From NCBI GenBank assembly GCA_013697635.1, contig JACCWM010000165.1:1-36873 (forward strand): DNA of 36,873 bases. The letters are read 5' to 3'. Both the position numbers and the translations under genes were made by a program. This DNA is from Lujinxingiaceae bacterium. GTDB lineage: Bacteria; Myxococcota_A; Bradymonadia; Bradymonadales; Bradymonadaceae. The notes below the pieces were generated by a model that did no database searches, was not told the origin of the DNA, and worked only from the letters and a program-made list of their open reading frames with translations. Below are positions 1 through 36,873 of this stretch, one piece after another (position 1 is the stretch's first letter; every line of letters starts with the position of its first letter).

Positions 1-70
1 GGCCACTTCGATGCAGACCGACGATTTGTTCGCGATACTCCGGCAAATAAGGGGGACGTGTCCTTCCCAT
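1..70 (-). CDS. IS3-family transposase OrfA, N-terminal fragment cut by window edge
   Basis: The minus-strand ATG at 70-68 opens a frame that runs off the left edge after 23 codons, reading MGRTRPPYLPEYREQIVGLH then RSG. The pattern of a basic start followed by PPYxPEYREQIV matches the N-terminal helix-turn-helix region of IS3-family OrfA (IS911/IS2-type) transposases. A GGAGG ribosome binding site sits just upstream (74-78 on the plus strand as cctcc). OrfA binds the element ends; OrfB, the DDE catalytic part, would lie outside the window. Whether the full element is intact cannot be judged from this fragment. Confidence 0.8.
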   Translation of the reverse strand, partial: MGRTRPPYLPEYREQIVGLHRSG

Positions 71-121
71 AATGAACCTCCGTTGTAGACAAGCGCAGTA
101 TAGTCCACAAAACCGGGTTCA
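1..121 (-). mobile_element. End of an IS3-family insertion sequence (5' end of element)
   Basis: The region holds the start of the OrfA frame plus about 50 bases of upstream sequence. Read on the minus strand the flank starts TGAACCCGGTTTTGTGGAC, which has the TG start and the look of IS3-group terminal repeats. The element boundary is therefore placed near 121; a boundary near 107 (TGGACTATACTGCG) is also possible. The other end and any target duplication are outside the window, so this boundary is an estimate. Confidence 0.5.
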
Positions 122-142
122 CTCCAAGATGCGCGACGAGCA

Positions 143-380
143 CCACGATCGCCGTAGGCTTCGCGAGCTCGTCGGCTAGCGCCGACTCGAACCGCTTCAC
201 CTACGGCTACCAAGGAAACAAACCACCTCCCTATCGGGAGGCTCGTGCGTCTTTGCGTGATTTGGTGGCTGGGCACCCCGAGCCGCGCGGAGCGCGGTGG
301 TTTTCTTCTGTGGTAGTCGTAGGTGAAGCCGAGCGAGGCGGCGCCAGCCGACGAGGAGGCGGAGCCTACGGCGATCGCGG
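143..380. repeat. Long imperfect inverted repeat (arms about 89 nt, spacer 60 nt)
   Basis: The reverse complement of 143-231 aligns without gaps to 292-380, with roughly 80% identity counted by eye. Conserved blocks include GTAGGTGAAGC, AGCCGACGAG and AGCCTACGGCGATCG. A transcript of either strand could fold into a long hairpin. The 60-nt spacer follows a small perfect hairpin (cctccc/gggagg at 226-241). The repeat lies between the IS end and the 3' end of the TerB-like gene, so it fills the otherwise gene-free stretch 122-420. I see no credible protein in it. It could be a MITE-like element, a decayed insertion sequence or a structured 3' region. Confidence 0.7.
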
Positions 381-408
381 CGATCGTGGCAATCGTGGCG
401 ATCGCGGC
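371..408. repeat. Short 9-bp tandem repeat (GCGATCGYG units)
   Basis: Four consecutive 9-base units, gcgatcgcg, gcgatcgtg, gcaatcgtg and gcgatcgcg, start inside the right arm of the inverted repeat and run to just before the stop of the TerB-like gene. The units are rich in CGATCG. Only the right arm has this expansion. Confidence 0.65.
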
Positions 409-420
409 GTGGCCCGCAGT

Positions 421-1083
421 TCACCCGAACAACTTTTTGACACCGACATAGGTGCCAAAGCCGAGCGCGATGGCGACTCCCACGCCGGGCACGAGGCCAA
501 AGCCCAGGCCGAGGGTGCCGAGGGCGGTGACGAAGCCGGCGGCGGCGCCGCCGATGGGGCCGACGATGGCGAGGGCGCCGATCGGGACGCCGACGGCGGC
601 CAGGCGGGCGGCGGCCTCAGTCTGGGCGGCTTTGCTGGCGTCGTTGTTGTGCTCGCGGCGGCCGGCTTCGGCGAAGGCGCGAAGGGCGCTGGCCTTCTCT
701 TCGGTGATCTGCAGGCTGGTTGCCAGATTTTGCAACGCATTCTCTTCGTCGGGGTGGATGACGTTGTCGGCGTAGGCCATGGCGATGGCGTCGAGATAGA
801 GGCTGAACTTGGCGTGCGATGCGCTCAGGGCCTGGCAGACCACGTGGATGTCGGGCGGGTAGGCCATGGCATCGCGGGCGGCCTGCTTGACCTCGGGGGA
901 GACCTCCAGCTCGTCGATCTGGCGCTGGAGCTTGGCGGCTTCGGACTCGGCTAGACCACCGTCGGCGTTGGCAATGCAGGCGAGCGCCTGCAAATAGAGA
1001 ATCTGCTCTGCGGTCGACATCGGTTGCACTTCGTCCGGTGTCGCTTGTTCCTCGGTCCAATCTGATTGCTCGTCGTTCTCCAT
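421..1083 (-). CDS. TerB-like protein with glycine-rich hydrophobic C-terminus
   Basis: A 220-aa protein. Residues about 20-145 form a helical region with acidic motifs (NADGGLAESE and an HPDEE motif), typical of TerB/DjlA-N-like domains in which paired acidic residues may bind metal. The last ~60 residues are hydrophobic and Gly/Ala-rich (PIGALAIVGPIGGAAAGFV, GLVPGVGVAIALGFG) and may form one or two membrane segments or a glycine zipper. The ATG at 1083 is chosen over the in-frame one at 1134 because GGAG lies about 8 nt upstream and the family-like part begins there. TerB relatives are linked to tellurite and envelope stress, but the exact role here is unknown. It is divergent from the membrane protein gene at 1299. 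Confidence 0.7.
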   Translation of the reverse strand: MENDEQSDWTEEQATPDEVQPMSTAEQILYLQALACIANADGGLAESEAAKLQRQIDELEVSPEVKQAARDAMAYPPDIHVVCQALSASHAKFSLYLDAIAMAYADNVIHPDEENALQNLATSLQITEEKASALRAFAEAGRREHNNDASKAAQTEAAARLAAVGVPIGALAIVGPIGGAAAGFVTALGTLGLGFGLVPGVGVAIALGFGTYVGVKKLFG

Positions 1084-1212
1084 CGTTTGCTCCGGGCTAA
1101 AGCGCAACAGGTCTGTGTATTCGCTTCGGAACACGCATCCTGCGCATGCGGCGGATTACCGGTCAAGCGCCTTGTTGGTCGGGGCGCGCGGCTTTGTGCC
1201 GGGCGCAAATCG

Positions 1213-1241
1213 TTGAATGTCACGCGGTCGTCCGCTATAAG
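1213..1241 (+). promoter_or_regulatory. Sigma70-type promoter for the 1299 gene
   Basis: TTGAAT (1213-1218), a 17-nt spacer and TATAAG (1236-1241). It lies about 58 nt upstream of the start at 1299 and points toward it. Confidence 0.6.
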
Positions 1242-1298
1242 GGCGGTGCTACATTTGTGTTCAGGGTAAGTCGTCTCTTGCAGCACCCGAGGTACACC

Positions 1299-1649
1299 AT
1301 GCTCAAAATCATCCTCGCCTTAATCATCAACGGCGCTGCCATCTGGGCCGCTGCGCAAATCGTAGTCGGCGTTCAATTGACCAGTGATCTGGTCGGCATC
1401 TTTATCGTCGCGCTGATCTTTGCCGTGATCAACACCGTGCTTCGCCCGATCGCAAACGTTCTGAGTTTTCCGTTCATCATCTTGACGCTGGGCCTTTTCA
1501 TCCTTGTGATCAACGCCGCCTTGCTCGCCCTGACGGCGTGGCTGACGCCGTATTTGAGCGTCACCGGCTTTGTACCGGCGCTGCTCGGCGCGCTGGTCGT
1601 CTCGATCGTGAGCTGGGTGCTGGGGATCTTTCTCGGGGCCAAGCGCTGA
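1299..1649 (+). CDS. Small four-helix membrane protein, phage holin family (PF04020-like)
   Basis: A 116-aa protein with four hydrophobic segments, about residues 3-24, 28-50, 55-80 and 86-114. Charged residues between segments two and three include the NTVLRPI motif characteristic of the 'phage holin family / membrane protein of unknown function' group (Mycobact_4TM, YvlD-like). These are conserved chromosomal inner-membrane proteins and not proven holins. The ATG at 1299 has GAGG about 7 nt upstream. Its stop overlaps the start of the next gene (TGATG), indicating translational coupling. The fold assignment is fairly safe; the function is not known. Confidence 0.85.
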   Translation: MLKIILALIINGAAIWAAAQIVVGVQLTSDLVGIFIVALIFAVINTVLRPIANVLSFPFIILTLGLFILVINAALLALTAWLTPYLSVTGFVPALLGALVVSIVSWVLGIFLGAKR

Positions 1650-1831
1650 TGGCGAAGCTTATCCTGCTCGTCGTCGCGCTCGGCCTGTGTGCTTGTCCAA
1701 ATAGCGGTGAGGTCCTGACCACCGTCCAGGAATGTGAGAGCGTGGCGACGCGCTGCCGGCTCGATTCGGGCGGCGTGGGCATTTGCACCTTCGACGCCGA
1801 GTCCAAGCTTGTGTGCATGTCACAGCATTGA
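1649..1831 (+). CDS. Small putative Cys-rich lipoprotein (60 aa)
   Basis: The ATG at 1649 shares one base with the stop of the upstream membrane-protein gene. The product begins MAKLILLVVALGLCACPNSG, a short basic-plus-hydrophobic signal with LCAC as a plausible lipobox. The mature part is about 45 residues with four further cysteines (ECES, TRCR, ICTF, VCMS), which could form two disulfides in the periplasm. No family is recognised. The coupled start and secretory signal support a real gene, but it is short and could be misassigned. Confidence 0.6.
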   Translation: MAKLILLVVALGLCACPNSGEVLTTVQECESVATRCRLDSGGVGICTFDAESKLVCMSQH

Positions 1832-1870
1832 GGTGGCATCGTCTTTGGTCACCGCCAGATTGAGCAGCGC

Positions 1871-1899
1871 TTGCCTTGGCGGCGTTGTGCGATTAAACA
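1871..1899 (+). promoter_or_regulatory. Putative promoter for the acyl-CoA dehydrogenase operon
   Basis: TTGCCT (1871-1876), a 17-nt spacer and TAAACA (1894-1899). It lies about 75 nt upstream of the start at 1975, in the same orientation. The match to consensus is moderate. Confidence 0.45.
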
Positions 1900-1974
1900 A
1901 GAGCGCAGACAGCTGCTGGCCCGACAACCTGGGCCGATGATCCCCACAGAACCGCCCTCTTGAAGGTGAACTCC

Positions 1975-3135
1975 ATGACACAGCGCCCGCCGTTGACACG
2001 ATTCTCCCAAGACGAAACCATGTTTCTGGAGGCTGTGCGTGCCTTCGCGCGAAGCGAGGTTGGCCCGCATGTCCACAAGATGGACGAGGCCCAGGCGTTG
2101 GAAAAATCGGTGATCGACAAGGCCTTTGCGATGGGCTTGATGGGCATCGAGGTGCCCGAGCAGTACGGCGGCTCGGGCAGCTCCTTTATGACCGCGATCC
2201 TCGCTATCGAAGAGCTCGCTGCCGTCGACCCGAGCGTCTCGGTGTTTGTCGACGTGCAGAATACCCTGGTCAACAATGCGCTCTTGCGCTGGTGCACCGA
2301 CGCCCAGAAAGAAAAATACCTGCCGCGCATGTGCGAAGAGTGGGTAGGAAGCTATGCGCTGAGCGAGGCCGGCAGCGGCTCCGACGCCTTTGCGCTGGCT
2401 ACCTGCGCCACCGACTGCGGCGACCACTTCAAGCTCAACGGCAACAAGCTGTGGATTACCAACGGCGCCGAAGCCAACCTCTTCATCGTCTTTGCCACCG
2501 TCGATCCGGCGGCGGGCTACCGCGGCATTACGGCCTTTCTGGTTGAGCGCGGCTTCGAGGGCTTCTCGGTCGGCAAGAAAGAAGACAAGCTTGGCATTCG
2601 CGCCTCCTCGACCACCGAGCTGATCATGGAGAACTGCGTCGTCCCCAAAGAGAACGTGCTCGGGGAGGTGGGCAAGGGCTACAAGGCGGCCATCGAGACG
2701 CTCAATGAGGGACGCATTGGCATCGGCGCGCAGATGATCGGCCTTGCCCGCGGCGCCTTTGACGCTGCCATGGGCCACATGATGGAGCGCAAGCAGTTCG
2801 GCCAGCCGATCGCCGAGTTCCAGGGGCTGCAATTCCAGTACGCCCAGCTCGCCGCCGAGATTGAGGCCGCGCGCCTGCTCGTCTACAACGCCGCGCGCCT
2901 CAAGGACGCCGGGCTGCCCTTTTTGAAAGAGGCCGCCATCGCCAAGCTCTATTCGAGCCAGATCGCCGAGCGCGTCGCCTCCAAGTGCGTCGAATTCCAC
3001 GGCGGCGTCGGATTTACCCGCGAGTACCCGGCCGAAAAATTCTTTCGCGACTCCAAGATCGGCTCGATCTACGAGGGCACAAGCAACATGCAACTTCAGA
3101 CCATCGCCAAGATGCTGCTCGCTGAGCGAGGATGA
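1975..3135 (+). CDS. Acyl-CoA dehydrogenase, short/branched-chain type
   Basis: A 386-aa FAD enzyme that introduces a trans-2 double bond into acyl-CoA and passes electrons to electron-transfer flavoprotein. Length and order match the family: helical N-domain, beta-barrel with YALSEAGSGSDA and KLWITNGAEA flavin/substrate motifs, and a helical C-domain with RKQFGQPI. The C-terminal IYEGTSNMQ holds the Glu that serves as catalytic base in the SCAD/SBCAD branch. The ATG at 1975 has a GAAGGTG site upstream; an in-frame TTG at 1960 is less likely. It ends overlapping the next gene by four bases (ATGA). The chain-length preference cannot be set from sequence; butyryl-CoA or 2-methylbutyryl-CoA are the likely substrates. 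Confidence 0.92.
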   Translation: MTQRPPLTRFSQDETMFLEAVRAFARSEVGPHVHKMDEAQALEKSVIDKAFAMGLMGIEVPEQYGGSGSSFMTAILAIEELAAVDPSVSVFVDVQNTLVNNALLRWCTDAQKEKYLPRMCEEWVGSYALSEAGSGSDAFALATCATDCGDHFKLNGNKLWITNGAEANLFIVFATVDPAAGYRGITAFLVERGFEGFSVGKKEDKLGIRASSTTELIMENCVVPKENVLGEVGKGYKAAIETLNEGRIGIGAQMIGLARGAFDAAMGHMMERKQFGQPIAEFQGLQFQYAQLAAEIEAARLLVYNAARLKDAGLPFLKEAAIAKLYSSQIAERVASKCVEFHGGVGFTREYPAEKFFRDSKIGSIYEGTSNMQLQTIAKMLLAERG

Positions 3136-4010
3136 ACCCGGTTCGCCTGCACAAGTATGTCAGCGACTCGAGCAGCCTCTCTCGGCGCGCCGTCGAGCGG
3201 GCCTGGCGAGCAGGGCGCATCGCGGTCGCGCTGCCAGGGCAGGGCGCTCGACTCGATTGTCCCCTCGACGAGCTGATTTTTGAGGGCGACGTCGTCATGC
3301 TCGACGGCGCCCCGCTCGAGCTACTCGAGCCTAGCGTCTACATGGCGTTTCACAAGCCCGAGGGCATACTCACCACATCGAGCGACCCGCAGGGCCGGCC
3401 TTGTCTCGCGCCCTGGCTCGAGCAGCTCAGCGGTGGTGCGGCCGCGGTGGGCCGCCTCGACCGCGAGACCAGCGGCCTTTTGCTGCTCACCGACGACGGC
3501 GATCTGGGCTTTGTGCTCATGCGCCCGGACTTTCACGTCACCAAAGAGTACCATCTGCGCGTCAAAGGCCGCCTCAGCGAGGATGACCCCCGCCTCCAAT
3601 GCCTGCTCGACGGTGTCGAGATAGGCGACGGTTTGGCCACCGCCCTGACGCTGCGCCTGACGGGCTGGTCTACCCACACCACGACCCTGCGCATGACCAT
3701 CGACGAGGGCCGCCACCGCCAGATCCGGCGCATGTGCCGCGGCGTACACTTGCCGCTCGTCCACTTGCACCGCACGCGCATTGGCCCGCTCTCGCTAGGA
3801 AACGTTGAACCCGGCGAGCTGCGCGCGCTGACGAAGTTTGAGATCGAAGAGCTGTGGCGCGTGGGCGGCACGCGCGAGACGGCCGCTGCGCGCGCGTTCG
3901 CTGCGCTCGTGCGCCGCGCCGAGCGCGCGCGCGAAGCCGGCACCCCGCACGAGCGCCTCGACGACTGGCTCGTGCGTCGCGAGGATCAAAGGCCGCGCTC
4001 CCAACTGTAG
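3132..4010 (+). CDS. RsuA/RluB-family pseudouridine synthase
   Basis: A 292-aa enzyme isomerising uridine to pseudouridine in ribosomal RNA. The N-terminal ~60 residues form an S4-type RNA-binding domain (RLHKYVSDSSSLSRRAVE). The catalytic domain follows, with GRLDRETSGLLLLT, where Asp110 is the catalytic aspartate, and the EGRHRQIRRM motif near residue 200. This places it in the RsuA/RluB/RluE/RluF group, but 16S versus 23S specificity is uncertain. The Arg/Ala-rich C-terminal ~50 residues are an extension. Its ATG overlaps the acyl-CoA dehydrogenase stop (ATGA), so translation is coupled. Its 3' end overlaps the convergent mtnB-like gene by 25 bases. Confidence 0.9.
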   Translation: MNPVRLHKYVSDSSSLSRRAVERAWRAGRIAVALPGQGARLDCPLDELIFEGDVVMLDGAPLELLEPSVYMAFHKPEGILTTSSDPQGRPCLAPWLEQLSGGAAAVGRLDRETSGLLLLTDDGDLGFVLMRPDFHVTKEYHLRVKGRLSEDDPRLQCLLDGVEIGDGLATALTLRLTGWSTHTTTLRMTIDEGRHRQIRRMCRGVHLPLVHLHRTRIGPLSLGNVEPGELRALTKFEIEELWRVGGTRETAAARAFAALVRRAERAREAGTPHERLDDWLVRREDQRPRSQL

Positions 4011-4615
4011 TGAAACAGGTATCCGAAGCTCTCGATGTGGCGTTTGGCCTCATCGGCGTCCTTGCCCCAGGCGTAGATTCCGTGGTTGCGGATGTTGACG
4101 CCGGGCACGCGGGGATCGAAGTCGTCGCCCGCGAGCAGCTCGCCGATGGCAGCGGCCAGATCCGGGATGTCGTAGTGGTTCTCGACGATCGGTACGCCGA
4201 TGCGCGCATCGCGCTGCCAGACGCCCAGCCCCTTGATCATCTCTAAGCCCTCGAACACGGTCTTGCCCTGGTCCCAGTCGCGGTCGCTGCACAGCGCTGC
4301 GTGCACCTGGTGGACGTGGTAGATGGCGCCGGCCTCGGCGATCGCGCGGTAAATGACGCCGTGTACGAGGGTCTCGGCCGAGGGGCGATGAGGGGTGGGC
4401 TCGATCGGGTGGGCGTCGGGGTCGCAGACCAAAAAGTCTGTGGTGGTGAGCCGGCCCTTGTCCTTGCCGCTGGCGGTGATCAGAAAGGTGTCGGCGCCGG
4501 GATCGCGCACGCTCAGGTTGCCGCTCGTGCCCATCAGCCAGCCGTGCTTATAGAATGCACGGGCAGCGTCGACCATCTGATCGGCGGCCTGGCGGCGGTG
4601 TTCGAGAGTTCTCAT
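3986..4615 (-). CDS. mtnB: Methylthioribulose-1-phosphate dehydratase (class II aldolase family)
   Basis: A 209-aa protein of the class II aldolase/adducin fold. It shows the MtnB-like start (FYKHGWLMGTSGNLSV at residues 21-36), the PSAETLVHGVIYR segment with a likely catalytic Glu81, and metal-binding histidines in YHVHQVH (His100, His102) and in NHGIYAW near residue 175. MtnB dehydrates 5-methylthioribulose-1-phosphate in the methionine salvage pathway, with zinc. Length and motifs fit MtnB better than fuculose or ribulose phosphate aldolases, but other mtn genes are not in the window. No strong Shine-Dalgarno is visible. The 3' end overlaps the convergent pseudouridine synthase gene. Confidence 0.85.
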   Translation of the reverse strand: MRTLEHRRQAADQMVDAARAFYKHGWLMGTSGNLSVRDPGADTFLITASGKDKGRLTTTDFLVCDPDAHPIEPTPHRPSAETLVHGVIYRAIAEAGAIYHVHQVHAALCSDRDWDQGKTVFEGLEMIKGLGVWQRDARIGVPIVENHYDIPDLAAAIGELLAGDDFDPRVPGVNIRNHGIYAWGKDADEAKRHIESFGYLFHYSWERGL

Positions 4616-4715
4616 GGGCTACGACCAAAACGAGGGTTGGCGAAAGGCGCGACAGGGCGCAAGTGTAGAACAGCCGTCGCATTGCTGCCAGTCGATCGCA
4701 TCGCGAGAGCACAAC

Positions 4716-4744
4716 TTGTCAACCCCGATGGATTGCGGTAGGAA
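4716..4744 (+). promoter_or_regulatory. Weak putative promoter for the 168-aa unknown gene
   Basis: TTGTCA (4716-4721), a 17-nt spacer and TAGGAA (4739-4744), placed 45 nt before the start at 4789. The -10 box is poor, so this is tentative. Confidence 0.3.
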
Positions 4745-4788
4745 CATCTTACCAACGTGTTTGGTAGTCTTTTTGCGGAGTTGCCACG

Positions 4789-5295
4789 ATGTCAGAAAAT
4801 GAACAGAACCCATTCGCGCGCAAAGCTCCAACCGAGAGTCGGCTTCAGGGTTTGACCGACCAGGGCTACATAGTCGTGGTGACTCAGGCTTTCGGCGCAG
4901 ATGGTGAAGATCTCATCGATCACACGGGCCCACGCTTTAGCGGCGAGCCTGGCGTCAAGCTGCGTGTCAAGCAAGGTGACGTGGTTGAAGACGTCGTTTT
5001 GAGCCCCTTCTATGGCGATCCGAGCAAGCTCAGCGACCAGCCCTTCGTCGCCGGCGTGGCGTGCGAGCTCTTCAGCCCCGTTTCCGGTGCCCCGCTTGAT
5101 AAGATTCCGGGCATGCACATCGAGGGCGGTGGCGCTTTCTTCGCCATCTACCTGACCCCCAAGCTCAAGGGCGGCGAGCTCGTCGCGATCAACAACATCT
5201 GGGGCAACACCAACTCGCGTATGCTCAGCGAGAAGGAGTTGCTGTTGTTGCTTGCGGATAGGGAAGGCGAAGAGGCAGGTAACGAGGGCTTTTGA
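4789..5295 (+). CDS. Conserved-looking hypothetical protein, 168 aa
   Basis: No family is recognised. The product is soluble and acidic, with no signal peptide and no membrane segment. It has alternating beta-type segments (YIVVVTQAFGADGEDLIDHT, VVEDVVLSPFYGD, GGGAFFAIYLTPKLKGGEL) and a charged Glu/Leu helical tail (EKELLLLLADREGEE). A GCGGAG ribosome binding site lies 8 nt before the ATG, and a strong intrinsic terminator follows, so this is a monocistronic expressed gene. A cytoplasmic location is inferred. Confidence 0.75.
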   Translation: MSENEQNPFARKAPTESRLQGLTDQGYIVVVTQAFGADGEDLIDHTGPRFSGEPGVKLRVKQGDVVEDVVLSPFYGDPSKLSDQPFVAGVACELFSPVSGAPLDKIPGMHIEGGGAFFAIYLTPKLKGGELVAINNIWGNTNSRMLSEKELLLLLADREGEEAGNEGF

Positions 5296-5347
5296 AGGAT
5301 CCGCAGCACGGGCATCGGACAGCGGCTCACAAGTCATTGGCCTCATT

Positions 5348-5400
5348 ACGGAACGAACGCAAAGAGTCATTCTACATTGCGTCTCGCTCCGTTTTTTTTT
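5348..5400 (+). terminator. Rho-independent terminator after the 168-aa gene
   Basis: ACGGAACGAACGCA pairs with TGCGTCTCGCTCCGT (one mismatch, one bulge) around a 16-nt loop, followed by nine T residues at 5392-5400. It lies 53 bases after the stop. Confidence 0.9.
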
Positions 5401-5417
5401 AGCCTGAAGCCGCTGAA

Positions 5418-5442
5418 TTTGCGCGCGATGTGGCAGCGCAAA
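5418..5442. promoter_or_regulatory. Inverted repeat upstream of the 1581-aa lipoprotein gene (possible operator)
   Basis: TTTGCGC (5418-5424) and GCGCAAA (5436-5442) form a perfect 7-bp inverted repeat with an 11-nt centre, ending 22 nt before the start codon. The geometry suits a dimeric repressor. A TTGCGC box inside it could be a -35, but no good -10 follows at the right spacing. Confidence 0.35.
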
Positions 5443-5464
5443 ATAGGTTTGAAAAGGAAATTTC

Positions 5465-8400
5465 ATGTTGAAATACCGATCATTGGCTTTTGTGCTCTTC
5501 GCGCTGTTCAGCCTTTTTGTGGCCGCCTGCAGTGGCCCCGACGCTGAGACCATCGTTTGCGGCTCGCTCGCCGAATGCCCGCTCGGGCAGCGCTGCAATG
5601 CCAGCGGAGAGTGTTCAAGCGCCAAGCAAGACTGCACTGGCAATCAGGCTTGTGCCTTTGACGAGTATTGCGTGGGCGGCCAGTGCCGCGCCGCGGCATG
5701 TGAGTCCGACGCGTTCTGCGAGCAGGGCAATGTTTGTGTGTTCGACAACTGTCGCGAGGGCTGCCGCCCCGGTGACTCGAGTTGCGCCGCCGGTGAGCGC
5801 TGTAACGAGCAGACATTTTTGTGCGAGCAAAGCGGGTGCACGCCGACATCGTGTCGGGCGCGTTTGCAGCGCTGTGACGAGTCGCAGAGCCCTGCGGCCT
5901 GCGTGTTCACCGGCGCCTGCGACACCGACGTACAGTGTCTGGCCTACGGCCGACAGCTCGACAATGGCAACGATTACATCTGCAACCGGGTCAGTGGCGA
6001 GTGTGTCGTCAAGCCGCCCTGTGCGAGCGACGACGATTGCAGAATCGGCGACATCTGCGAGCCCACCCCCAATGGTTCGGCAAAATGCCGCACGGGTTGC
6101 CGCTCGAGCGAGCAGTGCCGCATCGGCGAGCTGTGCGCCCACGACCAGGGCGGTGTCTGTGTGCGTGGCTGCGCCGGTGATGAGGAGTGCAAGATCGAGG
6201 GCGATCCGGTCGACTACTATTGCCGCAGCCTTCAGTGCGTGCCGACCTGCCAGACCGTGGACAACTGCGCCGTTGTCGGCCAGGTGTGCACCGGTACACC
6301 GCGTTTTTGCCAGGGCTGCGTCGACGACAGCCAGTGCCGCTCGACTCAGTTTTGTGATTTTCAATCAGGTGCCAGCCCCGACGAGGCCGCCAGTGAAACC
6401 ATCGGCCTTTGCAAAGATTTGCCCCCAACCTGCCCAGCCGACGACTTTGGCGACAATCACAGCCGTGACCGGGCGCACCTGCTCGGCACGCTGGCTTTTG
6501 ATGGCACAGCGACATTTTGCCGCGAGAACACCGGCGGCGACTGGTTTGCCATCGACGTCGGCGCCGGCAAGTATGTCGAAATCGAGCTCGACTACGACAG
6601 CGCCGACGGCAACCTCGACCTTGTCTTGCTGCGCTCTGACGGACAGCCCGTCGTCGCCTCGGAGTATCCGCCTGGGGTCGACAATGGCCGTGAGGTCATC
6701 CGCTACGGCGTCGATCTGGGCTCGCGCATGCTCATTCAGGTGCGCGGAGCCATCATCACGGCCAACACCACCTACCGGCTCCGGGTCAACGTCTCCGATC
6801 CGCCGGCCTGCACGAGCGACGACTTTGATCCGAACACGATCACGGCGCCCGCACAGCTTGCACCCAGCACGGTCTACCGCGATTTGCAGGTTTGCGGCAG
6901 CTCAGCGGACTACTACCGCCTGCAAGTCAAAGACAACCAGGTCGTGCGCATCACAGCGCAGGCGCCCGTCAACCTGGGCTTCATCAACCTTGTGCTCTAT
7001 GACGCCGACGGCAATCAGCTCGACCAGTCCAATTCGCGCCTTGGCACCGAGACGCTCTTCTATCGGACCACGCAAGCGCGCGATTTGATCGTCGAAGTCG
7101 TCGTCGTCAACGGCGTGGGTAATCTGGGCTACACGCTCGAGTGGAGCCAGCGCAACAATGAATGCTCGGATGCCTTCGAGCCCAATGATTCCTGCGAGCA
7201 GGCCGCGGCGCTGACCGTCGGCGCCCATCCTGATCTGGCGGTGTGCACGGACGCGGACTTCTACGCGATCACGTTGTTGCCTTTTCAAAGGCTGACGGTT
7301 TCGGCCACCTATTCACCGGCCTCGGCTGCCGGCGAGCTGGATATCTTCTTGTTCGGGCCCAACGACTGCCTGCGCCTGATCGAATCGGGCATCGAACAAC
7401 CGATGACCCAGGCCGGCACCGTCTCGGACATCATCTCCTATATCGCGCCGCGCGGCGGCAGCTTCAACCTGATGGTCAGCCTGTTTCAAGGCCTCAACGT
7501 GCCCTACACGCTCGACGTGCAGATCGCCCCAGGGCCGCCCTGTGTGGACGATTACGCCGCCGGCAACAGCTCGGCCGACACCGCCTACGCGATCAGTCCC
7601 GAGGGTGTCTACGATCGAACCGAATGGGCGCTGTCCGCGCTTTACATCTGTGATCTGGCCGAGGATTGGTTCTCGATCGAGCTCGAGGACGGCGACGTCC
7701 TCGAGTGGCTGGTCACGTTTCGCCACAACGACGGCGATCTCGACGCCCAATTGATCGGCCCCAACAAGACCGAGGTGCTCGACTCGGGGCTCTCGGAGAC
7801 CGACAACGAGTTTGTCAGCTATACCGTGGGCGAAGGCGAGGCGGGCACCTACTACCTGCGCGTGGTGGGCAAGTATGCTGTGCGCACCGACTATCGTGTG
7901 CTGACTACGCTCAACGAAGTGGGCACGAAAAATCCCCAGTGTCCGGACATGTTCGACACCAACAGCAGCCGGGCGAACGCCGTGGAGATCGAGCCGGGCG
8001 TCTACGAGCCGCTCCTGGTCTGCGGCAGTCCGGCCAATGACGATTGGTTCACGACCTTTGTTCGCGCCGGCGAGACGCTCACCGTCGAGCTGGCTTATTC
8101 GCGCGTCAATGGGCGAATTGGCATTCAACTCTTTGAAGAAGGCGACAACAGCGCGCGCGTTACCTCGAACTTCGATCGTGATACCCAGACGGTGAGTTTC
8201 ACCTCAACACGCGACCAGTTCCTGTCTTACAAGGTCTACCTCGCCCCGAACTTGCGCTGGAATACCTACAAGATGACGGTCGAATTGGTGACGCCCGCGC
8301 CCTGTGTCGACGACCGCTATGCGGGAAATCACAAGCTCGACGAGGCCCAGGAGGTTTTGGCGCCCGGCCTCTATACCCGTTTGCGCCTTTGTGACAGCAA

Positions 8401-10210
8401 CAACGACTGGTTTAGCGTTGATCTGACGGCCGGAGAGAAATTCGAGGCCTTTATTCGCTTCACCCACAGTGTGGCCGACCTTGATCTGTTCATCTGGGGG
8501 CCTGATGAGAGCGCCGCCGAGCCGCTGACCGCAGCGCCTGTGCCCCTGGTCTCGGGCATCAGCACGACGAACAATGAGACGGTTCCCTTTACCCCGACAC
8601 GAACGGCAACCTACTTCGTGGAGGTTCGCTCCAAGGCCCCGGCACGCCTCGATTATGACCTCTTGCTCTACCGTGATACCAACGGCGACGGCGTAATCGA
8701 GGGCCCTGAAGATAGGAATTGCCCCGATCAGTTCGAGAACAACGATACGCCGGCGACCGCGCGCGCCATCATCGATGGCAAGTACGACGACCTCTCAATC
8801 TGTACCGGCGATCCCGACCACTACACGATCTTCGTGCCCACCGGAGCGACGTTGAAGGTCGACTTGGCGTTTGTCCATGCCAACGGCAACATCGATTTTC
8901 GCTTCTATCGCCGCGGGACGGACAATCATGTTGCCGAGAGTGCCTCGAGCGACGACAACGAGTCGCTCTCGTTGATCAATAATGGCCTTGGCGAGTTCTA
9001 TCGCATCCACGTATCTGCCGGTGCTGGTTTTTCGGATCGCAATTATTACTCGATGACGGTCAAACTGTCGTATTCCGGCACATGCGACGACGCGCCTCAA
9101 GCCGGGCTCGATCGTACGACCGCCGAGGTGCTTGCCAGCAGCGCCAACCAGAACCTCATTTTATGCGAAGGCAACGAGCATTGGTTTACCTTCGACCTCA
9201 ACGGCGGCGAAAACGTGCGTGCCGAGCTCGAACTTGACCATCGTTTTGGGCACATCGACATCGAGCTGCTCGATGACAGCATCCAACTCGTCGCTGACGA
9301 CACGCGCTCGACGAACTTAAAGACGATCAACCACGACGTCGCCACGAGCGGTACTTTCTATCTGCGCGTCTTTGCGCGTGATGGCGCCTTCGTGCGCACA
9401 TCCTACGACCTGTGGGTGGCGCTCGGTGGCCTTGAGCCCTCGCTGCCGTTTTGCCCGGATGCCTATGAGCGAAACGATCAGCCCGCCCTGGCGGCTCCAC
9501 TGACCCTTTTGCCGCGCGCCCAGTATACCGATATGATCGCGTGCGGCCCGGAGGAAGACTGGTACCGCCTCGATGGCCTGAGCGCCGCTACGGTCTACGA
9601 GATCGCCACTTTCTTCGAGCACACGGTCGATGTCGACCTGGCCCTGGAGGTGCGAAACAGCGCGGGTGATGTGCTCGCCCAGGTCGACAGCCAGAGCGAC
9701 GATGAGATCTTGAGTTTCACGACCGGGGCCGACGGTGCCTACTTCATCGGCGTTCGCAACAACGGTGCTGGTCAGAGCCAGTACAGCCTGCACGCGTACA
9801 CCAACGCCGCCTACCAGGCTGCCACATGTCCGGAGGACGAACACGAGCCCAACGACGACGAGTTCTCCGCCCGATCGATTGGCAACAGTGTCCCCACTCG
9901 TCTGGGTCTTGGCGCCTGCGGCGACAGCGACTTCTTCCGCTGGACGGCGCCCGCAAGTGGGACGACGAGCGTCTTCGCGCGCTTCAACAATGCGCGCGTC
10001 AACCTTGGCTTGAGCGTGCAAAACACCAGCCTCGCGTTGCCCGCAACGGTCGTCTTCGATCTGGGTGACAACACCAACAACAATCGAGCCGGTGGTACGT
10101 TTGAGGCCATCGCAGGCAGCAATTACCTCATCCGCATCGGTCGCACACCTTTGCCAGGCCAAACTCTATTGAGCAACGGGCCTTATTTCTTGCACGTCAC
10201 GCAACCTTGA
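5465..10210 (+). CDS. Giant lipoprotein with Cys-rich N-terminus and ten PPC-like repeats
   Basis: A 1581-aa protein, exported and probably lipid-anchored: signal up to the lipobox VAAC at residues 19-22. Residues ~30-320 are cysteine-rich, with repeated CxxxxxCxxGxxC units (EB/Dickkopf-like, as in many Myxococcota surface proteins). Ten repeats of about 117-139 residues follow, starting near residues 322, 448, 565, 692, 824, 945, 1084, 1205, 1328 and 1453. Each opens with C-x-D-x-F/Y-E/D-x-N and continues with a DWF/DWY strand, as in bacterial pre-peptidase C-terminal (PPC) domains. No protease or other catalytic domain is visible, which is odd because PPC domains usually trail a peptidase. 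AAGGAAA precedes the ATG by 6 nt. An adhesive or calcium-binding surface role is inferred. Confidence 0.9.
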   Translation: MLKYRSLAFVLFALFSLFVAACSGPDAETIVCGSLAECPLGQRCNASGECSSAKQDCTGNQACAFDEYCVGGQCRAAACESDAFCEQGNVCVFDNCREGCRPGDSSCAAGERCNEQTFLCEQSGCTPTSCRARLQRCDESQSPAACVFTGACDTDVQCLAYGRQLDNGNDYICNRVSGECVVKPPCASDDDCRIGDICEPTPNGSAKCRTGCRSSEQCRIGELCAHDQGGVCVRGCAGDEECKIEGDPVDYYCRSLQCVPTCQTVDNCAVVGQVCTGTPRFCQGCVDDSQCRSTQFCDFQSGASPDEAASETIGLCKDLPPTCPADDFGDNHSRDRAHLLGTLAFDGTATFCRENTGGDWFAIDVGAGKYVEIELDYDSADGNLDLVLLRSDGQPVVASEYPPGVDNGREVIRYGVDLGSRMLIQVRGAIITANTTYRLRVNVSDPPACTSDDFDPNTITAPAQLAPSTVYRDLQVCGSSADYYRLQVKDNQVVRITAQAPVNLGFINLVLYDADGNQLDQSNSRLGTETLFYRTTQARDLIVEVVVVNGVGNLGYTLEWSQRNNECSDAFEPNDSCEQAAALTVGAHPDLAVCTDADFYAITLLPFQRLTVSATYSPASAAGELDIFLFGPNDCLRLIESGIEQPMTQAGTVSDIISYIAPRGGSFNLMVSLFQGLNVPYTLDVQIAPGPPCVDDYAAGNSSADTAYAISPEGVYDRTEWALSALYICDLAEDWFSIELEDGDVLEWLVTFRHNDGDLDAQLIGPNKTEVLDSGLSETDNEFVSYTVGEGEAGTYYLRVVGKYAVRTDYRVLTTLNEVGTKNPQCPDMFDTNSSRANAVEIEPGVYEPLLVCGSPANDDWFTTFVRAGETLTVELAYSRVNGRIGIQLFEEGDNSARVTSNFDRDTQTVSFTSTRDQFLSYKVYLAPNLRWNTYKMTVELVTPAPCVDDRYAGNHKLDEAQEVLAPGLYTRLRLCDSNNDWFSVDLTAGEKFEAFIRFTHSVADLDLFIWGPDESAAEPLTAAPVPLVSGISTTNNETVPFTPTRTATYFVEVRSKAPARLDYDLLLYRDTNGDGVIEGPEDRNCPDQFENNDTPATARAIIDGKYDDLSICTGDPDHYTIFVPTGATLKVDLAFVHANGNIDFRFYRRGTDNHVAESASSDDNESLSLINNGLGEFYRIHVSAGAGFSDRNYYSMTVKLSYSGTCDDAPQAGLDRTTAEVLASSANQNLILCEGNEHWFTFDLNGGENVRAELELDHRFGHIDIELLDDSIQLVADDTRSTNLKTINHDVATSGTFYLRVFARDGAFVRTSYDLWVALGGLEPSLPFCPDAYERNDQPALAAPLTLLPRAQYTDMIACGPEEDWYRLDGLSAATVYEIATFFEHTVDVDLALEVRNSAGDVLAQVDSQSDDEILSFTTGADGAYFIGVRNNGAGQSQYSLHAYTNAAYQAATCPEDEHEPNDDEFSARSIGNSVPTRLGLGACGDSDFFRWTAPASGTTSVFARFNNARVNLGLSVQNTSLALPATVVFDLGDNTNNNRAGGTFEAIAGSNYLIRIGRTPLPGQTLLSNGPYFLHVTQP

Positions 10211-10211
10211 A

Positions 10212-10287
10212 ATGAAACGCCCGCGTTTTCGACGGACACATTGGCCCTCGCTGGGTGGGAAGTATCACCAGCGAGGGCGCGTTTCAT
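10212..10287 (+). terminator. Nested hairpin after the giant lipoprotein gene
   Basis: An outer 9-bp stem (ATGAAACGC at 10212-10220 with GCGTTTCAT at 10279-10287) encloses a perfect 11-bp stem (GCCCTCGCTGG at 10244-10254 with CCAGCGAGGGC at 10268-10278). There is no T tract, so it may be an mRNA-stabilising 3' structure or factor-dependent terminator instead of a classic intrinsic one. Confidence 0.55.
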
Positions 10288-10354
10288 CCGCGGCATCAAT
10301 GATCGTTTGACCTAATGATTCACCACGCCCGCTCTACTGCTCAGGATTCTAGTC

Positions 10355-11365
10355 ATGGCTGAGAAGATCTCCTTGCCGATCGCAACCCGTGCCCCCGAAG
10401 CGCCTCAATCCGAGCGCGTCTCCGGCCCCTCACGCCCGGCGTTGAAGTTTCAGCCCGATGAAGCCGGCCCGCGCCCGCGTTGGATCCGAAAGCGACTCAC
10501 GCTCAAAAAGGAGTTCTTCGAGACCCAGGAGCTGGTCAAGAAGGCCGGTTTGCACACGATCTGTGAGTCCGGGCAGTGCCCGAACATCACCGAGTGCTGG
10601 AGCCGCAAGTCGCTGACCTTCATGATTCTTGGCAACGTCTGCACGCGAAGCTGCGGCTTTTGCGACGTGCAGACGGGCAAGCCGGGCAACGTCGATCCCG
10701 ACGAGCCGCGCCGTGTGGCCGAGTCTCTGTCCTCGCTCAATCTCAACTATGTCGTGATCACAAGCGTCGACCGCGACGACCTGATCGACGGTGGCGCGCT
10801 GGCCTGGGCCAATACGATTCGCGCGATCAAGGAGCGCTGCCCCACGCTCGGTCTCGAGGTGCTCACCCCGGACTTCAAGGGCGATCTGGTCAACGTCGAC
10901 ATCGTCGTCGAAGCCGGCCCGGACTGCTTTTCCCACAACATCGAGACCGTCGAGGAGATGCACCGCATCGTTCGCCCTCAGGCCAAGTACGAGCGCAGCC
11001 TGGCCGTGCTCGAGCACGCCGCCAAGCACAACACCTCGCTGATCAAGAGCGGCATCATGCTCGGCCTGGGCGAGTCGACCGAGCAGGTGCTCGTGACCAT
11101 GCGCGATCTGGTCTCCTCGGGGTGCGCCGTGCTCAATCTGGGCCAGTATTTGCGCCCCAGCCCGCGCCACCTGCCGCTCAAGCGCTGGGTGCACCCCGAC
11201 GAGTTCGCATTCTTGAAAGAGCAGGGCGAGCGCATGGGCTTCAAACATGTCGAGTCGGGGCCGCTGGTGCGCTCGAGCTACCGCGCCGACCTTCAAGCGG
11301 AAGAGATCGCCCGCAAGGATGAGGCGGCATTCGGTGGCTGCGGCTCCAAGCTCTCCAACTCCTGA
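10355..11365 (+). CDS. lipA: Lipoyl synthase
   Basis: A 336-aa radical SAM enzyme that inserts two sulfurs into the octanoyl group on lipoyl-carrier domains. Cys70, Cys75 and Cys81 (CESGQCPNITEC) ligate the auxiliary 4Fe-4S cluster that is the sulfur donor. Cys96, Cys100 and Cys103 (CTRSCGFC) ligate the radical SAM cluster. Family motifs follow, such as VITSVDRDDLIDGG, HNIETV, KSGIMLGLGE and LRPSPRHLPL. The N-terminal ~35 residues before PRWIRKR are a Pro/Arg-rich extension of low conservation. An AGGA site precedes the ATG. The stop overlaps the next start (TGATG), coupling it to thiE. lipB is not in the window. Confidence 0.97.
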   Translation: MAEKISLPIATRAPEAPQSERVSGPSRPALKFQPDEAGPRPRWIRKRLTLKKEFFETQELVKKAGLHTICESGQCPNITECWSRKSLTFMILGNVCTRSCGFCDVQTGKPGNVDPDEPRRVAESLSSLNLNYVVITSVDRDDLIDGGALAWANTIRAIKERCPTLGLEVLTPDFKGDLVNVDIVVEAGPDCFSHNIETVEEMHRIVRPQAKYERSLAVLEHAAKHNTSLIKSGIMLGLGESTEQVLVTMRDLVSSGCAVLNLGQYLRPSPRHLPLKRWVHPDEFAFLKEQGERMGFKHVESGPLVRSSYRADLQAEEIARKDEAAFGGCGSKLSNS

Positions 11366-12012
11366 TGAGCGCCACCGGCCGCCATAATCTCAAGCACACC
11401 GACTGGCGAGTCTACGTCATCGTCGACCCCGAGCACATGCCGAGCACAGCTACCCTCGAAGACGTCGCTCGCCAGGCCCTCGGGGGCGGCGCCGGGGTCT
11501 TGCAGCTTCGCGACAAGCGGGCAAGCTCATCTGAGCTGCTTGAGCGCGCAAGCGCACTTGCAAGACTGTGCCACGCCCACGGTGCGCTCTTCATCGTCAA
11601 TGACCGCCTTGATATCGCGCTGGCATCAGGCGCCGACGGTGTGCATCTGGGCCCCGACGATCTGCCGATCAACGTCGCCCGAAGGCTCGCTCCCGATCTC
11701 ATACTTGGCGGCTCCGCCGGCAGCCCCGAGCGTGCCCGCGAGCTCGTCGAGCTGGGCGTCGACTACCTCGGCGTCGGTGCGATCTTCGAGGCGCGGCCCA
11801 GCAAAGCCAACGCCTCCGCGCCTCGTGGCGTCGAGATCATCGGGCAAGTCGTGGCCGTGGTCGATGTTCCCATTGTAGGCATAGGCGGAATCACCGCCCA
11901 AAATGCCAGGCAGGTTATTTTGGCCGGTGCCAGCGGCGTGGCCGTTATTCGGGAAGTCATCGCCAGCCCAAACCCGCGCGAGGCGACCGAGCGCCTCAAG
12001 TTGGCGCTCTGA
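11365..12012 (+). CDS. thiE: Thiamine-phosphate synthase
   Basis: A 215-aa TIM-barrel enzyme joining hydroxymethylpyrimidine diphosphate and the thiazole phosphate to give thiamine phosphate. Visible motifs are GVLQLRDKRAS (residues ~46-56), FIVNDRLDIALASGADGVHL, YLGVGAIFEARPSKAN and VGIGGI, in the order expected of ThiE; the TenI branch usually lacks part of the NDR/HLG set. The ATG overlaps the lipA stop by one base. No TPP riboswitch is visible upstream of lipA or between the two genes, so thiamine control is not evident here. Confidence 0.9.
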   Translation: MSATGRHNLKHTDWRVYVIVDPEHMPSTATLEDVARQALGGGAGVLQLRDKRASSSELLERASALARLCHAHGALFIVNDRLDIALASGADGVHLGPDDLPINVARRLAPDLILGGSAGSPERARELVELGVDYLGVGAIFEARPSKANASAPRGVEIIGQVVAVVDVPIVGIGGITAQNARQVILAGASGVAVIREVIASPNPREATERLKLAL

Positions 12013-12021
12013 GCTGCTCGG

Positions 12022-13092
12022 TCAAATCCGCAGCCCGCTCTCATCAAAGTACAAGATTCGCGCCGGATCGACGCTCAGTTTGACCAGGTCGCCGGCCTTC
12101 AAACCTTGCACCTGCTCCGCTTGCACATGGGCAATGATCGGCACGTCACCAATGCGCAGATGGGCATAGGCTTCCCAGCCCATCGGCTCGGTCACCTCCA
12201 GGACGCTCTCGATTATCACATGACCTGGCGGCGCTTCACCTGAGCACAGCTCGAAGTGCTGGGGACGCAGGCCACACTCTATGAGTGCGCTTGCGCCGGC
12301 TTCACGGCCCGTGACCGGAAACTCAAAGCCATCGCCCGTGAACAGGCCGCTCTCAAAGCTTCCTTTGAGAAAGTTCATCGCCGGTGAGCCGATAAAACCC
12401 GCCACGAAGCGGTTGCAGGGCGCGTTAAAGAGCTCAGCGGGTGTGCCGACCTGCTGCAGGAGCCCGTCGCGCAGCACCGCGATGCGGTCAGCGAGCGTCA
12501 TCGCTTCGATCTGATCATGGGTGACATAGATCATCGTCGTTCGAAGCCGCTGGTGCAGCTTCTTGAGCTCCACGCGCATCTGCGTGCGCAGCGCGGCGTC
12601 GAGATTGGAGAGCGGCTCATCGAAGAGGAAGACATCGGGCTGGCGTACGATCGCGCGGCCCATGGCCACACGCTGGCGTTGGCCACCGGAGAGCTGCTTG
12701 GGAAAGCGCTCGAGGTAGGCCGACAGGTCGAGCAGCTTGCCGACCTCGGCCACGCGCTTGTTGATCACCTCTTTGGGGGTTTTGCGGATCTTGAGGCCGA
12801 AGGCCATGTTCTCGGCCACGGTCATGTGGGGGTAGAGCGCGTAGGATTGAAACACCATGGCCACGCCCCGGTCGCGCGGCTCGACATCATTGACGACGCG
12901 ATCGCCGATCTTCAACTCGCCGCCGCTGAGCTCCTCAAGGCCGGCGATCAAACGCAAAAGCGTCGACTTCCCACAGCCCGAAGGTCCAACGAGTACGAGA
13001 AACTCGCCGTCTTCGATTGAGAGGTCGACGCCTTTGATGATTTGCGTTGCGTCAAAGGACTTGCGAATGTCGCGTAGCGTCACTGATGCCAA
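12022..13092 (-). CDS. Sugar/glycerol-phosphate-type ABC transporter ATPase (MalK/UgpC/MsmK family)
   Basis: A 356-aa protein. The nucleotide-binding domain spans residues 1-235, with Walker [12 protein letters not shown] (~38), Q-loop [17 protein letters not shown], signature [14 protein letters not shown], Walker [14 protein letters not shown] and switch His in [12 protein letters not shown]-terminal TOBE-type regulatory domain follows. It would energise CUT1-type sugar or sn-glycerol-3-phosphate uptake. The only start aligning with the family N-terminus (MASVTLRDI) is TTG at 13092; a nearby upstream ATG is out of frame. No permease or binding protein lies beside it, so it may serve several transporters as MsmX does. 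It converges with thiE, leaving a 9-bp gap. Confidence 0.9.
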
Positions 13093-13112
13093 AACGTCTA
13101 CTCATACCAAAG

Positions 13113-13155
13113 GGGCGACCCGTCGCCGATTTACCCAAGCGTGCGACGGGTGCCC
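13113..13155 (-). terminator. Hairpin after the TSP3/MopE lipoprotein gene
   Basis: On the minus strand GGGCACCCGTCGC pairs with GCGACGGGTCGCCC (one bulged base) around a 16-nt loop, 19 nt after the stop at 13174. Only a short T run follows (CTTTGG), so termination strength is uncertain. Confidence 0.55.
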
Positions 13156-13173
13156 TTCGGTTGAGAAGAGCCA

Positions 13174-16100
13174 CTAACCGCTGATGCACACGCCGATCAC
13201 GTCTTCACCACTTCGTGCGCAGGTGCCGCTGCAGCAATCGCCGCTGACCTGACACCAAACACCGAGCGGGCGGCAAGGCTGCTTGCAGGTGCCGCCGCTG
13301 CCACAGTAGCCGGTGCAACAATCGGCGCTGTCGTCGCAGCTGTCGCCGTTGATCGCGCACTCCGGACAGCCGTTGTCGACAATACCGTTACAGTCGTTGT
13401 CGGTGCCATCACAAACCTCCGGCTGCGGACCGTTCGGGCATTCTATGCAATCATTGTCGATGACGCCATCACAGTCGTCGTCTTCGCCGTTGCACAGCTC
13501 ATCGCGCGCCACGCAGGTGTCAAAGCAGCCGTTGTCGACCACGCCGTCGCAGTCGTTGTCGGCCCGATCACACACCTCCGCGTGTGGCACACATGCAGGC
13601 TCGGGCGGGCAGCCCTCGTCGATCACGGCGTTGCAGTTGTTGTCGCTGCCATCGCAGACCTCGCGCGTCGGCGTACAGGTGGGAGCCGGCGAGCAGCCCT
13701 CGTCGATCACACCGTCACAGTTGTTATCAGCCCCGTCGCAGACCTCGCGCTGTGGCACGCATTGATTGACAGGCGCGCAGCCGTTGTCGACCACACCGTC
13801 GCAGTCGTTGTCGGTGCCATCGCACACCTCCGGGCCGTGCACACAGGCTTGCACCGGCGTGCAGCCATTGTCGATCACGCCGTCGCAGTCGTTGTCGGTG
13901 CCGTCGCAGACCTCCGGCAGGCACTGCGCGCAGGTGCGACCATCGGGGAAGGTGCGGTTGTCCTTGACGCCGTCGCAGTCGTTGTCGGTGTAGTCGCACA
14001 CCTCCTCGCCGCTGGGCACGCACTGCGAGGCGCATCCCAGGCTGACCTTGACCGAGGTCGTCGCGGGCGGCGCGGCCTGAAGATTGGCGCAGGCCTGGCC
14101 GTGGATCGCCACGAAGTTCGTGGCCGGGTCGTAGCTAAAGCCGGAGTTCGTGTCGTTGGGCACGGAGGTGAGCACCGGGTTTCCGGGCCCGCTGGAATCC
14201 TCGATCTGCACCCAGATCTTGCTCGCATCGGGCGGCGTCGTCTCCAGCGCATACGTGCAGCCGATGTAGGACGACGTGATCGAGCTGATCGCCGCTGATA
14301 CCTCCTCGGCGTTTGTCGCCCAGTAGTAGCGGTGAGGGGCGTTGGGGTTGTCCGTGCAGCCCGCCTCAGCGAGCAACTCGAGGCTGTCGCGGTTGGCGCC
14401 GGGCAGACCGATCCAGTGTACGGGAATGCCGCGCGCGCAGATGGCGGCGACCTTGACGATCGCCTGGTTCAACTGATCGACGCCGTTGCAGCCCGTGCAC
14501 ATCTTGGCCGCGTCGCTGATCACGATGTAGACGCGCTGGCGATGCGCGGCGTGTACGTCGTCGCCGTCGGTGAGCCATTTTGTCTTGAGGCCCTGGGCTG
14601 GCTCGTCGTGCAGATCGGTCACGACAGCGAGCATCGGCGTCGACGCCCCGGCAGACAGTGTCGAATAGGAGGCCTTGATCTGGGCCGGTGTGTACTCACC
14701 AACCTCGAGGCGAAGCTCGGCGCCGTTGGAGGAGTTCGTTTTCGGAAAGACCGAGAGCGCAAAGCGCACCTGGTCGGCGTGGCGATCGGCGATCGTGTTC
14801 AGACCGGCGGTCGCAAAATCCCAGCGCTTCATCGAACCCGTCGCATCATGCTCCATGTTTGCAAGCGAGGAGGACTTGTCCAGGCTGATGTGAATGGCTG
14901 GCTTGACCTGGGTAAAGCCGGCTCCCTGCGTGTGACAGATCGCGCCGGTTGGCTCCAAGCTACAGGCGTCGCCTGTGCCGTCGCCGTTGCTGTCGAGCTG
15001 GTCGTAGTTGGCGACGATCGGGCAATTGTCGCAAGCGTCGCCGATGCCGTCACCGTCGCTGTCGAGCTGGTCGGGGTTGGGAACATTCGGGCAGTTGTCA
15101 AAGATGTCCGCCACGCCGTCGCCATCGGAGTCGCGCCTTGGATCGTAGGGCAGCGGCGAGGTACATGCGTCGCCTGTGCCGTTGCCGCTGCTGTCCTCTT
15201 GCAGCCAGTTGGCCACGAACGGGCAGTTGTCGCAGGCATCGCCCACACCGTCGTTGTCAAAGTCTTCCTGGCCGGGGTTGTAGACAAACGGACAGTTGTC
15301 CAGGTAGTCGGGCACGCCGTCGCCGTCGCTGTCGTCGGTAAAGCGACCATCGGCGCAGGCGTCGCCTTTGCCATCGCCATTGGAGTCGGCTTGATTCCAG
15401 TTCGCCACGAACGGACAGTTGTCGCAGGCGTCGCCAATGCCGTCGCCGTCAGAGTCCTTTTGATCCGTGTTGTAGACCGTCGGGCAGTTGTCGACGTTGT
15501 TGGGGATGCCGTCGCCGTCGATGTCGCCTTCCGGGTCGTTGAGCCCGCTGCAGGCGTCGCCCACACCGTCACCGTTGCTGTCGAGCTGGTCGTAGTTGGC
15601 GATGAACGGGCAGTTGTCGCAGGCATCGCCCACACCGTCGCCGTCAGAGTCCCTTTGATCAGGGTTGTAGACCGTCGGGCAGTTGTCCACGTTGTTGGGG
15701 ATGCCGTCGCCGTCGACGTCGCCTTCCGGGTCGTTGAGGCCGCTGCAGGCGTCGCCTGTGCCGTCTGCGTTGCTGTCGAGCTGGTTAAAGTTGGCGATGA
15801 ACGGGCAGTTGTCGCAGGCATCGCCCACACCGTCACCGTCGCTGTCGAGCTGGTCGGGGTTGTAGACCGTCGGGCAGTTGTCCAGGTAGTTGGCCACCCC
15901 GTCACCATCATCATCGCGGGTCCAGCGCCCATCGGCGCACGCGTCGCCTGTGCCGTCACCCGTGCTGTCCTCCTGGCCGCTGTTGGCGACGTAGGGGCAG
16001 TTGTCGCAGGCGTCACCGATGCCGTCGCCGTCAGAATCTTCCTGGTTCGGGTTGGGAACACCCGGACAATTGTCGAGGTAATTGGGCACCCCGTCACCAT

Positions 16101-16740
16101 CGCAATCGCCATAAGGATCGAGCAAGACCGCCTCATCGCAGTCCTCAATCGGCTCACAGGCGTCGCCCACACCGTCGCCGCTGCTGTCGAGCTGGTCGTA
16201 ATTGGCCACGAACGGGCAGTTGTCGCAGGCGTCACCGACGCCGTCGCCGTCAGCGTCCTCCTGGCCGGGATTGAAAGCGGAAGGACAATTGTCCCACTGA
16301 TCCGGGATCCCGTCGCCATCGCTGTCCAACCACTCTCGACACGTCTCGGTGGGCGGCTCATCGCCAAACGACCAGTTGGCCGGGCACGGCGCACAGGCAT
16401 CGCCATAGCCATCGCCGTTGCTGTCGACCTGGCCGGCGTTGGCGATGCACGGGCAGTTATCCTGGTAGTTGAGCACGCCGTCGCCGTCAAAATCACCCAG
16501 CGGATCGAGGCTCTGGCCGCCGCAATGAATCGGTCCGCCGCCCCAGACATCGTAGAGATAGGGGCCGCCTGCATCGACAAGTGGCCCGCTACCGGTGAGA
16601 AGGACGTCCTCCTGCACGTCGACGCTGGCATCGACGGCGTCGCCCGAACTCGCAACGCGCTTGCTGCCGGTATCATCCGAGCAAGCCATCAATAGGCCAA
16701 TCACTAGAATAACGACATAACAGTTCCAACGAGCATGCAT
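13174..16740 (-). CDS. Large lipoprotein: thrombospondin-3 repeats, vWA-like domain, MopE-type repeats
   Basis: A 1188-aa protein. The ATG at 16740 has AAGGA 6 nt upstream and gives a signal ending in the lipobox LMAC, so it should be a lipid-anchored surface protein. Residues ~78-598 are many [15 protein letters not shown]-type thrombospondin-3 repeats, whose Asp-rich loops bind calcium. Residues ~600-900 resemble a von Willebrand A domain with a DxSxS MIDAS motif (DKSSS) near residue 617. Residues ~903-1120 contain eight [18 protein letters not shown]-like units (MopE-type putative metal-binding motif). The last ~65 residues form a Cys-rich Dickkopf-like module. A calcium-rigidified stalk presenting an adhesive domain is inferred. 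It is a single cistron. Confidence 0.92.
14960..16500 (-). repeat. DNA-level tandem array encoding TSP3 repeats
   Basis: Degenerate repeats built on the codons for D-x-D-G-D-G-x-x-D and D-N-C-P recur through this interval. On the plus strand they appear as gtcgcaggc, ccgtcgccgtc and gggcagttgtc blocks. Long near-identical segments recur (for example around 15410-15560 and 15600-15750), indicating recent duplication or gene conversion. Confidence 0.8.
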
Positions 16741-16928
16741 AGCGCATCCTTGGGCAAGGGAAATCCACACGACAGGTGAGTAGGTTGCCCAGCAAGCATA
16801 AACGCCCCCGATGCGTTTCAAGCTCAAGTCGCTGAAATCTCTATATAATGAGGTTCTATGCGCTCGATCGTGCCCTGGTGTCTTCGGTAGAATGCACAGA
16901 TTTCACCGATTGGCCCGGCAGATGATGA

Positions 16929-18065
16929 TCAGGCTTCGGTGGGATCGACTCCGGGCTGCTCCAACGCGCCTACACGCGCGAGCACCGACCGATGTTGTGC
17001 GCTGCCGAGCACCTCGCGCCACTTGGCCGACGGCGTCCACGGGCGTGGCATCGTGCCCAGATAGTCGGCCTTGAGCTTGCGAACGCGCGCGGCGCTCTCG
17101 AAGATGCGCGCGCGATCCTCGGCGTTGTCCTGGGCCAGCTGGCACAGATGCTCAAATGCCCGCTTCCAGCGCGCCTCGGTATGACAAATCAAAAAGATGT
17201 CGACCCCGGCACGCAGCCCGAGCTCGACCATCTGCTCGATCGTGTAGTGCTCGGCCACGGCCTTCATCTCCAGGCAATCGGTGATCACCACGCCCTCAAA
17301 GCCCATCTGGCCGCGCAACAGGGCGCCGATGATCGGCGCGCTCAAGGTCGCCGGCAAAAAGGCATCGAGCACCGGCAAGACGATGTGCGCCGTCATCAGC
17401 ATCGGAAAGCCCGCCGCCACCGCCCGTCGAAACGGATGAAGCTCCACTTGATGCAGGCGTTTTTCGTCCAACATCAGCGTCGGCAAGCCCAGATGGCTGT
17501 CCTCGAGCGTATCGCCGTGACCCGGAAAGTGTTTGCCACACGGGATTACCCCGGACATCAGATGGCCGACCAAAAAGGCGCCGGCTGCCCGCGCGACCTC
17601 CTCCGGATCGCTGGAGAACGCCCGGTCGCCAATCACCGGATTGAGCGGGTTGGTGTCGACGTCGAGCACCGGAGCAAAGTTCAGATTAAAGCCCAGCGCC
17701 CCGATCTCGGTGGCAATCACCTCCGAGACCCGTGCGATCAGATCCTGATCGCGCGTCTGCCCGACGGCTCGCATCGGCCCAACTGGCGTCAACGGCTCTC
17801 TCAGGCGCACCACGCGCCCACCCTCTTGATCGACGGCCACAAAGGGCGTTGCAACCGCTGTGGCCCCCGCCGCATGCAACGCCTCGTTGAGCGAGGCGAC
17901 TTGCTCCGCGTCGCGCACGTTTCGGCGAAACAAGATCACACCGCCGATGCTGCCCTCAGCCAGCGCGACGCGAATCGCCTCGGGCGGCGCTTCGCCATCG
18001 CCCTGAAAGCCCACCAGCAAGAGCTGCCCGACCGCCTCCCTGATCTCCTGCATTTTGCTCTCCAT
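16929..18065 (-). CDS. nagZ: Beta-N-acetylhexosaminidase, glycoside hydrolase family 3 (NagZ-like)
   Basis: A 378-aa GH3 enzyme removing terminal beta-N-acetylglucosamine, as NagZ does from muropeptides in cell-wall recycling. Visible are VDQEGGRVVRL, FNLNFAPVLDVDTNP, the NagZ-specific KHFPGHGDTLEDSHLGLP with its Asp/His dyad, and ITDCLEMKAV, whose Asp is the nucleophile. There is no signal peptide, which suits a cytoplasmic site. The ATG at 18065 shares a base with the dppC stop (TGATG), so it is translationally coupled to the peptide permeases. That supports a role in processing imported murein peptides. An alternative is a broader chitobiase-type hexosaminidase. Confidence 0.9.
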   Translation of the reverse strand: MESKMQEIREAVGQLLLVGFQGDGEAPPEAIRVALAEGSIGGVILFRRNVRDAEQVASLNEALHAAGATAVATPFVAVDQEGGRVVRLREPLTPVGPMRAVGQTRDQDLIARVSEVIATEIGALGFNLNFAPVLDVDTNPLNPVIGDRAFSSDPEEVARAAGAFLVGHLMSGVIPCGKHFPGHGDTLEDSHLGLPTLMLDEKRLHQVELHPFRRAVAAGFPMLMTAHIVLPVLDAFLPATLSAPIIGALLRGQMGFEGVVITDCLEMKAVAEHYTIEQMVELGLRAGVDIFLICHTEARWKRAFEHLCQLAQDNAEDRARIFESAARVRKLKADYLGTMPRPWTPSAKWREVLGSAQHRSVLARVGALEQPGVDPTEA

Positions 18066-18928
18066 CAATGACGCGTCAAAGCCCGCGGATCCAACACATC
18101 GCGCAATCCGTCACCCAGAAAATTGATCCCGAGCACCGTAAACATGATCGCCAGGCCCGGGAAAATCGCCAGGTGCGGCGTCAGCAAGAAGTAGCTCGCG
18201 CCCTGGTCGAGCAGCGCCCCCCAGCTCGGCAAGTCCTGCGGGCCAAGGCCCAGAAAGCTCAGCGTCGCCTCGGCCAAGATCGCGCCAGCCATGCCAAAGG
18301 TCGCCTGCACGATCACCGGCGCCATGATGTTGGGCACGACCTGGCGAAACAAGATCGACCACACGGCGAAGCCCTGCGCGCGCGCCGCCTCGACATAGTC
18401 GCGGTCGCGCTCGCTCAACACCTGCGCGCGCACCAGACGGGCATAGCCCGCCCAACCCGACACCGAAAGCGCGCCGATCACGGCCAGCAGGCTCGGCTCC
18501 TGGGTGATGAATATCAACAAGATCGCGAGCAGGATGCCCGGAAAGGCCATCAAGATCTCGGTCAGGCGCATGAGCACCTCGTCGATCCAGCCGCCAAAAT
18601 AGCCGGAGACCGCGCCAAGCGTCAGCCCAACGCTTGTGCAAATACTCACGGTCGCCAGCCCCACGATCACGGCCACGCGCGCCCCGTAGAGCAGCAAGGT
18701 CAAGATATCGCCGCCGTTCTCGTCCGTGCCCAGCCAGTGGTCGGCCGACGGGCCCTCGAGCTGGCGTGTCATGTCCAGATAATTGAGCTCGTAGGGCGCC
18801 AACCAGGGCGCGAGCAGCGCGATCAGCCCCACCAGCACCACGATCACCGCCCCGAAGATCGCAAGCCCTCCCAGGTGGTTGCTGCGGCGCGTGCCTTTGG
18901 GCAGCAGTCGTCTCAAGATCATGGCCAT
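18065..18928 (-). CDS. dppC: Peptide ABC transporter permease, DppC/OppC type
   Basis: A 287-aa inner-membrane protein with about six membrane segments. The N-terminal segment (~residues 24-46) is followed by the periplasmic loop with DHWLGTDENGGDILTLLLYG, a hallmark of DppC/OppC. The cytoplasmic EAA loop EAARAQGFAVWSILFRQVVP contacts the ATPase. It pairs with DppB to form the channel for di- or oligopeptides. The start overlaps the dppB stop and the stop overlaps the nagZ start, each by one base, showing a tight operon. Binding protein and ATPases are not in this window. Confidence 0.93.
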   Translation of the reverse strand: MAMILRRLLPKGTRRSNHLGGLAIFGAVIVVLVGLIALLAPWLAPYELNYLDMTRQLEGPSADHWLGTDENGGDILTLLLYGARVAVIVGLATVSICTSVGLTLGAVSGYFGGWIDEVLMRLTEILMAFPGILLAILLIFITQEPSLLAVIGALSVSGWAGYARLVRAQVLSERDRDYVEAARAQGFAVWSILFRQVVPNIMAPVIVQATFGMAGAILAEATLSFLGLGPQDLPSWGALLDQGASYFLLTPHLAIFPGLAIMFTVLGINFLGDGLRDVLDPRALTRH

Positions 18929-19857
18929 CAGTCGTAGCGGATGCGCGGATCGACCCAGCCATAGACCAGGTCCGTGATCAGGTTGACGAGCACATAGGTA
19001 AAGGAGATGAAGAGCACACAGCCCTGCACGATCATGTAGTTTCTGGCCTCGATCCCCTCGAGCAGCATCATGCCCACGCCCGGGCGAGCAAAGATCTTCT
19101 CGACGACGATCGCCCCGGTCAAGAGCGCGCCAAACTGCAGGCCGAGGATCGTGACGACCGGAATCAGCGCGTTTCGAAGCGCGTGCTTGCTCACCACCTT
19201 CCAGCGCGGCAGACCCTTGGCCTTGGCCGTGCGAATGTAATCGAGGTTGAGCACCTCGAGCATGCTCGAGCGGGTCATGCGCGTCAGCTTCGCCGCCAAC
19301 CCGCTGCCCAACGTCACCGCCGGCAAGATCAGCGCCGACAAGCCCAGCACCTCACTTCCCGGGTTGGGCAAGGCCTGCAACATCAGGCTGAAGACGATCA
19401 GCAGCATCGGGCCAAGCCAGAAATTGGGGATCGAGATACCCAGCAGCGCGACCACCGCCGAGCCATTGTCCACCCAGGAATAGGGCCGAAGTGAGGCCGC
19501 CACCCCCAGAGGCATCGCCAATAAGAGCGCGATCAACATGCTCGCCAGCGCGAGCTGCACCGTGGCCGGGATATTGGCCACCAGGCGCTCGCGCACGGTC
19601 ACGCCGCGCTCGTCGCACAGATGGCCCAGCGACCCGTCGAGCACGTCCTTCCAAAAGAGGCCGTATTGCACGTAGAGCGGCCGATCCAGGTTAAGGCACT
19701 CGCGAAGCGAGGCCTTGTCCACCTCCAAAGCCTGCTCGCCAAGGATCGACTCCACAGGATCGCCCGGCACCGCGCGCAGGATGAAGAACACCAGCGTCAC
19801 TACCCCGATGATCACGAACACCGACGCAAAGAGCCGCCGCAACAAAAAGGAAAACAT
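18928..19857 (-). CDS. dppB: Peptide ABC transporter permease, DppB/OppB type
   Basis: A 309-aa inner-membrane protein with the OppB/DppB signature N-terminus (FLLRRLFASVFVIIGVVTL, FFILRAVPGDPV), six predicted membrane segments and the EAA-type loop IRTAKAKGLPRWKVVSKHAL. It is the first gene of the minus-strand operon dppB-dppC-nagZ. No strong Shine-Dalgarno is seen just before the ATG at 19857. The divergent region to coaX holds a 12-bp palindrome that could regulate either gene. Substrate specificity (peptide, murein peptide, or nickel as in Nik systems) is not set by sequence; the nagZ link favours murein peptides. Confidence 0.93.
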   Translation of the reverse strand: MFSFLLRRLFASVFVIIGVVTLVFFILRAVPGDPVESILGEQALEVDKASLRECLNLDRPLYVQYGLFWKDVLDGSLGHLCDERGVTVRERLVANIPATVQLALASMLIALLLAMPLGVAASLRPYSWVDNGSAVVALLGISIPNFWLGPMLLIVFSLMLQALPNPGSEVLGLSALILPAVTLGSGLAAKLTRMTRSSMLEVLNLDYIRTAKAKGLPRWKVVSKHALRNALIPVVTILGLQFGALLTGAIVVEKIFARPGVGMMLLEGIEARNYMIVQGCVLFISFTYVLVNLITDLVYGWVDPRIRYD

Positions 19858-19947
19858 AGGCAGTTCGATTGCCTGAAAGGAGAGTGGTTGCCAAACGCCG
19901 ATCGCTCAGCCGCAACGTCGGGAGAAAATAATGCCAAAGATTGCCCC

Positions 19948-19959
19948 ATGTCTAGACAT
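19948..19959. promoter_or_regulatory. Perfect 12-bp palindrome between dppB and coaX (possible operator)
   Basis: ATGTCTAGACAT is self-complementary and lies about 90 nt upstream of dppB and 57 nt upstream of coaX. It is a candidate binding site for a dimeric regulator; no regulator is identified. Confidence 0.35.
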
Positions 19960-20016
19960 ACAACACGTTCTCTGGAAGGTTTGCATTCCTTTGTAGCACT
20001 TTAGCCCCGGACGAAC

Positions 20017-20793
20017 ATGCTTTTGGTCATCGATGTAGGCAACACCAACACCGTACTCGGCGTCTACCACAACGATACGCTCGTCAAGCACTGGCGCTTG
20101 CAAACCCATCACGGGCGCACAAGCGACGAGCATGGCATCTTGCTGCGCCAGCTCTTCGAGATCGCCGGCATCGGCCTGAACGAGCTCAAGCACGCGATCA
20201 TCAGCTGCGTCGTGCCGCCCATGGAGCGCATGATCGTGAGCACGATCCGTGACTACTGTGGGCTGACGCCGGTGGTCGTCGGCGATTCGATCCACGCCCA
20301 GATACCGATCCTGCTCGACAATCCTCGCGAGGTCGGCGCCGATCGCATCGTCAATGCCGTCGCCGCCTGGCACCGCCACCGCTGCAGCCTGGTCGTCGTC
20401 GACTTTGGCACGGCCACCACCTTCGACGCGATCTCCCACGCCGGCGAATACCTCGGCGGCGCGATCTGCCCGGGGATCACCATCTCCAGCGAAGCGCTCT
20501 TTCGCGCAGCCAGCCGGCTGCCGCGCGTCGAGCTCGCCAAGCCCCAGAGCGTCATCGGCCGCACCACCGTTCAAGCGATCCAGGCCGGACTGCTCTTTGG
20601 CTACACCGGACTGGTGCGCGAGATCGTTCACCGCATGAAAGCTGAGCTCACCGGTCCCACACGCGTCGTCGCCACCGGCGGCCTCGCCCGCTACATCGCC
20701 AGCGAGACCGACATCATCGACGAGGTCGACGAGTTTCTCACCCTCGAGGGGCTGCGCCTGATTCACCTCAGCCAAGAAACGACAGTGGCGTAA
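20017..20793 (+). CDS. coaX: Type III pantothenate kinase
   Basis: A 258-aa ASKHA-fold kinase that phosphorylates pantothenate, the first step of CoA synthesis. Motifs are LVIDVGNTNT at the N-terminus (phosphate loop with Asp6), NPREVGADRIVNAVAAW with the catalytic-region Asp, VVVDFGTATTFDAI, GGAICPGI and a C-terminal VVATGGLA. Length is typical. Type III enzymes need a monovalent cation and are not feedback-inhibited by CoA. The gene stands alone here, with no birA fused or adjacent, and its stop lies inside a hairpin. Confidence 0.96.
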   Translation: MLLVIDVGNTNTVLGVYHNDTLVKHWRLQTHHGRTSDEHGILLRQLFEIAGIGLNELKHAIISCVVPPMERMIVSTIRDYCGLTPVVVGDSIHAQIPILLDNPREVGADRIVNAVAAWHRHRCSLVVVDFGTATTFDAISHAGEYLGGAICPGITISSEALFRAASRLPRVELAKPQSVIGRTTVQAIQAGLLFGYTGLVREIVHRMKAELTGPTRVVATGGLARYIASETDIIDEVDEFLTLEGLRLIHLSQETTVA

Positions 20794-20815
20794 GCCCGAT
20801 TCGTGAGCTTACGCC
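20787..20815. terminator. Hairpin overlapping the coaX stop, between convergent genes
   Basis: GGCGTAAGC (20787-20795) and GCTTACGCC (20807-20815) pair perfectly over 9 bp with an 11-nt loop; the coaX stop TAA lies in the left arm. Only a short A/T stretch (ATATCTTGTT) follows. It could serve both convergent genes. Confidence 0.55.
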
Positions 20816-20864
20816 ATATCTTGTTCCAACCTGCCGCCACCATGCCTTACTCGGCTGCAGCGGG

Positions 20865-21344
20865 CTATTCTTGAGCAGCACCTTCTGCGGGCGCTGCTTC
20901 TTCGCCAGCCGCGGGAGCTGCTTCTTCACCTTCGCCGGGTGCTGCTTCCTCACCAACGGGTTGCTCCTCGAGCTTGGGAGCCTCCTCGACTGCAGGCTTC
21001 TCCACCGGAGCCGGCGGCACGTACTCGGGAGGCTTTGCGTTCGCTGCTGCCTCGGCCACCGCGAGCTGCCCGGTCGCTGCGAGCTGAAGCGGCTCGTTGA
21101 ACAGGCCACCCAGCACCAGGGCCGTTACCAGGCCGAACATGCAAAGCGCGGTGGGAAGCTCCTTGCCAGCCTCTTCGAGTTTGAACATGGCAAAGAAAAA
21201 CGTATACGGAGGACACAACAGCACCAAAAGACCCGTGCCCGTACTCACGCGAAAGCCGAACTTGGCCAGCTTGAGCGCGCCGATGACGTAAGCCACAAGG
21301 CCCACTGAGATGAGAAGCAAGATCACTGTGACCAGCAGAAGCAT
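20865..21344 (-). CDS. Small membrane protein with acidic Glu/Ala/Pro repeat tail
   Basis: A 159-aa protein. Residues ~2-23, ~35-55 and ~67-85 are hydrophobic segments, indicating an inner-membrane protein with two or three helices. From ~residue 100 the tail is acidic and repetitive (units like GEEAAPA and EGEEAAP), probably disordered and exposed. No family is recognised. A GGAGG site lies 5 nt before the ATG, and a TTGACA promoter is upstream, so the gene is well supported. It could be a scaffold or envelope protein; no function is assigned. Confidence 0.75.
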   Translation of the reverse strand: MLLLVTVILLLISVGLVAYVIGALKLAKFGFRVSTGTGLLVLLCPPYTFFFAMFKLEEAGKELPTALCMFGLVTALVLGGLFNEPLQLAATGQLAVAEAAANAKPPEYVPPAPVEKPAVEEAPKLEEQPVGEEAAPGEGEEAAPAAGEEAAPAEGAAQE

Positions 21345-21378
21345 GAAACCTCCGTTCTAGACGTATCGACACCACGTC

Positions 21379-21407
21379 AAGGCGGTGCGCGCTCACAAAA
21401 CCGCCTT
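21379..21407 (-). other. Hairpin in the 5' leader of the small membrane protein gene
   Basis: AAGGCGGT (21379-21386) pairs with ACCGCCTT (21400-21407), a perfect 8-bp stem. It lies between the minus-strand -10 box (21410-21415) and the start codon at 21344, so it is near the 5' end of the transcript. Confidence 0.4.
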
Positions 21408-21409
21408 CT

Positions 21410-21439
21410 CGTTTACAGCAGAATTGACCATCATGTCAA
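21410..21439 (-). promoter_or_regulatory. Sigma70-type promoter for the small membrane protein gene
   Basis: On the minus strand TTGACA (21439-21434) and TAAACG (21415-21410) are 18 nt apart, 66 nt upstream of the start at 21344. The -35 box is perfect. Confidence 0.6.
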
Positions 21440-21504
21440 CGTTGCACATGGCTCCTGATCGCCTCTTCGATCGCCTTCATTGAGGAATGAATCACTATTC
21501 AGTC

Positions 21505-21533
21505 TTGTGCGCCGCCGGCCCCGGCGTTATGAT
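21505..21533 (+). promoter_or_regulatory. Sigma70-type promoter for the 616-aa acyl-CoA dehydrogenase
   Basis: TTGTGC (21505-21510), a 17-nt spacer and TATGAT (21528-21533), 55 nt before the start at 21589. Confidence 0.6.
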
Positions 21534-21588
21534 TCGCCCGGTTTGAGCCGTTTGATTTTCCCACCACCAAATCGAGAACGAGGGCATC

Positions 21589-23439
21589 ATGAGCCAATAC
21601 CTGCTGGACAAACGCGACGTCGAATTCACGCTCTTCGAGCATCTCAAGATCGAGGAGCTGCTCAAGCTCGAGCGTTACAGCGAGTTCTCGCGCGAGATCT
21701 TCGAGATGGTCCTCAACGAGGGACACAAGTTCTCCCTCGAGAAGCTCGCGCCCTCCAACGAAGAGGCCGACGCGATCGGCGCGCGCTTTGAAAACGGCCA
21801 GGTCACCGTACCCCAGGCCTACCACACCATTCACAAAGACTTTTGCGAGTCGGGCTGGTTTGCACCCGTGCATAACCCCGAATACGGCGGCCAGGGCTTG
21901 CCCAATGTCATCGGCGTGGCGCTCATCGAGATGTTCGTCGCCGCCAACTCGTCGTACATGTTCATCCCCGGCCTCTCCGTGGCCGCCGCTCACCTCATCG
22001 AGGTCTTTGGCACCGACAGTGACAAGGCCCTCTACGTCGAGCGCATGTACTGCGGCGAGTGGGCCGGCACGATGTGTCTGACCGAGCCGCAGGCCGGCTC
22101 CGCGCTTGGAGATCTGACCACCACTGCTGTTCCCGTCGAGGGCGAGGATTACTATCTCATCAAGGGCAACAAGATCTTCATCTCGGCTGGCGATCAGGAC
22201 ATCACCGACAACGTGATCCACCTCGTCATCGCCCGCGTCCCGGGCGATCCGGCCGGCTCGCGCGGCATCAGCCTGTTCATCGTGCCCAAGCTGCGCGTGG
22301 GAGCCGACGGCACCATCGGCGAATCCAACGACATGCGCGTCACCGGCATCGAAGAGAAGATGGGCATCCACGCCTCGCCGACCTGCTCGCTCTCCTTTGG
22401 CGACGAAGGCCAGTGCCGCGGATACCTCGTCGGCGAGCGCTGCCGCGGCCTTCAGTACATGTTCCAGATGATGAACGAGGCTCGCCTCGTCACCGGCCTG
22501 CAAGGCGTGGCCATTGGCAACGCCGCATTCCAGGCCGCGCTGGCCTACGCTAAAGAGCGCGCCCAGGGCCCCAAGGTCACCGATCGTTCGGCCGACGCCA
22601 AGTCGGTCGCGATCATCGAGCATCCCGACGTGCGCCGAAACCTCATGACCATGAAGGCTTATGGCGAGGCCATTCGGGCCATGCTCTTCAACACGGCCTA
22701 CCTGAGCGATGTCGCGCTCTACGGCAACGACGAGGTCGAGAAGACCAAGTCCCAGGACATGCTCGATCTGCTCACGCCGATCTGCAAGGCCTACGCCACC
22801 GACGTCGGTTTCAAGATGACCGAGCTCGCCATGCAGGTGCACGGTGGCTACGGCTACATCAAGGAGTACGGCATCGAGCAGCAGATGCGCGACGTCAAGA
22901 TCGCCTCGCTCTACGAGGGCACCAACGGCATCCAGGCCCTCGATCTGCTCGGCCGCAAGATGCGCCTCAAGAATGGCGCGCTCTTCATGACCTGGCTACA
23001 AGACACCAACGAGTTTTTGGAGAGTATCAAGGACGACGGCGTGCTTGGCGGCCTGGTCAAAGACGTCGAGGCGGCCAAAAATGCCCTTGGCGAGGCGGCC
23101 TTTAGCTTCGTCTCCACCGGCATGAGCGATCCCGAATACCCGCTGCTCCACGCCACGCCGTTTTTGCGCATGTTCGGCCTGGTCGAATCGGCACGCTTGC
23201 TGCTCGAGCAGGCCAACATCGCCAAGCAGCGCCTCGCCCAGCTCTGGGAAACCCGCGGGGTCGAATCGTCCGACGCCACTGCTCGCGAGCAGCTCGTCCA
23301 AGAAAACGACGCCGCACGCTACTACGAGAACAAGATCCAGACAGCGAAGTTCTTCGTCTACCAGATCCTTCCCGAAGCACGCGCTATCCTCAAGAGCATC
23401 CAGTCCTCCGATCGGAGCGCGCTCGAGGTACGCTTTTGA
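21589..23439 (+). CDS. Large acyl-CoA dehydrogenase (DmdC/AcdA-like, 616 aa)
   Basis: A flavoprotein of the long acyl-CoA dehydrogenase subgroup of about 600 residues, with an N-terminal helical cap, the core fold, and a C-terminal extra helical domain (~residues 470-616). Core motifs are MCLTEPQAGSALGDL, KIFISAGDQDITDN, KMGIHASPTCSLSFG and VHGGYGYIKEYGIEQQMRD. The motif LYEGTNGIQALDLLGRK carries the Glu expected as base. It oxidises an acyl-CoA; relatives include 3-methylmercaptopropionyl-CoA dehydrogenase (DmdC) and fatty acyl-CoA dehydrogenases, and the substrate cannot be fixed from sequence. GAGGG precedes the ATG. The next gene has its own promoter. Confidence 0.93.
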   Translation: MSQYLLDKRDVEFTLFEHLKIEELLKLERYSEFSREIFEMVLNEGHKFSLEKLAPSNEEADAIGARFENGQVTVPQAYHTIHKDFCESGWFAPVHNPEYGGQGLPNVIGVALIEMFVAANSSYMFIPGLSVAAAHLIEVFGTDSDKALYVERMYCGEWAGTMCLTEPQAGSALGDLTTTAVPVEGEDYYLIKGNKIFISAGDQDITDNVIHLVIARVPGDPAGSRGISLFIVPKLRVGADGTIGESNDMRVTGIEEKMGIHASPTCSLSFGDEGQCRGYLVGERCRGLQYMFQMMNEARLVTGLQGVAIGNAAFQAALAYAKERAQGPKVTDRSADAKSVAIIEHPDVRRNLMTMKAYGEAIRAMLFNTAYLSDVALYGNDEVEKTKSQDMLDLLTPICKAYATDVGFKMTELAMQVHGGYGYIKEYGIEQQMRDVKIASLYEGTNGIQALDLLGRKMRLKNGALFMTWLQDTNEFLESIKDDGVLGGLVKDVEAAKNALGEAAFSFVSTGMSDPEYPLLHATPFLRMFGLVESARLLLEQANIAKQRLAQLWETRGVESSDATAREQLVQENDAARYYENKIQTAKFFVYQILPEARAILKSIQSSDRSALEVRF

Positions 23440-23441
23440 GC

Positions 23442-23457
23442 GAGCGAGGCGTCGCTC
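23442..23457 (+). other. Small hairpin just after the acyl-CoA dehydrogenase stop
   Basis: GAGCGA and TCGCTC pair around GGCG, three bases after the stop. There is no T tract, so it may only protect the 3' end. Confidence 0.3.
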
Positions 23458-23490
23458 ATTGAACAATAGTGCGAAATAACGCGTAGACGA

Positions 23491-23519
23491 TTGACACAAA
23501 CCTGTGAGCAACCGACAAT
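23491..23519 (+). promoter_or_regulatory. Sigma70-type promoter for the WYL regulator
   Basis: TTGACA (23491-23496), a 17-nt spacer and GACAAT (23514-23519), 43 nt before the start at 23562. The -35 is perfect. Confidence 0.55.
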
Positions 23520-23561
23520 CCGGGCCACCCATACACGGCTACGCTCATTTTGGAGTTGCTC

Positions 23562-24551
23562 ATGTCTGCCCGCAATACCTTTGCTGCCACGCGCCGCTCG
23601 CACGCGATCCTCAATTGGCTTCAAGACGGTGAGCCAGTAACCATCGAGCGGGTCTGCGACACCTTTGGCATCAAGTACCCGCAGGCCCGCGAAGATCTCA
23701 AACTGCTCGAGGATCTTTACGGGCTGGCCACCCAACGCGACGGACGCACCAAGGTTTGGATCTGGCCCGGCGCGAGCCGCGCCGTGGAGACCGTCGCCAC
23801 AGCGGCCGCGCTCGAGCTTGGCGCCATCGCACTCGACATCTTCAAAGACACGCCTTACGGCGAGGAGATCACCCGCGTAAGCCAGGAGTGTCGTCGTCGC
23901 CTGGAGTCCACCCAAGATCAGCGCCTCGACCGCATCGCCAATGCCCTTCATCTGCGCCGCACATGGCTTCCGGTCAACGCCGAAGCCATGCTCGAGAGCG
24001 TCGAGGACATCCTCGACGCCATTTACCTCGATCAGGCGCTGACCATCAAATACGAGCGCGCCGATGGTGAGCTCGGCAGCTACGCTTTAGATCCCCGACG
24101 CCTGATCTGGTATGGCGGTCGACTCTGGCTGCAGGCGTTCGACCAGCAGCAGATCAAACTCTTCGACCTCGCCGGTATCCAGACAATCAAGCGCATCGCC
24201 AAGCCCGCTCTGGTCGCTGGCAAGGACGGCGCCACCGTTGACCGGCCAGCTCTGCCATTACCGGCCGAATACTTCGCCGACGCCTTTGGAATCTTTGCCC
24301 AAAACTTCGACGCCTGCGCCGTGCATCTGCACGTTGGCGGCAGCTGGGCGACCTATTTGCGCCGCTACCACGTGCACCCGTCCCAGGTTAACGAAGAAAA
24401 AGACGGCAAGCTCCACGTCCACTTCACGCTCGGCCTGTGCCCGGAGTTCAAGTCCTTCCTCATGGGCATGATCCCTGACGTCAAGGTCGTGGCCCCACGC
24501 TCGCTCAAGACCGAGCTGCGCGCCCGCGCCGCCCAAGGCGCCGCGATCTAG
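23562..24551 (+). CDS. WYL-domain transcriptional regulator
   Basis: A 329-aa protein. Residues ~10-65 form a winged helix-turn-helix (RRSHAILNWLQDGEPVTIER, FGIKYPQAREDLKLLEDLYG). Residues ~140-210 form the WYL domain, where TIKYERADGELGSYALDPRR and the IWYGGRLWLQAFD segment carry the conserved Tyr/Arg positions for ligand or nucleic-acid sensing. A WCX-type C-terminal extension (~240-329) follows. Such proteins respond to single-stranded DNA or other small ligands and regulate defence, DNA repair or metabolism. The ATG at 23562 has TTGGAG upstream; a TTG at 23550 is less likely. No defence genes are adjacent, so its targets are unknown. Confidence 0.85.
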   Translation: MSARNTFAATRRSHAILNWLQDGEPVTIERVCDTFGIKYPQAREDLKLLEDLYGLATQRDGRTKVWIWPGASRAVETVATAAALELGAIALDIFKDTPYGEEITRVSQECRRRLESTQDQRLDRIANALHLRRTWLPVNAEAMLESVEDILDAIYLDQALTIKYERADGELGSYALDPRRLIWYGGRLWLQAFDQQQIKLFDLAGIQTIKRIAKPALVAGKDGATVDRPALPLPAEYFADAFGIFAQNFDACAVHLHVGGSWATYLRRYHVHPSQVNEEKDGKLHVHFTLGLCPEFKSFLMGMIPDVKVVAPRSLKTELRARAAQGAAI

Positions 24552-24576
24552 CAACTCAATCTAGCTCTTGAAAAAA

Positions 24577-26715
24577 CTACTGCGCTACGATCGTGCGCGC
24601 CACGCGCAATTGCCAGGTCACCAGATCCTGGCGCGCATGGCGAAGCTGATATTGGTGTAGCCTGGTCCCGTCAAACGTCCAGACGAACAGATCCGCGCCG
24701 GCATCGCCAGCCGCGATGCGCGGTCCGCTGACCTCGGTCGACTTCAAACGCTGGTTGACGTCGTTGGCCAGAGCATCGCTGTTGACCACACGCCAGCCTG
24801 GTCGGTGCGCAGTATCGAGCAAATCGACGACGGCCTGGGCGTTGGCGTTTTCAAGCTTGCCCCAGCGATATCCCACGTAGCGGGCAAAGTGTTTTCGACT
24901 GGCGAGCAGCAAGAACTCACCGGTTGAGCGCACATAGGCCATGGCAACCTCGCCCTGCGCGTTGACGCCGGAGCCGTTGGGGCCACGTCCCGACGCTGGC
25001 ACCCACTGCTGGTCGATGGCAAACAGCACCGTCCTGGAGTCTTTCGCGACGGGGCGAATCGAGGCGGCAACCTCGGAGAGGTCGGCCTCGTTCATCGAGA
25101 AGCGATAAGCGATCCACAGCTCGGCGAGCTTCATGCAAAGCGCCGACCCCTCGAGGCCGGGCGTCGGGTCAATGTAATCGACCACCGTCGAGAGCATGGC
25201 GCTGTCGGCAACGGCTCGTTCGGCCTGACCGATGATGCTGTCCAGATTCACGTCGTCAATGTCCTCGGCGGCGATCCACTCGGCAGCGAGCTCGAAGGGG
25301 CGAAGCGTCGCGCCGCGGCCCAGCCGGATAAACGAGGCGTTGGGCGGATGCTCGTAGGCCCAGACGCCGCCAAAGCTTTGCACCACGCACTCCCCAAGAA
25401 AACGTCCCAACGCCAGGACGCGGTCATTGTCGACCTTGACCTCCTCGAGGTAGAGCGCGTTGAGCGGCGAGAGCGTCTCGAGCAGCCCGTCACGAAAGTT
25501 GAGCTCCAGGCGCGCGATGCTCGACGGTCGAAAAGGCACCGCACTCGCCTTGTTCGATAAGGTCGCCGCGAGCAGATTGTGCATGCAGCGCTCAAGCACG
25601 ATCTCGACGATGATGTCACCCCCGGTGAGCCGAAAGTCCGCCGCCGTGGAGCCGCCCGATCCGCCCAAAATGTTGTGCTTGTCAAAGCCTACGGCCGGGA
25701 TCCGATCGATCGGATCGTCGGACTCCGAAGGCCATTGCGGCGGCACCGCCGGCGGCACCATGTTCTGGATGCCCTCGTTGAGCCGGCGCTCCTCCTGCAT
25801 GATCTCGACCATGTTCTTCTGGCCGGCCTCCGGGCGAGACTCCATCGGCCGAGCCGCCTTCCCGGGCAGCCGTGAGACCAGGTTGGCCCTGTTGCTCGTC
25901 GGTTGTCCTTCGCCCGTTTGCCGGGTCTCCTGCTTGCGCTGTTGAGTGGGGGCCGCACTCGGCACCCGCGCTTGTTGATGCTGTGCAGGAGCCGGGTTCG
26001 CCACGCGCGCTTGCTGCTGCTGGCGTTGGGGCTGGGCGGCGGGCGCTTGACGCTGCCGCTGAGCGCCAGCCTGCGCTTGGGGCTGGGACTGCGTGACGGC
26101 CGCGCCCGCGCTGCGTGCCGGGCGCGGCAGCGACTGGCCGGAGTGCATTGAGCGGCGCGCTAGCGCGAAAAAACCCGCCATCTCTTGCGTCTTGTTCGGT
26201 ATGGTGTAGTCGAGCCGATTGACGAAGCGCATGCCATCGGTCTCGGGGATCCGCCCGGCGATGATCGCGTCGACCATGTCCGCCACCACACACTGCACGT
26301 GCGCAAAGCCGCGGCCGTCGTCGGCGGCGTTCAAAGCGCGCACCATCGTCTCGGTACCATCTTGCCATCGGCCCTGGCGAATCTGCTGCTCGCCCAGTAA
26401 TGCCTGATAAAACGACACGTTGGGCTCCATGCTCACCGCGCGCGTCGCATGGCGCTCACCTTCGGCCCGGTGACCCAGGCGTCCGAGAATCTCGCCCATC
26501 AATGCTTCGGCGCCGGCCGTGCTGCCATGATCCAGGGCACGCTGCGCCGTGGCTTGAGCCTCGCTCAGCCGACCCGTCATCATCTGAGCCTCGGCCAGGC
26601 CGGCTAAAGCGGCCGCCGAGCTGGGGTTTGCCCGAACCTGCGTATCGAAGACCTCTACAGCTCGGCCGTAGTTTCCCGAGCGAAGCGCCTCCAATCCTTG
26701 TTCCACGGATGCCAT
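24577..26715 (-). CDS. TPR protein with Gln/Ala/Pro-rich linker and unknown C-terminal domain
   Basis: A 712-aa protein with no signal peptide. Residues ~1-130 are three to four tetratricopeptide repeats (GNYGRAVEVFDTQVRANPSS and successors), which bind partner proteins. Residues ~200-290 are a low-complexity linker rich in Gln, Ala, Pro and Arg. Residues ~315-712 form a large globular region I do not recognise, including DIIVEIVLERCMHNLLAATL, ALGRFLGECVVQSFGGVWAY and a stretch reminiscent of immunity/SMI-type or DUF-type enzyme-inhibitor folds. GGGAGG lies 5 nt before the ATG at 26715, which is preferred over an upstream in-frame start. It converges with the WYL gene 25 bp away. Confidence 0.8.
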   Translation of the reverse strand: MASVEQGLEALRSGNYGRAVEVFDTQVRANPSSAAALAGLAEAQMMTGRLSEAQATAQRALDHGSTAGAEALMGEILGRLGHRAEGERHATRAVSMEPNVSFYQALLGEQQIRQGRWQDGTETMVRALNAADDGRGFAHVQCVVADMVDAIIAGRIPETDGMRFVNRLDYTIPNKTQEMAGFFALARRSMHSGQSLPRPARSAGAAVTQSQPQAQAGAQRQRQAPAAQPQRQQQQARVANPAPAQHQQARVPSAAPTQQRKQETRQTGEGQPTSNRANLVSRLPGKAARPMESRPEAGQKNMVEIMQEERRLNEGIQNMVPPAVPPQWPSESDDPIDRIPAVGFDKHNILGGSGGSTAADFRLTGGDIIVEIVLERCMHNLLAATLSNKASAVPFRPSSIARLELNFRDGLLETLSPLNALYLEEVKVDNDRVLALGRFLGECVVQSFGGVWAYEHPPNASFIRLGRGATLRPFELAAEWIAAEDIDDVNLDSIIGQAERAVADSAMLSTVVDYIDPTPGLEGSALCMKLAELWIAYRFSMNEADLSEVAASIRPVAKDSRTVLFAIDQQWVPASGRGPNGSGVNAQGEVAMAYVRSTGEFLLLASRKHFARYVGYRWGKLENANAQAVVDLLDTAHRPGWRVVNSDALANDVNQRLKSTEVSGPRIAAGDAGADLFVWTFDGTRLHQYQLRHARQDLVTWQLRVARTIVAQ

Positions 26716-26817
26716 GCTACCTCCCTTTTGCGGCGTGCGCCCTGGTTGGCGCCCACTGCAGATCATTCATGAGGCCCACGTCCCAGGGCCCAAATTGTGA
26801 CGACGAACAAGCTCAAA

Positions 26818-26846
26818 GCCATAGCAGCCTTGGCCGTTTGACGCAA
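26818..26846 (-). promoter_or_regulatory. Putative promoter for the TPR protein gene
   Basis: On the minus strand TTGCGT (26846-26841) and TATGGC (26823-26818) are 17 nt apart, about 100 nt upstream of the start at 26715. Moderate match. Confidence 0.35.
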
Positions 26847-26854
26847 CGCAACCT

Positions 26855-28486
26855 TTAGTGTGCGGCCAGACGAATCTCGACGACCGTCGGTGAGCCGGGC
26901 GCGCTTTCGATGCCGATCTCGCCGCCATGTTGCTCGATGATTTGACGACTGAGATACAATCCCAGGCCCATGCTGCTCGACAGCGCAGGCTTGCCGGAGC
27001 CGTGGTAGAAGCGGTCGAAGACGCGCGCCAGCGTTTGAGCGTCCATGCCGTCGCCTTCGTCGATCACACAAATCACGGCACTGGAGCCATGTCTGGAAAG
27101 GCGAACAATGATTTTTCCGCCTCGGCGGCCGTGTTTGACAGCGTTGTCAATCACGTTGGTCACCACCTGTTCGAGGCGATCCGGATCGACGTCGGCCACG
27201 ATCGCCGCCTCAGGCAGCTCGAGCGCAAAGGCGTTGGCCGTATGCGACGCATGCCAGGGGTCGAGCACATGGTAGCAAAGCTTGGCCAGATCCACCGGAC
27301 GACGATGCAAGAGCAGTTGGCCCGTTTCGATGCGCGACATATCGAGCATGCCGTCGATCAACCGGCGCAAGCGAAGCACTTGCTGCTCAGCGCGGAGCAG
27401 CACATCGAGATCCACCTGCTCGCCGCGCTCACATTGGCGGCGCGCCAGATGCAAGAATCCTGTCAATGGCGTCAGCGGACTGCGCAGCTCGTGGCTGGCA
27501 ACGGCCAAAAACTCGTCCTTGCGCTGGTCATATTGGCTGCGCGCGGTGATGTCTTGAGCCGTTGCCACAAAGGAATGCGCACGCCCGTCTTCGCCAGCGA
27601 CCGGAATCACATTGAGCAGGATGTGGCGGCGAAAGCCACCAAAGTTCAACACGTACTCTTCGTCGGTACATCCCTCGCCGGTGCGTATGGCCCGCAGTAA
27701 CGGCCACTCGCTTCTGGGAACAACCTGTTGCTGGCCATCGAGCGTTTCAAAGGAATGCTCGTCGTCACCGACGCGATCCCACTGCGAGCGACCCACCAGC
27801 GCCTTGGCCTCTTCGTTGATCAAGAGCACTTCCTCGTGACGATTGAACAACATCACAGCCTGCGGAATGTTGTCGACAACCGTTCGAAATTGCGCGCGCT
27901 CGAGCGCGAACTCCTCGTGAACACGCACATGATCGAGCACAACCGAGATGCTTTGGCCCAACGCCTCGAGAAAGTCCGCGTCACGCACGTCGCCCTCGAA
28001 GCCAATGCCCGATTCCGTCGCCGCAGCACTCAAACGGCTCAAATGAAGCGTGCCCAGCGCTCGGCCCCGAAGCCCCAGCGCAAGCACGGCTTCGACTTGA
28101 CCCTGCGCCTCAGTCCAACGCCATCGATCGGACGTCGCGTGTTTTTCACTGAGCAGCAACTCCATCAGGAATGGGTCTAGCTCCTGTCGCCTGGAAGCAT
28201 CCAACACCACGCCTCGCCACGCTACCGGGCGCAGCGCGCGCTCCTCGAGCAGCGCCAGGACCGTGACCTCGAGCTCGAGGGCCTCATCCAATACCTCGAT
28301 GACGCGTCCCGCCAAGGCCTCGAGCGTCGTCACCCGGCGCCCAAGCTGCCCGATCGTCACAAGCAGCTGCAGGCGCTGCAACGCATCGCACTTGCTTCGA
28401 TCGCGAAACCGGCACAGCTGCCGCGGGTCGTCAACCACTTCGGGTTCCTCTAGGATTTTGCAGCTTTCACTCACTGAAGGCTCCAT
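26855..28486 (-). CDS. Sensor histidine kinase with GAF, PAS, HisKA and HATPase domains
   Basis: A 543-aa soluble kinase with no membrane segment, so it senses a cytoplasmic signal. A GAF-like region spans residues ~40-190, with a PAS domain at ~195-310 (TVVDNIPQAVMLFNRHEEV). The phosphoacceptor His lies in AVASHELRSPLTPL near residue 335. The ATPase domain shows the N-box NVIDNAVKHGRRGGK, the G1 box DEGDGMD and the G2 box GLGLYLSRQIIEQHGGE. No response regulator is adjacent, so it is an orphan. The start at 28486 is preferred over a TTG at 28546, because a TATACT box at 28532-28527 puts transcription start beyond the TTG. No Shine-Dalgarno is clear. Confidence 0.9.
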   Translation of the reverse strand: MEPSVSESCKILEEPEVVDDPRQLCRFRDRSKCDALQRLQLLVTIGQLGRRVTTLEALAGRVIEVLDEALELEVTVLALLEERALRPVAWRGVVLDASRRQELDPFLMELLLSEKHATSDRWRWTEAQGQVEAVLALGLRGRALGTLHLSRLSAAATESGIGFEGDVRDADFLEALGQSISVVLDHVRVHEEFALERAQFRTVVDNIPQAVMLFNRHEEVLLINEEAKALVGRSQWDRVGDDEHSFETLDGQQQVVPRSEWPLLRAIRTGEGCTDEEYVLNFGGFRRHILLNVIPVAGEDGRAHSFVATAQDITARSQYDQRKDEFLAVASHELRSPLTPLTGFLHLARRQCERGEQVDLDVLLRAEQQVLRLRRLIDGMLDMSRIETGQLLLHRRPVDLAKLCYHVLDPWHASHTANAFALELPEAAIVADVDPDRLEQVVTNVIDNAVKHGRRGGKIIVRLSRHGSSAVICVIDEGDGMDAQTLARVFDRFYHGSGKPALSSSMGLGLYLSRQIIEQHGGEIGIESAPGSPTVVEIRLAAH

Positions 28487-28522
28487 AAGCCAGGGCGGAA
28501 TGACGACGCGCGTTCCAATAAC

Positions 28523-28534
28523 CCAGTATACTGG
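28523..28534. promoter_or_regulatory. Perfect 12-bp palindrome over the -10 region of the histidine kinase gene
   Basis: CCAGTATACTGG is self-complementary and contains TATACT, a good minus-strand -10 box, 41 nt upstream of the start at 28486. A -35 is weak (TTAGAC). The overlap suggests repression, perhaps by autoregulation, but no binding factor is known. Confidence 0.4.
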
Positions 28535-28567
28535 TAAAGATGACAATGTCTAAGCTCAGCCAATAAA

Positions 28568-28603
28568 AAGGCTCCGCTCCCCTTGCAAAGAGGGCGGAGC
28601 CTT
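28568..28603 (-). terminator. Rho-independent terminator after the FPGDHF lipoprotein gene
   Basis: AAGGCTCCGC (28568-28577) pairs perfectly with GCGGAGCCTT (28594-28603). Read on the minus strand the stem is followed by TTTTTATTGG. It lies 27 nt past the stop at 28630. A T-rich stretch on the other side makes it potentially bidirectional. Confidence 0.9.
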
Positions 28604-28629
28604 TCTATTTGATTGGCCACAATGTCTGA

Positions 28630-31080
28630 TCAGTTCGCCGGCTTGCCCCACAGCGTGGAAGGCAAGGTCTCTTCGCTGGTCACTGTTGCTTGCGTCAAGG
28701 TCTCGCTAAGTATCGAGTCCTCGGTGGAGGCGAGCGCGACTTCATCACCGCGTCGATTGCCCCAGGTCGTTCCACCCAAATCGAGCTCAGTGCCTGCCGC
28801 AGCGAACAATCCAAAGCGGTCGTTCTTGCGGCAATCGCTTGATGTAAACCTTCCCGTCGAGTTCAAAAACTGAGCTCCGTCACCGGCGGAGACGATCGTG
28901 TTGCCAAGGTTCAAGCTGGCATCGAGCGTCAGCATGAAGTCCGATTGATTGACCTGGATCTCCTGATTGGAGGCAAACAGGCCGATGGCGGTGTTTCGCA
29001 CGAAGGTTGAATGCTCGATCGACAACACGCCCGGTTGGGTATCGTTTTGAAACCAGGCGCCGCCGGCGCGGTTCAACATGATCACACTGTCATTGATCGT
29101 CGTGTAGCCCTTGAGCCTGTGGCCGACAATTCCAGCGCCATGGTTCTCGAGTATCGCTGTTTGCGACAAATGCACCACATCGGCAGACAGAAAGTAGATC
29201 CCGTGCGCCGGTTTGGAGACATCAATGCTGTTCGCCACCATCGAGAAATCGGGCGAGCGCTGGGTCCCTGAGATGGTCGCGTCATCGATGTAGAGATTGA
29301 CGCCGCGTGAATCGACGCCGGCGCTGAAGTTATTGAGGAACTCGGTGCCACCGGTCGCGGCCAGGGTGTTCCAAGTACTCAAATCGGACATCGCCGGACG
29401 GTCACCCGAGGCGATCGGGAAGAAGTGGTCGCCGGGAAACTGATAGTCGGTGTTTACGCCCGCAAAATGGTCGCCCGGAAAGAAGTGATCGCCCGGAAAG
29501 AAGTGGTCACCTGGAAAGAAGTGGTCGCCCGGGAAGAAGTGGTCGCCCGGAAAGAAGTGGTCGCCCGGAAAGCGCAAATCGCCAAAATCCGGCATGGCAG
29601 GCAGGCCCTTGTTGACGACATAGAGCCGGTTGCTGAGATCCTGTGAGAGCATCCCCTCGTTTACCACCTGCTGGCTGACCACCGGCGTCGTTCTCAACAG
29701 GATGCCGGGCCAGTTTTCGCGAATCCTCGTCCCGTCGGAAAGCCAAATCCGTGAGCGCTGGCCATCGATGCCAGGGCCATGATTTTGCTCAATGGTTGTC
29801 TTGCCAAGTGCCCGCACGTAGCTGCTGACGCTGCGCAATCCCGGATTGTTGGCCGAGGCGGAATGCTGAGCAAATTTGCGGATGTGAACGTTGTTCAGGC
29901 CGAGCAGCGTGGCTTCAATGTCGATGCCGACACGCTCCGTCGTTTGTGCAGCGCCACCGTCGAACACGCTGTCCCCAATGACCAGGGTCGTCGCAAAGCC
30001 CGTCGACGGGTCCGTTGTCCTGGTCCCTGGCCTACTTATCAAACCACTTGCCACATTGTGGACATGAACGTGTCGTAGCGATGCATCGACACCGAGCAGC
30101 TCGATACCTGTGCGTGTTCCATCGATGGCAACCTTGCTCAGCGCCAGCGTACCGCCCTTCATTTGGATTGCGGCAAGCGGCGTCGGGGAGGTCGAAGTGA
30201 TCCGGCTGCTCACGATTGCTGCATTGCGCACGTTCGTCAGCCTGATCACCGGGGCGGCTACCCCGTCGGCAACGACACTGACTCCGGCCAACAAGAATAG
30301 GTCGGCGTCGTCAACAGCAATCGAAGCGTTGTTTTGCAAACGGATCGTCGCCGAGCTGCTGCACGGGCTCGTGATGAACAGTGGAGCCTTGGCCCGCAGA
30401 GCGCTGCGAAGTACGTGTTCTCCGGGCATCAGGGAGAGGACGGTGGGCTCGTCGATCACTCCATTGTTGCCGACCTTATCAAGGAAGATTGGATAGTCAG
30501 GATCGGCACCATCGGGGGTCATTCCGGGAGGCGGCGCAGGCCAGCTTTGCTGGCCATTTTGGGCAGACGTCGCATCCAAGTGGTGGTGAGGCTTGATGTA
30601 GATGACGCGCGCCTCGCCCAAGCCGCCGCTGGAGAGTTCATGGGGTAAGACAAAATGATAATTGAGCGGACAAGCCCCAACACCGGCAAATTGTCCTCCA
30701 ACCGAAACACCAACCGGTTGACTCCAGACAGAGCCATCACTGTCGGGACCACTGTCGGACGACGGCACATTCTCATCGAGTGAACCGCGGACGAATTCAC
30801 AGTACTGGGAATCGGCACTATAGATGCATATTCCAGACCTGGCCTGGGGCTCGAAGGAGGCGTCAGGTCCCACATCATGACCGGCATCGTTGTTGTTGTT
30901 GTTGTTGGAGTTGTTGGAGTTGTTGGTGTCCGGAGGATAGCCTTCAACTGGCTCCGGCCCTCCTCCTCGGCAACCACCCAGACCGATCAAAAAAATCACT
31001 AGAAGCAGCGGCGAGCGCATCAACCAACTCAACCGTCGAATCGACGGAGTCAATGGGCCTTTAGGGGAGCGGAAAAGCAT
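28630..31080 (-). CDS. Beta-helix lipoprotein with FPGDHF hexapeptide array (paralogue A)
   Basis: An 816-aa protein. The ATG at 31080 has GGAG 9 nt upstream and gives a signal ending at the lipobox GLGGC near residue 37. An Asn-rich linker (NNSNNSNNNNNN) and an Asp/Ser-rich region follow. From ~residue 200 there are repeated short beta-strand turns with Asn/Gly positions (RSRIWLSDGTRI, GLNNVHIRKF, AILENHGAGIVGH) typical of a right-handed parallel beta-helix. Near residues ~503-540 lies an array of six exact FPGDHF units, and a seventh copy follows at QFPGDHFFP. The downstream gene pattern and layout match paralogue B (31230-33515). It has its own terminator. Predicted surface-exposed; function unknown. 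Confidence 0.9.
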   Translation of the reverse strand: MLFRSPKGPLTPSIRRLSWLMRSPLLLVIFLIGLGGCRGGGPEPVEGYPPDTNNSNNSNNNNNNDAGHDVGPDASFEPQARSGICIYSADSQYCEFVRGSLDENVPSSDSGPDSDGSVWSQPVGVSVGGQFAGVGACPLNYHFVLPHELSSGGLGEARVIYIKPHHHLDATSAQNGQQSWPAPPPGMTPDGADPDYPIFLDKVGNNGVIDEPTVLSLMPGEHVLRSALRAKAPLFITSPCSSSATIRLQNNASIAVDDADLFLLAGVSVVADGVAAPVIRLTNVRNAAIVSSRITSTSPTPLAAIQMKGGTLALSKVAIDGTRTGIELLGVDASLRHVHVHNVASGLISRPGTRTTDPSTGFATTLVIGDSVFDGGAAQTTERVGIDIEATLLGLNNVHIRKFAQHSASANNPGLRSVSSYVRALGKTTIEQNHGPGIDGQRSRIWLSDGTRIRENWPGILLRTTPVVSQQVVNEGMLSQDLSNRLYVVNKGLPAMPDFGDLRFPGDHFFPGDHFFPGDHFFPGDHFFPGDHFFPGDHFAGVNTDYQFPGDHFFPIASGDRPAMSDLSTWNTLAATGGTEFLNNFSAGVDSRGVNLYIDDATISGTQRSPDFSMVANSIDVSKPAHGIYFLSADVVHLSQTAILENHGAGIVGHRLKGYTTINDSVIMLNRAGGAWFQNDTQPGVLSIEHSTFVRNTAIGLFASNQEIQVNQSDFMLTLDASLNLGNTIVSAGDGAQFLNSTGRFTSSDCRKNDRFGLFAAAGTELDLGGTTWGNRRGDEVALASTEDSILSETLTQATVTSEETLPSTLWGKPAN
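29464..29571 (-). repeat. Six 18-bp tandem repeats encoding FPGDHF
   Basis: The plus strand shows six consecutive 18-bp units of the form gaagtggtcgcccggaaa with few substitutions. On the minus strand each encodes FPGDHF. The near-identity at DNA level indicates recent expansion by slippage or recombination. A further isolated copy is near 29430. Confidence 0.95.
30889..30932 (-). repeat. Trinucleotide tract encoding poly-Asn linker
   Basis: Six GTT units on the plus strand (30889-30906), then GGAGTTGTT units, encode NNNNNN and SNN repeats in the linker of the lipoprotein. Length change would vary the linker without a frameshift. Confidence 0.8.
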
Positions 31081-31229
31081 ATCTATGTACTCCAGATGAG
31101 AATTATCTGTTTCGCGTCGAATTTTCGAGCTTAGTAGAATCGATGAGCCATTGCAAAAACGCCCGCGCTGCTCAAATAAACCTCGCAATTGCAATCGCTT
31201 AGGCTTGAGGCGGCCGGGCTATCAGGCAA

Positions 31230-33515
31230 TCAAAGTCCGGGTTCTCCCCACATCGTCTCGGGCAGAAGCTCACCGGAGTAGAGTCTGGCATTGGGCGCGG
31301 TGCCGCTTAACGTCGTCGTGGCCAGGCCCGCTTCGGCGTTGCCATCCCAGGTCGAGTGAGCGTCCCATGATTGGACCTCCTCGCCACTCAATAGAAGGCC
31401 GAAACGCTCGTTTTTCCAACATGCCGTTCGGGTCATGTTGAGCTCCACGTGGTTCAACTGCATTCCGTCACCGCTGGTGACCGACTCGCCATTGCGCAGT
31501 TTGAGTTCGCTGCGTTTGGTCAGAAGAAAGTCCGAGTCATCGACATCGAGGATTTGGTTGGAGGCAAACATGCCTACCCCATTGTTGCGGACAAAGGTCG
31601 ACGAGCTCACGCTCAGCTGGCCGCTCGCTGAGGCGTTTTGGAACCAGGCACCGCCGGCAGCGTTGGACATCACGATGCTGTCGGCGATCGTGTTGTAGCT
31701 CTTCAAGTGATGACCGACGATGCCGGCACCCTTGTTCTCAAGCACCAAAGTGTTATCGAGATGAACAAAATCCGCTTTCTGAAAATAGATGCCATGTGCC
31801 GGTTTGATGACGTCTGTGGTGCTGGCATTGATCGCAGCGGAAATCTGAGCCGTGGTTCCCGCTACCGTGACATCGGTGAGGTAGAGATTTACGCTTCGCG
31901 CATCCACACCAACCTTGGCATTGTTGAGTATCTCGGTGCCATCGGTCAAAGCAAGCGTCGCCCACTGGCTGACGTTGGTCATCCCGGAGATGGTCGTGAC
32001 ATCGAGGCTGGGTAGAAAATGATCACCGGGGAAGAAGTGGTCGCCCGGAAAGAAGTGGTCGCCCGGAAAGAAATGGTCGCCCGGAAACTTGTGCGTGCCA
32101 AAATCGGGCTGCGTCGGCAGGCTTTGCCCGACGACGTAGAGAGGATTGTTCCCAAATGGAGCCAGCTCTCCCTCCGTAAACAAAAGCTCGCCATGGGTGC
32201 GAACATCCGTTACGAAGATTCCCGGTTGGTTGCCTTGCACGAGCGTGTTACCCGAAAGCCAGATACGCGAGCGTTCGCCCCGAACACCCGCACCACTGCT
32301 GCCCTCGATCCTGGTTCCACCATGAGCACGCACGTAACTCTCGACCGCATAGATTCCCGTGCTCTGCTCCGAAGCCGGACTCGACACGTGGTTGCGAATG
32401 TGAACGTTTCTCAATCCGAGCAGCGCGCCGTCGACGTGAATGCCTGTTCGGGGGACAGCGCGCGCAGAACCACCATCGATCAAACTGTCACTGACGAGTA
32501 GCGTCGAATAATAACCGGCTGCACTCCTACGATTGTCAGGATCGGGTTTAACCACGAGACCGGCCAGGTTGACGTTTTCAACGTGCAGATTATGAATTGA
32601 AGCATTAACGCCACGCAGCACGATGCCACTGCCTGTTCCAGAAATCGCTACGCGGCTTATTCCCAAATTACCCGAGCCTTCTGCGGTGATTGCCGGGGTC
32701 TCGAACATCGTCGTCAGTCCCATGATCCGGCTGGCGACGATGATGCTATGCTCGACCTCCTTGAGTTCAATCAACGACTTGTCCACATGCTGTGCTGTTA
32801 CCGTCACGCCCGCCATGACGAAGAGCGAGGTCTGGGTGACGGAGATGTTGGCGTTGTTTTGAAGTCGAATGATCGCGCTGCTGAAGCAGGGACTGACAAT
32901 GAGCAGAGGAGCCGTCGCCCGGATCGAGGAGCGCATCACATGCTCTCCGGGCATCAGGGAGAGGATGGTCGGCGTTGTGAATGTTGAGTTCAACGCGCTC
33001 AAGTAGATCGGATAGTCGGGGTCTGTGCCGTCATGAAGTAGATTGTCCGGCGGCAGCGGCCACTCTCGATCACCAAGCACCGATGAGTTCGAGCCCGTTT
33101 CACGAGACGGCTTGACGTAAACGACCTTTGGACTTCCACCAAATGAGGACGGCCACTCGTCGCCAGGCAGGAAATGATACTGACCCAGCCGGCAGCCTTG
33201 AACGCCGGCAAAGGCTCCTCCTACCGATTGGCCACTAGGCTGACTTAGCTCCTCGGTTCCTCCCCCATCACTCTCACTTGGTCCGCAATTCGCCAGACCC
33301 CCCGTATCGTAAGTGCAAAAAGCCGATTCATCGGCGTCGTACCAGGGAATTTGTATTCCTGTATCGGCGCTGCTTGGATTCGTGTCCGAGCCACTATCAA
33401 AATTTAAGTCGGCACGAACGCCGTCTTCTGACGAGCAATTTGCCAGTAAGATCGTGCTCATGAGGATCAAGCAACGCAGAAGGGGTTGACGCAACGCCAA
33501 GGGCCAAGAGTTCAT
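31230..33515 (-). CDS. Beta-helix lipoprotein with FPGDHF hexapeptide array (paralogue B)
   Basis: A 761-aa protein. The start at 33515 gives MNSWPLALRQPLLRCL, a hydrophobic segment and Cys after LLAN, an acceptable though not ideal lipobox. A start at 33572 is also in frame; neither has a strong ribosome site. The core matches paralogue A in order: an SVGGAFAGVQGC block, DPDYPIYLSAL, PTILSLMPGEHV, then beta-helix turns (GLRNVHIRNHV, ERSRIWLSGNTL, LVLENKGAGIVGHHL). Four FPGDHF units sit at the same point, after PDFG. It diverges from A along most of its length, so the duplication is old while the arrays look young. It is expected to be on the surface, with no enzyme motif recognised. Confidence 0.9.
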   Translation of the reverse strand: MNSWPLALRQPLLRCLILMSTILLANCSSEDGVRADLNFDSGSDTNPSSADTGIQIPWYDADESAFCTYDTGGLANCGPSESDGGGTEELSQPSGQSVGGAFAGVQGCRLGQYHFLPGDEWPSSFGGSPKVVYVKPSRETGSNSSVLGDREWPLPPDNLLHDGTDPDYPIYLSALNSTFTTPTILSLMPGEHVMRSSIRATAPLLIVSPCFSSAIIRLQNNANISVTQTSLFVMAGVTVTAQHVDKSLIELKEVEHSIIVASRIMGLTTMFETPAITAEGSGNLGISRVAISGTGSGIVLRGVNASIHNLHVENVNLAGLVVKPDPDNRRSAAGYYSTLLVSDSLIDGGSARAVPRTGIHVDGALLGLRNVHIRNHVSSPASEQSTGIYAVESYVRAHGGTRIEGSSGAGVRGERSRIWLSGNTLVQGNQPGIFVTDVRTHGELLFTEGELAPFGNNPLYVVGQSLPTQPDFGTHKFPGDHFFPGDHFFPGDHFFPGDHFLPSLDVTTISGMTNVSQWATLALTDGTEILNNAKVGVDARSVNLYLTDVTVAGTTAQISAAINASTTDVIKPAHGIYFQKADFVHLDNTLVLENKGAGIVGHHLKSYNTIADSIVMSNAAGGAWFQNASASGQLSVSSSTFVRNNGVGMFASNQILDVDDSDFLLTKRSELKLRNGESVTSGDGMQLNHVELNMTRTACWKNERFGLLLSGEEVQSWDAHSTWDGNAEAGLATTTLSGTAPNARLYSGELLPETMWGEPGL
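32016..32087 (-). repeat. Four 18-bp tandem repeats encoding FPGDHF
   Basis: Four contiguous 18-bp units encode FPGDHF on the minus strand. The DNA units are very close to those at 29464-29571, despite divergence of the flanking paralogue sequence. The copy number differs (four here, six there). Confidence 0.95.
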
Positions 33516-33596
33516 GATTTTTTTCACAAGTGGAGGCACGAATAATGGAGGCTCAGCGAGTGCCAAACCCATTCAACGATTCGGGGCTGATGCAGG

Positions 33597-33625
33597 ACTA
33601 TAAAAGATGTTCATTGCGAATGCAA
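33597..33625 (-). promoter_or_regulatory. Sigma70-type promoter for FPGDHF paralogue B
   Basis: On the minus strand TTGCAT (33625-33620), a 17-nt spacer and TATAGT (33602-33597). It is a good match and lies about 80 nt upstream of the start at 33515, so the gene has its own promoter separate from the kinase upstream. Confidence 0.65.
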
Positions 33626-33665
33626 AACACCGCTTTGGCCGCCCATTCCCTATATTGTCGGGTGC

Positions 33666-36341
33666 TCAAGCGAGGTCGAGCGCGAGGCGAAACCCGTAGT
33701 GAGCGTGACGAAATATCGTCGGACTGGTGAGATACCAGTCCAGCCGGCACATCAACGCAAACGAGTTATAGGAGCCGCCCTTGAGGATTCTAACGTCCTG
33801 GGCCTCGGCATCCATGGTCGAGGTCCACTCGCAAATATTGCCCGCCATGTCCATGACTCCATATGGCGAGCGATCAATGGGAAATGAGCCAACGGGCGCC
33901 GGAATCGCCTTGCCACGACGGCTCTCCCTCATCTTGCAAAATGACGGGTCGAAGTGGTTGCCCCAAGGATAGAGGCGGCCATCAACACCCCGAGCGGCCT
34001 TTTCCCACTCCTCGGCCGTCGGTAAGCGGTAGGTGCGTGCGTCGCGCTCACTTCGCCAACGCGCAAAGGCCTGGGCATCGTCAAAGCTGACCATGCAAAT
34101 CGGCCAGTCAGGATCCCAGGCATCACCCTCAGCATCCTCTTCGGGAAGAATAAACTGGCCGCTCGGCGTCAACGGGAAATAGGAGTCGGCGTCGTCTCGA
34201 AGACGAGGCGCATGTTGCAGTGCCTGCTGGGGGGCATATTGGGCAATCGCGTTCAAGAACTCGATGTATTGGCCGCACGTTACGGGAAACTGCATGATCG
34301 CAAAATCAGGCAAGAAGGTCTGACGAGCGCCACCGAGCTGCACATTGCCGCTCAGGAAACTGCCAAGCGGAACGAGGACAAAATCCTCCGGGCAGTGTTC
34401 GCGAGAGTAAAGATGGAACTGGAGACGCATCTGCTCCAAACGGCCAAGCAATAGGGGAGCCCGCAGCGGAACGTGCCCCGGGCTCATGACCTCGAGCAAA
34501 TAACTGCCATGGGTTATCCCACCGCGACGGATCGGCGTCGTGCCAAGATCATCGACCGGCCGCTCCACCAGACGACGCTTCTCCTCCTGGAAGCGCAGCA
34601 GTCGTACGTTTGCCTTGTCCAGAAACGTCGCGATCTCCAAATGCGCCAGACCTTCGAGCAGGGTGTCGTATCGACCGTCGTTGAATTGACGAACCAACCC
34701 CTCGAAATAAGCAGCCATGGCGCGCTCGCCACGCTCTTCTGATTCCTGAAAGCGCTCCCAATACAGATCCGCGAGGGCCCCGCGCGCCTCGGGTACAGGC
34801 AGATAGCCAAGCGCCTGGCCATAGTGGCGCACGGACTCGCCGAAGTGACGTTCGATCTCAATGTGCAACTCGTCGGCCTGTTGTTCCAGTTGCCAGAGAT
34901 TCTCTTTTTCCTCAGAGGGCGACCATGACGGAACGCGTTGGCGCTCCTGGCGCAAGGCGTCGAGCAAGCCCGCATAGCGATGGCGCACGCTCTGGTACTG
35001 GTTGCGCGCCTGCTTCGCCAGGCCAATGGCAAGGTCAGCCTGTTCTTGTTGCCGCTCGCGATCCTTGATGCCTTCGAGAAACAAATTGAGATCGTCGGCC
35101 AGGGCCTGCGTCGAAGCAAAGCGTTTCGCTGGATCTTTGGCCAGCGCTTTGAGGCAAATATCCTCGAGTACCCCGGGTACATGGCGTGTTGGCGCCCGCT
35201 TCGATGGGGGTTCTGGTTGCTCGTCGATCACCTTGAAGAGCAAGGGCAGAACGTGCGGCGCAGAAAATACCGGGGTCCGAGTCAGGATCTCGTACAAGAC
35301 CGCTCCCAATGCGTAGACGTCCGTGCGCTCATCAACCTGATCGTTGAGTCCACGCGCCTGCTCGGGCGCCATATACTGCGGCGTGCCGATCACGGCTCCC
35401 ATCTGCGTGTTGCGCGAGGCCCGAATCGAGCTTGTAGCGAGCTTCTCGTTGACGATCTTTGCCACACCCCAATCGATGACAAAGACCTCGCCGTAGGAGC
35501 CCACAAGGATGTTCTCTGGTTTCAGATCACGATGGATGACGCCCTGATCGTGCGCGTATTGAATCGCCAAACAGACTTGACGAAGAATCGATACGAGCTG
35601 GATCAAGGAGTAGCCCATCTCACCGCTTGCCAGATCTTGGTTCAAGATCTGTTCGAAACTACGCTCCCGAACCACACGCATCGTGTAAAAGGGCTCACCA
35701 TTGCTCAGCGCCCCTAAATCGTAGACGGGAATGATACTGGGATGCTCGAGCAATCCCGTGACCTGAGCTTCAAGCGCAAGTCTATCGCCAGCCTGAGGTT
35801 GGTTCTGAGCCTCGGGCAAGAGCGTCTTGAAAGCAATCTCACGATTAAGGATGCGATCATGGGCCCGAAGAACTTGACCCATGCCACCGCGGCCGAGCTC
35901 ATCGACAAAATCGTAGCGCTGCTCGCGGGTCAGGCTCAGATTAGTTTCTAGCGCCTGGTTGACGTCGGGCTTCGGGCCGGTCGTGGTTTGTACGTAGAGC
36001 TCGGCCTCGCTATCCCACGTTTGCGCAAGACCCTTGGGCCGCTCCTCATCTTTGTTGCGCGGTGAGCGCTCGTGAATCTTTGTGGAATCCGTGAGTTCTT
36101 CGAGAACAATGGTATCGCCGTGATCGAGCTCGGCTTCAAAGTCGATCGCTGAAAGCGTGGCCAGTCGCTCCTGGAGCTCGGCCATGTCATGGGCAACGAC
36201 AATGCCCTGCGAGACCAGGTAGTTAGCCAGGGTTTCGCCGGATTTGGATGCATGCTCAACGCACCGCAAAAGCACCGGCAACTTTACGAGCCCCCGCGCA
36301 ACGGCGAATTGGCCGAGCTGGAAATCCTGTTCAGTGATCAT
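33666..36341 (-). CDS. Ser/Thr protein kinase fused to a formylglycine-generating-enzyme-like domain
   Basis: An 891-aa protein. Residues ~1-65 form a small N-terminal helical domain. A Hanks-type kinase domain (~143-430) follows, with GRGGMG, IAFKTLL (lysine near 172), VIHRDLKPENI, DWG in place of DFG, and YMAPEQARG. Residues ~430-640 are charged helices, possibly TPR-like. The C-terminal ~240 residues are an FGE/SUMF1 domain (FLPDFAIMQFPVTCGQYIEF, RLPTAEEWEKAARG, LYPWGNHFD, MAGNICEWTS, GGSY, YGFRLAL). In the GGSYNSFALMC segment only one of the two active-site cysteines of true FGE appears present. The start is the ATG at 36341; no membrane segment is visible. It may be a binding or non-canonical enzyme domain steered by the kinase. 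Confidence 0.9.
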   Translation of the reverse strand: MITEQDFQLGQFAVARGLVKLPVLLRCVEHASKSGETLANYLVSQGIVVAHDMAELQERLATLSAIDFEAELDHGDTIVLEELTDSTKIHERSPRNKDEERPKGLAQTWDSEAELYVQTTTGPKPDVNQALETNLSLTREQRYDFVDELGRGGMGQVLRAHDRILNREIAFKTLLPEAQNQPQAGDRLALEAQVTGLLEHPSIIPVYDLGALSNGEPFYTMRVVRERSFEQILNQDLASGEMGYSLIQLVSILRQVCLAIQYAHDQGVIHRDLKPENILVGSYGEVFVIDWGVAKIVNEKLATSSIRASRNTQMGAVIGTPQYMAPEQARGLNDQVDERTDVYALGAVLYEILTRTPVFSAPHVLPLLFKVIDEQPEPPSKRAPTRHVPGVLEDICLKALAKDPAKRFASTQALADDLNLFLEGIKDRERQQEQADLAIGLAKQARNQYQSVRHRYAGLLDALRQERQRVPSWSPSEEKENLWQLEQQADELHIEIERHFGESVRHYGQALGYLPVPEARGALADLYWERFQESEERGERAMAAYFEGLVRQFNDGRYDTLLEGLAHLEIATFLDKANVRLLRFQEEKRRLVERPVDDLGTTPIRRGGITHGSYLLEVMSPGHVPLRAPLLLGRLEQMRLQFHLYSREHCPEDFVLVPLGSFLSGNVQLGGARQTFLPDFAIMQFPVTCGQYIEFLNAIAQYAPQQALQHAPRLRDDADSYFPLTPSGQFILPEEDAEGDAWDPDWPICMVSFDDAQAFARWRSERDARTYRLPTAEEWEKAARGVDGRLYPWGNHFDPSFCKMRESRRGKAIPAPVGSFPIDRSPYGVMDMAGNICEWTSTMDAEAQDVRILKGGSYNSFALMCRLDWYLTSPTIFRHAHYGFRLALDLA

Positions 36342-36561
36342 GGACAAATAGGATGTGAACGACGAGCAAAGGCCATTGCCACGTCCGTAGCTGGAGTCGG
36401 ACCTTCGCTAGCCTATCAGAGCGCATTGGCTTCAAAAAGAACAATTGAGGGCCAAGCACCATGCCGTGGGAATGTCTGGCATCCTAACCGGTTCTACTCG
36501 CTGCCGGCTCGCGCAGCATGAAGACAAAAGCGTCAGTCGGCAACGAGATCGCAATTAGAAC

Positions 36562-36590
36562 TTGACGCCCCACTTGTCGTGAACTATACG
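36562..36590 (+). promoter_or_regulatory. First tandem promoter (P1) of a downstream RNA operon
   Basis: TTGACG (36562-36567), a 17-nt spacer and TATACG (36585-36590), plus strand. An A/T-leaning stretch (GCAATTAGAAC) precedes it. The stretch 36342-36561 between the kinase start and this promoter holds nothing I can support. Confidence 0.65.
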
Positions 36591-36666
36591 ACATCTCCTT
36601 CGCACTTGTGGCGAAGAAAGGTCATGACCCTGACCACCGAACAAAAAAAAGAGTTTGAAAAAACTC

Positions 36667-36695
36667 TTGACAGCGCGAAACGGGTCACATATGTT
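36667..36695 (+). promoter_or_regulatory. Second tandem promoter (P2), rRNA-type, with UP-like element
   Basis: TTGACA (36667-36672), a 17-nt spacer and TATGTT (36690-36695). An A-rich block (36642-36663) with a GAGTTT/AAACTC hairpin lies directly upstream, as in UP elements. The region after the -10 is GC-rich (TCGCCGCCC), a discriminator type linked to stringent control of rRNA promoters. Confidence 0.75.
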
Positions 36696-36753
36696 TCGCC
36701 GCCCTTGACGGGGATTCACTTTGAAAGAAGTGAAGAGACGTCCAGGAAAGCAA

Positions 36754-36774
36754 GGTCTTTGACAAGTGAATAGG
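36754..36774 (+). promoter_or_regulatory. boxA-like antitermination motif in an rRNA leader
   Basis: GGTCTTTGACAAGTGAATAG, starting at 36754, closely resembles the boxA-containing leader (TGCTCTTTAACA type) seen just before 16S rRNA genes. Nus factors bind such sites to prevent premature termination. The 16S gene would start after 36873. Confidence 0.65.
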
Positions 36775-36782
36775 AGTCTAGA

Positions 36783-36801
36783 AGAGACGCAACAGACGTC
36801 T
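36783..36801 (+). other. Small hairpin in the rRNA-type leader
   Basis: GAGACG (36784-36789) and CGTCTC (36797-36802) can pair around a 7-nt loop downstream of boxA. It could be a processing-site stem, but pairing with sequence beyond the window cannot be tested. Confidence 0.3.
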
Positions 36802-36873
36802 CGGATAGGATATGTAGCGTTTTAAATTGCTTTGTTGAAAACGAGCACCAAAAGGGAAGCGATGTGCAGGTGG

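Follow-up and report, generated by a model that had tools for sequence, protein, structure and literature searches.

Tandem lineage-private hexapeptides in exported proteins of bacteria and archaea as a possible multivalent docking module

Two neighboring lipoprotein genes, located in a 36,873-nucleotide stretch of bacterial DNA (hereafter the window), encode tandem copies of the hexapeptide FPGDHF that exemplify an apparently undescribed hexapeptide module of exported proteins in numerous phyla of both bacteria and archaea. We tentatively favor the explanation that such an array is a polyvalent short-linear-motif module carried on an exported protein, with each copy docking to one cognate partner in the envelope or on the surface. 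The source genome belongs to the same family as Lujinxingia, within the Bradymonadales, which are predatory bacteria (PMC7460792).

Two paralogous lipoproteins with tandem FPGDHF units

Direct reading confirms that lipoprotein 1 carries six FPGDHF units in tandem plus one isolated copy, that lipoprotein 2 carries four, and that both arrays stand behind a PDFG motif, as the initial annotation had stated (Table 1). Shuffling the residues of lipoproteins 1 and 2 yields at most one and two exact hexapeptides in tandem, respectively, compared to the six and four observed, and Tandem Repeats Finder reports 18-bp arrays at 29468-29572 (90% matches) and 32032-32087 (97%). No further FPGDHF locus was found in the rest of the 6.2-Mb genome when two tandem units were sought with up to three mismatches.

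The description of the genes as tandem beta-helix lipoprotein paralogues is likewise borne out. The proteins are 44% identical, and the Pfam model PF13229 (Beta_helix) scores 26.3 bits for P0001 and 46.9 bits for P0002, relative to a gathering cut-off of 25.9. Judged by eye from a hydrophobic signal followed by a lipobox-type cysteine (IGLGGC and ILLANC in lipoproteins 1 and 2), both are bacterial lipoproteins, and a lipobox is also present in relatives. The probable start of lipoprotein 1 is internal, upstream of MRSPLLLVIFLIGLGGC, and that of lipoprotein 2 is MNSWPLALRQ at 33515. A short Asn-rich run (NNSNNSNNNNNN; 30889-30929) lies right behind the lipobox of lipoprotein 1, and two relatives (G004 and G011) have comparable Asn runs at this place. 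Elsewhere in the window, a long gene (13174-16827) contains 84/168-bp and 195-bp tandem repeats (Tandem Repeats Finder, 13524-13914 and 14959-16102) that look like Asp-rich calcium-type repeats.

Table 1. Features of the window, neighbors of arrays in other loci, and units found at the same place in relatives of the window lipoproteins
Feature	Position	Strand	Remarks
WYL/WCX transcription regulator	23550..24551	+	divergent cluster end
TPR protein	24577..26766	-	conserved cluster member
PAS-domain histidine kinase	26855..28546	-	downstream, conserved in most family loci
Array lipoprotein 1	28630..31194	-	854 aa from TTG; beta-helix host
Seventh FPGDHF, lipoprotein 1	29422..29439	-	isolated, after AGVNTDYQ
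Six FPGDHF in tandem, lipoprotein 1	29464..29571	-	18 bp apiece
PDFG preceding array 1	29581..29592	-	
Array lipoprotein 2	31230..33572	-	780 aa; beta-helix host
Four FPGDHF in tandem, lipoprotein 2	32016..32087	-	
PDFG preceding array 2	32097..32108	-	
Ser/Thr protein kinase	33666..36347	-	C-terminal FGE-sulfatase (SUMF1-like) domain
Exported protein, KKLKKRVEQKVE-like start, OmpA/DUF4412 end	L079 2393-3532; L149 482-1855; L280 6969-8354; L275 9033-9857; L277 8063-8890; L278 10003-10851		
Unit FPGDMF			three species of genus g13, one of them Lujinxingia vulgaris (L148)
Unit FPGETF			G014, both paralogues
Unit FPGDTL			G011
Unit FPTDTF			G008
Unit FPGGTW			G019
Unit FPGDMN			G006
Unit FPGEML			G009
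Unit FPDDFF			G010
Unit IPGDEF			G012
Unit IPGDAF			G002
Unit LPGDMY			G005, both paralogues
Unit LPGDMF			G004
Units VPGDMF and VPGNMY			distant family f7

The same place, a different unit in each lineage

Homologues of the window lipoproteins occur in 18 of the 58 related genomes searched. Wherever a homologue is readable across the relevant region, a tandem hexapeptide array occupies the same spot, and the unit differs by lineage (Table 1). Some units are single and isolated, or are broken up by spacers. In another family of the class, a beta-helix-like protein (G026; L318, ORF from 7596) carries seven copies of FPGQDW, a unit which shows that the acidic residue can shift position.

The units were examined in a set of 66 arrays with 317 units, which are not all independent because the arrays of three Lujinxingia and four Gelidibacter species are related. 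Arrays range from 3 to 12 units, most commonly five (23 arrays) or four (19). Under a search pattern that biases the Pro, Gly and Asp positions and leaves position 5 free, position 2 is Pro in all 66 arrays, position 3 is Gly in 63, position 4 is Asp or Glu in 63, and 65 arrays have Phe, Tyr, Trp or Leu at position 6. At position 5, Met (25 arrays) and Thr (17) are commonest, followed by Ser (5), His, Ala and Gln (4 each), and others. Whatever residue occupies this free position, it agrees in 90% of unit pairs within arrays versus 20% of pairs between arrays.

These counts bear on the earlier suggestion that regularly spaced Asp and His residues could serve as metal ligands. A metal-binding array would be served by the acidic residue present at position 4 in nearly all arrays, but His is found at position 5 in only four, where Met and Thr are far commoner, and the acidic residue is absent from some arrays (FPGGTW) and shifted in others (FPGQDW). 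Asp/His coordination therefore fails as a general rule, and we regard metal binding as the most improbable of the explanations considered here.

Uniform protein and drifting DNA

The 18-bp units had been described as nearly identical in DNA, which was taken to indicate recent expansion or gene conversion. This near identity does not hold in an informative sense, since every difference between units of the window arrays is silent, with 12 silent and no replacement steps. Four-fold silent identity is 0.62 between the two window arrays, 0.50-0.60 within each of them and 0.41 in the flanks, values that fit common descent with some exchange. The two window genes may have undergone gene conversion, as the arrays are more alike than their flanks, but this is not required, and the unit may predate the duplication.

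The same pattern extends to all 66 arrays, for which the minimum number of steps is 354 silent versus 51 replacement. In one array of twelve LPGDQF units, the differences between pairs comprise 211 silent and no replacement changes. Within arrays, 50% of four-fold sites differ, and the difference is no smaller between adjacent units (0.49) than between distant ones (0.51). Because the protein is uniform while silent sites have diverged without an effect of adjacency, we conclude that uniformity is kept by selection on the protein, and not by recent duplication alone. The units are old, as read from their sequences.

Slippage is the usual explanation for tandem peptide repeats, and recent expansion of a neutral repeat, possibly as a phase-variable surface coat, would be in keeping with two observations. 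Gelidibacter orthologues (66-86% identity) carry five LPGDMF, a mixture of LPGDLF, LPGDMF and LPGDMY, three LPGDMF in an array shorter by exactly 36 bp, or five LPGDTF, and the five units of the second L. vulgaris array are identical as DNA. These cases indicate, at the sequence level, that unit turnover still occurs and that whole arrays change their unit from one related species to another, and the shift in copy number (three or five) among Gelidibacter orthologues lends some substance to the variable module that was initially proposed. However, each of three Lujinxingia species retains five plus five units, which speaks against simple recent expansion. The four-fold divergence of 0.50 without an adjacency effect, the near absence of replacement change, and the preservation of unit length and of the Pro-Gly-Asp core across phyla argue further against slippage, which we consider very unlikely to account for the arrays.

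Arrays across phyla and hosts

When 84,980 species were scanned for three hexapeptides in tandem that fit [aliphatic/Phe]-Pro-Gly-[Asp/Glu], and chance matches were removed, arrays of the FPGDHF class proved to be widespread. Among the matches listed, small exported hosts occur in Alphaproteobacteria (Sphingosinithalassobacter, Psychromarinibacter, Porphyrobacter, Roseovarius, Mesorhizobium, Phaeobacter and Maricaulis), Gammaproteobacteria (including Wenzhouxiangella), Gemmatimonadota and Myxococcales, and different exported hosts occur in Flavobacteria (Gelidibacter and others), Balneolaceae, a spirochaete and haloarchaea (Natrialba and Salinarchaeum). Many small hosts from the Proteobacteria can be aligned with each other as a single scaffold, and a strongly hydrophobic N-terminus is present in 30 of 32 hosts checked. 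A beta-helix host, which had been expected to be common to the arrays, is a property of the window proteins that does not hold generally, as most of the remaining hosts are small exported proteins with a different fold.

The reversed control pattern gave zero matches in all genomes sampled. Matches such as VPGEPP and LPGEAR were rejected as compositional or in the wrong frame, and the only two in viral contigs were low-complexity reading frames that matched by chance. Of 284 sampled genomes of the window's phylum, 12 have the strict three-unit pattern, all of them in the window's class. In the class of L079, where arrays are scarce, it is found in 1 of 385 sampled genomes, namely the centre genome itself.

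FPGDMF and FPGDHF reappear in distant taxa and in unrelated hosts, which implies that a unit is not strictly partner-specific. One unrelated exported protein (L173, 1016-1765) has five copies of the window's own FPGDHF at its extreme C-terminus. At another locus (L264, 6542-8172), two convergent small lipoproteins have LPGDMF arrays, and their neighbor is another kind of Ser/Thr kinase, which has AAA and TPR domains.

The impression that no such family had been described has held up, and it now extends to the absence of a domain model over the array. Neither Pfam nor NCBIfam has a model that covers the array in the hosts tested (ten and nine, respectively), and the only match to the array among PDB sequences is a chance TCR fragment. 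In the literature searched, we found no mention of FPGDHF, FPGDMF, LPGDTF, FPGDSF, IPGDTF, FPGDTW or LPGDMF, and no description of a hexapeptide or PGD tandem repeat.

Genomic neighborhood

Flanks could be read at 15 Bradymonadales loci, the window among them, and in each of these a homologue of the window's kinase-FGE protein directly adjoins the array lipoprotein. Identity is 42-55% for homologues of the family and 32-34% for those of family f7. Most of these loci further share the PAS histidine kinase, TPR protein and divergent WYL regulator, arranged as in the window. The conserved kinases next to the arrays are probably cytoplasmic, given that no export signal or membrane segment was seen by eye, which makes them unlikely as the direct partner of the array. 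The FGE/SUMF1-like domain of the window kinase, again by eye, seems to be without one Cys of the catalytic pair (GGSYNSFALMCRLD). The C-terminal domain of the kinase-FGE protein may be a non-catalytic binding domain.

Outside the Bradymonadales, the association of arrays with regulatory genes is suggestive. An ECF sigma factor and a Ser/Thr kinase are encoded near the arrays of L079, L081 and L113, and wider flanks add L111, which has an ECF gene nearby, and L108, which has a kinase, while two-component genes are found near the arrays of L093, L115, L120, L168 and L187. Overall, signaling neighbors are present in 9 of 37 array loci versus 3 of 72 decoy loci, a comparison in which the reference proteins were drawn from the positive loci. 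An exported neighbor of the KKLKKRVEQKVE type ends in an OmpA domain in L079, L149 and L142, and in DUF4412 in L115, L120 and L187. Such proteins adjoin arrays in three phyla and are a possible functional partner.

These signaling genes (kinase-FGE, PAS histidine kinase, ECF and two-component) lie close to many arrays, as would be expected if the host were a peptide-signal precursor, from which cleavage after the aromatic residue at position 6 releases a private hexapeptide that is sensed by the neighboring kinase or ECF-sigma system. Yeast alpha-factor is made from a multi-copy peptide precursor of this general kind, which resembles the arrays in its identical tandem peptides, export, silent divergence and variable copy number. 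Such a precursor would also be in keeping with export of the hosts, with copies that are identical yet silently diverged, with private units, and with a Phe, Tyr, Trp or Leu at position 6 in 65 of 66 arrays. Unlike alpha-factor, however, the arrays have neither spacers nor a dedicated cleavage motif. Their units abut directly, although a cut behind the aromatic position 6 is conceivable, and the arrays are embedded in large conserved beta-helices or compact folded scaffolds. Moreover, one unit can be common to distant taxa, the conserved neighboring kinases have no evident peptide sensor, and the excess of signaling neighbors over decoy loci is modest, with references taken from the positive set. 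We therefore think it improbable that the arrays are signal precursors.

Structural models

AlphaFold2 yields a confident beta-helix for window lipoprotein 2 (8-sequence alignment), in which the loop at residues 459-529, including the array at 496-519, has confidence values of 25-38 and no strands. For a small array protein (15-sequence alignment), the scaffold blocks reach 87-95, and the array remains at 42-66 with no regular strands. Given these shallow alignments, low confidence in the array could also reflect a segment that becomes ordered upon binding or assembly. Foldseek matches the window beta-helix model to beta-helix enzymes (E 1e-4, probability about 1.0), and a search of PDB sequences with the beta-helix host gives a borderline polygalacturonase match (E 0.007). 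The small scaffold has no Foldseek match with E <0.001. The right-handed beta-helix (PF13229), known from pectate lyase, alginate epimerase and tailspike folds, is thus the host fold of both window proteins, but the array is a loop insertion that the Pfam model does not include, and most further array hosts are not beta-helices.

The principal competitor to docking is self-association, wherein Pro-Gly-Asp turns and aromatic edges would stack in an ordered manner within or between molecules, as in a beta-solenoid or an elastin-like assembly, and identical residues in register would form ladders. A ladder would produce both uniformity within an array and concerted change between lineages, nearly all units have the Pro-Gly turn and the aromatic edge, and many arrays lie inside or next to beta-rich folds. 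AlphaFold2 tends to give regular solenoids for perfect repeats. Contrary to what stacking predicts, the array lacks strands and is of low confidence in both models, and single isolated units and spacer-interrupted units exist. We consider ordered stacking unlikely, although less so than the other alternatives to docking.

Known repeats with related features differ from the arrays in several respects. Left-handed beta-helix (LbetaH) hexapeptide repeats ([LIV]GxxxX) also have a six-residue period and a hydrophobic first residue, but the arrays have a Pro-Gly-Asp core, an aromatic position 6 and exactly identical units. No LbetaH hexapeptide-repeat model matches the ten and nine array hosts in Pfam and NCBIfam, and no strands of a three-sided LbetaH coil are predicted by AlphaFold2, with the array itself at low confidence. 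Elastin-like VPGXG and collagen-like GXY sequences are Pro-Gly tandem repeats that share tandem turns and acidic guest residues with the arrays. The arrays differ from these in their period of six, paired aromatics between turns, constant guest residue and limited number of units (3-12), and Gly occurs once per six residues, not at every third residue as in collagen.

Discussion

Low-confidence loops in the models, together with isolated and interrupted units, favor docking over ordered stacking. We hypothesize that a flexible loop would display a single hexapeptide, repeated 3 to 12 times and consisting of an aromatic or aliphatic residue, Pro, Gly, Asp or Glu, one lineage-specific residue, and an aromatic residue. 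Every copy would dock into the same type of pocket on the cognate partner, such that a copy that drifts would be selected against, and a change in the pocket would be followed by all copies through unit turnover and selection. A single pocket that reads all copies would explain both why the units of an array stay identical despite silent drift and why they change in concert between lineages. The steps that we infer are that the array is exposed, that it docks and that there is one partner.

A broader and more speculative proposal, which we hold to be doubtful, is that the hosts are a class of secreted signal or recognition proteins found across phyla, in which tandem lineage-private hexapeptides form a code that a cognate partner reads and that is tied to kinase or ECF-sigma loci. 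This would be a hitherto undescribed system of self or partner recognition.

Tandem units that do not change at the protein level as their DNA drifts indicate that something reads each copy alike. If this occurs by docking, a single partner pocket is predicted, and the motif provides a label by which dozens of hypothetical proteins can be searched. In the Bradymonadales, the array marks a conserved, kinase-linked surface locus.
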